A DNA stretch of 54,520 nt from Thermoflexia bacterium (GTDB lineage: Bacteria > Chloroflexota > Anaerolineae > B4-G1 > SLSP01): positions 1 to 54,520 of the forward strand of contig DUEJ01000107.1 of assembly GCA_011192175.1 (NCBI GenBank), in the 5' to 3' direction. Position 1 is the stretch's first letter; every line of letters starts with the position of its first letter. Of this stretch, positions 1-54,520 are shown in pieces. Below the pieces are notes generated by a model, which was not told where the DNA came from, did no database searches, and saw only the letters and a list, made by a program, of their open reading frames with translations. Position numbers and translations under genes: made by a program.

Positions 1-1041
1 ACTCTGGTTAAGTCCTGCTGGATATAACTGATGTAGTTGATAAACAGCGGAGTCCGCCGGCAAAAGGCGATGATTGTTAATCTCGTCCCTGGTCATTTTC
101 CTGCGACTGCCATCAGAAAGTTCAACACGATCCCAATGAGAATCGCTTTCTACCGCCTTGGATTTGAACAACTGACGGTACTTTATCTGTGATTTGATAC
201 GCGCATACCAAATCAGGTAATCCACTGTTCCCTCAAGATACTTTGAACCAAGAGGCATTCCCTTCTTTCGGAACGTGATTAGCGCAACGAAATTCTCGCT
301 CCCCAATACCTCATCCATCAACTCCCGCACGTGATGCACATTCTCGTCGCCGATCTGCACGAACACACTCCCGCTCTCGTGCAGCAGCTCGCGGGCCAGC
401 AGCAGGCGGTCGCGCAGGTAGCTCAGGTAGGAGTGAATGCCCAGTTCCCAGGTGTCGCGGAAGGCGCGGATCTGCTCCGGCTCGGCGGTCAGGTCCTCGT
501 CCCTGCGGTCCTTCACGCTGCGCTTGTTCACGAACGGCTGAAAGTTGGAACCGTACTTGATGCCGTAGGGCGGGTCAATGTAGATCATCTGCACCTGCCC
601 GGCCAGCCCCTCTTTTTCCAGCAGGGAGTTCATCACCAGCAGGCTGTCGCCGGCGACGAGGCGGTTGGACCAATTGTGCCGGTGGCGGTAGAACTCAATG
701 GCCTGGCGGATGGGCGGGTTTTCTTCGAGTTGGGCAAAGAGGGAGAGTTGCTCTGCCTGCGGGCCGTTCTGCTTGCGCACCGCCTCGATGATGGTGCGCG
801 GGTCAATCCGCTCGTGGACGTGGAGCGAGACGGTGGGCACCTTGAAGGAAGTGTGCTCGGCCTTGCCGGCCCAGTGCAGTTGCGGGTCGAGGTGGGGATC
901 GTAGGCGTAGGTGCGCGGGCCGGCGTCGGGGTCAGTGTCCGGCGTCACCAGGCCGACGGGCGGGTTGTTGACCCGCTCCTTGCCGGTGTGCTGGTAGGAT
1001 TCAATCGGGCGTTTGGTTTTGGTTGATCTTCGTCGGGCCAT
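1..1041 (-). CDS. Site-specific DNA-methyltransferase, type III Mod-like, 3' end truncated by window edge
   Basis: Not in ORF track because no stop lies in the window. Reverse-strand translation from ATG at 1041: MARRRSTKTKRPIESYQHTGKERV...NRLVAGDSLLVMNSLLEKEGLAGQVQMIYIDPPYGIKYGSNFQPFVNKR...GSVFVQIGDENVHHVRELMDEVLG; contains DPPY amino-methyltransferase motif. Confidence 0.9.
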   Translation of the reverse strand, partial: MARRRSTKTKRPIESYQHTGKERVNNPPVGLVTPDTDPDAGPRTYAYDPHLDPQLHWAGKAEHTSFKVPTVSLHVHERIDPRTIIEAVRKQNGPQAEQLSLFAQLEENPPIRQAIEFYRHRHNWSNRLVAGDSLLVMNSLLEKEGLAGQVQMIYIDPPYGIKYGSNFQPFVNKRSVKDRRDEDLTAEPEQIRAFRDTWELGIHSYLSYLRDRLLLARELLHESGSVFVQIGDENVHHVRELMDEVLGSENFVALITFRKKGMPLGSKYLEGTVDYLIWYARIKSQIKYRQLFKSKAVESDSHWDRVELSDGSRRKMTRDEINNHRLLPADSAVYQLHQLYPAGLNQS

Positions 1042-1169
1042 TTGTGATTTTCCTTTTGTGGTGATGGGAAGTGCTGGTGGGAGGGCGATCTCGCGGAAGG
1101 ACTGCTAGTCACCCAACAGCCCCCGCACCGGGATCTTCAGGTAGCCTCGCTTCCGCAATCCAGCCTAGA

Positions 1170-1472
1170 TTAGTTGAAGTTGTCTCGTCTTTTGATTCGT
1201 GGCCGCGAATAGCTGGCCGTTCGCCTCCCCCCAATCATACCCCTCCACTGCCATCGCGCAACCGCTTGCCGCAGTTCAGTGATCACCGCCGGGGCTGATT
1301 GTGGCTCGAGTTGTCCACTGTGAAAGGCCGCCAATGATTCCTGGGCATCGCGGGCAATTTCACGACGCCGGGCTTCAGTACGCCAGGCACGCATCAGATC
1401 AATGAGCATCTCTTGCTGTTCGGCCGGAAATTGTTTGGCCGTCTCTACCACTTGCTCAAAAGTCATCGCCAT
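1170..1472 (-). CDS. Small hypothetical protein, antitoxin-like N-terminus, C-terminus possibly repeat-derived
   Basis: MAMTFEQVVETAKQFPAEQQEMLIDLMRAWRTEARRREIARDAQESLAAF resembles small antitoxin-like proteins; the C-terminal RWQWRGMIGG is encoded by a 36-nt repeat also found at 1587. Confidence 0.45.
   Translation of the reverse strand: MAMTFEQVVETAKQFPAEQQEMLIDLMRAWRTEARRREIARDAQESLAAFHSGQLEPQSAPAVITELRQAVARWQWRGMIGGRRTASYSRPRIKRRDNFN
1230..1265 (+). repeat. Direct repeat copy 1 (CCCAATCATACCCCTCCACTGCCATCGCGCAACCGC)
   Basis: Near-identical to 1588..1623. Confidence 0.7.
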
Positions 1473-1587
1473 TATTATTCCCTCTCTTTAATTTTCTCTG
1501 CTCGTACCTGTCACATCTACGAAGGCGAGTGCAAGTCGCTTGGTTCAGGAGTGTTCGTTGGTGGGATGAAGGTTGTCGTTTCCCAGC

Positions 1588-1623
1588 CCAATCATACCCC
1601 TCCACCCCCCATCGCGCAACCGC
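1588..1623 (+). repeat. Direct repeat copy 2 (CCCAATCATACCCCTCCACCCCCCATCGCGCAACCGC)
   Basis: Near-identical to 1230..1265. Confidence 0.7.
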
Positions 1624-1932
1624 CACTGGGCCCTGCTAACCGGTCCCTGCCTGCAAATTGGCACTACTACAAGTCGCGGCTACTTTTGTATCATTAACCA
1701 ATTTGTAATTCCAGGATTGAACCATTGAGGGCCCCAAGTAAAATTAAGGGGAAGGTTGAGAATTTTGCGAAATCTCAACCAAAACATAACCATTTTGCAG
1801 CTAGACCTTGGAAATCTTTGCCCCCTGAGCATTCTTTGCAGTTAGAAAATCTTTTTTCGGCATAACCATAAATCAGTATTTATCTGCGAAAATCTGCGTC
1901 CAAAAAATGGACAAAAACTCTGGTAGCTTGAA

Positions 1933-3597
1933 CTAAAGAGGCCCTTGCCCTCCCCGGGGAGCAGGTTGCCGCGCTAACACGCTCAACGCCAGGTTATCGG
2001 CGTGATCGCAGACCCGCTCCAGGGTCCGGAGCGTTTCGTTGTAACTGAAGCTCGCTTCCGGTTGGCAGACGCCGTTATTCAGACGTTCAAGGTGTTCCTC
2101 GCGCGCCGTCATGTACAGCCTGTCAAATTCGTCCTCCAACACGCAAACTTTTTGGGCCAATGCCGCATCATCGTCTTGAACAGCCCGCAACGCCAGCCCA
2201 TAAGTCTGCTGAGTATGTGCGAACAACTCCTGCAACTCCTCCTGCGCCTCCTTGCTGAAGAGTGCCTCTTCCTGCGCCTTGCGTTGAGCGAACTGCGCCA
2301 GGTTTTCGGTCAAGTCCCCCACCCGCTCGATATCGGTGGTGAGACTTTTGATCTGAAAGCAGCGTCGCTGTTGCTCAACGCTCAAATCCTTCCGCATGAG
2401 CGTGTTGACGAAGTCTTCCAGCACAACACAAACGGGATCAATAAAGCCCTCCTCGAGCTCTAAAACGCGCTGAGTGGCTGCCGCATCATCTTCCACCAGG
2501 GCCGCGCGGCTCCACTTTACCATCTCGGCGGTGGTCTCCCCGATGCGCAGGAGCTCCTTGTGAGCCTCGGCCAGCGCCACCGAGGGCATACTGAGTTGCT
2601 GTAGGTCAATGTAGGCGGTGAGCTTCGGCTGCTGCTCGGCCGCGCTCGGCGGCACCAGCGCCTCAACGCCCCGCGTGATGTATTTCACAAAAGGAAAGAG
2701 CATTACGCTCACCGTGATGTTGAAGATCGTATGCGCATTGGCAATCTGGCGCGCCAGATCGGGAGAAGTACGGGCCACCAGCTCGGCGAAGGGGATGAGA
2801 AAGGGCAGAAAGATAAGCACGCCGGTAACGTTGATGAACGTCTGCGCCAGAGAAGCCCGGAAAGCCATCCGGGAGAGGTTGAAAGAGGCGACGAACTGCG
2901 TATCAATGCAAGTACCGATGTTGGCTCCCAGCAGCAACGCGATGGCGCCCGGCAAGGTGATGGCCTGACTCATGCCCATGGCGACGACCAGCCCGGTCAT
3001 GGCCGAGCTGCTCTGGACGATAGCCGTGATCACGGTTCCGGCCAGCACGCCGGCCCAGACATTCTGCCCCATGAAGGTCAACCACGTTTCCACTGCCGGT
3101 AACGTAGCCAGCACCTTCAGCGCGCCGGACATCAAATCCATTCCTAAGAACAGAAGCCCGAACCCCATGGCAATTTCACCGTACTTCCGCCACTTCTCCT
3201 CCGGCATAAATTCGATGAAGACAATTCCCAGCGCCAGGAAGAAGTAGAAGAAATCGCCGATATCGAAGGCCGCGATTTGACCGGTGAACGTGGTGCCGAT
3301 CTCCTGCCCAATCATCACGCCGACCGATTGCTCTAAAGTCATCAAATTGGCGCTGAGCAAGCCCATCATCGTGAGCATCAAGAGACTACTGCTCTGGATC
3401 AAGGCCGTCGCGCCGAAGCCAAACAGCGCGGCCTTGATCGGGCGGTTCGTCATCCGGTCCAGCCATTGTTGGAGCTGATGGCCGGCCAGTTTTTCCATGC
3501 CGTTACTGAGCATCTGGATACCGAACAAAAAGAGAGCTAATCCACCCACAACTTGCAAACCGTTTACCATAATTGCTCCTATGAAAGCCCTCACCAC
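1933..3597 (-). CDS. Na/Pi cotransporter family protein with C-terminal PhoU-like region
   Basis: 554 aa; GLALFLFGIQMLSNGMEKLAG, QSSSLLMLTMMGLL and QSSSAMTGLVVAMG motifs typical of the NptA/Na-Pi family; helical PhoU-like C-terminus. Confidence 0.9.
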   Translation of the reverse strand: MVRAFIGAIMVNGLQVVGGLALFLFGIQMLSNGMEKLAGHQLQQWLDRMTNRPIKAALFGFGATALIQSSSLLMLTMMGLLSANLMTLEQSVGVMIGQEIGTTFTGQIAAFDIGDFFYFFLALGIVFIEFMPEEKWRKYGEIAMGFGLLFLGMDLMSGALKVLATLPAVETWLTFMGQNVWAGVLAGTVITAIVQSSSAMTGLVVAMGMSQAITLPGAIALLLGANIGTCIDTQFVASFNLSRMAFRASLAQTFINVTGVLIFLPFLIPFAELVARTSPDLARQIANAHTIFNITVSVMLFPFVKYITRGVEALVPPSAAEQQPKLTAYIDLQQLSMPSVALAEAHKELLRIGETTAEMVKWSRAALVEDDAAATQRVLELEEGFIDPVCVVLEDFVNTLMRKDLSVEQQRRCFQIKSLTTDIERVGDLTENLAQFAQRKAQEEALFSKEAQEELQELFAHTQQTYGLALRAVQDDDAALAQKVCVLEDEFDRLYMTAREEHLERLNNGVCQPEASFSYNETLRTLERVCDHADNLALSVLARQPAPRGGQGPL

Positions 3598-3700
3598 AGA
3601 GGCCCAGAGGGCCCTGAGATTTTAATCATTTACCCTACCTAACTCACGCCGGCTTTCATGCGCGCGGGTGACTGTGGACAGTCATCCCCTATACGCTGAA

Positions 3701-4516
3701 TTACTCATCACGCAGGAAAATGTACCAGTACATTCCAGAGATGATGACCCCGCCGCCGATGATGTTGCCGATAGTAACCGGCAGCAGGTTCTTGAAGATA
3801 AAGTTCTCCCAGGTCAGCGCCTCGTAACCCGCCGCACCGGTGCCGGCCTTGATGAACAGCCCCACGGCGATGAAGTACATGTTCGCTACGCTATGCTCAA
3901 ATCCGGCCGCCACAAATCCTGCGATGGGGAGGGTAAGAGCCGCGATCTTGCCCACAACCGTGCGAGCGGAGAAAGTGACCCAGACGGCCAGACAGACCAG
4001 CATATTGCAGAGGATCCCCAGGGCGATAGCCTGCACGAATCCCAAGCCGCATTTACTGTTGGCGATGGCCATGGCCTTCTCGCCTAGCGCGCCGCCGGAG
4101 AAAGTGTACTGCTTGCTCAAGAAAACTAGCCCCGCCAAGAACACCGAGCCGGCGAAGTTCCCCAGGTAAACCCAGCCCCAGTTACGTAGCAACTGGCTGG
4201 CGGTCACCTGCTTGTGGAGCCAGGCTATCACGATCAGGTTGTTGCCCGTGAACAATTCCGCGCCGCCTATGATCACCAGAACCAGACCCAAACAGAAGAC
4301 CAGACCGATCAACAGTTTGGCGACGCCAAAGGGCAGATCACCGGCGCCGGTAGCGATGGTAGTCGCAAAGATCGCGCCGAAACCAATGAAGATGCCGGCT
4401 AACATTCCCGACACGATAAGCGTCGCAGTCGCCTTATGCACTTTGGCGCTACCGACGTTCACGGCTTTCTCTGCCATTTTGGCAGGAGGAAGAGAGTTAC
4501 TGTTAATCTCAGGCAT
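3701..4516 (-). CDS. Formate/nitrite transporter (FNT) family protein
   Basis: 271 aa; GAELFTGNNLIV, GNFAGSVFLAGLV, GILCNMLVCLAVW, GFEHSVANMYF typical of FocA/NirC family. Confidence 0.92.
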   Translation of the reverse strand: MPEINSNSLPPAKMAEKAVNVGSAKVHKATATLIVSGMLAGIFIGFGAIFATTIATGAGDLPFGVAKLLIGLVFCLGLVLVIIGGAELFTGNNLIVIAWLHKQVTASQLLRNWGWVYLGNFAGSVFLAGLVFLSKQYTFSGGALGEKAMAIANSKCGLGFVQAIALGILCNMLVCLAVWVTFSARTVVGKIAALTLPIAGFVAAGFEHSVANMYFIAVGLFIKAGTGAAGYEALTWENFIFKNLLPVTIGNIIGGGVIISGMYWYIFLRDE

Positions 4517-4640
4517 AAAAACCTCCTTGATACCTGGTCATCACGGCATAACTGGTTAGATTAACTACTTCCGGCGGCAAGGTTATCTCCTGTGGTAACC
4601 ACCCTCATAAATATCCTATGTGGTGATAAATCAAACCCAA

Positions 4641-4746
4641 GTATCATCTCAATATTTCGGGGGCTTGTAGCGCGGAATGGAATGGTATTCCACCCGCCGG
4701 ATTGACAATCCGGGATACAACCGACCCTAATTTTTTGAGATGATAC
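4641..4746 (+). mobile_element. MITE-like element copy A, 106 bp
   Basis: Bounded by imperfect terminal inverted repeats GTATCATCTCAA...TTGAGATGATAC; about 95% identical (5 differences) to the reverse complement of 17295..17400. Confidence 0.75.
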
Positions 4747-4813
4747 AGCCAAGCAGTGTTTCTAACCCTCAAAAGGGAGCTGATTTTCCATATGCGATTG
4801 CCCCCCTCAAATC

Positions 4814-5122
4814 TCACTCTGCCTTGACACCCGCCCTGCGTTTTTGGGGGATAAGCATTATCAGAGAACGTAGAGCCGCGTTCACAGATTCCGAATCGGG
4901 GAAATAGTCTCGCACATCTGGTTCTAGCAGCACTGCGCCTTCTTCGAGCGTAAAATGCTGCACAGTGGTCGTTCCGTCAGATTGGTGAATCTTGACCGTA
5001 TGCCCCGCACGATAGGCTTTGTAATACTTACCTCGAACCCCGCCCTCCATACTGGCAAAATCGTATTCGGAGCGCATATCATCGTTTTCCAAGTTTGCTT
5101 GTTTAGAGGTTCCTTTTTTCAT
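4814..5122 (-). CDS. Antitoxin-like protein (EYDFx..GGVRGKY family), partner of BrnT-type toxin
   Basis: MKKGTSKQANLENDDMRSEYDFASMEGGVRGKYYKAYRAGHTV...LLEPDVRDYFPDSESVNAALRSL; overlaps toxin stop by 20 nt. Confidence 0.7.
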   Translation of the reverse strand: MKKGTSKQANLENDDMRSEYDFASMEGGVRGKYYKAYRAGHTVKIHQSDGTTTVQHFTLEEGAVLLEPDVRDYFPDSESVNAALRSLIMLIPQKRRAGVKAE

Positions 5123-5387
5123 AATTTCTCCGTTCAGATCTGGTCGCTTTGCGACAACTGATAATGCGTACATTTACTTCTCGCTCTGTATGCACCATAA
5201 TTAAAATTCGGCGTTTCAAAGAATAGCCGATGTTGAGGTAACGTTGTTCGCGGTGAGAATGCTCCGGGTCAGGAAACGTCATCAGGAATGGATCACTGAA
5301 AACCGTCTTGGCTTCCTCAAAACTGATTTTATGCTTCCTCAGATTTGCTTGAGCCTTTTCTTCGTCCCACTCAAATGTCAGACTCAT
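5103..5387 (-). CDS. BrnT family toxin
   Basis: 94 aa FEWDEEKAQANLRKHKISFEEAKTVFSDP...REQRYLNIGYSLKRRILIMVHTEREVNVRIISCRKATRSERRNYE, classic BrnT pattern. Confidence 0.9.
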   Translation of the reverse strand: MSLTFEWDEEKAQANLRKHKISFEEAKTVFSDPFLMTFPDPEHSHREQRYLNIGYSLKRRILIMVHTEREVNVRIISCRKATRSERRNYEKRNL

Positions 5388-5600
5388 CGAGTACCTTTCT
5401 CCAATTCTTGAACATAAATTTACCCATCATTGGTACGACCTACCATATTGCTCACATGGTTGGTGTACCGAGACGTAAATTTTTCATCACAGATTAGACA
5501 GATTGCACTGATTTTTGATTTCTTTCACGTTAATTTGCGCAATTCGCGGTTGATTTTGGCTTGACCATGCGAAACCCTAAAGAACCAAATTTGGGGGAAA

Positions 5601-5765
5601 TTACCCCGGCGGCTGGCTGGCGGTAAAATCCACGCACCGCCAGCTAACTTTCAAACGTAGCTGGGAGCTGATCAGCAAATCGCCCCGCGGCCCCTTTGCT
5701 ATTTCAACCACCTCACAGGCAGCTCCATCCGCACCTGCGGCAAGCAGCTCCTCAGCGTTCCGCAT
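5601..5765 (-). CDS. Candidate 54-aa small protein overlapping end of hybrid histidine kinase gene
   Basis: ATG at 5765 lies inside the last codons of the 5752..7782 CDS; MRNAEELLAAGADGAACEVVEIAKGPRGDLLISSQLRLKVSWRCVDFTASQPPG then TAA; below the ORF-track length cutoff. Confidence 0.35.
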   Translation of the reverse strand: MRNAEELLAAGADGAACEVVEIAKGPRGDLLISSQLRLKVSWRCVDFTASQPPG

Positions 5766-7782
5766 CCAGAGCGCGGTGAATTGCCTGCCCCAGAGCCTCT
5801 ATCTCAAAAGGCTTCTGGAGTAGCTCCCGGAAGCCGCTTTGGCGCAGCTCTGTCGTGAGCTGCGCATCCACATAGCCGGTGAGTCCCAGCGCGCCCAGCT
5901 GCGGGTCTCTCTTTTGCAACTCACGCAGCAACTCCTCCCCTCCCATTTCAGGCATCACTAGATCTGTGACGACCAAATCAATATCCCGCTCCGTCTCATA
6001 AATCTTCAGCGCGGCATGCCCGTGGGGCGCGCTCAGTACCCGGTAGTTGAGTGCTTTCAAGAACGTCTCGATCACATCCCGGAGCAGTTGGCTATCCTCC
6101 ACCACCAACAGCGTCTCCCCTTGCCCGGCTACCATTCCCGCAGTGGGGTTAGCCACCCACTCTTCCTCCAATTTACCAGCCGGCAGGTAGATATAAACCG
6201 TTGTCCCCTCTCCCAGCTTAGTCTCTACGTCAATATGTCCCTTATGCATCTTGATGATGCCGTACACCTGCGCTAATCCCAGCCCCGTACCTTGACCTAC
6301 TTCCTTGGTAGTGAAGAAAGGTTCAAAAAGATGCGCATACACCTCCGCGGGCATGCCTATCCCGGTATCCGCCACAGTCAGGCAAATCCATTCGCCAGTC
6401 GACATAGCCGCCACCGGTGGCTTAGCAGCGGGACCGAGAGTTAGTTTGGAGAGCGTAACCCGTAATTCCCCGCCTTGAGGCATCGCATCACGGCTGTTCA
6501 ACACCAAGTTCATTAACGCCTGCTCCAGGCGGTTGGCATCAGCCTCCACGATATACTCCTCGGCTTCCGCCGCCAGAGTGAAGCGGATATGTTCTGGAAT
6601 CGTGCGCCGCAGGACCTCGAGCACGTTGCCCGTGAAAGGTTTTAAGTCCAGCGTTTGCCGCTCAATCATTGAACGGCTACTGAAATCGAGAATTTGCTGC
6701 ACTAAATTCGCCGCTTTTTTCGATTGACTGCTGATAATCTCAAAGATCTTCGCCAACTCCGGCGGCAGAGTGGGTTTCCGTAAGGCCAGCTGCGCATAGA
6801 GAATGATGACCGCCAGAATGTTACGAAAATCGTGAGCAATACCCGCGGCCAGTTGCCCCACCACGGCTAACCGCTCTTGACGGCGCAACTGCTCTTCAAG
6901 TTGCTGACGCTCGGTGATGTCGCGGCCGAGGGCGATGGAACCCGTGGGGGTACCCTGCCGATCCACCAGATTGCGGTAGTTCCACGAGATGGTGCGGGTT
7001 GCACCGTCCTTGCGCCGGATAGTTGTCTCCCAATCCTCTACTACTGCACCTCTGTTAATGATAGTCGTGGCTTGGGTCACGATCTTGTCACGATAGACCG
7101 CGTCCGGGTAGAGCCACTCCCATATTTTGTTGTGCCCCAGGACTTCTGCGCAGGTGTAACCACTGATTTCTGCGGCAGCTCTGTTCCAGACAACGATATT
7201 AGCTTCAACATCAAGCACATTCAACCAAACATTGGCGTTATCAATCACACTGCCCCGAAACTGGCTGAGTTTATAGATATCCTCTTCCGCCCGCTCGCGC
7301 TCGGCGATCTCGACCACGAGTTGGGCGTTAGCCTGGGAGAGTGCGGCGGTGCGTTCTGCCACCAACTCCTCGAGGCGCTCCCGGTATTGTTGCAGTTCCT
7401 CCTCAACGCGCCATTGGCGTAAGATGCGCTCCACGGTGGCCGGCAGGACGGTGAGGTAGTTGCCCTGCGGGTCTTTGATAAGATAATCGCCCGCGCCAGC
7501 TTTCATCGCCCTGACGGCGGTCTCTTGGTCACCGCTGCCCGTGATCACGACGATCGGCGTGTCTCCCGCCACGGCGAACAGATCGAAGGCCGTGCCCCCG
7601 CCGAGCATATAATCCAACAACGCGATGTCGAAACGCTCGTTGGTCAGGCAGTCACGGGCTTCCGAAAGCGACCCCGCGATCACATAGTCATAGGGCAGGT
7701 TCTCCCGCTTGACAAAGCGCTGGAAGGCTAGCTGATCAACCTTGTCATCTTCAACCAGCAAAATTTTGATTCTTTTTTCCAT
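5752..7782 (-). CDS. Hybrid sensor histidine kinase (REC-coiled coil-PAS-HisKA-HATPase-REC)
   Basis: N-terminal REC (LLVEDDKVDQL, LLDYMLGG), PAS, GQLAAGIAHDFRN H-box, DTGIGMP and GTGLGLAQVYG ATPase boxes, C-terminal REC (DLVVTDLVMPEMGG). Confidence 0.93.
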   Translation of the reverse strand: MEKRIKILLVEDDKVDQLAFQRFVKRENLPYDYVIAGSLSEARDCLTNERFDIALLDYMLGGGTAFDLFAVAGDTPIVVITGSGDQETAVRAMKAGAGDYLIKDPQGNYLTVLPATVERILRQWRVEEELQQYRERLEELVAERTAALSQANAQLVVEIAERERAEEDIYKLSQFRGSVIDNANVWLNVLDVEANIVVWNRAAAEISGYTCAEVLGHNKIWEWLYPDAVYRDKIVTQATTIINRGAVVEDWETTIRRKDGATRTISWNYRNLVDRQGTPTGSIALGRDITERQQLEEQLRRQERLAVVGQLAAGIAHDFRNILAVIILYAQLALRKPTLPPELAKIFEIISSQSKKAANLVQQILDFSSRSMIERQTLDLKPFTGNVLEVLRRTIPEHIRFTLAAEAEEYIVEADANRLEQALMNLVLNSRDAMPQGGELRVTLSKLTLGPAAKPPVAAMSTGEWICLTVADTGIGMPAEVYAHLFEPFFTTKEVGQGTGLGLAQVYGIIKMHKGHIDVETKLGEGTTVYIYLPAGKLEEEWVANPTAGMVAGQGETLLVVEDSQLLRDVIETFLKALNYRVLSAPHGHAALKIYETERDIDLVVTDLVMPEMGGEELLRELQKRDPQLGALGLTGYVDAQLTTELRQSGFRELLQKPFEIEALGQAIHRALDAER

Positions 7783-7785
7783 CCT

Positions 7786-8205
7786 TCACCTCTCAGGCGG
7801 TAACTCGCTCAACGTCCAATATAGGTCAATAACTCTCACCATTTCGACAAATTGCCTATAGTCCACCGGCTTGATCATGTAACCAGCCACCCCTAGGTTA
7901 AAACTAGCTACTTTGTCCTGTTCTTCCCTGGAGGTTGTCAGCACCACTACCGGGATTCGCTTTAGGAGCCCGTCTTGTTTGACTACGTTCAGGAACTCGA
8001 GGCCATTCATGCAGGGCATATTCAAATCCAGCAGAATGACACAAGGGAGTTCATTCTCCGGATTTCTCAAGAACGCCAGCCCCTTTTCCCCGTCTCTGGC
8101 GATGTCCAGGCGATTCGCGACCTTGAGCTCTCGCAGCGCGCGTCTGACGGTCATGGCATCTACCCGATCGTCTTCGACCAGCAAAATAGGTTTAGTCCCT
8201 CTCAT
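7786..8205 (-). CDS. Response regulator, single REC domain (Rcp1-like)
   Basis: MRGTKPILLVEDDRVDAMTVRRAL...VILLDLNMPCMNGLEFL...VVVLTTS...GYMIKPVD; start overlaps upstream stop (ATGA). Confidence 0.9.
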   Translation of the reverse strand: MRGTKPILLVEDDRVDAMTVRRALRELKVANRLDIARDGEKGLAFLRNPENELPCVILLDLNMPCMNGLEFLNVVKQDGLLKRIPVVVLTTSREEQDKVASFNLGVAGYMIKPVDYRQFVEMVRVIDLYWTLSELPPER

Positions 8206-10136
8206 CTTTCCTCCTCTTGCTTGGGTAGCGTGAAGTAGAAGGTACTCCCTGCGCCAACTGTTGATTCCACCCAAACCTTTCCCTCATTCAGCTCGACGAT
8301 CTTTTTCACCAACGCCAGCCCAATGCCGGTGCTCTCAAATTCGTCACGCGGGACCAACGTCTGGAATATCTGAAAAATTTTGGCGTAATACTTGGCCGCT
8401 ATCCCCGGACCGTTATCGGCCACGCTAAACAGCCAGTAATCTCCTGCATCTGCACAGCCGATTCGCACCCACCCCTGCGGCTTGTCCATGAATTTGAGAG
8501 CGTTATCCAGCAAGTTTTGAAACACTTGTCTGAGACGCGCGCGCTCCCCCACAACGGTGGGCAATTCGTTCGTGACGGTGATCTGGATGCTAGCTGGCGG
8601 GGCCAACATCTCGAGGGTCTCTTGCACAAGCTGGTTCAGGTTCACGCTTCTTTTTTTCTCTACGACGCGCCCAATACGCGAGTATTGGAGAATTCCCTGG
8701 ATGAGACCGTGCATCCGCCTGGTGCGCCCGATCAGTAAATCTACCAGCTCTCGACCATCCGCGTCAAGCGCCTCCGCGTAATCTGTCGCGATCCAGCTGC
8801 CCAGTTGGGTGATGGCGCGCAACGGAGCTTTCAGGTCATGGGAGACGACGTAGGCAAAGTCTTTCAATTCCGCGTTGACGGCTTCCAGCTCCACGGTGCG
8901 TATCTCTACCAATTCCTCGAGATGGTCACGGTATTTCTGGAGTTCTTTCTCCGCCCGCTTGCGCTCGGAGATGTCCCGCACGATGCCCAATACGTATTTC
9001 TGAACCTCGCCTTCTCTAATCGGAGAAACCACCAAATCCACCGGAATGGGATGCCCATCTTTGTGACGCAGAGATAGCTCTTGCATGCCTCCCTCTCTCC
9101 ACATACGCGAACGCACCTCCGGAGAAACCTCTGCGCTTGGTATTCGCAGATCGTCTACCAGCATCTCTTGAAGTTCAAGGAGCGAATAACCGACCATTTC
9201 CGTGGCAGCCGGATTCACATCTTGATACTCGCCTTGCAGGTTGATAATAAAGATGGCATCCTGTGAAGCCTCGAACAGATTACGGTAACGTAACTCGCTT
9301 AAAATAGCTATGGTGTTAAAATTTTGAGCAACATAGACAGCGCTGAGCGTTATGCCCGAAAATAACAGACCCAAGAGGAATGTTCTGTTAGCATGCACAA
9401 TTTCAGAGTGCAGCAACTCCGCGGTAGGCGCAAAAATTAAATTCAAAACGGTTGTATTTTCAAAGGTTATCATTCTACTGATAACGAATTTTTCCTGAGA
9501 GGGTTGCCAGTTGTCACTTGCGAAAATTGCCAATCCCTCATCTAAAAGTTGCAACATGTAGTCATCGTCTATTTCGCTAAGTACCGGCGCAATAAATGCG
9601 CCAACATCTATAACCCCCCAAATATATCCTTGAAATTCTTCACCGTCATAGCTGGGTACCCACAGATTGATCTCTGCTGGCGTCCCCTTAACTGCACTGG
9701 CTAGCTGATTCAGAGAAGAGCTATTATCCTGAAGCGGCACAATCTGCCGGATGTGAAAGGTTCCGTCAACCCAGGCAATACTGTTTAGGCCTACAAAAGC
9801 ATCAATGTAAAAAGCCGCGTCTTTTTCCCATTCAACAATAGCTGTTTCCTCACGCGGTATGTCCCTGGCTGCCAGTCTCTCCAGGGCCTGATAGATGCTA
9901 CTATATCTAATTTCTGTTTCACTGACATAAGATCTAGCTTTAGATTCTGTGCTAGATCCTATTTGAGATAAATTTCTTGATTCTTGAGTTCTCCACAAAA
10001 AGATAGAAGTAGCCACCAAACAAAATCCCAGTAAGACTAAAAAGGGATTGGTAGAGAAGAAGTTCTTATTGGATGGGGTCTGCTTGCTTCTATAATTTGC
10101 CATCAATGGCGCTCCTGAAAAAAGTTGTCTCGTCAC
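8202..10136 (-). CDS. Membrane sensor histidine kinase (CHASE-like extracellular domain, PAS, HisKA, HATPase)
   Basis: TM segments flanking an extracellular region, then PAS, LKDFAYVVSHDLKAPLRAI H-box, FQNLLDNALKFM N-box, VADNGPGI, STGIGLALVKKIVE. Confidence 0.9.
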   Translation of the reverse strand: MTRQLFSGAPLMANYRSKQTPSNKNFFSTNPFLVLLGFCLVATSIFLWRTQESRNLSQIGSSTESKARSYVSETEIRYSSIYQALERLAARDIPREETAIVEWEKDAAFYIDAFVGLNSIAWVDGTFHIRQIVPLQDNSSSLNQLASAVKGTPAEINLWVPSYDGEEFQGYIWGVIDVGAFIAPVLSEIDDDYMLQLLDEGLAIFASDNWQPSQEKFVISRMITFENTTVLNLIFAPTAELLHSEIVHANRTFLLGLLFSGITLSAVYVAQNFNTIAILSELRYRNLFEASQDAIFIINLQGEYQDVNPAATEMVGYSLLELQEMLVDDLRIPSAEVSPEVRSRMWREGGMQELSLRHKDGHPIPVDLVVSPIREGEVQKYVLGIVRDISERKRAEKELQKYRDHLEELVEIRTVELEAVNAELKDFAYVVSHDLKAPLRAITQLGSWIATDYAEALDADGRELVDLLIGRTRRMHGLIQGILQYSRIGRVVEKKRSVNLNQLVQETLEMLAPPASIQITVTNELPTVVGERARLRQVFQNLLDNALKFMDKPQGWVRIGCADAGDYWLFSVADNGPGIAAKYYAKIFQIFQTLVPRDEFESTGIGLALVKKIVELNEGKVWVESTVGAGSTFYFTLPKQEEER

Positions 10137-10236
10137 AGAGACACGGAAGGCATAGAATTCTTATTTTTTTTCTCAGTGTCCTCCGTGATGAATTTCCCTT
10201 TTGGTCTTGGCTTATCCAAATTAGGCAACAGCTACT

Positions 10237-11775
10237 TTAGTTGTTCTCTGCTTCCCAGGCGATATTCCAGATTTCTTCCATGGTTTTGTAGCCTCTTTTC
10301 TCCAATGCGGCTAAATATCCAGCCCAATCTTCATCGATACTGAGTCTGCCCGTAATAAAATCTTGGCTGGCGGCGGCTACATAAGGCGTGATCTCTGTAT
10401 CAATAATACGTAGCGCTTCAATAGCATTAGCTTCTAACGCGAGCTGCGGAGCCATCTCCGCGGTCTCTCCAGCAGCTAAAGAACGTGCTAGGAACGCTAC
10501 TATTTCTGGCGGTTTTTTATAATCCTCAAATTCTACGTTTTCATTGAGATTGAATAGCGTGTCGCAACCATATTCCTCCGTGATATCCAGCGTCCCGGCT
10601 GGATTATTGGACGTTTTGATAGTAAGCAGATAGGTTTTACCCTCCGGCGTATTTTCAAAGGTTACGCCCTCAACCCCCCAGGTAGTGAGCGTCAGCCCCT
10701 CTTCGGAATAGACTGCCCAATCCAAGAATTTGAGCAGCTCTTCAAAATAGGATTCGTTGATCACCCGCGCTGGCACGACTAATCCTTTTCTAAATGGATT
10801 CACTGGAGGAAGAGCCTTGATTCCCAGGGTGCTTTCTGGCACCGGTAGCGCGGCCCACTCGCCAGCGGGGAACCCATTTTCTCTTAATGTTTCATTCCAG
10901 GAACTAAAACCCGATGTAATCCACGTCACCGTAACCAACGCTCTCCCATCTTGCAGCTTATGGTTGAAATCTTCATTACTTTGCGTAAAAATCGCCGGGT
11001 CCAGGATTCCAGCCGCATAACAACGATTCAGAAAGCGGTAAAGCTCCCGATAGTTTTCCGTAGCCGGAGCAAATTGCCACCGGTCTTCCTCATAATTGTA
11101 ATCTCTAGTCCCGGCCCAGCCAGCCGGGATGCCATAACCGGCCCCCATCATAGCGAATAGATGCGCTCCCCCCCAAGAAGCCGTGAGCGGAGTGGTATCA
11201 GGATAAATTTCCTTCAAATACACTAAGGCTTCGAATAGCTCCGCATAGGTATTGGGGATTTCTATCCCCTGTTCCTCGAAGATATCTCGCCGGTAAATCC
11301 ATTGTTGCACTTGGATTTTTCTTTGATAGCCGGGAAGAATATAATACTTTCCATTGCTCAATCTTAGCTTATCTAACTCGCTGGCTAGATTATGTTCTTT
11401 GATGTATGCCCTAAAATTCGGCATAAGGTTTTCATAATCACTGAAAGGTAGCAAAATTCCAGCCGCAGCATAATTTTCGATAGAATCCGGCCAAACTTTC
11501 AAAACAATATCTGGGATATTTCCCGATTCAAAGGTTTGGTTTATTATCCTGCCATAGTCGGCATCATCCCCTACCTGGACGTTCAAGACCACGTTCTGCC
11601 GTTTTCTGTATTCTTCGAGTATGAGCCACTCTTCTTGAAAAGGTCTGGCTTCGCGCTCGTTATACAAAACTGTTAAAACAATTGGTTCAGCAGGTTTTTC
11701 CGTTGGGCTACAACCTACGATACCCATGGATAGGCCTACTCCCAGTAGCACGGCAACTACGATTAGCCTCTGCAT
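10237..11775 (-). CDS. Extracellular solute-binding protein (family 1-like) lipoprotein, no adjacent permease
   Basis: MQRLIVVAVLLGVGLSMGIVGCSPTEK lipobox; IPDIVLKVWPDSIENYAAAGILLPF...YRRDIFEEQGIEIPNTYAELFEAL... typical of sugar-type SBPs. Confidence 0.85.
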   Translation of the reverse strand: MQRLIVVAVLLGVGLSMGIVGCSPTEKPAEPIVLTVLYNEREARPFQEEWLILEEYRKRQNVVLNVQVGDDADYGRIINQTFESGNIPDIVLKVWPDSIENYAAAGILLPFSDYENLMPNFRAYIKEHNLASELDKLRLSNGKYYILPGYQRKIQVQQWIYRRDIFEEQGIEIPNTYAELFEALVYLKEIYPDTTPLTASWGGAHLFAMMGAGYGIPAGWAGTRDYNYEEDRWQFAPATENYRELYRFLNRCYAAGILDPAIFTQSNEDFNHKLQDGRALVTVTWITSGFSSWNETLRENGFPAGEWAALPVPESTLGIKALPPVNPFRKGLVVPARVINESYFEELLKFLDWAVYSEEGLTLTTWGVEGVTFENTPEGKTYLLTIKTSNNPAGTLDITEEYGCDTLFNLNENVEFEDYKKPPEIVAFLARSLAAGETAEMAPQLALEANAIEALRIIDTEITPYVAAASQDFITGRLSIDEDWAGYLAALEKRGYKTMEEIWNIAWEAENN

Positions 11776-11974
11776 GGTGTTTCCTCCTCTGAAAATAAGT
11801 TTAAAGTCGCCAGTCAAAGGCCTAAAGTCGGCTTCAAGGCCCCGGTGTTTGCGTTAGTGAAGCATTTTCGGGGTCAGGGGTGTACCCACATTACTCTAAC
11901 AGTCAGTATATATCACCCCGCCCAAAATCTCAAGTATCTCAGGGGCGCGGCCAGTCGAGTATTACGCCGTGAGT

Positions 11975-13057
11975 CTACGGGCGGCCAAAATCGGCGATGA
12001 AATAATAATATCCGCGCCCCGCGTCGCTCGCCCCCAATCCAATCTCCGTCAGCCAGTCGCTCAACAACGTGCGGCGGTGCGGATCGTTGGGCGGAACCTC
12101 ATCCATCCACCTATCCACCGCGCCCTGGGGACTCTGGGATTGCGCCCAACACTCGGCCCAGCCCGCCCCCGCATAACCGGCGCGCCGCAGCCGCTCCTGG
12201 ATGTAGACGCCATCAGAGCCGGTATGGCTACACCAACCGCGCTGCGCGCAATCATTGGCGTGCAGTTGCGCCGCGCTAGCCAACGTGAGATGATAGCTGA
12301 ACGGCGGTAAACCATGCACCGCGCGCACCTCATTGATCAAGCGCGCCGCCTCCGCCGGCCAAGCTGCCACATCAGCGGGAGGAGCAACGGGGGAAGCAGG
12401 AGGCGGTATCGCCGGCGGGGGCGTTGGCTCCTGCGGCGATACCGCGGGCGTGGGGGCAGGAACTGTGGCGGTAGCCGGCGCCGCAGTCGGAGGAAGCGGC
12501 GTCGCTGGGGAAGCGGGCGCCTGTGCCACAGCCGGGCCCCTCAACGGCAGGATCAAGAGCTGCCCCACGTGAATCGTTGCGGCGTCCCCCAACCCGTTGA
12601 CCGTCTGCAACTCTGTCAGCTGCAACTCATAGCGCTGGGCAATCTCGCCCAGCGTATCCCCGGCAACCACCTCGTAGAGCACCCAAAAAGGCGCGGCTCC
12701 CCTCCAAGCAGCCGCGGCGGGAATCTCCAACACGGCTCCCGCCGGCACCATGCTGCTCGCTCCCATGCCGTTGGCCTGCTGGATGGCGGCCAGCGGCACA
12801 TCATACTGCATCGCCAACGCTAAGAGCGTATCCCCAGCTTGCACTACATGTTGGCGGGATAGCGACGCCTCCTCAACCGCTGGCGTCACGACAAGCGTGA
12901 CCGGCGCTAAGATAGTCGGCGGCGGCGCAAATACAGGCACGACCAGCTCCGCCACTTGCGGTTCTCCCGTAGGGGATGATGTAATCTCCGGCCCTCCAGA
13001 TGCGCAAGCCGTCAACAAAAACAGACAACACGCCCAGTCCAATCGCCATCCATTCAT
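11975..13057 (-). CDS. Lipoprotein with two LysM motifs, Pro/Ala/Thr-rich linker and CAP/SCP domain
   Basis: LLTACASG lipobox; HVVQAGDTLLALAMQYDVPLAAIQQANG and YEVVAGDTLGEIAQRYELQLTELQTVNGLG; C-terminal INEVRAVHGLPPFSYHLTLASAAQLHANDCAQRGWCSHTGSDG. Confidence 0.92.
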   Translation of the reverse strand: MNGWRLDWACCLFLLTACASGGPEITSSPTGEPQVAELVVPVFAPPPTILAPVTLVVTPAVEEASLSRQHVVQAGDTLLALAMQYDVPLAAIQQANGMGASSMVPAGAVLEIPAAAAWRGAAPFWVLYEVVAGDTLGEIAQRYELQLTELQTVNGLGDAATIHVGQLLILPLRGPAVAQAPASPATPLPPTAAPATATVPAPTPAVSPQEPTPPPAIPPPASPVAPPADVAAWPAEAARLINEVRAVHGLPPFSYHLTLASAAQLHANDCAQRGWCSHTGSDGVYIQERLRRAGYAGAGWAECWAQSQSPQGAVDRWMDEVPPNDPHRRTLLSDWLTEIGLGASDAGRGYYYFIADFGRP

Positions 13058-13143
13058 CTTCCCAGCGCTCCCTATCCCCAAACTAACATTTCGCCCGCTC
13101 TGAGCTCTAACTATACCAGCTCTGAAGAAATCCAGGCTAGAGA

Positions 13144-13179
13144 ACGCAGAACGCCGAGCTAGAGCTCGGCGTTCTGCGT
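13144..13179. terminator. Strong hairpin, 17-bp perfect arms
   Basis: ACGCAGAACGCCGAGCT-AG-AGCTCGGCGTTCTGCGT, 3' of the minus-strand response regulator gene. Confidence 0.6.
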
Positions 13180-13201
13180 ATCCTCACGTACCTGCTCCGT
13201 T

Positions 13202-13600
13202 CTACCCGGTTGCGAGCATTTCGCCTACCCCCTGCGGAGCGAGCCAATAGCTGATCGCCTCAAACAACATCTGCGGGGTGATGGGACGCAACAAGAAATC
13301 GTTAGCCCCGGCTGCCATGACACGGCCACGCACCTCAGGTAAAGCTATCGCAGTGAAGACCAACACCGGCAAATTTTGATAATTAACGTCGGCGCGTATA
13401 ATCTTCAACAATTCCAACCCATCAAGTTCCGGTAACGCAAAATTGGTGATCACCAAATCCACCGGTGTCACTCGCAAACGATCCAACGCCTCAAAGCCGT
13501 GCATGGCTGTCACCACAGTATAACCCTCCAGCCGGAGTAAATCTCGCAACGTAGGCCGCATAATCGGATGATCTTCTACAACTAGGATGGTGAACATCAA
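13202..13600 (-). CDS. Single-domain response regulator
   Basis: 132 aa; ILVVEDHPIMRPTLRDLLRLEGY...LVITNFALPELDGLELL...VLVFTA...FLLRPI. Confidence 0.88.
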   Translation of the reverse strand: MMFTILVVEDHPIMRPTLRDLLRLEGYTVVTAMHGFEALDRLRVTPVDLVITNFALPELDGLELLKIIRADVNYQNLPVLVFTAIALPEVRGRVMAAGANDFLLRPITPQMLFEAISYWLAPQGVGEMLATG

Positions 13601-13730
13601 ATCATTCCTCCCGGGTAACTATTACAAAGACATTTTACATCTTTGCTAGGACTTCTTCCACCTCTATCCTACCAAAAGAAATGACCGCTGGCAGTTACTA
13701 AATAGTTTCAGGTAAGTTACGTCACCCGGG

Positions 13731-13783
13731 GCGAGAAAGCGAGTGAGCGAGAAGGCGAAAAGGCGAGTGAGCGAGAAAGCGAA
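13731..13783 (+). repeat. GCGA-octamer intergenic array
   Basis: GCGAGAAAGCGAGTGAGCGAGAAGGCGAAAAGGCGAGTGAGCGAGAAAGCGAA. Confidence 0.7.
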
Positions 13784-13851
13784 GTTGGGGATAGCCTCCG
13801 GTAGGAACTGCCCTTCCCGGGGACCGCGCCATTCTAACAGTAATCGAGCCA

Positions 13852-13895
13852 AAGCAAAAGCGGCCCGGGAGGATCTCTCCGGGCCGCTTTTGCTT
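13852..13895. terminator. Rho-independent terminator-like hairpin
   Basis: AAGCAAAAGCGGCCCGG...CCGGGCCGCTTTTGCTT immediately 3' of the 13904..14689 gene. Confidence 0.8.
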
Positions 13896-13903
13896 CGATC
13901 CAA

Positions 13904-14689
13904 TTACTGTTGTAGAAACCCCGTCAAACCACGCACCACTGAACCTTCACCTTGCGACTGGCCGCCTGCGGAAGGAGCGGCTTGCAAGATGCGATCCGCC
14001 AGCCGCGAGAAAGGTAACGATTGCAACCAGACGCGCCCGGTGCCGGCCAGGGTCGCCAGGAACAACCCTTCTCCGCCAAAGACCATTGATTTCAGGTTGC
14101 CGGCCCGTTGGATATCGTAGTTGATAGTCCGCTCAAAGGCGACGATACAACCAGTATCCACCAGCAACTTCTCATTATGAAGTTGCTTCTCCACGATAGT
14201 GCCGCCCGCATGGAGGAAAGCCATCCCGTCGCCCCGCAACCGCTGGAGAATGAAGCCCTCACCGCCAAACAACCCGGCGCCCAACCGTTTGTTGAAAGCG
14301 ATACTCACCTCAGTGCCCAACGCCGCCGCCAAAAAGGAATCCTTCTGGCAGAGGAGCTCGCCGCCAGTTTGGTCCAAATCCAACGGCATGATGCGTCCCG
14401 GATAAGGCGCGCCAAACGCCACATGCCGCTTCTCAGCGCGGGTATTGGTGAAATGGGTGATGAAAAGCGATTCCTTAGTCAACACGCGCTTGCCCACGTC
14501 CATCATCGCGCCTAAGAACCCCTGCTTAGGCTTGGAACCATCCCCCAGCTTGGTCTCAAAAGAGATGCCATCTTCCATGTACATCATCGTGCCGGCCTCA
14601 GCAATCACGGTTTCACCACGATCTAGCTCGACTTCAACGAATTGTAAATCGTCACCAAAAATCTTGTAATCCACCACATGACTCTTCAT
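13904..14689 (-). CDS. TIGR00266/AIM24 family protein
   Basis: 261 aa; [34 protein letters not shown]...[22 protein letters not shown]. Confidence 0.88.
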
Positions 14690-14770
14690 CTTGCTCTCCT
14701 TAATTGCGATTGATTAACTGCACCGCTGTGTTTCCTGTTATACTACGCGGCCAGGAAATTAAAAGTTGTG

Positions 14771-14800
14771 CAAGAAAGCGAGAAGGCGAGTGAGCGAGGG
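14771..14800 (+). repeat. GCGA-octamer intergenic array
   Basis: CAAGAAAGCGAGAAGGCGAGTGAGCGAGGG. Confidence 0.6.
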
Positions 14801-14846
14801 TCGCGCAGACACAGATACGGCAGACCGACTTGTTCCATAGTGGATT

Positions 14847-14902
14847 TGTCCACGCCGGTGGACAACCGGCCAGCAGGCCTACGGTAGCATACTTCAATAT
14901 GC
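14847..14902 (+). repeat. Two-hairpin intergenic repeat, copy 1
   Basis: TGTCCACGCCGGTGGACAACCGGC...GCATACTTCAATATGC; matches reverse complement of 17231..17284. Confidence 0.65.
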
Positions 14903-14978
14903 GTATTAAAAACACCGAGGCCCTTACTTCTCCTCGGCGAGGCGCGTTTCACTGTGATACTACGGGAAGGCTATACAA

Positions 14979-15011
14979 AAAAGCCCCAGAGCATGACGCC
15001 CTGGGGCTTTT
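14979..15011 (-). terminator. Terminator hairpin downstream of groEL
   Basis: AAAAGCCCCAG-N11-CTGGGGCTTTT. Confidence 0.8.
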
Positions 15012-15050
15012 CACAACTAGGCGGTCAATCAAATCAACCGCTCAGAAATC

Positions 15051-16736
<1,686 letters not shown>

Positions 16737-16759
16737 TCAGTATACTTGTAAAATTAATG

Positions 16760-17044
16760 TTATGCGGCAAGAATCGCCAGCAGGTCATCTTCACGCAAAA
16801 TCAGCACTTCATCGCCAGAGCGGTTCTTGAAATTGGTGCCCGCGTACTTGGCATAGATCACGATATCGCCTTCTTTCAGCAAATCACTCTCTACATCCGC
16901 ACCCAGCGCCAACACCTCACCCTGTTGGGGCTTCTCCTTGGCGGTGTCTGGCAATACCAGTTTCCCGCCGGCAATGGTTATCTCTTTTTCTTCGACGGGT
17001 TTCACGATTACGCGGTCACCCAAAGGACGAATCTGTACACTCAT
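16760..17044 (-). CDS. groES: Co-chaperonin GroES
   Basis: MSVQIRPLGDRVIVKPVEEKEITIAGGKLVLPDTAKEKPQQGEVLALG. Confidence 0.98.
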   Translation of the reverse strand: MSVQIRPLGDRVIVKPVEEKEITIAGGKLVLPDTAKEKPQQGEVLALGADVESDLLKEGDIVIYAKYAGTNFKNRSGDEVLILREDDLLAILAA

Positions 17045-17085
17045 GCTCTTACCTCCATCCACTATAAAATTGTAGTTAATTATCG

Positions 17086-17112
17086 TTAGCACTCCTCACG
17101 ACCGAGTGCTAA
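17086..17112. promoter_or_regulatory. CIRCE element (HrcA operator)
   Basis: Perfect TTAGCACTC-N9-GAGTGCTAA upstream of groES. Confidence 0.97.
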
Positions 17113-17230
17113 CAACGGTTGCAATAATAACACAGAGTGATTTTTCTGTCAAGCAGTCGCCAGGGTCGAGTGCTAATACCCGGGGGGGGGGCAAATGGCG
17201 AAGGGGTTTAGGGTTCCGCCATTACAGTAC

Positions 17231-17284
17231 GCCTACTGAAGTAGGCTCCCAGAGGCTAAAGCCGGCTGTCCACCGGCGTGGACA
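17231..17284 (-). repeat. Two-hairpin intergenic repeat, copy 2 (inverted relative to 14847..14902)
   Basis: Reverse complement reads TGTCCACGCCGGTGGACAGCCGGC...GCCTACTTCAGTAGGC. Confidence 0.65.
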
Positions 17285-17294
17285 GCGATTAGAG

Positions 17295-17400
17295 GTATCA
17301 TCTCAAAAAATTAGGGCCGGTTGTATCCCGGATTGTCAATCCGGCGGGCGGAATACCATTCCATTCCACGCTACAAGCCCCTAAAATATTGAGATGATAC
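17295..17400 (-). mobile_element. MITE-like element copy B, 106 bp, candidate 7-bp target duplication ATTAGAG
   Basis: Inverted copy of 4641..4746; preceded by ATTAGAG and followed by A-ATTAGAG. Confidence 0.75.
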
Positions 17401-17507
17401 AATTAGAGGGCGTCGCCCGGCGCAGCGCGCCTCGGCCAGCGACTTTAGTCGTGTCCCGAGGTCAGCGGACTAAGAGCAGCTGCCGGCTAATCGCCAACAG
17501 CTAATCC

Positions 17508-18566
17508 TCATACCTGAACATCTTCCAGAATCTGCCGCACCACGGCGACGTCCAAATCCTTCTTGTCCAGGAAAGCCACGGCGCCCGCCTCCAGGCCCAA
17601 GCGGTGAAATTCTCGATCTGGATAGGCGCTGATCAAGATAATACGTGAGCTGGGGCAGAGGGCCTTGAGACGCCGCGTACAACGAATACCGTCCTCATCG
17701 CCTAGCACCACATCGACGAGCATCAGCGCCGGGGAGAGCGCGCCCGCCAACCGCACGGCCTCTTTCACGTTACGGGCCTCGTAAATCACGGCCTGCGGGG
17801 AGGCCCGCCCGACCATGCGTCGCAATTGGGAGCGGTAGAAATCACTATCATCCACCAATAACAGGGTGAATTGTGAGGCCAAAGTCACAGCACAGATTCG
17901 AGACGCGCGCCGTGACTTTGGCTGCCGGCCGGAAAAGCCCATGATTTCAGGGTGCTCCCGCGCGTATTTTGCCGCTTCCAGCCGGCTCTGCACCTCCAGC
18001 CGGCGGTAGAGACCGGTCAGGTGATTCTCCACTGTCTTGACGCTCAATCCCAGCCGTTGCGCGATGCGCTGATTATCCAATCCTTCCTGAAGGAGCCGGA
18101 GCAGATCATGCTGGCGCGGGGTGAGCGGAGAGTCATGGTGCGTAGGAGTAGTACTTTGCACCAGTTTATCGAGCAAAGGGCTAGAGATCCAGCGCTTCCC
18201 TGCCAATACACGTTGCACGGCCAGCTTGAGATCACTGAGCGGTTGATCTTTGAGGTGATATCCATCCACGCCGGCGCTTAACAACCCTTGTACATAGACA
18301 TCATCGTCGTAGGCGCTGATGACGAGGATACGCATTTGAGGATAACGTCCATGGATCTGCCGTAGAGTGGGCAGCGGTCTGAACTCCGGCATCCGCACAT
18401 CGACGATCAATAGCTCCGGCTCCTCGGCCTCCAGGGCCGCGAGTAACGCAGGCCCATCTCCCACCTGGGCCACAATTTCCAACCCGGAGAGCTCTTGCAG
18501 CGCGTTAGAGATACCGGCCCGCACAAGAGCATGATCGTCAGCTAGGAGTACCCGTGTTTTGTTCAT
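17508..18566 (-). CDS. Response regulator with REC - LuxR-type HTH - REC architecture
   Basis: N-terminal REC (LLADDHALVRAGI, LLIVDVRMPEF, LKD), HTH SPLTPRQHDLLRLLQEGLDNQRIAQRLGLSVKTVENHLTGLYRRL, second REC (LLLVDDSDFYRSQL, LMLVDVVLGDEDG, FLDKKD). Confidence 0.92.
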   Translation of the reverse strand: MNKTRVLLADDHALVRAGISNALQELSGLEIVAQVGDGPALLAALEAEEPELLIVDVRMPEFRPLPTLRQIHGRYPQMRILVISAYDDDVYVQGLLSAGVDGYHLKDQPLSDLKLAVQRVLAGKRWISSPLLDKLVQSTTPTHHDSPLTPRQHDLLRLLQEGLDNQRIAQRLGLSVKTVENHLTGLYRRLEVQSRLEAAKYAREHPEIMGFSGRQPKSRRASRICAVTLASQFTLLLVDDSDFYRSQLRRMVGRASPQAVIYEARNVKEAVRLAGALSPALMLVDVVLGDEDGIRCTRRLKALCPSSRIILISAYPDREFHRLGLEAGAVAFLDKKDLDVAVVRQILEDVQV

Positions 18567-18661
18567 AGTATTTTAGCCCGGTTACAATTAAAGTGAGTAA
18601 TGAGGAGTAATAGTAGACAGTAGACAGGACCTGGGAAACGGCAGGGGGGAGACCAGGACAG

Positions 18662-20266
18662 TTAATTATGGAGAGAGGGATAAGGACTAGTAGGAATCTC
18701 AATCTCCAATTCCAGTCCGCCTGCGGGGGGCGACTTCACCGCTAAGGTACCAGAAAGTAATGAGACCCGTTCACTAATACCTACTAGCCCAAAATGTTTC
18801 TGCGCGGTCAATGCCGCCAGATCTACCGGCTCCGCCATCCCATAGCCATTATCAACCAAGCGCACCACCAGGCTAGCCATGTCCGTGCGCTGGAGGGAAA
18901 GTAGTACCTGCGTGGCGCTGGCGTGTTTCTGGATGTTACGCAATCCTTCTTGGATAATACGAAAAACCGAAAGTTCAATCGGTTCTGGCAAACGTCCCAA
19001 CCCTGGATCAATATCCAGCTCCACCGCAATCCCACTCCGGGTGGCCCACTGGCCTACCAACGAGCGAATGGCCGCCGAGAGACCATGATTATCAATCGTC
19101 GGCGGACGCAAGTTGCTGCAAACCTGACGCAGGCTACCCACTACTTGCCGGATACCCTGCCGAATTTGCGCCAATTCCAGAGGTTGCGCCTCAGAAGAAG
19201 GGTTCTCTATTTCTTCCAATTGATAATTATAACTCAGTAAATCTTGGATGATCTGATCATGTAACTCCCGGGCCAAGGCTTTGCGCTCGGCCTCCCGTTC
19301 ACTCATCAAGCGGCGGCCAGCATCTTGTAACGCCAGATTCAAGCTATCCAACGCTTCTAGTTGATTATTCAATCGCTCAATCAACTCGCGATTGAGCGAA
19401 TCTTTCTCTTCCAAATTCTGACGTAAGGTTAACTGATCCTGTCGTAAGGCCTCGGCCTGTTGTTGGGCGCGATGGTAGTTTTTAAACGCCCAGATCACCG
19501 GCGTGATGCGTGCTGGCTGCTTAGAACCGACAATCAGCTCCACAATCTCGCGGGGCGTAGTCTCAACGGTCCGCCGCAGGGCTAGTTGTTGCCCTTGGTA
19601 TAAAACCAGAATACGATCAGTAACGGAAAAAATCTGTTCCAAATCATCACTGCTCAGGATGACGGAGACCTGCTGTGCTCGCAAGGCCTCGATACGTTCC
19701 AATAGCTTCTCCTGCCGCGCGAAACTTAGCGCCTCTAGGGCATCATCCAGTAACAATAACCGGGAAGGGCGGCAGAGTGCTCGCGCCAACGCCACGACCT
19801 GTCTCTGTTCGTCAGAGAGGTTGACGGCCCGTTCCTTAAATAGGTGGGGAGACATCTCGAAGGCAATCAATAACTCGCGCGTTATCTTTAACATCTGCCG
19901 CTCTGCGGGCAGCAATTTTGGCCAGCTGGAGCCACAGATTTCACGTCCCAGAAACACATTGTGTGACACGTCCATATTATCGATCAACTGGGGAGCCTGT
20001 TGCACCATCGCGATGCCCAAACGTTGGGCCAGAGAAACGCTTTTAAGCACCACGGGGGTGCCATCCCAGATAATCTCACCCGCCGAAGGCGTATAAACGC
20101 CGCTGAGCAGCTTAAAAAGCGTGGATTTACCCGCGCCACGCTGGCCGACTACGCCCAGCACTTCGCCCGGCTCGAGAGCGAAGGTCACGTCCACCAATGC
20201 CGGGACTGCACCAAAGTATTGAGAGAGATGGTTAACTCTTAGGAGTTTCAATTTGTCGGTTTTCAT
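18662..20266 (-). CDS. Fusion protein: sugar-type ABC ATPase domain + coiled coil + NarL-type (HisKA_3/HATPase) histidine kinase, no TM segment
   Basis: Walker A GQRGAGKST (aa 41-49), Q-loop MVQQAPQLIDNMDVSHNVFLGRE, NLSDEQRQ, LLLLDD; then ERKALARELHDQIIQDLL (His336), RIIQEGLRNIQKHA, VDNGYGM, HFGLVGISERVSLLSGTL in one uninterrupted ORF. Confidence 0.92.
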   Translation of the reverse strand: MKTDKLKLLRVNHLSQYFGAVPALVDVTFALEPGEVLGVVGQRGAGKSTLFKLLSGVYTPSAGEIIWDGTPVVLKSVSLAQRLGIAMVQQAPQLIDNMDVSHNVFLGREICGSSWPKLLPAERQMLKITRELLIAFEMSPHLFKERAVNLSDEQRQVVALARALCRPSRLLLLDDALEALSFARQEKLLERIEALRAQQVSVILSSDDLEQIFSVTDRILVLYQGQQLALRRTVETTPREIVELIVGSKQPARITPVIWAFKNYHRAQQQAEALRQDQLTLRQNLEEKDSLNRELIERLNNQLEALDSLNLALQDAGRRLMSEREAERKALARELHDQIIQDLLSYNYQLEEIENPSSEAQPLELAQIRQGIRQVVGSLRQVCSNLRPPTIDNHGLSAAIRSLVGQWATRSGIAVELDIDPGLGRLPEPIELSVFRIIQEGLRNIQKHASATQVLLSLQRTDMASLVVRLVDNGYGMAEPVDLAALTAQKHFGLVGISERVSLLSGTLAVKSPPAGGLELEIEIPTSPYPSLHN

Positions 20267-20322
20267 ATTGGACTAGGTTAGCATAGCCTCTTATTCAATC
20301 AAGCCCGCTATAAAACAACGCA

Positions 20323-20360
20323 CCGGCGTCCCAGTTGAGGCCCTTGGATTGGGACGCCGG
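20323..20360 (-). terminator. Intercistronic hairpin between permease gene and ABC-kinase fusion gene
   Basis: CCGGCGTCCCA...TGGGACGCCGG, 11-bp perfect stem; only a weak T-tract. Confidence 0.55.
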
Positions 20361-20401
20361 CACGCTGCCTATTCATGGAGAAACCGGGGTTTCTGATCTT
20401 G

Positions 20402-21586
20402 CTACTTGCTGCTGCTCCGTGTGGCGACATCAAAGACCACTGCTGCCACAAGTACCGCTCCCCGGACAACGTACTGATAAGCGATATCGATGCCCATCAA
20501 GTTCATGCCACTAGTCAGGGACATGTAAACTAGCGCACCGATAAACGACCCCATAATTTTACCCACCCCCCCCGCCGCCGATACGCCGCCGATATACGCC
20601 GCCGCGATGGCGTCCAGCTCAAAGAGCGTGCCCGCCGTGGTGGTGGCGGATTGTAGCCGGGAAGCGAATAGAATGCCCGAGAGAGCGGAAAGCATCCCCA
20701 TTGAGCCGAAGACCATATAGGTAATGTTCTTCACATTGATGCCACTCAACTCGGCAGCTTCTGGATTGCCGCCTACGGCGTAAACATGCCGGCCAACCAC
20801 CGTTTGCGTGGTCACGAAGTGGTAAATACTCACTACCAATAATACGACCACAACAGTCCAAGAGAGGCCATTATATCCCGCCAGCACCCAAGTAATGAGA
20901 GCTATTAACACCGAGACAAATACCAATTCCAAGATAAACATATCCTGGGGCAAGACTTCAAAGTCGTAAGCCTGTTTCTCTTTGCGACCACTGAGGGTAC
21001 TTTTAATAAACAGCATGATCGCCGCAACCCCCAATAACAAAGTCAGTTTGTGCATCTCTGGTAAGAAATTGCTCAAGCCAGGAATATCCGGGATGTAACC
21101 ATTGCCGATAGCATTAAAGATATTATCATTGATAATGATCGTCCCGGTGCCCGCCGTGACCAGTAACAAGGCGCCGCGATAAATCAACCAGCCCGCCAGA
21201 GAAGTCACAAAAGAGGGAATGCCCAACTGCGCCACCGGGAAAGCGGTAATCAATCCGGCCAGCGCCCCGAGCACTAACAGCAGGGGAATAACCACATACA
21301 CTGGAATATGCCAGAACGATAGTGCAATCGCCGCTATCGCGCCCAGAAAACCAGAGAGAAAGCCCACCGACAAGTCAATATGTTGAATGACGATCACTAA
21401 CGTCATCCCCACTGCTAAGATCGCAATATAACCCGTTTGATTCAGCAAGTTACTGATATTGCGTGACGAAATAAAGACACCATCCGTAGTAATGGTAAAG
21501 ATCGTCATGATGGCAAATAGGGCAATATACATGCCGTATTCGCGGATATTTTCCTTCAAAACCTTCTGCAAATCCCGAAAAAACAT
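20402..21586 (-). CDS. Sugar ABC transporter permease (XylH/GguB-like)
   Basis: 394 aa; NLLNQTGYIAILAVGMTLVIVIQHIDLSVGFLSG...VYAVGGNPEAAELSGINVK...GGVSAAGGVGKIMGS. Confidence 0.93.
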   Translation of the reverse strand: MFFRDLQKVLKENIREYGMYIALFAIMTIFTITTDGVFISSRNISNLLNQTGYIAILAVGMTLVIVIQHIDLSVGFLSGFLGAIAAIALSFWHIPVYVVIPLLLVLGALAGLITAFPVAQLGIPSFVTSLAGWLIYRGALLLVTAGTGTIIINDNIFNAIGNGYIPDIPGLSNFLPEMHKLTLLLGVAAIMLFIKSTLSGRKEKQAYDFEVLPQDMFILELVFVSVLIALITWVLAGYNGLSWTVVVVLLVVSIYHFVTTQTVVGRHVYAVGGNPEAAELSGINVKNITYMVFGSMGMLSALSGILFASRLQSATTTAGTLFELDAIAAAYIGGVSAAGGVGKIMGSFIGALVYMSLTSGMNLMGIDIAYQYVVRGAVLVAAVVFDVATRSSSK

Positions 21587-21597
21587 TTTGAGCCTCC

Positions 21598-23121
21598 TCA
21601 GTAATCCGTTGCTAGACCCATGATATTCTCTTGAGTGGCTTCCCCGGCCGGCATTTCTCCGACGATTTTACCGCCAGAGACAACGTAAATCCGGTCGCTC
21701 ATGCCTAGTACCTCCGGCAACTCAGATGATATCATGATAATACTCATCCCTTCTTGCACTAGCCGATTCATAATTGTATAAATTTCATACTTGGCACCCA
21801 CGTCAATACCACGGGTGGGTTCATCCAAAATCAAGATATCCGGTTTGACAAATAAGCATTTAGCCAAACTGACCTTCTGCTGATTACCACCGCTTAAATT
21901 CCCCACCTTTTGTTCCACGCTAGGCGTCTTGATACTCAGAGAGCGCCGATATTCATTCGCCACTTTGATCTCAGCATTATTATCAATCCTCCCCCGCAGG
22001 GAAATCTCCTCTAAATTTGCCAACGTGATATTCTGCTTCACGTCCTGGATCAAAATCAGGCCATCTCCTTTGCGATCTTCGGTGAGGTACACTAACCCCG
22101 CCACTAGCGCATCATGCGGATGGCTAAACTTCATGAGTGTCCCTCGCACAAATATCTCCCCGCTAACACGATAATTAGCGGCGTTTCCAAATAGGCTTAA
22201 TGCCAACTCTGTCCGTCCGGCGCCCATCAACCCTGCCAGCCCGACAATTTCACCTTTTCTGACGTTGAAATTGATGTCTTTCAGGATTTCTCGCCCCAGT
22301 TGCGGATCATAGGCCTGCCAATTTTTAACCTCGAGCGCGACCTCTGTGGAAATTTCATGCTCTCTAGGCGGATAGATATTATCGATCTCGCGTCCCACCA
22401 TGTACTTGATTAACGCGGACTCGGATGCTTCACCCGCACTGGCATCCAGCGTACAAATAGTCTGCCCATCGCGCAAGACAGTGACGGTATCGGCAATATC
22501 TATGATCTCCTTCAATTTATGGGAAATCAAGATGCAGGTAACCCCTTGGGCACGCTGCTCACGCAGCAAGCGCAATAAATTCTCACTATCATCTTCATTC
22601 AGCGCCGCCGTCGGCTCGTCTAAGATCAAGATACTCACATTGCGATGTAATGCTTTGGCGATTTCCACCAATTGCTGCTGCCCTACCCCCAAATTTTTGA
22701 TCTTGGTAGAAGGGTTCACATCCAATCCAACACGCTTCAGTATCACCGCAGTCTGTTTGATGGTTTCGTTCCAATCGATCGCGAGACCTTTACTGATTTC
22801 TTGACCTAGGAAGATGTTCTCATAGACCGACAATTCAGGAATCAGCGCCAATTCCTGATAGATGATAGCCACACCGGCCTGTTCGCTCTCGCTGATATGC
22901 TTATATGCCTGCACTTCTCCGTGCAACAAAATATCGCCGGTGTACGTCCCAAAGGCATGTACCCCGCTCAAGACTTTCATTAAGGTAGATTTTCCTGCGC
23001 CGTTCTCCCCCACCAAACCATGAATCTCACCCTCGGCGACCGTGAAACTAACATCGTCTAGGGCTTTCACGCCGGGGAACTCTTTAGTAATGTTCCGCAT
23101 CTCCAATATAGGAGCACCCAT
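21598..23121 (-). CDS. Sugar ABC transporter ATP-binding protein, two NBDs (XylG/GguA-like)
   Basis: 507 aa; GLVGENGAGKSTLMKVLSG, LGVGQQQLVEIAKAL, LILDEPTAAL; second half GLMGAGRTELALSLFG, NLSGGNQQKVSLAKCL, LILDEPTRGIDVGAKYEIY. Confidence 0.96.
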   Translation of the reverse strand: MGAPILEMRNITKEFPGVKALDDVSFTVAEGEIHGLVGENGAGKSTLMKVLSGVHAFGTYTGDILLHGEVQAYKHISESEQAGVAIIYQELALIPELSVYENIFLGQEISKGLAIDWNETIKQTAVILKRVGLDVNPSTKIKNLGVGQQQLVEIAKALHRNVSILILDEPTAALNEDDSENLLRLLREQRAQGVTCILISHKLKEIIDIADTVTVLRDGQTICTLDASAGEASESALIKYMVGREIDNIYPPREHEISTEVALEVKNWQAYDPQLGREILKDINFNVRKGEIVGLAGLMGAGRTELALSLFGNAANYRVSGEIFVRGTLMKFSHPHDALVAGLVYLTEDRKGDGLILIQDVKQNITLANLEEISLRGRIDNNAEIKVANEYRRSLSIKTPSVEQKVGNLSGGNQQKVSLAKCLFVKPDILILDEPTRGIDVGAKYEIYTIMNRLVQEGMSIIMISSELPEVLGMSDRIYVVSGGKIVGEMPAGEATQENIMGLATDY

Positions 23122-23160
23122 AGCGCCTCCGTTTCCTCAAGATCCTATACAGTAAGCTCA

Positions 23161-23198
23161 AACAGGGATAGTGTTGAAAACTCTCCACTACCCCTGTT
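23161..23198 (-). terminator. Intercistronic hairpin between SBP gene and ATPase gene
   Basis: AACAGGGATAGTG...CACTACCCCTGTT, 13-bp arms with one G.U pair. Confidence 0.5.
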
Positions 23199-23223
23199 AT
23201 TTCCTAGCTATTCGTTATTAGAA

Positions 23224-25392
23224 CTACTTCTCGAAGTCAGCAGCGTCGTAATAACCCGAATCAATCAAGACTGCTTGGACATTATCGGCATCCACCGAGA
23301 CCACGGCGGATTGAATGGCCGGAACTTCAGTGGCGCCGTTATCATACGCGCCTTTGGCGGTGGGTTCTGCGCCCTGCAGCAGAGCTACTGCCGCATTGAT
23401 GGCGTCCTGTACCAGGGTGCGGACGTCTTTGAAGACAGTCATAGACTGTTTGCCATCAATGATGTATTGTACCGAAGCCTTCTCCGCATCCTGACCGGTG
23501 ACCGAGAAGCTCGTGACCTCTTTATCCGCCGCAAACGCATCCGCAATCGCGCGCGCCGTGCCATCGTTCGGAGCCAAAATGAAGACGGCGCCTTTGTCCT
23601 CGGCCCGTGCCATCGTCAAGTTAGCCTCGGCCAAGTTCTTGGCCGTATTGAAGTCCCAGTTGGTGGTGACCTGCCCGATAATCTGCGCCTGCTCATCGCG
23701 GGTTAGCTCGGCCTGGCCTTGTAATTCCTCAGCCGCACTGGAGTTCTTGATGACGAAGGTGCCGTCGGCGATTTTGGGCTGCAAGACGCTCCACGCGCCC
23801 TGGAAGAAAATGAAGGCGTTGTTATCGGAAGCGGCGCCAGCATAGAGGTAGAGCGGGTTGCCTTGCCCCTCGGCCCGGTCAACTAAATATTGCGCCTGTT
23901 GCGCACCCACCGCCACGCTATCGAAAGTCACGTAGTAATCTACGGCGTCCGTGTCACGGATCAGGCGGTCGTAGGAGATAACCTTGACGCCAGCCTCAGC
24001 GGCGGCGTTAGCTGCCGCGGCGGCGGCGGTGCCATCCTGCGGGCAAATGATCAATACTTTGACGCCCTTGGTCAGCAACGCCTCAACATTTTCTTTTTCC
24101 TTAGCGGAAGAACCCTGGCTGAAGAGAATCTCCACATCGTAGCCGGCCTTCGCGAAGGCGTCACGGAAGCGTTCTTCATCTTGAATCCAGCGCGGTTCAT
24201 CTTTCGTCGGCAATACCACTCCCACTGCCAATTTGCCTTCGGGGGCAACGGCCCCTGCGTCTAACCCGGTGAAGTCAGCCGCATCGTAATAGCCAGAATC
24301 AAGCAAGGCCGCCTTGACGTTGTCTGAGTCCACCGAAACCACCGCGGATTGAATAGCGGGAACATCCGTGGCGCCGTTATTATAGGAACCGCTGGCCTCG
24401 GGGTTCTTACCTTCAAGCAAGGCCACTGCTGCATTGATGGCGTCCTGTACCAGCGTGCGGACGTCTTTGAAGACGGTCATGGATTGCTTGCCATCAATGA
24501 TGTACTGCACCGACGCTTGCTCGGCATCCTGCCCGGTCACCAAATAGCTCGTGACCTCCTTATCCGCGGCAAACGCATCGGCGATCGCGCGCGCCGTGCC
24601 ATCGTTCGGAGCCAAGATGAAGACGTCGCCCTTATCCGCGGTTACCGCAGCAGTCAGGTTGGCCTCGGCCAAATTCTTGGCCGTGTTAAAGTCCCAGTTG
24701 GTGGTGACCTGCCCGATGATCTGCGCCTGCTCGTCACGGGTCAGTTCCGCCTTACCCATCAAATCAATGGCTTCACTGGAGTTCTTGATCACGAAGGTGC
24801 CATCGGCGATTTTGGGCTGCAAAACGCTCCACGCGCCCTGGAAGAAGATGAAGGCGTTGTTATCGGAAGCGGCGCCAGCGTAGAGGTAAAGCGGGTTGCC
24901 TTGCCCCTCGGCCCGGTCAACCAAGTATTGCGCCTGTTGCGCACCCACCGCCACGCTATCGAAAGTCACGTAATAATCTACCGCGTCCGTGTCACGGATC
25001 AGGCGGTCGTAGGAGATAACCTTGACGCCAGCCTCAGCCGCCGCATTAGCTGCCGCTGCTGCCGCAGTCCCATCTTGCGGGCAGATGATAATTACCTCAA
25101 CCCCCTTGGTGATCAGCGCCTCGACGTTCTCTTTCTCCTTCGCCGAAGAACCCTGGCTAAAGAGAATCTCCACATCATAGCCGACTGCACCCAGCATATC
25201 GCGGAAGCGCGTCTCATCCTGAATCCAGCGCGGCTCATCTTTCGTCGGTAATACCACGCCAACTGCTAGTTTCTCTGCTGGCTCAGTATCGGCGGGGGCA
25301 TCGGTAACTTCCGCATCTCCGCCACAAGCAACAAGAAGCATTGCAGCCAAAACCAGGAGCGCTAAAACAGCCAACAAATTTTTTCTAAACAT
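23224..25392 (-). CDS. Tandemly duplicated sugar-binding lipoprotein (two XylF/ChvE-like periplasmic-binding modules in one chain)
   Basis: MFRKNLLAVLALLVLAAMLLVACGG lipobox; LAVGVVLPTKDEPRWIQDE...DSGYYDAADF occurs twice, about 333 aa each, joined by TGLDAGAVAPEGK. Confidence 0.95.
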   Translation of the reverse strand: MFRKNLLAVLALLVLAAMLLVACGGDAEVTDAPADTEPAEKLAVGVVLPTKDEPRWIQDETRFRDMLGAVGYDVEILFSQGSSAKEKENVEALITKGVEVIIICPQDGTAAAAAANAAAEAGVKVISYDRLIRDTDAVDYYVTFDSVAVGAQQAQYLVDRAEGQGNPLYLYAGAASDNNAFIFFQGAWSVLQPKIADGTFVIKNSSEAIDLMGKAELTRDEQAQIIGQVTTNWDFNTAKNLAEANLTAAVTADKGDVFILAPNDGTARAIADAFAADKEVTSYLVTGQDAEQASVQYIIDGKQSMTVFKDVRTLVQDAINAAVALLEGKNPEASGSYNNGATDVPAIQSAVVSVDSDNVKAALLDSGYYDAADFTGLDAGAVAPEGKLAVGVVLPTKDEPRWIQDEERFRDAFAKAGYDVEILFSQGSSAKEKENVEALLTKGVKVLIICPQDGTAAAAAANAAAEAGVKVISYDRLIRDTDAVDYYVTFDSVAVGAQQAQYLVDRAEGQGNPLYLYAGAASDNNAFIFFQGAWSVLQPKIADGTFVIKNSSAAEELQGQAELTRDEQAQIIGQVTTNWDFNTAKNLAEANLTMARAEDKGAVFILAPNDGTARAIADAFAADKEVTSFSVTGQDAEKASVQYIIDGKQSMTVFKDVRTLVQDAINAAVALLQGAEPTAKGAYDNGATEVPAIQSAVVSVDADNVQAVLIDSGYYDAADFEK

Positions 25393-25690
25393 GTCCATCC
25401 TCCATAAAGTTAGGTTCATACAGGGTAAAATTAACTAAATTCTCTCTCCTGAGAGTTAGAGTTTCTCTGACTTCTCTTCCCACTTACCTCCTTAGCTCCT
25501 ATAAAGCACCTCCAATCAACAACCGCTTCATCAGATTGACGCACAAGATAATCATAGCCTCAGCCTGGGGTAGAATCAATCTCTCTTCCCCTTTTTGAGC
25601 TAGTGTTTACCCTCAAGCCGGTCGGGGGGTTTCCCCTAACGACCCGCGAAAATACCATCATGCAGGCGCCAGACGCACTAGCTCGCCAGT

Positions 25691-25719
25691 TTGACAAATT
25701 TTTACACCTCTTATAAAAT
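25691..25719 (+). promoter_or_regulatory. Sigma70-type promoter for ABC operon
   Basis: TTGACA-N17-TAAAAT. Confidence 0.55.
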
Positions 25720-25863
25720 TACCGGCATGTCGCTTCACGTTTTTTAGCCCAAGAAATACTATCTTATCCCCAATTCCACCGAGGAGGTGATATTCATAGC
25801 GCAATTACTCCAGAGAACATTCCCCAGGTAAACTATTTATTTAACTAATTTTCAGGAGGAAAA

Positions 25864-26910
25864 ATGAATCCGCAGAAACTATTGTACGTTATGTTATCCC
25901 TCATGCTCTTGTTGCCCTTGTTACTGGCCGGATGCCAGAAGGAAACCGCCAGCACCGAGATCAACGTACTCTGCACACCTCAGGAAGAATGGTGTCAGGG
26001 AATGAAACAGGAATTTGAAAAAGAATTTGACATTACCGTAAACTACGTGCGAATGTCCAGCGGCGAGGCGCTGGCCCGCTTGCAGGCCGAACAGGACAAT
26101 CCGCAATTCGACATCTGGTGGGGGGGGCCGATTGATAGCTTCGTCGCGGGCACAGAGATGGGATTATTTGAAGCCTATGATTCCCCCAACTACGCCAACC
26201 TGCTCGATCAAGCGAAGTATAAAGACGCCAACAATCATTGGGCTGGCATTTACGTAGGTTCGCTCGGTTTCTGCACCAATACGGATTGGTTAGCCGCACA
26301 CCCTGGAGTGGAAGCTCCCACTTCCTGGGCCGACTTGCTCAAACCGGAATTCGAAGATCAAGTGATGGTGGCCCACCCCTCCACCTCTGGCACCTCATAT
26401 ACCGCCCTCTCCACCATCCTACAAATTATGGGGGATGAAAAAGGTTGGGAATACTTGGAGCAGTATGCTGGCCAAGTACACCAGTTCACCAAGAGCGGTT
26501 CCGCACCGGGTAAATTCGTAGGACAGGGAGAAGCAGCCGTCGGCATCGTCTTCTCACACGATATCGTCCATGAGATTGATGACAACAACTTACCCTTAAT
26601 GTTGACCTTCCCCTCGGAAGGCACCGGCTATGAGATCGGCGGCATGGGCATCATCAAAGGCGCCCAGCATCTGGACGCGGCTCAACAGTGGTTCGACTGG
26701 GCGCTGACCGCAGAAACGCAATCCTTAGGCCCCAAGTATCACGCCTATCAGGCCCCCACCGTCAAGGGTGTGGCGCTCTCGCACCCCGAGTTGCTCGAAG
26801 TTACCTTGATCGATTATGATTTCCAGTGGGCGGGCACGCACAAGGTTGAATTCGTCGATAAATTCACTAACGAGATCTTCGCGGCCGATAACTTACGGCT
26901 AAAGGACTAA
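25864..26910 (+). CDS. ABC transporter substrate-binding lipoprotein (Fe3+/AfuA-like)
   Basis: MLLPLLLAGCQKE lipobox; VNYVRMSSGEALARLQAEQDNPQFDIWWGGPIDSFVAG...; AGGAGG RBS. Confidence 0.85.
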   Translation: MNPQKLLYVMLSLMLLLPLLLAGCQKETASTEINVLCTPQEEWCQGMKQEFEKEFDITVNYVRMSSGEALARLQAEQDNPQFDIWWGGPIDSFVAGTEMGLFEAYDSPNYANLLDQAKYKDANNHWAGIYVGSLGFCTNTDWLAAHPGVEAPTSWADLLKPEFEDQVMVAHPSTSGTSYTALSTILQIMGDEKGWEYLEQYAGQVHQFTKSGSAPGKFVGQGEAAVGIVFSHDIVHEIDDNNLPLMLTFPSEGTGYEIGGMGIIKGAQHLDAAQQWFDWALTAETQSLGPKYHAYQAPTVKGVALSHPELLEVTLIDYDFQWAGTHKVEFVDKFTNEIFAADNLRLKD

Positions 26911-26976
26911 CTACTGGGAGTGCAAAGAGCCTTAAGTTTGTGAAGTTCTCCGCACTCCCCTAACAGTGAATTTCCA

Positions 26977-27037
26977 GCGGTAACGCAGTCACGAATATCA
27001 CTCAGCTCTTCACCAGATATTCCAATTGCGTTACCGC
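26977..27037 (+). terminator. Long intercistronic hairpin between SBP and permease genes
   Basis: GCGGTAACGCA...GAATATC...GATATTC...TGCGTTACCGC followed by CAGTTTTTG. Confidence 0.65.
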
Positions 27038-27105
27038 CAGTTTTTGTTACTCCGGCATATTATTTTTGAAACTTCAGCCACGCGCACTATCAGGGAGGAA
27101 CGCCT

Positions 27106-29382
27106 ATGGAAGAAAAATCTCTGGCTACCAAAAAACCCGGCCCCCTAAAACGGATTCTACAACGTCGCTACCGCGAGTTTGTGCTCATCGCCCAGGACCC
27201 AGTGTTATTCATCAGTCTCATGCTCTGTAGCATTTTCTTGCTCGTCTTTATCTTTTACCCCATCTTTCAGACCATCAGCAATGGCTTTTTTAACACCACC
27301 GGACAATTTGATCTAACTTACTTTACCCGCTTTTTTGATGCTTACTACGGCTCTCAAGCGCGGCTGGTCTTCCGCAATACGATGACCATGGGGCTATTGA
27401 CAGCGTTGGGCGGCACACTCTTGGGATTTATCTTCGCTTATACCCTAGTGCGCTGTGATATTCCGGGGAGACGCTGGGTACACATCCTCGCGCTGCTCCC
27501 CACCGTCTCCCCGCCCTTCGCGCTTTCCTTGAGCACCATCTTGCTCTTTGGACGTAACGGCCTCATTACCCACAAAGTGCTGGGGATGTCATTCCCCGTC
27601 GGCAGCAATGATATCTACGGGATGGATGGGCTGGTCGCGGTACAGATGATTACCTTTTTCTCGGCGGCTTACTTGATGCTGCGCGCCATGTTGGAACGGT
27701 TAGATCCGGCCATGGAGGAGGCTGCCGCCAGCATGGGAGCGGGACGCTTTCACATCTTCCGCACCGTGACGTTGCCGCTCCTAATTCCCGGCATAGGCGG
27801 CTCGATCTTATTACTCTTCGTAGAATCGCTCGCCGACCTGGGAAACCCGCTCTTTATCTCCGGCAACGTGATGGTACTCTCGGCGCAGATCTTCTTGGCC
27901 ATCAGCGGCGAGTACAATTACCAGAAAGCTTCAGCTCTGGCCCTCGTCTTGCTGATTCCCACCTTGATTGTCTTCTTAGTCCAACGCTATTACGTCAGCC
28001 GGCGTTCCTACATCTCTGTCACCGGAAAACCAACGGGGGGACAACATAAGGAGAGCAATCCGTGGATCCGCTGGACGTTCATTGGTATCACCTATCTAGC
28101 TTGCCTGCTCGTAGTGACCCTCTATTTAGGGATTATCGTCGGCTCCTTCAGCACTGCCTGGGGCACCGATTTCACACCGACGCTAATGTGGTGGCGGTTG
28201 ATGGTGACGCGCGGTATCGAAGCGATTCTGGATACCACCTTCCTCAGCGTGCTCGCGACACCCATCGCGGTGCTCATCGGCATGGTAGTCGCTTCCTTAG
28301 TCGTCCGCAAAAAATTCAGCGGCAAGGACGTGTTGGACTTTGGCTCCAACTTAGGTGGCGCGATCCCCGGTACCATCTTGGGCATCGGCTTTGTCTTGGC
28401 CTTCAGCACTCCCCCGATGCTGATCGTGATCTTGCTCTACATGGTCCTCTCCATTTTCTTGGTCCGGTCGCTCTTTGACAAACCCCGGGAGCAGCTCATC
28501 GTCCTCGCTCTCGGTTCGGCCCTGGGCATGGGTCTCAGTTTCCTGGATGGGCCGTTAGGGCTGCGTGGCCTTTACTACCTCTTGGGCGGTCTCTCCATCG
28601 CGCTGGGCCTTTATTTCCACTGGGGACGCGGCATGAAGCAACGGGGACAGCTCTTGCTATTACTAGGCGGTTACTTTTTCGCCTATGATCTAAGCGATTA
28701 CTTGGCGATGCCCATCGCGACTCTCAGCCGCAATATATCCGGCGGCTTTTGGAGTAATGCCATCTATCAATTCGCTACCTATGTCAAGGTTCCTTTTCAG
28801 CTACCCCCGATTTTCTTAGCTGCCGGCCTGATCTTTGGCGGGCTATTCTTCGTAAAACCCGAAAAAGACAGCTGGCGGCTCGCGCTGGCTATTGGAGCGC
28901 TGGCCATCTCTTGCGCGCTCACCTTCACTGACGCGCCGTTAGCGCTGGTCGGCAGCCCCTTCATTATCATTGCCGCTTACGCTGTGCGGAGCCTGCCAGC
29001 CTCAGTGCGCGCGGGCATCGCCGCCTTGCAGCAGATTGATCCAACGATTGAAGAGGCTTCAAGTATCCTGGGCGCGGACGCCCAATATACCTTTCGCAAA
29101 GTGACGCTTCCGTTGATCTTGCCAGCGCTCCTCTCCGGGCTGATCTTCAGTTTCACGCGCCACATGACCAGCGTCTCAGCCATCATCTTCCTGGTCAACG
29201 CCCGCTGGCGGATCGTCACGGCCGCCATCCTCAGCGAGTGGGAACAGGGCGGCATCAGCATCGCCGCCGCGTATTCCACCACGATCATCATCTTTGTCCT
29301 AATCGCCATCGGGTTGCTCTACTTCGTCACCAATAAGTTGCTGAAAGGTCAGGGGAGTGTGGATCTGAACCTCGGCGCATAG
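27106..29382 (+). CDS. ABC transporter permease, fused double FbpB-like domains with a central hydrophobic insertion
   Basis: 758 aa; EEAAASMGAGRFHIFRTVTLPLLIPG and IEEASSILGADAQYTFRKVTLPLILPALLSG (two EAA motifs). Confidence 0.9.
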   Translation: MEEKSLATKKPGPLKRILQRRYREFVLIAQDPVLFISLMLCSIFLLVFIFYPIFQTISNGFFNTTGQFDLTYFTRFFDAYYGSQARLVFRNTMTMGLLTALGGTLLGFIFAYTLVRCDIPGRRWVHILALLPTVSPPFALSLSTILLFGRNGLITHKVLGMSFPVGSNDIYGMDGLVAVQMITFFSAAYLMLRAMLERLDPAMEEAAASMGAGRFHIFRTVTLPLLIPGIGGSILLLFVESLADLGNPLFISGNVMVLSAQIFLAISGEYNYQKASALALVLLIPTLIVFLVQRYYVSRRSYISVTGKPTGGQHKESNPWIRWTFIGITYLACLLVVTLYLGIIVGSFSTAWGTDFTPTLMWWRLMVTRGIEAILDTTFLSVLATPIAVLIGMVVASLVVRKKFSGKDVLDFGSNLGGAIPGTILGIGFVLAFSTPPMLIVILLYMVLSIFLVRSLFDKPREQLIVLALGSALGMGLSFLDGPLGLRGLYYLLGGLSIALGLYFHWGRGMKQRGQLLLLLGGYFFAYDLSDYLAMPIATLSRNISGGFWSNAIYQFATYVKVPFQLPPIFLAAGLIFGGLFFVKPEKDSWRLALAIGALAISCALTFTDAPLALVGSPFIIIAAYAVRSLPASVRAGIAALQQIDPTIEEASSILGADAQYTFRKVTLPLILPALLSGLIFSFTRHMTSVSAIIFLVNARWRIVTAAILSEWEQGGISIAAAYSTTIIIFVLIAIGLLYFVTNKLLKGQGSVDLNLGA

Positions 29383-29442
29383 CTTCGAGGGCGCGGTACA
29401 AGAATTGCTCATCTGTGGTCAACAATCGGAGGATTATAGATT

Positions 29443-30522
29443 ATGTTTTTATCATTGAAAAATCTGGTTAAGATATTCCCACCTCGGGGCGGAAGCACTG
29501 AAGTGACGGCGGTAGACAACATCTCCCTAGATATTGCGAAAGGGGAAATGATAACTTTGCTGGGACCTTCAGGTTGCGGCAAAACCACCACCCTGCGACT
29601 GATTGCCGGTTTTGAATTTCCCACACGGGGATATATTTCACTGGATGGGCAGAGAATCAACGAACTTCCCCCACACCAGCGGGATATGTCCATGGTCTTC
29701 CAAAGCTACGCGATCTTTCCCCATCTCAACGTCTTTGAAAACATAGCCTATGGGCTAAACGTGCAGCGGGTAGGGAAAAAAGAACTTCGGGAACGGGTCG
29801 CAAAAGTCATGGCGTTGGTGGAGCTAGAAGGGCTGGAGAACCGCGCCCCCAATCAACTTTCCGGCGGGCAACAACAGCGGGTAGCCCTCTCCCGCGCGCT
29901 AGTTATGGAACCTAAGGTGCTGTTGATGGATGAACCACTCTCCAATTTGGATGCCAAACTCCGCGAGCAAATGCGCTCAGAAATTCGGCGCATCCAGCAA
30001 ACCTTGGGGATTACCAGTGTCTACGTCACCCACGACCAGATCGAGGCCATGACGCTCTCCGACCGGGTGGTAGTTATGAACAACGGTATCATTGAACAAG
30101 TCGCGCCGCCGCAAGAAGTTTACCGCCATCCCCAAACCAAGTTTGTGGCGGATTTCATCGGACGGGCGAATTTCATCAGCGGCACGGTTAAAGGAGTAGC
30201 AGGCGACGCCTTGATCGCCACTGCGCTGGGCCAAACGCTCCACCTCACCAATATACAAAAGAGTTACGCTACTGGCAGCCAGATCACGTTGGTAGTGCGC
30301 CCAGAAATGGTACACCTCCATGACCAGGAGGGAACTTATTCCGCCACCGTGCGCCAGGCCGCTTATTTGGGCGATAAGATCGATTACCAGGTCGAAATCA
30401 GAGGGCAGCTACTGGACGTCGTGGAATCTGATCCTACGCGCATCGCTAAAATTTACCCCGCCGGGACAAAAATTAGCGCCAGCTTCCACGAATCCTGTAT
30501 CCACCTGCTCCCGGCTGAATGA
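29443..30522 (+). CDS. ABC transporter ATP-binding protein (FbpC/PotA-like)
   Basis: LLGPSGCGKTTTLRLIAGFE, QLSGGQQQRVALSRALVMEPKVLLMDEPLSNLDAKLRE, YVTHDQIEAM. Confidence 0.95.
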   Translation: MFLSLKNLVKIFPPRGGSTEVTAVDNISLDIAKGEMITLLGPSGCGKTTTLRLIAGFEFPTRGYISLDGQRINELPPHQRDMSMVFQSYAIFPHLNVFENIAYGLNVQRVGKKELRERVAKVMALVELEGLENRAPNQLSGGQQQRVALSRALVMEPKVLLMDEPLSNLDAKLREQMRSEIRRIQQTLGITSVYVTHDQIEAMTLSDRVVVMNNGIIEQVAPPQEVYRHPQTKFVADFIGRANFISGTVKGVAGDALIATALGQTLHLTNIQKSYATGSQITLVVRPEMVHLHDQEGTYSATVRQAAYLGDKIDYQVEIRGQLLDVVESDPTRIAKIYPAGTKISASFHESCIHLLPAE

Positions 30523-30677
30523 AGACTGCCCCTACTGAGGAAAGATGAATAACTGCTTTCAAATCTTTGCGGTGAAGCTCTTGGCTCTTTCCGTAGAACC
30601 GTCTGTGTCATCTGTGGCTAGGATTTACCTTAATCTCACAGTCTCACACGCAATCCCAGAAGCCCTCCCGGTTCTCC

Positions 30678-30705
30678 TTGACAATTAACCAGATAATTAT
30701 ATAAT
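30678..30705 (+). promoter_or_regulatory. Sigma70-type promoter upstream of glutaredoxin gene
   Basis: TTGACA-N16-TATAAT. Confidence 0.65.
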
Positions 30706-30746
30706 AAAATATGGTTATTTGAGATATTACTAGACAAGGAGTTGCC

Positions 30747-30998
30747 ATGAAAGAAGAAAAAAAACAACCGCGAGTGCTCGTTTTTTCCACCCCCACTTGC
30801 CCGCATTGTAAACATGTCAAGAGCTATCTACGCAAAAATAACATCCAATTCAAAGATATTGATGTCTCCCGTGACCAGTCCGCGGCCCGCGATATGATGC
30901 GTCGCAGTGGCCGTCAGGGAGTACCACAGATTGACATCAATGGGCGGATTGTAGTGGGCTTTAACCGCCGCAAGATTAATCAGCTGCTCGGCTTGTAA
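30747..30998 (+). CDS. Glutaredoxin family protein
   Basis: 83 aa; FSTPTCPHCKHVKSYLRKNNIQFKDIDVS...GVPQIDINGRIVVGF. Confidence 0.92.
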   Translation: MKEEKKQPRVLVFSTPTCPHCKHVKSYLRKNNIQFKDIDVSRDQSAARDMMRRSGRQGVPQIDINGRIVVGFNRRKINQLLGL

Positions 30999-31021
30999 CC
31001 ACTAACGTTCAACGTACAATC

Positions 31022-31054
31022 AAAAAGACGTGGGGAGTATTCCCCACGTCTTTT
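31022..31054. terminator. Bidirectional terminator hairpin
   Basis: AAAAGACGTGGGGA-GTAT-TCCCCACGTCTTTT between convergent genes. Confidence 0.85.
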
Positions 31055-31077
31055 GCGCTGGATGACTGGCTCTCCTT

Positions 31078-32013
31078 TTACCCGCTCATAAAATCAGTCC
31101 CCAGCCGGGCGATTGCTACCGCCGGCTCTTCCGTAACATCTAACCAGTGGATTTCGTCCCCGTTAAACCAGGTGTATTGACGGCGAATAAAATCATGCGT
31201 CTCCAACTTGATGCGTTCCACAGCCTCGGCTAACGTACACTTCCCGGCCAGATAAGGCCGCAACTGGCTATATCCTAACCCTGACATGGCCGGCAACCCC
31301 CAACCGTACCCGCCGGCGAGCAGCCGGCGCACCTCGGCCACCAGTCCCATGTCGATCATCGCCTCCACCCGCGCATCGACGCGCTCGTAAAGTGCATCCC
31401 GCTCCATCGTCAGGCCAATTTGCAACACGCGATACGGGGACGGAACACGCCGCCGCAACTCGGAGAAGGGCCGCCCCGTTTTGAGCGACACTTCCAATGC
31501 GCGGATGATGCGCCGCAAATTGTGCGGATGGATGAACTCCACGGCGTCCGCGTCCAACGCCAACAACCGCCGCCAGAGCGCGTCTGGAGCGTGGGCTGCC
31601 AACGCTTCCAGCTCGGCGCGCAATTCTGGATCGGGGGGCACATGCGGCACCTGCCAGCCCTGGAGCAACGCGCGCAGATACTGCCCCGTTCCGCCCACCA
31701 GAAAAGGCAACTTACCGCGTCGGTGGATTTCCTGGATCAGCGGGCGCGCCAACTCCAGGAAGCGTGCCAGACCTACCGTCTCATCCGGGGCCGCGATATC
31801 GATGAGATGATGCCGCACTTGCGCCAACTCCGCCGGTGAGGGCTTGGCCGTCCCGATATCCATGCCGCGATAAAATTGCCGGGAATCCACCGAGATTACT
31901 TCTGCATCCCAACGCGGCCCGATTTCAGCCGCCAGACTAGTCTTACCTATCCCCGTCGGCCCTAAAATCACCACTAGCGGTATCAATGCTGGTTCTGCCA
32001 AATTTGTCTCCAT
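31078..32013 (-). CDS. miaA: tRNA dimethylallyltransferase
   Basis: VVILGPTGIGKTSLAAEIG, ISVDSRQFYRGMDIGTAKP, FLVGGTGQYLRALLQGW, RRQYTWF. Confidence 0.97.
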   Translation of the reverse strand: METNLAEPALIPLVVILGPTGIGKTSLAAEIGPRWDAEVISVDSRQFYRGMDIGTAKPSPAELAQVRHHLIDIAAPDETVGLARFLELARPLIQEIHRRGKLPFLVGGTGQYLRALLQGWQVPHVPPDPELRAELEALAAHAPDALWRRLLALDADAVEFIHPHNLRRIIRALEVSLKTGRPFSELRRRVPSPYRVLQIGLTMERDALYERVDARVEAMIDMGLVAEVRRLLAGGYGWGLPAMSGLGYSQLRPYLAGKCTLAEAVERIKLETHDFIRRQYTWFNGDEIHWLDVTEEPAVAIARLGTDFMSG

Positions 32014-32052
32014 TTATTACACAAAGCCTAGTCGCCTGACACTTTCAATTTT

Positions 32053-32132
32053 GGACGCAGATTGGCGCAGAAAAACGCAGATTTTTTAGTTTTTTCCTGG
32101 GAAAGCCTTTTTATCAGCGTTCATCTGCGTCC
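32053..32132. repeat. Dispersed inverted repeat (GGACGCAGAT...ATCTGCGTCC family)
   Basis: GGACGCAGATTGGCGCAGAAAAACGCAGAT...TTATCAGCGTTCATCTGCGTCC. Confidence 0.65.
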
Positions 32133-32145
32133 CATCCCGTACCTA

Positions 32146-32538
32146 TCACGCAAAATTACCCGGCCACGGCTCCTCGCCCACATCTGGATAGATCGTGATG
32201 CGTTGCAACTTCCCCGTGCGATCCAGCGCCACGGCCACTAATCCCAGATGCCAGCTAGGATCGAGCTCTATGCACTCCGTGCCCAGATAGCGCCGGGCGA
32301 CAGCTTCCATCCGCGCCCGCTTACGCGGCGTCACGGATTGTTCCGGCGATCTGTATGCGGCGCCGCGCCGGGTGCGTACCTCAAAGAAGGTGAGCTCCCC
32401 TTGCCGGGCCGCGACAATATCCACTTCCCCTTCTGGACAGTACCAATTCCGCCGCACAATGCTAAACCCCTGGCGCTCCAATACCCTAGCCGCCAGAATC
32501 TCCCCGCGTCGCCCTAAACCTACCTTACCCTTTGCCAT
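32146..32538 (-). CDS. YraN family protein (UPF0102)
   Basis: GRRGEILAARVLERQGFSIVRRNWYCPEGEVDIVAARQGELTFFEVRTRRG. Confidence 0.93.
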   Translation of the reverse strand: MAKGKVGLGRRGEILAARVLERQGFSIVRRNWYCPEGEVDIVAARQGELTFFEVRTRRGAAYRSPEQSVTPRKRARMEAVARRYLGTECIELDPSWHLGLVAVALDRTGKLQRITIYPDVGEEPWPGNFA

Positions 32539-32575
32539 CTAGCTAGCGTAGCGGAATGTCGCCTACTGTCAAATA

Positions 32576-32627
32576 AGCGAAAACGCGAGAAAGCGAGAGA
32601 GCGAAAAGGCGAGTGAGCAAGCGAGGG
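32576..32627 (+). repeat. GCGA-octamer intergenic array
   Basis: AAGCGAAAACGCGAGAAAGCGAGAGAGCGAAAAGGCGAGTGAGCAAGCGAGG. Confidence 0.7.
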
Positions 32628-32808
32628 TCTGGTAAACAGAGATAAGGAGTTAGAGGTTAGGAACTTCTTGCCAACTAGCTCTCGGTGGTGAAGGCCCCAT
32701 TTGCCGATTTGCCTGCGCACTTGACCAGGAAAGCTTTTAACTTTACAATAAGTTTTTATTATTCAGTATCTGGCCCATTTAGTATTATCCTCAAGGAGGA
32801 TAGAAATT

Positions 32809-33990
32809 ATGGATATTTTCAAGAAGTGTCTAGGCGGCTATCAACCAGCCCAAAAAGTCCGCGCAGCTGGTCTCTACCCCTATTTTATCCCGCTGACCAA
32901 CAACGAGGGGACAGAATCCAGTATCGGGGACCGCAATCTCATCATGATCGGCTCCAACAACTACTTGGGGCTGACCATGCACCCCCAAGTACGCCAGGCG
33001 GCGATTGACGCCATCAACACTTACGGCCCCAGTTGCAGTGGCTCCCGTTTCCTCAACGGGACGTTAGAGCTCCACTTGGAGCTGGAACGCCAGCTGGCAA
33101 GCTGGGTGGGCAAGGAAGCCGCGCTGGTCTTCAGCACCGGCTACCAAGTCAACGTGGGAACCATCCCCGCCATCGTGGGACGCAATGACTACGTCATCAC
33201 GGACAAAGATGATCACGCCAGCATTGTGGACGGCTGCAAGCTGTCTTATGGGAAGATGAAACGTTTTATCCACAACGACATGGCCTCGTTAGAACACGTG
33301 CTCGCCTCCCTGCCAGAGGAAGTGGGGAAACTGGTGGTAGTAGATGGCATCTTCAGCATGGGCGGCGATATCGCCCCACTGCCAGAGATCATCCCCCTTT
33401 GCAAACAATACGGCGCACGACTGATGGTGGACGACGCCCATTCTCTAGGCATCCTAGGCGGCGGGCGCGGCACCGCGGCCCACTTCGACATGACGGATGA
33501 CGTGGACTTGATCATGGGCACTTTCAGCAAGTCCTTCGCCTCGTTAGGCGGGTTCATCGCCGGCGACGCTGACGTGCTGGATTACATCCAGCACACCGCC
33601 CGCTCGCTCATCTTCAGCGCCAGCATCCCCCCGGCCAACGCGGCGGCGGCGCTGGCTTCTTTGGAAGTGATGCGAAAAGAACCGGAGCGCATCGCCCGGC
33701 TCAACGAGATCGGCGCGTTCATGCGTCGCCGTTACCGCGCGTTAGGCTTCGACATCGGCGCCACGGAGACCCCGATCATCCCGATCCTCATCCGGGACGA
33801 TATCAAAACCCTCCAAACCTGGAAAGCCCTCTTCGAGGCGGGCGTCTACACCAACCCCGTGCTCTCCCCGGCCGTGCCGCCAGACCGCACACTCCTCCGC
33901 ACCAGTTACATCGCCACGCACACCGCCGCGCAATTGGAGAAGGTGCTGGCTATCATGGAGCAGGTAGGCCAGGAGCTAGGAATCATCTAG
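32809..33990 (+). CDS. Alpha-oxoamine synthase family PLP enzyme (KBL/BioF/Spt-like)
   Basis: SNNYLGLTMHPQVRQAAIDAINTYGPSCSGSRFLNGTLELHLELE, VDDAHSLGILGGGRGT, GTFSKSFASLGGF. Confidence 0.92.
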   Translation: MDIFKKCLGGYQPAQKVRAAGLYPYFIPLTNNEGTESSIGDRNLIMIGSNNYLGLTMHPQVRQAAIDAINTYGPSCSGSRFLNGTLELHLELERQLASWVGKEAALVFSTGYQVNVGTIPAIVGRNDYVITDKDDHASIVDGCKLSYGKMKRFIHNDMASLEHVLASLPEEVGKLVVVDGIFSMGGDIAPLPEIIPLCKQYGARLMVDDAHSLGILGGGRGTAAHFDMTDDVDLIMGTFSKSFASLGGFIAGDADVLDYIQHTARSLIFSASIPPANAAAALASLEVMRKEPERIARLNEIGAFMRRRYRALGFDIGATETPIIPILIRDDIKTLQTWKALFEAGVYTNPVLSPAVPPDRTLLRTSYIATHTAAQLEKVLAIMEQVGQELGII

Positions 33991-34008
33991 GCGGCTGGCC
34001 GCCATTCA

Positions 34009-35055
34009 CTATCTGCCGTTTTTTATCTGCCGAATGGCCCAGGCGGCATGTTCGCGGAGCAGGTCACTCCGGGGCGAGCTAACGACCTGCTCCAAATAGG
34101 GAATGGCGGCAGGATCGCCCCGGTTCCCCAGCACTACGGCCGCATTGCGCGCCAGTCCCTCCGGCGTCGCGCGCCAGAGGGGCGTCTGGCGGAAGCGCGC
34201 GCGGAACTCCTCCGCACCGAGCAGCAGGAGTTCTGGTAAGTACAACGTCGCCCCCGGCGGCGGGGACTCGTTGCGATGCACCGCCAACGGCTGGCGATTC
34301 CACGGGCAGATTTCTTGACAAATATCGCAACCGAAGAGATTTTCACCCAGCGCCGAGCGCCATTCCACCGGAAGACTACCGCGATGCTCGATAGTGAGAT
34401 AGGACAAACAGCGCCGCGCATCCAACTGCCCCGGGGCGACCAGCGCACCGGTGGGGCAGGCATCCAAGCAGCGCGTACAGCTACCGCAGGCAGGCAGCTC
34501 CGGTAGTGAGGTTAGCTCGCAATCTAAATCTAGCAGCGCCACGCCCAAAAAGAGATACGATCCCCAACGGGGATGGATTAAATTGGTATTTTTACCTAAC
34601 CAACCCAACCCCGCCGCCCGCGCCCAATCCCGCTCCAAAATTGGCCCGGTATCCACATAACAACGGGATAGGAAATCCCCTCTCTCCTCGGCAATCCGCG
34701 CTACCAATAATCTGAGCCGGCGCAGCAACCAGCGATGGTAATCCTCCCCCCAGGCATAGCGAGAGACACGCCCGTGCAACGGCGGCAACGGGGGATATGG
34801 TGCGCCAGCATAGGAAGCCGCCACCACCAAGACGGCGCGCGCCGTCGACAGAATGCGGCGCGGATCGGCACGGCGAGAGAGCGCCACAGGTCGCGCCAGG
34901 TAACGCTCCAGACCGCCGGCATACCCCCGTACCAGCCAATCGCGGTACGCTTCCCAGGTCGCCGCCGGCCCGACGGGCGACACGCCCACCACCTCCAGAC
35001 CCAAATCTAGCGCATAGCTGGATAGCTGCTCATTCGTCAACATAGTCTTCATCAA
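34009..35055 (-). CDS. queG: Epoxyqueuosine reductase
   Basis: CYVDTGPILERDWARAAGLGWLGKNTNLI, CGSCTRCLDACPTGAL, GCDICQEICPWNR (two 4Fe-4S motifs). Confidence 0.96.
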   Translation of the reverse strand: MMKTMLTNEQLSSYALDLGLEVVGVSPVGPAATWEAYRDWLVRGYAGGLERYLARPVALSRRADPRRILSTARAVLVVAASYAGAPYPPLPPLHGRVSRYAWGEDYHRWLLRRLRLLVARIAEERGDFLSRCYVDTGPILERDWARAAGLGWLGKNTNLIHPRWGSYLFLGVALLDLDCELTSLPELPACGSCTRCLDACPTGALVAPGQLDARRCLSYLTIEHRGSLPVEWRSALGENLFGCDICQEICPWNRQPLAVHRNESPPPGATLYLPELLLLGAEEFRARFRQTPLWRATPEGLARNAAVVLGNRGDPAAIPYLEQVVSSPRSDLLREHAAWAIRQIKNGR

Positions 35056-35060
35056 ATTAT

Positions 35061-35111
35061 AAAGCGAGAAAGCGGACAGGCGAGGGAGCGAGAAGACGAG
35101 AAAGCGAGAAC
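35061..35111 (+). repeat. GCGA-octamer intergenic array
   Basis: AAAGCGAGAAAGCGGACAGGCGAGGGAGCGAGAAGACGAGAAAGCGAGAAC. Confidence 0.65.
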
Positions 35112-35154
35112 TATAAGGCGACTACCCGACTATCTGACTACCCCCGCCACCAAA

Positions 35155-35185
35155 AAAACGGGCCGGAGATCATCCGGCCCGTTTT
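35155..35185 (-). terminator. Terminator hairpin 3' of lipoprotein gene
   Basis: AAAACGGGCCGGA-GATCA-TCCGGCCCGTTTT. Confidence 0.8.
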
Positions 35186-35198
35186 AGCTTACCGCAGT

Positions 35199-36335
35199 TT
35201 ACTCTTCACCCTCTATCATTATCAAGACCGAGACCTCCCCGGTATCGTCATCAGAGGAGATGGTTAATTGCAACGTGCGCTCATCCTTAGTCCAGGGGTC
35301 CATCACCAGACCTTCCATGCTCATGCCGCCCTCCGCCTTACTCCACCCGGCACTCACCAACTCCGCAGCATAGAAGTCAACCACCGTTTCAAAATCATCC
35401 CCCACCTCAAACGAGGTCATGCCCATCATCGTAGTCTGGTTGGTGGCATTCGGATAAGCGGGGATATCCTCTGGCAAGCCACCACTAGTTGCCTCTGCTG
35501 GCGGCTCAATGGTGATATCCGCATTGATGTCGGTAACATCCCAGGACATGAAGTATTTAGCCACCTTCTCGTCCCCCATCTCCAGGCCCTCCACTTCACT
35601 CTCCATGCGCACCGCGAAAGCCGGTAGATCCCCTTGATCGGCGATCCAGAGTTCCATCTTAGCGCTCTCAACCTCACCAACCTCTCCCGGAGCCATCCCG
35701 CCCGTAGCCTCCATCATCTCCAGCAACTGTTTATCAAGCAGATAATGGCGCGTGCGAATTCCATTGATGGTTTCCTTCCCTAGATACTCCGCCTCCTCCA
35801 ACATGTCTGCCTGGACATCATCCGGAGAAAAAGGTAGATTTTCTTCAAAGCTACTAACATCCTCATCCGAAATCTGGGTCTGCATCCACTCTCCGCCCAT
35901 CTGCATCCACTGCTGGTTGCCGATCTGGATAATCTCCATGCTATCGCCGTCAGCGGATAAGCCGCCGGCCATGACTATCCGGTGCGCAGCCGGCTCGCGC
36001 GTCGCAGACATCTCCATGCGCGTCTCTTCGATAGTGCCATCCTCTGCTTCAAAGCGCATAATCATGATAGTCCGGTAACTATCCAGCCCTTCCAGGGCCG
36101 CAGGATCAAGCTCAATCTCCCCCTCATCGGATTCTGCTTCGGGCGCGTCTTCTTCCTCTCCCCCCGCCCCTTCAGTCAGTTTTTCGGCATTTTCGGCTAA
36201 ATCCTCAGCCTGTTCAACTAATTCCTCCGCTTGCTCGCCTACTTCTTGCGCCTTTTCGGTCAAGCTGCCCAGGCTACAACCTAGCGAAAGCACCACCAAA
36301 ACCGTTAACAACCACCCTAAATACTGTTTTTTCAT
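35199..36335 (-). CDS. Hypothetical lipoprotein with helical acidic N-terminal segment, LppX/LolA-like fold suspected
   Basis: 378 aa; VLSLGCSLGSL lipobox; EKAQEVGEQAEELVEQAEDLAENAEKLTEG heptad-like segment. Confidence 0.75.
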   Translation of the reverse strand: MKKQYLGWLLTVLVVLSLGCSLGSLTEKAQEVGEQAEELVEQAEDLAENAEKLTEGAGGEEEDAPEAESDEGEIELDPAALEGLDSYRTIMIMRFEAEDGTIEETRMEMSATREPAAHRIVMAGGLSADGDSMEIIQIGNQQWMQMGGEWMQTQISDEDVSSFEENLPFSPDDVQADMLEEAEYLGKETINGIRTRHYLLDKQLLEMMEATGGMAPGEVGEVESAKMELWIADQGDLPAFAVRMESEVEGLEMGDEKVAKYFMSWDVTDINADITIEPPAEATSGGLPEDIPAYPNATNQTTMMGMTSFEVGDDFETVVDFYAAELVSAGWSKAEGGMSMEGLVMDPWTKDERTLQLTISSDDDTGEVSVLIMIEGEE

Positions 36336-36538
36336 AATTCTCCTCCTCAGAGATTACTCACTGCCCTCATTTACCAATACCGTGAAACGCAATAAATGTA
36401 TTCTAACAGAGTTATTCCACCTAGTCAATTTTTCGATGAGGTGCATCCCTCTTCCACGGGAGTATGCAATCCCATTCCTCGCTCCTCTTTCTGTAATTCC
36501 TTGCCCTTTCACCCATTAGTGCTATATTGGCTCCCATT

Positions 36539-37696
36539 ATGAGTATGGAAGAGGAAATAAGAACAGTCCCTAACCGTCCCCATCGTCACTGTCCGGTCTG
36601 TGATGCCCGGGTAGCAGAAGGAGCTAAAACTTGTCTGATGTGCGGAGCCTCTCTAGATGATACGGAATCTCTAACGGCCCCGGCAACTGAAGCAGGAGTA
36701 CCTAAAAAACGGCTCACCTGGCACCGGCTGGCCATTCTAGGCGGTTTAACACTGGTCATTCTCACCACGGCGGTTCTATTGGGACTGAATCTCTCCCGTA
36801 AAACCTCCGTGGTACCCACCGCCACCGCCACCATCACTACCACCCCCACTATCACGCGCTCCCCTACCGTCACACCCTCTCCCCCCATCACCCCCTCACC
36901 ATTCCCCACCGCCACTCCCATTCCGCCAGAGGCCTATACTATCCAGGCCGGCGACACCTTGCTCTCCATCGCCTACAAATTCGATATGACTGTGCCGGAA
37001 TTAAAAGCCTTCAATTACCTGGAAGACGACACCATCGTAGTGGGCCAAGCGCTACTGATACCTCCGCCCACCCCTACCCCCGGCCCCACGCCGACTTGGG
37101 ACCCGGCCCAGCCCACGCCGACCTATGCGCCCTATCTACTCCACACCGTTAAACGCGGCGACACGCTCTCCACAATTGCCGAAAAGTATAACGTCAGCCT
37201 AGCTGATATTCGGTGGGCCAATGATATTCCCGCCGATTCCACCACGTTACAAGTAGAGCAGCTATTGCAAATTCCACAATACACACCTACCCCGGAAGCT
37301 CCACGGCCAGCTCTGGTTGAAGGCACACCTGCTCCGCGAGCCGGCTACGCATCTCCCACCCTACTCTATCCACCCACGGGGATGACTTTCACCGGCGCGC
37401 AGACGCTAGTTATGTTACAATGGACCTCCACCGGGATTTTAGAGGAAGAGGAGTATTACCGAGTGGAACTCATAACTCCCACCGGAGATAAATCAGCGAG
37501 CACTTATACTTACCTGCGCAGCACCGCGTGGCGGGTCCCGGAAGAGCTCTTCCCTATCCCCGAAATAGCCAATCGCACCTGCTCTTGGCGCGTGGCAATT
37601 GTCCGTCGCCGCGGCCCGGCGGCTAACCCAATCGATACAGTTATCAACCCCGCCGTGGAAGAGCGTACTTTTTTCTGGAAACCAGCACAACCATGA
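36539..37696 (+). CDS. Zinc-ribbon, single-TM protein with two LysM domains
   Basis: CPVCDARVAEGAKTCLMCGASL; TM segment; YTIQAGDTLLSIAYKFDMTVPELKAFNYL and HTVKRGDTLSTIAEKYNVSLADIRWAN. Confidence 0.92.
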   Translation: MSMEEEIRTVPNRPHRHCPVCDARVAEGAKTCLMCGASLDDTESLTAPATEAGVPKKRLTWHRLAILGGLTLVILTTAVLLGLNLSRKTSVVPTATATITTTPTITRSPTVTPSPPITPSPFPTATPIPPEAYTIQAGDTLLSIAYKFDMTVPELKAFNYLEDDTIVVGQALLIPPPTPTPGPTPTWDPAQPTPTYAPYLLHTVKRGDTLSTIAEKYNVSLADIRWANDIPADSTTLQVEQLLQIPQYTPTPEAPRPALVEGTPAPRAGYASPTLLYPPTGMTFTGAQTLVMLQWTSTGILEEEEYYRVELITPTGDKSASTYTYLRSTAWRVPEELFPIPEIANRTCSWRVAIVRRRGPAANPIDTVINPAVEERTFFWKPAQP

Positions 37697-37811
37697 CCCT
37701 CATTTGACACGCCAGACAAAGGAACCGCGTATGACCGCGAAATGTCGTCACCCGCGCTAAATGAAACCCCAGCCGCGGCTCAGTAGGAAATGGGTTTCAG
37801 GAGAAAAAATG

Positions 37812-37888
37812 GGACGCGGACCAGCACGGATGAACACGGATAAAAAATAGCCACAAAAATCCGCGCTCGGCAGCGTTCATCCGCGTCC
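37812..37888. repeat. Dispersed inverted repeat (GGACGCGGA...TCCGCGTCC family)
   Basis: GGACGCGGACCAGCACGGATGAACACGGAT...AATCCGCGCTCGGCAGCGTTCATCCGCGTCC; flanked by imperfect direct repeats GGTTTCAGGAGAA and GGTTTCATAGGAGAA. Confidence 0.65.
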
Positions 37889-37920
37889 TATAAAAAATCA
37901 GGTTTCATAGGAGAAGATAT

Positions 37921-38439
37921 ATGCGCGTCAAAAATCGAGCCCAGACTCCTGTTGAATTTTTCTCACAGAGCTATCGGCTCTCCTGCACTTTTGATGCCCG
38001 TCGCCATTCTTTAGGAGATTTGCTCTATGCTACCACCTCAGCTTACTTGATGTTAGATAATGCCTACATTTCTCCCATTGACCATCCATCCCGTATCTCA
38101 GCCGACTATCCGCGTGTCATCATTATTAAAGAAAGCCTCACCTTTGCGCTAACCACTTACAGAGATGATGCGTTACGCCGCGATCAAAAATATGGCAGTT
38201 ACCTGGGTACCCAGCTAACTGCAGTTTTCATCACCCTCCCCCACTTTGACATCAGTGGTGAGCTACGCATCCCCGGTCGTTTTGATCCTCGCGTCCTGCT
38301 TAGTTCACAGACCGGCATGTTCATCACGTTACTCAACGTAACCGCGCGGTTAACCTCAAATCCAGAAATTACTTATCACGGGGAAGCCGCCATAGTAAAT
38401 AAAAACCAGGTCAGTTTCATGGGGTTATCTGATCGCTAG
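37921..38439 (+). CDS. Hypothetical protein
   Basis: 172 aa ORF with GGAGAA RBS, directly upstream of REC-ATPase gene. Confidence 0.7.
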   Translation: MRVKNRAQTPVEFFSQSYRLSCTFDARRHSLGDLLYATTSAYLMLDNAYISPIDHPSRISADYPRVIIIKESLTFALTTYRDDALRRDQKYGSYLGTQLTAVFITLPHFDISGELRIPGRFDPRVLLSSQTGMFITLLNVTARLTSNPEITYHGEAAIVNKNQVSFMGLSDR

Positions 38440-38457
38440 CGCGGGGGGAAATTAACA

Positions 38458-39540
38458 ATGGCACATATTCTGATAATTGATGATAACTATGAGATATTAG
38501 AGATGCTCAAGACGATCTTGGGACAGCGAGAAACACACCAAATATCGCTCTCCGCCAACGGGAAAGATGGTTTAGCTCAAGCCCTCAAGGAACGCCCAGA
38601 TCTGGCTATCGTGGATGTGATGATGCCGGAAATGAGCGGCTACGAGGTCGTGCGTCGTCTCCGAGCGGATTCAAATACGGCAGATATGGGCATCATCATC
38701 TTGACCGCACGCGGACAGGCCGTGGATAAAGCGGCCGCCCTCGAAGCAGGCGCAAGCCATTACATGTCAAAACCGGTCAATGCACAAGAATTATTGGAGG
38801 CAGTTAATAAGATTCTCACGGTACCTCCAGCGCAAAAAGGGTCTGTTCTCTACCCCGTTTTCAGCTTACGCGGAGGGGTTGGCGTCACCACCCTGGCTGT
38901 CAATCTCGCCTTGTTGCTCCAACATCTAAGCGCCACGGCACTGATTGATTTTTCACCCAACTCAGGACATTGCGCTTCGTATTTGGGGTTACGTCCCAGG
39001 CAACACTGGGGTCAGTTTATCCAGAAAGATACTGATTCAACCATTGGCAGCCTAACCATGAAACATCACTCCGGATTACGATTACTGGCCGCGCCGCCCA
39101 TCCCTATCCCCACAGAGCAACTCGCCGAAGCGACGGTGGAACTGCTGCTCGCCGTTTTACAAAAATACCTCCACTTTGTGGTAGTAGATATGCCTCCAGT
39201 ACTGAATAGCACCAGCACACTCATACTAGAAAAAGCAACTAGAGTAATCTTGGTAAGTGGCTCCGACTCTCCCGGCCTCCAAACCACACTACGCACTGTA
39301 CAAGCATTGCAAGAATACCATCATAAATTAGTATTGGTGCTCAACCACATTGCTCCTGGTCGCCAGTTACCCTTATCAACAGTACAACGCGCGCTCCACA
39401 TACCAATCACAGCCCAAATCCCCTATTACGCCCAAGAGATCGCCACTAAACAAGCCGGAGCTCCGGCCGTGCTCAGCCAACCAAAATCGCCGGTAGTGAG
39501 CAATTTGCAACAGGTTGTCCGCACCTTACTGCGTAAGTAA
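38458..39540 (+). CDS. REC domain fused to CpaE/MinD-like P-loop domain
   Basis: REC ILIIDDNYEILEML, LAIVDVMMPEMSGYEVV, HYMSKPVN; then SLRGGVGVTTLAVNLALLL, VVVDMPPVLNSTSTLILEKATRVILV. Confidence 0.88.
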   Translation: MAHILIIDDNYEILEMLKTILGQRETHQISLSANGKDGLAQALKERPDLAIVDVMMPEMSGYEVVRRLRADSNTADMGIIILTARGQAVDKAAALEAGASHYMSKPVNAQELLEAVNKILTVPPAQKGSVLYPVFSLRGGVGVTTLAVNLALLLQHLSATALIDFSPNSGHCASYLGLRPRQHWGQFIQKDTDSTIGSLTMKHHSGLRLLAAPPIPIPTEQLAEATVELLLAVLQKYLHFVVVDMPPVLNSTSTLILEKATRVILVSGSDSPGLQTTLRTVQALQEYHHKLVLVLNHIAPGRQLPLSTVQRALHIPITAQIPYYAQEIATKQAGAPAVLSQPKSPVVSNLQQVVRTLLRK

Positions 39541-39686
39541 TTTGACAGTAGCCCTCCGCAGCCTGAGAGGGGAACAGCTCTATCCACCAAAAATCTCTTG
39601 AGAGCTGCGATTCGAGAACTTGAGGGCGCATCTGTAGGATCTCTGGGATCCAATAAGGAATTACCGGTCCACAAAAATAAACCTTC

Positions 39687-39712
39687 CGTTTCCAGTAAGC
39701 GGAAGGCTTATC
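39687..39712 (+). terminator. Hairpin
   Basis: CCTTCCG-TTTCCAGTAAG-CGGAAGG, 3' region of the REC-ATPase gene. Confidence 0.45.
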
Positions 39713-39794
39713 AATTAAATCTCGTGACGTGGAACTGGACGGCTTCCTGGCCGAGTCGCTAACAGGCGCAGTTCAGGTAGAAACCTCTCCCCCG

Positions 39795-39980
39795 CTAGAG
39801 CTGGATACACCCCAAAACTACCAAAAAGAGCCCGCCTATTAACGACACATTGAGAAAAAGTAGGACTGAGAGCACAAACCGTTGCCAGGGAAGCAGTCCT
39901 AGCCCCAATCCTGACCGGGTTGCCGAATCATCCCTCCTCTTCTCCCGTAGCTCCAACATCATATACCTCTTGAAATACAT
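39795..39980 (-). CDS. Small putative membrane protein
   Basis: 61 aa ending with a hydrophobic segment WQRFVLSVLLFLNVSLIGGLFLVVLGCIQL. Confidence 0.4.
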   Translation of the reverse strand: MYFKRYMMLELREKRRDDSATRSGLGLGLLPWQRFVLSVLLFLNVSLIGGLFLVVLGCIQL

Positions 39981-39995
39981 TTCACCTAAACTAAA

Positions 39996-40625
39996 ATGAG
40001 CATACCTCGACCAACAGAAAAAGTCAATAGGGCCTCGCGCTTACCACGCGAGTTCTATGCGCGAGCCACCCTCACCGTCGCGCGAGAACTGCTCAACAAA
40101 CGGCTGGTGCGGCTTTTGGATGGGGAACGACTCGCGGGGCGCATCGTGGAAGTGGAGGCGTATAGCGGCGCCGAAGATCAAGCTTCTCACGCCCGTTGCG
40201 GTAAAACGCAGCGCAATGCGGCCATGTTCGGGCCGCCGGGTCAGGCTTACATCTATCTGATCTACGGCATCCACCACTGCTTGAATTTGGTCACCGCCAC
40301 GGAAGGCTACCCGGCCGCCATCCTCATCCGCGCCTTAGAGCCGGTTGCAGGACTGCCCACCCAATGGCGCTTGCGCGGCCCCAAACGCTTCCCCCAGGAG
40401 CTAACCAACGGGCCGGGGAAGCTCTGCCAAGCGCTGGCAATCGACCGCCGGTTCGATCAAACCGACCTTTGTGCTCCGCAAAGCCCGCTCTGGGTTGAAG
40501 ACGCTGACGTTATCCACGCTTCCCGGCTGGTCGCCACTCCCCGTATCGGCGTTACGGGCGATGAGCGCGCGCGGAGCGTGCTCTGGCGCTTCTTCATCCG
40601 GGACAATGTCTGGGTGAGCAGATAA
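39996..40625 (+). CDS. DNA-3-methyladenine glycosylase (AAG/MPG family)
   Basis: LPREFYARATLTVARELLNKRLVR...GRIVEVEAYSGAEDQASHA...FGPPGQAYIYLIYGIHHCLNLVT. Confidence 0.96.
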   Translation: MSIPRPTEKVNRASRLPREFYARATLTVARELLNKRLVRLLDGERLAGRIVEVEAYSGAEDQASHARCGKTQRNAAMFGPPGQAYIYLIYGIHHCLNLVTATEGYPAAILIRALEPVAGLPTQWRLRGPKRFPQELTNGPGKLCQALAIDRRFDQTDLCAPQSPLWVEDADVIHASRLVATPRIGVTGDERARSVLWRFFIRDNVWVSR

Positions 40626-40650
40626 ATCAACCCAGGTACTTACATCAAAA

Positions 40651-40682
40651 AAAACGGGGGGGGAGATATCTCCCCCCCCGTT
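40651..40682. terminator. Bidirectional palindromic terminator
   Basis: AACGGGGGGGGAGATATCTCCCCCCCCGTT between convergent genes. Confidence 0.8.
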
Positions 40683-40704
40683 CGCGTTTCAAAACATGTC
40701 ACGT

Positions 40705-42021
40705 TTAAGCGAAGCGTTCCGCCAAAATATCTTCCAACGTGGGCTTGCCGATTACCTGTAATTCGTAACGCACGCGCTGCATAGGATGCTTGATCTTCAA
40801 GATACGCGTAAGGTCAATGGGCGTGCCGATTACCACCAAGTCACAAGGCGTACTGTTGATGGTCTCCTCTAACGCCTTTATCTGCTCTGCCCCGTAACCC
40901 ATCGCGGGCAAAACCGTGCCGGTATCCGGGTATTTCTCGTAAGTGTCCACAATCGAACCCACCGCGTAGGGGCGGGGATCGATGACCTCTGCCGCGCCAA
41001 AACGTTGCGCGGCCACGTAGCCAGCCCCGTAAGTCATGCCCCCATGCGTCAACGTGGGACCATCCTCGATTACCAAGACCCGCTTGCCCCGAATCTTCTC
41101 CGGATGATCCACGAAGAGCGGGGAAGCCGCCTCGATTACCGTCGCCTCGGCGTTTACCGCTTTCAGGCTCTGGTAAATTTCACGCACGCCAGCGTAATCC
41201 GCCGTATCCATCTTGTTGATCACAATCACGTCCGCCGCCCGGAAGTTAGCTTCGCCGGGATAATAGGAGAGCTCATGCCCCGCGCGGTGCGGGTCGGCCA
41301 CTACGATCCAGAGATCCGGGATGTAGAAGGGTAAATCATTGTTCCCCCCGTCCCAGACGATCACATCCGCCTCTTGCTCCGCTGCACGCAAAATCAGTTC
41401 GTAATCCACACCGGCATAGACAACTACCCCCCGATCAATGTGCGGCTCATATTCCTCACGTTCCTCGATGGTGCATTCATGCTTATCCAAGTCGGAGTAA
41501 TCCGCAAAACGCTGTACCGCCTGCTTAGCCAGATCACCATAAGGCATAGGATGTCGAATAGCAACTACGCGCTTGCCCATCTTTTGCAACAGATCACAGA
41601 CGCGCCGCGTAGTTTGGGATTTACCAGAGCCAGTGCGCACAGCGCAGACGGCCACCAGCGGCTTACTGCTCTTGAACATAGTAGCGTTCCCCCCCATCAT
41701 GCGGAAATCAGCGCCTGCTGCGTTGACCAAAGAAGCCTTGTGCATCACGTATTCATGCGGCACATCCGAGTAGGAGAAGATTACCTGATCAACTTTCTCT
41801 GCGGTAATCAGCTCAACCAGCTTTTCTTCGGAATAAATAGGAATGCCCGCCGGATAAAGTTCGCCCGCCAACTCCGGCGGATACCGGCGTCCCTCGATGT
41901 TAGGAATTTGCGTCGCGGTAAAGGCCACTACTTCGTAGCTCTCGTTACCCCGAAAATAGCTGTTGAAGTTGTGAAAATCACGTCCAGCCGCACCCATAAT
42001 TAGAACCCGAATTTTTCCCAT
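40705..42021 (-). CDS. Cyclic 2,3-diphosphoglycerate synthetase-like P-loop protein
   Basis: 438 aa; VLIMGAAGRDFHNFNSYFRGNESYEVVAFTATQIPNIEGRRYP, CAVRTGSGKSQTTRRV, VWDGGNNDLPFYIPDLWIVVADPHRAGHE, VVIGTPIDLTRIL. Confidence 0.85.
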   Translation of the reverse strand: MGKIRVLIMGAAGRDFHNFNSYFRGNESYEVVAFTATQIPNIEGRRYPPELAGELYPAGIPIYSEEKLVELITAEKVDQVIFSYSDVPHEYVMHKASLVNAAGADFRMMGGNATMFKSSKPLVAVCAVRTGSGKSQTTRRVCDLLQKMGKRVVAIRHPMPYGDLAKQAVQRFADYSDLDKHECTIEEREEYEPHIDRGVVVYAGVDYELILRAAEQEADVIVWDGGNNDLPFYIPDLWIVVADPHRAGHELSYYPGEANFRAADVIVINKMDTADYAGVREIYQSLKAVNAEATVIEAASPLFVDHPEKIRGKRVLVIEDGPTLTHGGMTYGAGYVAAQRFGAAEVIDPRPYAVGSIVDTYEKYPDTGTVLPAMGYGAEQIKALEETINSTPCDLVVIGTPIDLTRILKIKHPMQRVRYELQVIGKPTLEDILAERFA

Positions 42022-42221
42022 AGCTTAGCTCCTTTTAAAATATATAGCTAACAGCAACTAGTAAGCCTGCTCATGCCCGTATTCTACCTCCCAGCAGAGA
42101 CCAGCTACTACTTTATCTGATTTCTATCATCCTCACAAGTGAAATTCCGAAACAAAAACGACGCCAATCCTCACTTCGGAAGGCGCCGCAAGCTCTCGGC
42201 ACTTAACTGAAAAACAATTTA

Positions 42222-42683
42222 TCAATTCTTCTCGTTCAACTCCATTTGCCCCGACTCCAAGATAATCTGCCTAATCTCATCGCTTTGCGGAAGTAATGCG
42301 CCTAAAACTCCATTGATAAAACGGGGCGCACTATCGCCCCCAAAAGTCTTGGCTAATTCTACGGACTCGTTGATAGCCACTTTGTAAGGCACCCCGCCCA
42401 CAGCAAATTCGTACAGAGCCATCCGCAAGAGATTGCGATCAACCACCGCGACCTGCGCTAAAGGCCATTGGGAAGCATGTTGCTGGATATAGTGATCCAA
42501 AACACCACTACATCTCAGCACGCCCACTACCAGCTCTTGGCAATACTGATGCACCAAGGGAACTGCTTCGACATCCCGTTCAAAACCATGTTGTAAGACC
42601 ACTCCTACCGGATGCGTAGTCACATCAACTTCGTAAAGAACCTGTAATGCTAGCTCCCGAGCAAGACGTCGCCCCCCTTTCAT
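42222..42683 (-). CDS. nusB: Transcription antitermination factor NusB
   Basis: RRLARELALQVLYEVD...VDRNLLRMALYEF...VAINESVELAKTFGGDSAPRFINGVLGAL. Confidence 0.95.
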   Translation of the reverse strand: MKGGRRLARELALQVLYEVDVTTHPVGVVLQHGFERDVEAVPLVHQYCQELVVGVLRCSGVLDHYIQQHASQWPLAQVAVVDRNLLRMALYEFAVGGVPYKVAINESVELAKTFGGDSAPRFINGVLGALLPQSDEIRQIILESGQMELNEKN

Positions 42684-42704
42684 TTCAAAAAACTGGCTCC
42701 CATC

Positions 42705-43064
42705 TTACGCCGTCTCTCTCTCTTCTGCTTGTGCAAAAATCACGTCCTCAATGTAAACGTTGACTGTCTCAACCGGCATCTCTATCATTTTTTGAATGGC
42801 TTGAGTAACATCTCTCTGGATAGTCTGTCCTAATTTGAGCAGGCTAATTTCAGGAGCGGCCAGAACATGCACTTCAACAGAGACCCGCCCTGCATTTACA
42901 GCTACTTCCACGGGGTTATGACTCAGCCCCAAAAACCGTTTCCCTTCAACCTGCTGGTAGATTTGCACCACTCCGGCAACTTTTTGAGCTGTCAGACGCG
43001 CAATAGTCTCCAATACTTCCGGTTCTACGGTAATTTTGCCAGGAACAGCTTCATTTATACCCAT
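42705..43064 (-). CDS. Asp23/Gls24 family envelope stress response protein
   Basis: GKITVEPEVLETIARLTAQKVAGVV...VEVAVNAGRVSVEVHVL...VNVYIEDVIF. Confidence 0.9.
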   Translation of the reverse strand: MGINEAVPGKITVEPEVLETIARLTAQKVAGVVQIYQQVEGKRFLGLSHNPVEVAVNAGRVSVEVHVLAAPEISLLKLGQTIQRDVTQAIQKMIEMPVETVNVYIEDVIFAQAEERETA

Positions 43065-43111
43065 CTAGCTAACTCCTCTGGCCACTAACGATACCCAATC
43101 AAGGCTAACGC

Positions 43112-43303
43112 TTATCCCTCTTTCGCTGCTAAGACCTGCCGGCCACGATAAGTCCCACAGTTGCGACAGACGTGATAAGGACGAATCATCTCCCCACATT
43201 CAGGGCAAGTGATCAGATGTGGCAAGGAAGGCGCCGCCCAAGTTTGGGCACGGCGATTCTTACGACGGCGGCTGGTAATACGATGCTTTGGTACTGCTCC
43301 CAT
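43112..43303 (-). CDS. rpmF: 50S ribosomal protein L32
   Basis: MGAVPKHRITSRRRKNRRAQTWAAPSLPHLITCPECGEMIRPYHVCRNCGTYRGRQV. Confidence 0.97.
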   Translation of the reverse strand: MGAVPKHRITSRRRKNRRAQTWAAPSLPHLITCPECGEMIRPYHVCRNCGTYRGRQVLAAKEG

Positions 43304-43472
43304 CTCTTTAACTCCTTCACTATTTGTTTATCGCTGGTTGCATATAAACGCAACCAGCAAGCATTATACGTCTAAGAACACTTCTGTCAACTTAGCAACC
43401 GGGACTTTCAGCTTCCTTTTCCTTGTGCCCCTAGCCTACACCTTGAGCTGGCTGACTTTTGCCACTACGCCT

Positions 43473-43943
43473 TTATTCATCTTCCAGACGGCGCTCACAC
43501 GCACTCTCAATCCGGGCCAATCCATTCTCCACTTCCCGCAGCGAACGTTTCATCTCTTCCTCCAGTTGGCTGAGCACGGTGAAAACATACTCATCCGCAT
43601 CAGCGCGCATCGTTGCCGTTTCTTGTGCAGCTTGGTGGTAGATGATTTTCACCTGCTTGCGCGCCTCCCGCACAATCTGATGTTCAGCCAGCAGTTCTTC
43701 CAGCTCTCGCTCGGCGCCCACTAAGATCCGCTGCGCTTCCTCCCGCGCTTGCTGCAACAGCTCCTGCCGCCGCTGGACAATCTGCTGCGCTTGCTGCACC
43801 TCACCGGGCAACACCTGCCGTAACCTCTCCAACTGGCTCCGCACCTCAGCCTCGCTCACGGCCCTACTGCCAGAAAAAGGGATTTTAGGACATTCTTCCA
43901 ACAAGTATTGTTCAAGTCGCTGAATCAAAAATTCTATATCCAT
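43473..43943 (-). CDS. Coiled-coil protein (DivIVA-like/ATP synthase b-like hypothetical)
   Basis: 156 aa, extended Glu/Gln/Arg-rich helix, adjacent to coaD. Confidence 0.75.
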   Translation of the reverse strand: MDIEFLIQRLEQYLLEECPKIPFSGSRAVSEAEVRSQLERLRQVLPGEVQQAQQIVQRRQELLQQAREEAQRILVGAERELEELLAEHQIVREARKQVKIIYHQAAQETATMRADADEYVFTVLSQLEEEMKRSLREVENGLARIESACERRLEDE

Positions 43944-43983
43944 GATTCAATCTCCTCGTTAGGTAACGCGAAAATGCCCGACC

Positions 43984-44517
43984 CTAATCGCGCAGCGAGA
44001 CCAACTGTATCGATTCATCCATGCATGAGGCTTCCGCCCGCTTGCACGCTAAGGCCTGTTGAACATGCGGAGGCACTAAGCTAGACACATCGCCCCCCAA
44101 CATGAAAATCTCCTTGATGATGCTCCCCGTAAGGAATGCGTATTCCTGGCGAGTCATCAGACAGATTGTTTCCATACCCGGCTCAAGTTGATTGTTGGTC
44201 AACGCCATCTGATATTCCAGCTCAAAGTCAGAGATAACCCGCAATCCTCGCACCAACACTTGAGCCCCTCTAGATTTAGCAAACTCCGTCGTCAGTCCCC
44301 CATAGGGACAGACTTCGATATTGGTAACCTCACCCAACGCCGCGCGCGCTAACGCCACCCGTTCTGCCGCCGAGAACAACAATTTTTTGTTCGGCCGGTT
44401 GTAAACAGCGACGATCAGCCGCTCAAAGAGCCTCGCCGCCCGTTTCGCAATGTCAATATGTCCCCAATGGACTGGATCAAATGAGCCGGGATAGATAGCC
44501 ACGCGCGGACTCATCAA
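43984..44517 (-). CDS. coaD: Pantetheine-phosphate adenylyltransferase
   Basis: RVAIYPGSFDPVHWGHIDIAKRAARLFERLIVAVYNRPNKKLLFSAAERV...LVRGLRVISDFEYQ-like, EYAFLTGSIIKEIFMLGGDVSSLVPPHV. Confidence 0.97.
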   Translation of the reverse strand: MMSPRVAIYPGSFDPVHWGHIDIAKRAARLFERLIVAVYNRPNKKLLFSAAERVALARAALGEVTNIEVCPYGGLTTEFAKSRGAQVLVRGLRVISDFELEYQMALTNNQLEPGMETICLMTRQEYAFLTGSIIKEIFMLGGDVSSLVPPHVQQALACKRAEASCMDESIQLVSLRD

Positions 44518-46904
44518 CTAACATCTCCCTCTAGAGTTACTGGATTCCAGAGTGCGGCGATGCGGCGCGCTAAGCCACGATGCTCCGGGCGCGATAAATC
44601 GCTATCTACCGCCAGCAACCTCTCAGCCGCCTCCCGTACCTCATGCAACAACCGCGTATCGCGCGCCTGCATAGCCAGAGGCAGTTCCGGAAAACCACTC
44701 TGGCGCGTGCCCAGGAATTCACCCGGGCCGCGCATCTCCAAATCTTTTTCTGCCAACGCAAACCCGTCATTAGTAGCTGCCAACGCCTGCAACCGTTCTG
44801 TGGCCCGCTCAGAAGCATTCTGCGCCAGCAACAGACAATAGGATTGCTGCGCGCCGCGTCCTACTCGTCCTCGGAACTGATGTAATTGCGAGAGGCCGAA
44901 CCGTTCCGCGCCATCAACCAACATGACGGTAGCATTGGGCACATCCACTCCCACCTCAACCACGGAAGTGGCAACCAAAATATCCACCTCACCACGCGCG
45001 AAAGCGGACATCCCTGCTTCCTTATCTGTGCCGCTCATCCGCCCGTGGAGCAAGCCCACCCGCAAAGACGGGAAGATTTCCTTTTGTAACCGCTCATATT
45101 CCACCACAGCCGCCCGCGCCTCTATTTTCTCCGATTCCTCAACCAACGGGTAAATAATAAATGCCTGCCGGCCCTGAGCTATCTCTTTGCGGATAAAAGC
45201 GTAAGCGCGTTCCCGGTGCCTCGGAGCCAAGACGCGCGTTTGGATCGGCTGGCGACCAGGCGGCAGCTCATCCAACACCGAGACGTCCAAATGCCCCCAG
45301 AGAGTCAGTTCCAGAGAACGGGGAATAGGCGTCGCGGTCATCACTAACAGGTGCGGATTGTATCCCTTCTGGCGCAGAGCGCCGCGCTGTTCAACGCCGA
45401 AGCGATGTTGCTCATCCACCACCACCAGCACTAACTCGTCAAACTCTACCGTTTCTTGAATCAGCGCATGGGTGCCCACCACCAGCTGGACAGCCCCCGA
45501 GGCTAACCCGGCGTAAATTTCCTCCCGTGTTTCCCCAGAGACGCTCCCCGTCAGCAGCCGAATTTCCGGATGAGGGGCTGGGAAAGTCGCTAGCAATTGC
45601 TGGAGAGTCTGATAGTGCTGCTCGGCCAAAATTTCAGTGGGCGCCATCAGTGCAGCTTGATATCTTTCCAACGCCACAATATCCATCAAGATTGCGGCCA
45701 CCGCCGTCTTGCCAGACCCCACATCTCCCTGCAAAAGCCGGTTCATGGGCCGCCCAGAAGCCAGATCCGCCATCATTTCATTCAACGAGCGCCGTTGGGC
45801 TGCCGTTAGCTCATAAGGCAGCGCCACCGCCAACGCCTTCAGATAATCCAATGGCGGCTTGACCTCCCGGCCCGGCACCGCTTTCCACTGCTGCTTTTGC
45901 TGCAACAACCCCAACTGTAAGTAGAGGGTTTCCTCAAAGATCAACCGCCGCCGGGCGGCTTTAAGGCATTCGACGTCTTGAGGGAAGTGAATGCCCCACA
46001 ACGCTTGTTCCATAGATAAAAGCTGGTGCCTCTCGCGTAAATACTCTGGCAGAGGATCAGGCAGCCGGGCGGCCCAGACACTCAGCGTCTGGCGCATCAA
46101 CTTCCGCAACCCGCGGGCGGCCAGCCCCTCGGTCAGCGGATAGATAGGCAGTATCTGGGGAGTACCCAGATCATCCTGCCCAATACGTTCCCACTGCGGA
46201 GAATTCATAGTCAGGCGGCCCAAATACTCATCCACCTTGCCCCGCACCCGTATTTGCATCCCCGGCTTGATCCGTCCCTGCAAATACGGTTGATTGAACC
46301 AGGTAATTTCCAACGTCCCTGTACCATCAGATAAAATAGCGTGGAACAAACTACGCCCACCCCGCGTTTTTCGTACCTCCGCCTCCCAAACAGAAGCGAG
46401 CAACGTCACCCGCTCGCCATACTCCAGCCGGTCAATCGTCTTAAACTTAGAATAATCTTCATACCGGTGTGGATAGAGGGTCAACAAGTCCCCGATCGTC
46501 TTTGCGCCCACCTTAGCCAACAATTTAGCGCGTTTCGCTCCCACCCCCGGTAACAAATTCGTCGCGGCCCGTAACCCGCGCTCCACTGGCCCCCTGCTTG
46601 GCGCAGGAGGAACCGTTGAAGCCCCAAACCGTGGGGTTGGCGCCTCTTCCCCAGGAGCCAATAAATTCCACAACTGCCGCCAACATTCCGGGCGCACCTC
46701 GGCTGGCCCAGCACTATACTCCTCCATGCGCCGCGCCACCTCAGTCACCCAATCCGCCCGCTCCGCACCGTAAACCCGCGCGGCCTGCTTCTGCCACGTT
46801 CCCACGTAGCGCGCCAGCCCGCCCGCTACGGCCTTATCCTGGAACAGATAATCCCGTTTCTCCAAAACAAGCATCTTCTTCAGCGTTTCCAAAGGCTCTC
46901 CCAT
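44514..46904 (-). CDS. recG: ATP-dependent DNA helicase RecG
   Basis: LPGVGAKRAKLLAKVGAKTIGDLLTLYPHRYEDYS, RLLQGDVGSGKTAVAAI, VVVDEQHRFGVEQR, MTATPIPRSL, QFRGRVGRGAQQSYC. Confidence 0.98.
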   Translation of the reverse strand: MGEPLETLKKMLVLEKRDYLFQDKAVAGGLARYVGTWQKQAARVYGAERADWVTEVARRMEEYSAGPAEVRPECWRQLWNLLAPGEEAPTPRFGASTVPPAPSRGPVERGLRAATNLLPGVGAKRAKLLAKVGAKTIGDLLTLYPHRYEDYSKFKTIDRLEYGERVTLLASVWEAEVRKTRGGRSLFHAILSDGTGTLEITWFNQPYLQGRIKPGMQIRVRGKVDEYLGRLTMNSPQWERIGQDDLGTPQILPIYPLTEGLAARGLRKLMRQTLSVWAARLPDPLPEYLRERHQLLSMEQALWGIHFPQDVECLKAARRRLIFEETLYLQLGLLQQKQQWKAVPGREVKPPLDYLKALAVALPYELTAAQRRSLNEMMADLASGRPMNRLLQGDVGSGKTAVAAILMDIVALERYQAALMAPTEILAEQHYQTLQQLLATFPAPHPEIRLLTGSVSGETREEIYAGLASGAVQLVVGTHALIQETVEFDELVLVVVDEQHRFGVEQRGALRQKGYNPHLLVMTATPIPRSLELTLWGHLDVSVLDELPPGRQPIQTRVLAPRHRERAYAFIRKEIAQGRQAFIIYPLVEESEKIEARAAVVEYERLQKEIFPSLRVGLLHGRMSGTDKEAGMSAFARGEVDILVATSVVEVGVDVPNATVMLVDGAERFGLSQLHQFRGRVGRGAQQSYCLLLAQNASERATERLQALAATNDGFALAEKDLEMRGPGEFLGTRQSGFPELPLAMQARDTRLLHEVREAAERLLAVDSDLSRPEHRGLARRIAALWNPVTLEGDVS

Positions 46905-47110
46905 GCACTCTCCCCGCAAAATCTCATCCCGCTCAGTTGATTGCCAGCCAGTGTCCGTGCTCTCTCTGCCATGTTCTTAATTTTTTGATCAATTTCCCTG
47001 GCGGCTCCCCTCAATGTCATTACGTACAGTTCAACCTACCACCCCGCCAAATGGGAAAAGGAAGAGATCTTCTCCGCGCGTCTCGCGCCACATTCCACCC
47101 TCCATCCCGC

Positions 47111-47977
47111 TTACCAAACCTTCCCCGCGCCCTCCGCTTGCACCCAGGCCACGCCCACGCCCTGCGGCCCGATATGTGTTCCAAAGATAGGGTTAACTTC
47201 CACCACCGGCAACTGCCCACAGGGAGCATAAGGCTGCATAGCCTCATGCAGCGCCATCCAACTCTCTTCAGCCAGACCGCTGTGCAACAGCACCAACCGC
47301 TCCAAAGGCCCGGCTTCCGCCACCTGCCGGAGCAACCACGCCCGCGCCCGCCGGCGAGTACGCACCCGCCCCCACAGGCGCGCCTCGCCCGCATGAAAAG
47401 CTATCAAGGGCTTAACCTTCAACCACTGCCCCAGCTGCGCCGTGACCCAACTCACGCGACCGCTACGTTTCAAATACTCCAACGTATCCAGCACCCCGAT
47501 GATATATGTGCGCTGGCGCAACGCAATCACTAATTCCTTAACCTCAACTACCGTTGCTCCCCGCGCGAGAGCTTCAGCCGCCGCCTGGACCAGAAAGCCC
47601 AGGCCCCGCGAAATTTGACCACTCTCCAACAGATGCACCCGCGCGCCCCCCAGCTCTCTGGCGGCCAACTGCGCATTGGCCTGCGTGCTGCTAAGAGAAT
47701 TAGCCAGAAAGATTGCGATAATATCCTCCGCCCCTTCCGTGACCAACTCCTCGTAGAACGTCAAAATCTCTCCCACACCCGGCGCAGCCGTCTGCGGCAT
47801 CTCCCCACTCTGCGCCAACCGTTGATAGAAGCAACTCCGATCCAACGTACCATCATCACAATAATCCTCCCCCTCTAGCGAAAAATGCAGGGGGAGAATC
47901 CTGATACCCAAACGTTGCGCGGTCTCTACGGATAGATCCGCGGTGCTATCGGTGAGCACGCGGATAGAGTTGCTCAC
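47111..47977 (-). CDS. DegV family protein (FakB-like) 1
   Basis: SIRVLTDSTADLSVETAQRLGIRILPLHFSLEGEDYCDDG; PQTAAPGVGEILTFYEELV. Confidence 0.94.
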   Translation of the reverse strand: MSNSIRVLTDSTADLSVETAQRLGIRILPLHFSLEGEDYCDDGTLDRSCFYQRLAQSGEMPQTAAPGVGEILTFYEELVTEGAEDIIAIFLANSLSSTQANAQLAARELGGARVHLLESGQISRGLGFLVQAAAEALARGATVVEVKELVIALRQRTYIIGVLDTLEYLKRSGRVSWVTAQLGQWLKVKPLIAFHAGEARLWGRVRTRRRARAWLLRQVAEAGPLERLVLLHSGLAEESWMALHEAMQPYAPCGQLPVVEVNPIFGTHIGPQGVGVAWVQAEGAGKVW

Positions 47978-48840
47978 CTAAAATTAAGCCCCTCGTAAAC
48001 CACCAGCCCCAATCCATTTGGCCCCACATGCGAGGCCAGAATTGGATCGTAGAAAATAGTGGGAAAATCAATACCCGGCAATAGCTCTTCCAGCTCATCC
48101 CGCAGCTCGGCCGCCTCTGCTGCAATTTCCGGCCCATATCCTTGCAAAATCACCAATTGTCTAATGCGCGAAAATTCAGAGGCAAACTCATCTAATCTAT
48201 CCAACGCTTTCGACGCAGATCTACTCTTCTCCAGCGGGAGAATATCCCCCCTTTCAATCTCCATAAAAGGATGGATGCCTAAAAAGGAACCTAAAATCGC
48301 CTGCATAGCACTCAACCGGCCACTGCGCTGCAAATACTCTGACGTGTGCGAAGTCATTGCCACGTACAGGTGCGGCATCATCCCACGCAATTGACGCACA
48401 ATAGCCGGTAATGGCCAAGCGTCTTCCTGTAACAACATCCCTGCTCGCTCCACCAAGGCCCCTAACCCCATCGAGATCGTTTCAGAATCCAAGATGGTGA
48501 TGTCACAGCGGCCCATAAAATCCTGTGCGCCCAGACGTGCATTTTTCAGTACGGGGCTTAAGCGACCAGAGGAAAGAATTAACAACATCTTATTAGTGCG
48601 ATAAAGTGTGCGTGCAAACACTGCCCGAAAATCATCTGGTGAAGGGCCAATAATTTTTACTGCTTGCCGTTCCTTCATCAAATCGGATAACAGTTCAATA
48701 TGCCCAGCTACTTGCTGATCGTAAATATAGGTTCTATCCCCTACCTGTGCCACAATAGGAAGACTAATCACCCCCAACTCGCGCAACCGCTCGGGGGGGA
48801 GACAAGCAGTACCGTCAGTAATCAATTGCACTCGACTCAC
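47974..48840 (-). CDS. DegV family protein (FakB-like) 2
   Basis: RVQLITDGTACLPPERLRELGVISLPIVAQVGDRTYIYD; 4-nt overlap with the downstream degV gene. Confidence 0.93.
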   Translation of the reverse strand: MSRVQLITDGTACLPPERLRELGVISLPIVAQVGDRTYIYDQQVAGHIELLSDLMKERQAVKIIGPSPDDFRAVFARTLYRTNKMLLILSSGRLSPVLKNARLGAQDFMGRCDITILDSETISMGLGALVERAGMLLQEDAWPLPAIVRQLRGMMPHLYVAMTSHTSEYLQRSGRLSAMQAILGSFLGIHPFMEIERGDILPLEKSRSASKALDRLDEFASEFSRIRQLVILQGYGPEIAAEAAELRDELEELLPGIDFPTIFYDPILASHVGPNGLGLVVYEGLNFR

Positions 48841-48896
48841 TTCCGCTCCTCCATAAGACTGTTAATTCCGAAAATGTTTTCCCCTACCCCCCCCCG

Positions 48897-50588
48897 CTAT
48901 TCAATCGAAATCAAGTAGGGGTAATGTGGTTGACCACCAAACATAACTTCAAATTCCAACTCCAGATAGGCAGCTCTCAATAGTTCAATCAGAGACTCGG
49001 CCTCTTCAGCTAGCACGTCTTCCCCATAATAGAAAGTAACAAGTTCCCGTTCCTCAAGCTCGGCTAACCCCAAGAGCTCTCTGACGATTCCTTCAACAGT
49101 TTCACCGGCCACGACCATTTTACCATCTAATAAACCAATAGCATCCCCTTTCCGGACCTTCACCCCATTCACGGTTACACTGCGAACCGCCCAAGTCACC
49201 TCGCCAGAGATTATCTCCTGCGCGGCCTCGCCCATAGCCGTCACATTTTCATCCAGCGTAGCCTGAGGATTTAAGAAGAGCAATGCCCCCACGCCCTGAG
49301 CCATGCTGCGGGTAGGCACTACGGCAACTGTTTTCTCACTTACCTCCGCCGCTTGTTCCGAGGCCATAAAGATATTTTTGTTATTAGGAAGCACTATAGC
49401 CTGCTCAGTTGGTAACTGGTCAAGTGCTTTTACTATATCTGCCGTACTGGGATTCATCGTCTGCCCCCCGCGTACCACCACCGCCCCCAAACTTTGGAAA
49501 ATCTGGACCATGCCCTCCCCGGCAGCTACCACCACTACCCCCATTTCATCCGGGGCTAAATTCGCTATCAGCGGTGAAATTAACTCTTTGCCCGGCCCCC
49601 TCCCCGGATGTACGTCACGCCCAGCGAGAAACTCCAGATATTGGGCCTGCATATTTTCCACCACCACATCTAGCAGCTCGCCATGCCGCACCCCATAACT
49701 AATCGGTATTCCGGGATCAGATACATGCACATGCACTTTAATGGTCTGAGAATCACCCACTATTAACGGGCAATCTCCCAGGGCCTCAATCCCCGCACGG
49801 ATGCTGGTCACATCCATATCCTGCCCTCGGACAATAAATTGCACATCATAAGGATAAGCCCTATCAAAATGAATATGCTCATGTCCATGATCTACATCCA
49901 ACTGTCCTGCGGTGGAGAGATCCACCACTTGTAAGAGGCGTTCATCCTCCGTCACTGCTATTCCCGCGACAGAGTGCCACATCCCTTCGAAGATCACCGC
50001 CAAGCCCTGCCCTCCGGCGTCCACCACCCCGGCCTCACGCAACACGGCCAATAGCGAGGGAGTCCGGGACTCACTAGCTTTCGCCGCACTTACCAGCTGC
50101 TTAAAGAACTCCCGCATATCAGTCTCGTCTTTAGCAACCAGCTCCATCTCTGCCGCTGTCTCGCGAATTACCGTGAGAATCGTGCCCTCGACCGGTTTCA
50201 CGACCCCTTTATAAGCCGTATCTGAGGCCGCCTGCAGCGCAGTCGTCAATTCTGGCACATTCACGCGGGTCTTGCCAGCTAGGCCCCTAGCCAGTCCGCG
50301 CCATATCTGAGAAAGAATCACCCCAGAGTTCCCCCGCGCCCCCATCAAAGCGCCATGCGCCACCTTCTCCGCGATCACCCCCACCTCCTCCTGCGGGAGA
50401 TTCTCTATCTCCTCCCAGGCAGAGGTCATAGTCAACATCATATTGGTACCAGTGTCGCCATCAGGGACCGGGAAAACATTCAAAGCATTGATAGCCTCTT
50501 TATGTTGTCGCAATCTGACCAGCGCCGCTTTCACCATCCATTTTAGATCTTGGCCATCCAAAGCCATATATTCTTCACGCACAGCCAC
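48897..50588 (-). CDS. DAK2 domain protein (FakA/YloV-like)
   Basis: LNVFPVPDGDTGTNMMLTMTSAW, GALMGARGNSGVILSQIWRGLA, DAGGQGLAVIFEGM. Confidence 0.95.
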   Translation of the reverse strand: MAVREEYMALDGQDLKWMVKAALVRLRQHKEAINALNVFPVPDGDTGTNMMLTMTSAWEEIENLPQEEVGVIAEKVAHGALMGARGNSGVILSQIWRGLARGLAGKTRVNVPELTTALQAASDTAYKGVVKPVEGTILTVIRETAAEMELVAKDETDMREFFKQLVSAAKASESRTPSLLAVLREAGVVDAGGQGLAVIFEGMWHSVAGIAVTEDERLLQVVDLSTAGQLDVDHGHEHIHFDRAYPYDVQFIVRGQDMDVTSIRAGIEALGDCPLIVGDSQTIKVHVHVSDPGIPISYGVRHGELLDVVVENMQAQYLEFLAGRDVHPGRGPGKELISPLIANLAPDEMGVVVVAAGEGMVQIFQSLGAVVVRGGQTMNPSTADIVKALDQLPTEQAIVLPNNKNIFMASEQAAEVSEKTVAVVPTRSMAQGVGALLFLNPQATLDENVTAMGEAAQEIISGEVTWAVRSVTVNGVKVRKGDAIGLLDGKMVVAGETVEGIVRELLGLAELEERELVTFYYGEDVLAEEAESLIELLRAAYLELEFEVMFGGQPHYPYLISIE

Positions 50589-50602
50589 AATTCACCGCCT
50601 CC

Positions 50603-50959
50603 CTACTCCTCGTCGCTAACCCGGAGCGCCTGCACATGCACATTCACCGCTTCCACAGGCATCTCCAACGCCTTTTCGACTTGATATCGCACTACATTTT
50701 TGACACTCTGAGCCACGCTGGCAATACGGGTCCCATATTCTACCACAACGAAAACATTGATAACGATCATTTTGTTACGCACGCGAATCTCCACTCCTCG
50801 CTTGCGATCAGCTGAAAGTAAATCAGCCACCTCTGCGGCAAAGTTCCTGGGGACTACACCCACCACCCCATAACATCTTTGCACGACCTCACTAACAATT
50901 GAAGAGATCGCCGCTGACGAAACCTCGATCTTTCCCTTAGGTCGAATTTGTTCACTCAT
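50603..50959 (-). CDS. Asp23/Gls24 family envelope stress response protein
   Basis: GKIEVSSAAISSIVSEVVQRCYGVVGV...VVEYGTRIASVAQSVKNVVRYQVE...VNVHVQALRV. Confidence 0.9.
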   Translation of the reverse strand: MSEQIRPKGKIEVSSAAISSIVSEVVQRCYGVVGVVPRNFAAEVADLLSADRKRGVEIRVRNKMIVINVFVVVEYGTRIASVAQSVKNVVRYQVEKALEMPVEAVNVHVQALRVSDEE

Positions 50960-51038
50960 TTTTTACACCCCTCCTAAGTTGCTCTTTATTCCGTATATGG
51001 TATTATATTCGCACAGAAATATACGAGGTGAAATTACT

Positions 51039-51227
51039 ATGGCAAAATGTGATATCTGTGGAAAAAGTACTCGCTTTGGTCGCAACGTAAGTCACTCAAA
51101 GAAATCCACCAACCGTAGATTTATGGCCAATATTCAACGCAAGCGCGTTATGCTTGACGGTAGGATGCAACGCATTCATATCTGCACCCAGTGTCTACGC
51201 ACCTTGACCAAACAACCAACGAGATAA
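51039..51227 (+). CDS. rpmB: 50S ribosomal protein L28
   Basis: MAKCDICGKSTRFGRNVSHSKKSTNRRFMANIQRKRVMLDGRMQRIHICTQCLRTL. Confidence 0.97.
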   Translation: MAKCDICGKSTRFGRNVSHSKKSTNRRFMANIQRKRVMLDGRMQRIHICTQCLRTLTKQPTR

Positions 51228-51245
51228 CTTTTACCCTCTCAATAA

Positions 51246-51277
51246 AACAGCTCCGTCTTAATGACGGGGCTGTTTGT
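51246..51277. terminator. Bidirectional terminator hairpin
   Basis: AAAACAGCTCCGTC-TTAAT-GACGGGGCTGTTT between convergent rpmB and rpe. Confidence 0.7.
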
Positions 51278-51291
51278 GGTTCATCAAGTTA

Positions 51292-51963
51292 TTATTCTCT
51301 CTCTGCCGCATCCCGTAAATCAGCAATAGCCTGCGCTATTCCTAGTGGATATCTGAAAATTGCAGAACCGGCTACCAACATATCGGCGCCTGCCGCAACC
51401 ACCTCAGTGGTCGTCTCCACATTTATCCCGCCATCCACTGAGAGCCAAACCTCACTCCGATTTTCGTCCAGCCAACTCCGGAGCCTCCTGATTTTAGGAA
51501 GCATCCCGGTAATAAATTTCTGTCCCCCAAAACCAGGATTAACAGTCATCACTAAGATCAAATCCAGCTCGGGCAAGAGATATTGCAACACGTTTTCCCC
51601 CGTCGCCGGATTGAGTGCCACCCCCGCCTTCGCCCCCAACTCCTTGATCCGGCATAGAGTGCGATGCAGATGAGTAGTGGCTTCTGGATGCACCGATACC
51701 CAATCCGCCCCGGCCCTCACAAAATCCGTCAGATAACGTTCTGGACGATCAATCATCAAATGCACGTCCAGCGGCAAAGTCGTAACCTGGCGAATCGCTT
51801 TAACCACCGAGGGGCCAATACTGATATTGGGAACAAACTGCCCATCCATCACATCAATATGGATTAGATCAGCCCCGGCGGCTTCCGCTTTTCGCACCGC
51901 CAGCCCTATTTCAGTAAAATCAGCCGCTAGAATTGACGGAGCAATACGTATCCATTTACTCAT
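51292..51963 (-). CDS. rpe: Ribulose-phosphate 3-epimerase
   Basis: IRIAPSILAADFTEIGLAVRKAEAAGADLIHIDVMDGQFVPNISIGP, VMTVNPGFGGQKFI, VDGGINVETTTEVVAAGADMLVAGSAIF. Confidence 0.97.
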   Translation of the reverse strand: MSKWIRIAPSILAADFTEIGLAVRKAEAAGADLIHIDVMDGQFVPNISIGPSVVKAIRQVTTLPLDVHLMIDRPERYLTDFVRAGADWVSVHPEATTHLHRTLCRIKELGAKAGVALNPATGENVLQYLLPELDLILVMTVNPGFGGQKFITGMLPKIRRLRSWLDENRSEVWLSVDGGINVETTTEVVAAGADMLVAGSAIFRYPLGIAQAIADLRDAAERE

Positions 51964-52134
51964 AATCCAACTATAATACAATGGATAATAAAAATGACAA
52001 CCACTACTTTATTTAATAGCATGCACTCTCGAACTAAGATCAGGATCAAAGCACTTACTTAATTCCAATTCGCTACCGTGCCCCTGCATTAAAAACAAAA
52101 CCGTTACAAAAAGGTTAAAAAAAGCGCGCAGGTA

Positions 52135-52184
52135 TTGACATGCCTTGCAAGAAATAGTAACATACTTAGTAGGTAAATGTACCT
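52135..52184 (+). promoter_or_regulatory. Promoter TTGACA-N17-TAACAT followed by inverted repeat AGGTA-AATG-TACCT
   Basis: 52135..52140 and 52158..52163 hexamers; inverted repeat 52171..52184, upstream of the RpiR-family gene. Confidence 0.6.
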
Positions 52185-52243
52185 GAAAACCTTTCACATC
52201 ACAAATTTTTTGGCACCTAGACTAACAAATACAGGAGGATCCA

Positions 52244-53137
52244 ATGTTTCGCCACCGCATACAAGAACACTACGAAGAATTAACTCCTCGTTTTAGGACT
52301 CTGGCCGACTTCATTCTAGAAAACACTCTCGACGTAGGTTTTCTCACCGCTACGGCCTTAGCCCGCCGCGTTGCTGTAGATCCAGCCACTGTAGTCCGCT
52401 TTTCTCAAGAAATAGGCTATTCCGGATATAGAGAGCTGTCTATTGAGATCAAAGAGTACGTCAATAATGAGCTCGCGCTACGTTACAAAACTGGGAATCC
52501 TGAAGCTGAAGGACTGGCAGGAGAAATCGCCATCTTAACCGATGAACTCAGTGATCGCATTTTGAGCTTCAAGTCAGAAGCCGTACAAATCGCTGAGATC
52601 GCGGAGGCTCTGCAACAAGCAAATCGCATCTTTGTCACCAGCGAAGGTGAGAGTTACGGCCTAGCTTCCTTGTGGGCCAACTATTTGCGCATTATCGGCC
52701 TCCAATCTTACGCCATCTCAGCCAATGCTGCTCAAGCAGCGTTGATGCTTCGTGACGCCAAGCCCGGCGATTTAGTTTTTGCTATCTCACTAGGCTTAGA
52801 TCCCGACGTTGATTTAGGTCACCTGCTTCACAACGCCCAAAAACACTCCTTGCGCACCATCAGCATAACTACCAACGCCACGCTCTTGCCGGCCCGGCAA
52901 GCAGATATCAACCTCACCGCTCCCGCCGAAACTCCCTCCGGATATCCCTCTTTCGATACCTTGATGGGCCTACTCTCTCTCATCTGGCAAGCCCTGCTCA
53001 AAATAAATCTGGACCGTAGCCAATCCAGTATCAAAGCTATGTTAGCTACTCTAAGCTCGCTGGTTGCAGAACAAGAGGAAATTCCTCCCTATGATGTTGC
53101 CACTACCATGCGCCTCTGGAATCAGGATAATAAGTAA
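52244..53137 (+). CDS. MurR/RpiR family transcriptional regulator (HTH + SIS domain)
   Basis: LADFILENTLDVGFLTATALARRVAVDPATVVRFSQEIGYSGYRELSIEIKE; SIS-like C-terminus. Confidence 0.92.
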   Translation: MFRHRIQEHYEELTPRFRTLADFILENTLDVGFLTATALARRVAVDPATVVRFSQEIGYSGYRELSIEIKEYVNNELALRYKTGNPEAEGLAGEIAILTDELSDRILSFKSEAVQIAEIAEALQQANRIFVTSEGESYGLASLWANYLRIIGLQSYAISANAAQAALMLRDAKPGDLVFAISLGLDPDVDLGHLLHNAQKHSLRTISITTNATLLPARQADINLTAPAETPSGYPSFDTLMGLLSLIWQALLKINLDRSQSSIKAMLATLSSLVAEQEEIPPYDVATTMRLWNQDNK

Positions 53138-53143
53138 GCTAAT

Positions 53144-53180
53144 CAAACGGGGACCGTTCCAAAAAACGGTCCCCGTTTGC
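53144..53180. terminator. Bidirectional terminator hairpin
   Basis: CAAACGGGGACCGTT-CCAAAA-AACGGTCCCCGTTTG between convergent genes. Confidence 0.85.
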
Positions 53181-53194
53181 ATCCGAGTATCCTC

Positions 53195-54211
53195 TTAATC
53201 CTGAGGCGGCAATTCATCGTACGAACGCGGCCAAGTCTCCGTGTAGAATTTCAAATAATTTGGCAACCCCAATCTCCAAAGTCTATCCACATGCGCGCCT
53301 TCACCCATCTGGTATTGCACCTCAGCCTCATTCTCGACCAGTAGCTCATACAAACGTATGGTACTATGGCGGGCCCAATCCGCATCACCCGCACTCAGGT
53401 AAATTCGCTGCCCCAGAGCACCGTCCTCAACCAAAAGAAACGGATCATAAGCTGGTAGTGGATAATTAACAGAGAGCGCCGGACTATGCGCTCCCACTAT
53501 ACTAAAAATATCAGGGTTACGTAGCCCAATCTCTAAGGCCCAAACGCCGCCCCGCGAAATACCTCCCAGCGCCCTCCCCTCTGCAGCCTGCCAAGTACGG
53601 TAATTATCATCAATCAAAGGGACTAGCTCGTTCACCACCATGCCTTCCACTGAGTGGTCACCGCCACTAGAGTTGATGTATAATCCTTGGGGATTAACTA
53701 CTCCGGGCATCACGATAATTAAGGGTCCCATCATAGAGCGCCCGCTCCATTCATCCGCAATTTTCTCTACTCCCAATTCCACCCAATGCTCTTCATCCAT
53801 AGGCCATCCATGGAACAAATAAAGTACCGGGAAATTACGTTCTCTGGAATACGCATAGCACGGGGGTAGATGAACAAAATAATGGATTTCCTCTTCCGCC
53901 ATCGCTGGGCTAAAAAAAGAACCTTCCCGTGTCTGACCTTCCTGCGAGGAGCAAACAAAGGGTGTAGCCGTAGGAATAGCCGTCTTAGTAGGAGCCGAAG
54001 TAGGCGTTGCTGTGGGGGTAACAGATGGAGTAGCTGTGTATATAGCTTCTATAGTTGCTGACGGTTCGCTTGCAACCACCACAGGATTTTGAATGTCAAC
54101 TCCATCGGCACCTTGACAGGCCACCAACAGAGAAGTCAATATGAAAACCCAGATCCTTTCAAATTTTCGCAATAATTGAACCCTCTTTACCGCATCCATC
54201 TTCCTTGTCAT
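53195..54211 (-). CDS. Secreted/lipoprotein esterase family alpha/beta hydrolase with Thr/Pro-rich linker
   Basis: LTSLLVACQGADG lipobox; TATPSVTPTATPTSAPTKTAIPTATP linker; FPVLYLFHGWPMDEEHWVELG, ALGGISRGGVWALEIGLRNPDIFSIVGAHSPAL. Confidence 0.9.
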   Translation of the reverse strand: MTRKMDAVKRVQLLRKFERIWVFILTSLLVACQGADGVDIQNPVVVASEPSATIEAIYTATPSVTPTATPTSAPTKTAIPTATPFVCSSQEGQTREGSFFSPAMAEEEIHYFVHLPPCYAYSRERNFPVLYLFHGWPMDEEHWVELGVEKIADEWSGRSMMGPLIIVMPGVVNPQGLYINSSGGDHSVEGMVVNELVPLIDDNYRTWQAAEGRALGGISRGGVWALEIGLRNPDIFSIVGAHSPALSVNYPLPAYDPFLLVEDGALGQRIYLSAGDADWARHSTIRLYELLVENEAEVQYQMGEGAHVDRLWRLGLPNYLKFYTETWPRSYDELPPQD

Positions 54212-54351
54212 CCCTGTCGTTCAGCAAAATCCATTACTCTCGAAGCCAAGTCATTTTAACAATAACCAACTACCCGTCAAACCGTTGCGCGCAGCTAGCC
54301 CTCCTCCCGGTCGACGAAAATTACGCCGGGGGCACCCCGCGATAGCACAAA

Positions 54352-54381
54352 CCGTCCGGGCCTCGAGGGCTCGGACGGTTA
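54352..54381 (-). terminator. Terminator hairpin 3' of 5S rRNA
   Basis: AACCGTCCG...CGGACGGTT. Confidence 0.65.
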
Positions 54382-54406
54382 AGTCCTACTAACCTAACAC
54401 GAGTGC

Positions 54407-54520
54407 GTTTGGCGCTGACCTACTCTCCCAGAGGGCTGCCCCTCCAGTACCATCGGCGCTGACGGACTTAACTGCCGGGTGCGAGATGGAACCGGGTGTC
54501 TCCCCGCCGCTCCAAGCACC
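54407..54520 (-). rRNA. rrf: 5S ribosomal RNA, 5' end at or just past window edge
   Basis: Reverse complement GGTGCTTGGAGCGGCGGGGAGACACCCGGTTCCATCTCGCACCCGGCAGTTAAGTCCGTCAGCGCCGATGGTACTGGAGGGGCAGCCCTCTGGGAGAGTAGGTCAGCGCC matches the 5S consensus. Confidence 0.95.

Follow-up and report, generated by a model that had tools for sequence, protein, structure and literature searches.

What does the ATPase domain of a sugar ABC importer do in the sensor position of a histidine kinase? The question is raised by a single gene of the window, by which we mean the whole stretch of DNA analysed (54,520 nucleotides of contig DUEJ01000107.1, from a Thermoflexia bacterium). Its product joins an ABC ATPase domain (NBD) to a HisKA_3 kinase. 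In our judgement this fusion is rather likely to be a soluble histidine kinase that receives its input through an ATPase subunit of a CUT2-type sugar importer, one that has lost its catalytic ability. We find it fairly probable, too, that an importer has here been turned into a receptor: the dead NBD would dock on a sugar permease and pass the state of the permease to the kinase. The features concerned are collected in Table 1.

Table 1 Coordinates of the fusion gene, its domains and the neighbouring features in the window.
Feature	Position	Strand	Basis
Cognate response regulator, REC-LuxR(GerE)-REC, 352 aa	17508..18566	(-)	Pfam: two REC and GerE
NBD-histidine kinase fusion, 534 aa	18662..20266	(-)	ORF and Pfam; conserved in 73 loci
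HATPase_c, N-box Asn444	18689..18973	(-)	Pfam; Asn in 73/73
HisKA_3 dimerisation / phosphoacceptor domain, His336 in LARELHD	19100..19288	(-)	Pfam; His invariant in 73/73
Conserved coiled-coil linker, residues 251-326, helix continuous with the kinase dimerisation helix	19289..19516	(-)	AlphaFold2
Apparent pseudo-ATPase NBD, residues 8-248	19523..20245	(-)	73-sequence alignment and fold
Intercistronic hairpin, stem of ~20 bp, between the permease and fusion genes	20313..20370	(-)	
GguB-like sugar permease (BPD_transp_2), canonical coupling loop AVGGNPEAAELSGI	20402..21586	(-)	Pfam, NCBIfam
GguA/XylG-like double-NBD ATPase, first half with all motifs	21598..23121	(-)	
Sugar-binding lipoprotein, 731 aa, two tandem ChvE/XylF-like domains	23224..25419	(-)	

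The reading frame of the fusion runs from ATG to stop on the minus strand, and the single uninterrupted ORF described in the initial annotation stands. Pfam recognizes ABC_tran at residues 26-177 (E 1e-26), HisKA_3 at 327-389 (E 1e-10) and HATPase_c at 432-526 (E 4e-6). The AlphaFold2 model, built from a 17-row alignment with a mean pLDDT of 76, contains an ABC NBD predicted with confidence, a HATPase domain predicted less confidently and a single helix (residues 251-353) that spans the coiled coil and enters the kinase dimerisation helix. Pfam and the model together thus confirm the domain order first proposed: NBD, coiled coil, HisKA_3, HATPase. Both the phosphoacceptor His and the N-box of HATPase_c that characterize a NarL-type (HisKA_3) kinase are present, and a LuxR-type regulator, as such kinases have for a partner, is encoded next to it. 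The linker keeps a recognizable motif across relatives, TPxIWAL...LNrqL...LDxxNxALQ.

Neither PAS, GAF, CHASE nor any other input domain is found in the fusion by Pfam, and no transmembrane segment is indicated: its maximal 19-residue hydropathy is 1.31, against 2.67 in the neighbouring permease. Both absences had been claimed from the letters of the sequence, and they are upheld; the placement of the NBD in the sensor position is supported as well. Foldseek matches of the model in the PDB are ABC ATPases; these and the kinase domain of VraS are matched only as separate proteins, a fusion of the two being absent among solved structures. Similarly, no NCBIfam model covers both the NBD and the kinase parts, and a literature search, limited to open-licence papers, returned no description of such a fusion.

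The fusion is widespread in the lineage of the window. Full-length relatives with 41-90% identity are carried by 40 of the 298 genomes from its class (Anaerolineae) and by other classes of Chloroflexota, single-contig genomes among them. The latter rule out an assembly artefact, the first of the two objections that the initial annotation had raised against itself. A scan of 85,462 species gave 17 matches, all 17 in Chloroflexota; it detects close relatives only and allows no inference of absence elsewhere. Two longer frames, of 1175 aa (G514) and 742 aa (G628), were set aside as distinct forms: their extra parts resemble an unrelated open frame and their aligned core is normal. Plasmid matches covering 80% of the query at 25-29% were also rejected, the best of them being annotated as an ordinary sugar ABC ATPase of a ribose-type operon.

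In the tree, the fusion NBDs form one clade (support 1.00), joined with single-NBD, FrcA-like ATPases (0.95). Because they form one clade, the fusion most likely arose once, as far as the sequences tell. The likeness to the XylG-like neighbour claimed at first holds in part: identity between the window NBD and the first half of the neighbouring ATPase is 34%, and the best NCBIfam matches of the NBD are YtfR, XylG and RbsA. The tree nonetheless places it with the single-domain ATPases, which rules out descent from the neighbouring double ATPase.

What remains of ATPase function in this domain? The window NBD retains Walker A (GQRGAGKST) and Walker B Asp174. Its signature reads LSDEQ, with Glu153 in place of the second Gly; the catalytic Glu is replaced by Asp175 and the H-loop His by Ser206. 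Of the 73 aligned fusions, 71 retain Walker A Lys and all retain Walker B Asp. No sequence has the H-loop His (Ser takes its place in 68), and an acidic residue replaces the second Gly of LSGGQ throughout (Glu in 72, Asp in one). Of the hallmarks of a functional CUT2 ATPase, Walker A and B are therefore there, and the second signature Gly and the H-loop His are missing. The kinase His and the N-box Asn are invariant in the same alignment, and the neighbouring transporter ATPases retain their catalytic motifs. Also kept is NxFLGxE, a helical stretch after the Q-loop that is common to working ATPases (Glu in all 73, Gly in 71, Phe in 68).

The fusion NBD thus appears to be a conserved pseudo-ATPase. 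Since the substitution is near-invariant over such divergence, the catalytic loss would be a feature rather than decay. ATP may bind and stabilise the domain and is probably not hydrolysed, although a little hydrolysis may persist, since the catalytic-Glu position still holds Glu in 34 of the 73 sequences (Asp in 33). The loss of these motifs was a point absent from the initial annotation, and its picture of an ordinary XylG-like ATPase that reports ATP has to be given up, with the H-loop His gone and the signature Gly acidic in every member. As a separate observation, the NBDs of two fusions (L060 and L061) carry an insertion of ~27 aa after the Q-loop, where the permease contact is expected.

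A product of chance or of assembly, or an NBD that decays without any sensory role, would be compatible with the missing catalytic residues. Such an origin is hardly credible: the fusion recurs in 73 loci and in single-contig genomes, with its junction, coiled coil and specific substitutions conserved, and at the level of sequence this conservation already refutes it. The main rival lies elsewhere. The NBD could be a purely cytosolic ATP/ADP sensor, permease-free, that reports the energy state of the cell, the nearby sugar operon being its regulated target only. The near-universal Walker A Lys and Walker B Asp and the lack of a transmembrane part agree with it, but two members do without the Lys, and the conservation of NxFLGxE would be needless. 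We hold this pure nucleotide sensor to be unlikely, and further evidence on both sides comes from gene neighbourhoods, considered below.

The genes of the window follow the order binding protein, ATPase, permease, fusion and response regulator, as stated in the initial annotation. A CUT2 component lies at most 9 kb from the fusion in 62 of the 73 loci, so that the second objection, a lack of conservation beside sugar ABC operons, does not hold either. The other 11 loci include five of the Herpetosiphon-like kind and several close to contig ends. In 42/73 loci the gene immediately before the fusion codes for a permease or SBP' (SBP' is described below), and in 18 loci it codes for a permease of the window type.

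The REC-LuxR-REC regulator was found in 42 genomes; it is present in 38 of the 40 fusion genomes (Fisher p = 5e-41). Among the four genomes with the regulator and no detected fusion, one contig (G075) ends inside a permease gene of the PERM' type introduced below, where the fusion would follow. The domain order of this regulator is unusual, with its second receiver at the C-terminus, and nearly all genomes with its close form have a single copy.

The Herpetosiphon-like genomes have the fusion next to an unrelated gene, away from transporter genes, as a permease-free nucleotide sensor would allow. There, the single regulator is divergent to an SBP-ATPase-permease operon; therefore, the link with sugar holds without adjacency of the kinase. 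Of the 34 genomes having the window-type permease, 16 are without the fusion, which rules out the fusion as an obligatory part of the transporter.

In 14 loci of relatives, a divergent sugar permease of 320-400 aa, called PERM' here, precedes the fusion and has no ATPase of its own. In about half of these it is followed by SBP', a binding protein of ~340 aa, again with no ATPase. All PERM' proteins fall into one clade (support 0.99), in which the coupling loop no longer has its GGN and typically reads GxxERAL. Its sister permeases in three loci (L133, L134 and L135) keep GGNxxA and occur with a double ATPase and related binding proteins. From these sequences, PERM' has apparently been freed from transport duty. 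Another locus (L088:10685-13021) carries a binding protein and a canonical-loop permease with no adjacent ATPase, directly upstream of the fusion; a receptor importer may have arisen there by a second route.

Evolutionary distances of PERM' track the fusion NBD (partial r 0.72, p 0.0005, in a small sample of n=14) and not the kinase half (-0.16), with a jackknife range of 0.49-0.97 for the difference. The regulator in nine PERM' loci is also nearer the NBD (0.46, against 0.04 for the kinase), so the effect may be partly a general one. A pure nucleotide sensor leaves unexplained all three of these traits: a permease without an ATPase, the change in its coupling loop and the agreement of its distances with those of the NBD.

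Docking of the NBD on a permease has its stronger evidence, within what sequences can offer, in those relatives with PERM' beside the fusion. At the threshold used, neither PERM' nor SBP' was found in the genome of the window, and the distances of window-type permeases follow the NBD no more closely than the kinase; co-evolution of this permease with the NBD was set aside accordingly. For these two reasons docking in the window is extrapolated from the relatives, and it is by homology that the window NBD probably docks on a working permease.

With a working permease as the partner, competition with the working ATPase for this permease, put forward in the initial annotation, has to be weighed; the fusion would then both throttle transport and sense flux. 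The sole permease of window-type loci retains the canonical loop, which has to work with the ATPase, and in 18 loci the fusion gene comes right after this permease type, as competition would have it. The absence of an NBD preference in its distances speaks against this, however, and the double-NBD ATPase is expected to fill both docking sites; the PERM' loci avoid competition entirely. We regard competition as quite unlikely.

Under the reading that we prefer, that of an importer turned receptor, the two NBDs of a kinase dimer would dock on a sugar permease at its cytoplasmic coupling loops. The partner would be the dedicated receptor permease in relatives (PERM' with SBP', no ATPase of their own) and, in the window, most likely the operon's own GguB-like permease. 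Binding-protein and sugar occupancy would alter the permease and, hence, the spacing of the two NBDs, which the long coiled coil would relay to the HisKA_3 domain. The kinase would then phosphorylate the regulator, and the regulator would control the sugar transport operon. A wider version is quite plausible, if just short of probable: a whole ABC sugar importer would have become a receptor, with a non-transporting binding protein and permease and a dead ATPase pair on the kinase as cytoplasmic read-out. The dead NBD would then be a sensory class of its own across Chloroflexota, reading a working transporter in window-type loci.

Kinases coupled to transporters are already known. They include the receptor, HisKA_3 kinase and LuxR-type regulator of UhpC-UhpB-UhpA, the histidine kinase CbrA with its fused SLC5 transporter domain, and the coupling of PhoU and PhoR (PMC8871633). 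In BceAB-BceS-like modules, an ABC transporter senses and activates the two-component system (PMC7438565). By sequence, the closest relatives of the NBD are CUT2 importer ATPases (XylG, RbsA, GguA and the single-domain FrcA-like ones), which share its fold; unlike them, it has no H-loop His or signature Gly and is joined to a kinase.

UhpC is a homologue of a transporter, and the logic of its system is the same: a transporter-like receptor acts on a HisKA_3 kinase, and this on a LuxR-type regulator that controls the transporter. The transporter is a secondary one there and an ABC importer here, where the ATPase subunit is fused to the kinase. A receptor paralogue encoded with the kinase, as in that system, is compatible with the 14 PERM' relatives; no such separate receptor permease was found in the window or its genome. 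CbrA resembles the fusion in that part of a transport protein is joined to a kinase. In CbrA, however, this part is a membrane transporter domain, whereas here it is a soluble ATPase subunit only.

ABC transporter state drives the two-component system in BceAB-BceS as well. There, a separate kinase works with an active ATPase; in the fusion, the two are joined in a single protein and the ATPase part is apparently dead. Nor is there a separate membrane kinase by a BceAB permease, the kinase being fused and the permease belonging to BPD_transp_2. PstSCAB-PhoU-PhoR has in common that importer state is reported to a kinase; its linker protein PhoU and its membrane kinase set it apart from the fusion.

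New in the present case is that an apparent pseudo-ABC-ATPase serves as the input of a kinase, together with a permease that seems to have left transport. In known sensor-transporters the route from importer to kinase is usually unclear and involves separate proteins, whereas the ATPase subunit here is covalently the kinase input. Hydrolysis motifs are lost, docking features are kept and the permease of relatives is apparently off transport duty, so that transport and signalling would be separable within one system. If true, the ABC ATPase fold joins the list of kinase input domains. The proposal should be testable in cultured Chloroflexota relatives.

The operon has further traits of its own. 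Between the permease and fusion genes, the hairpin folds with -49.8 kcal/mol (z -2.7) and resembles a terminator site. It is a possible attenuator or partial terminator and could set the ratio of transporter to kinase. In four loci (L017, L021, L023 and L024), close relatives of the window permease occur with a single-NBD ATPase and not the usual double-NBD one.

The double nature of the window binding protein was absent from the initial annotation: it is an internal tandem duplication with halves 86% identical. Several relatives have double binding proteins as well, and one has a binding protein of 1439 aa. The halves are more alike within a protein (84-95% identical) than to the window copy (36-81%), which, together with the 1439-aa form, points to repeated duplication or gene conversion in these sequences.
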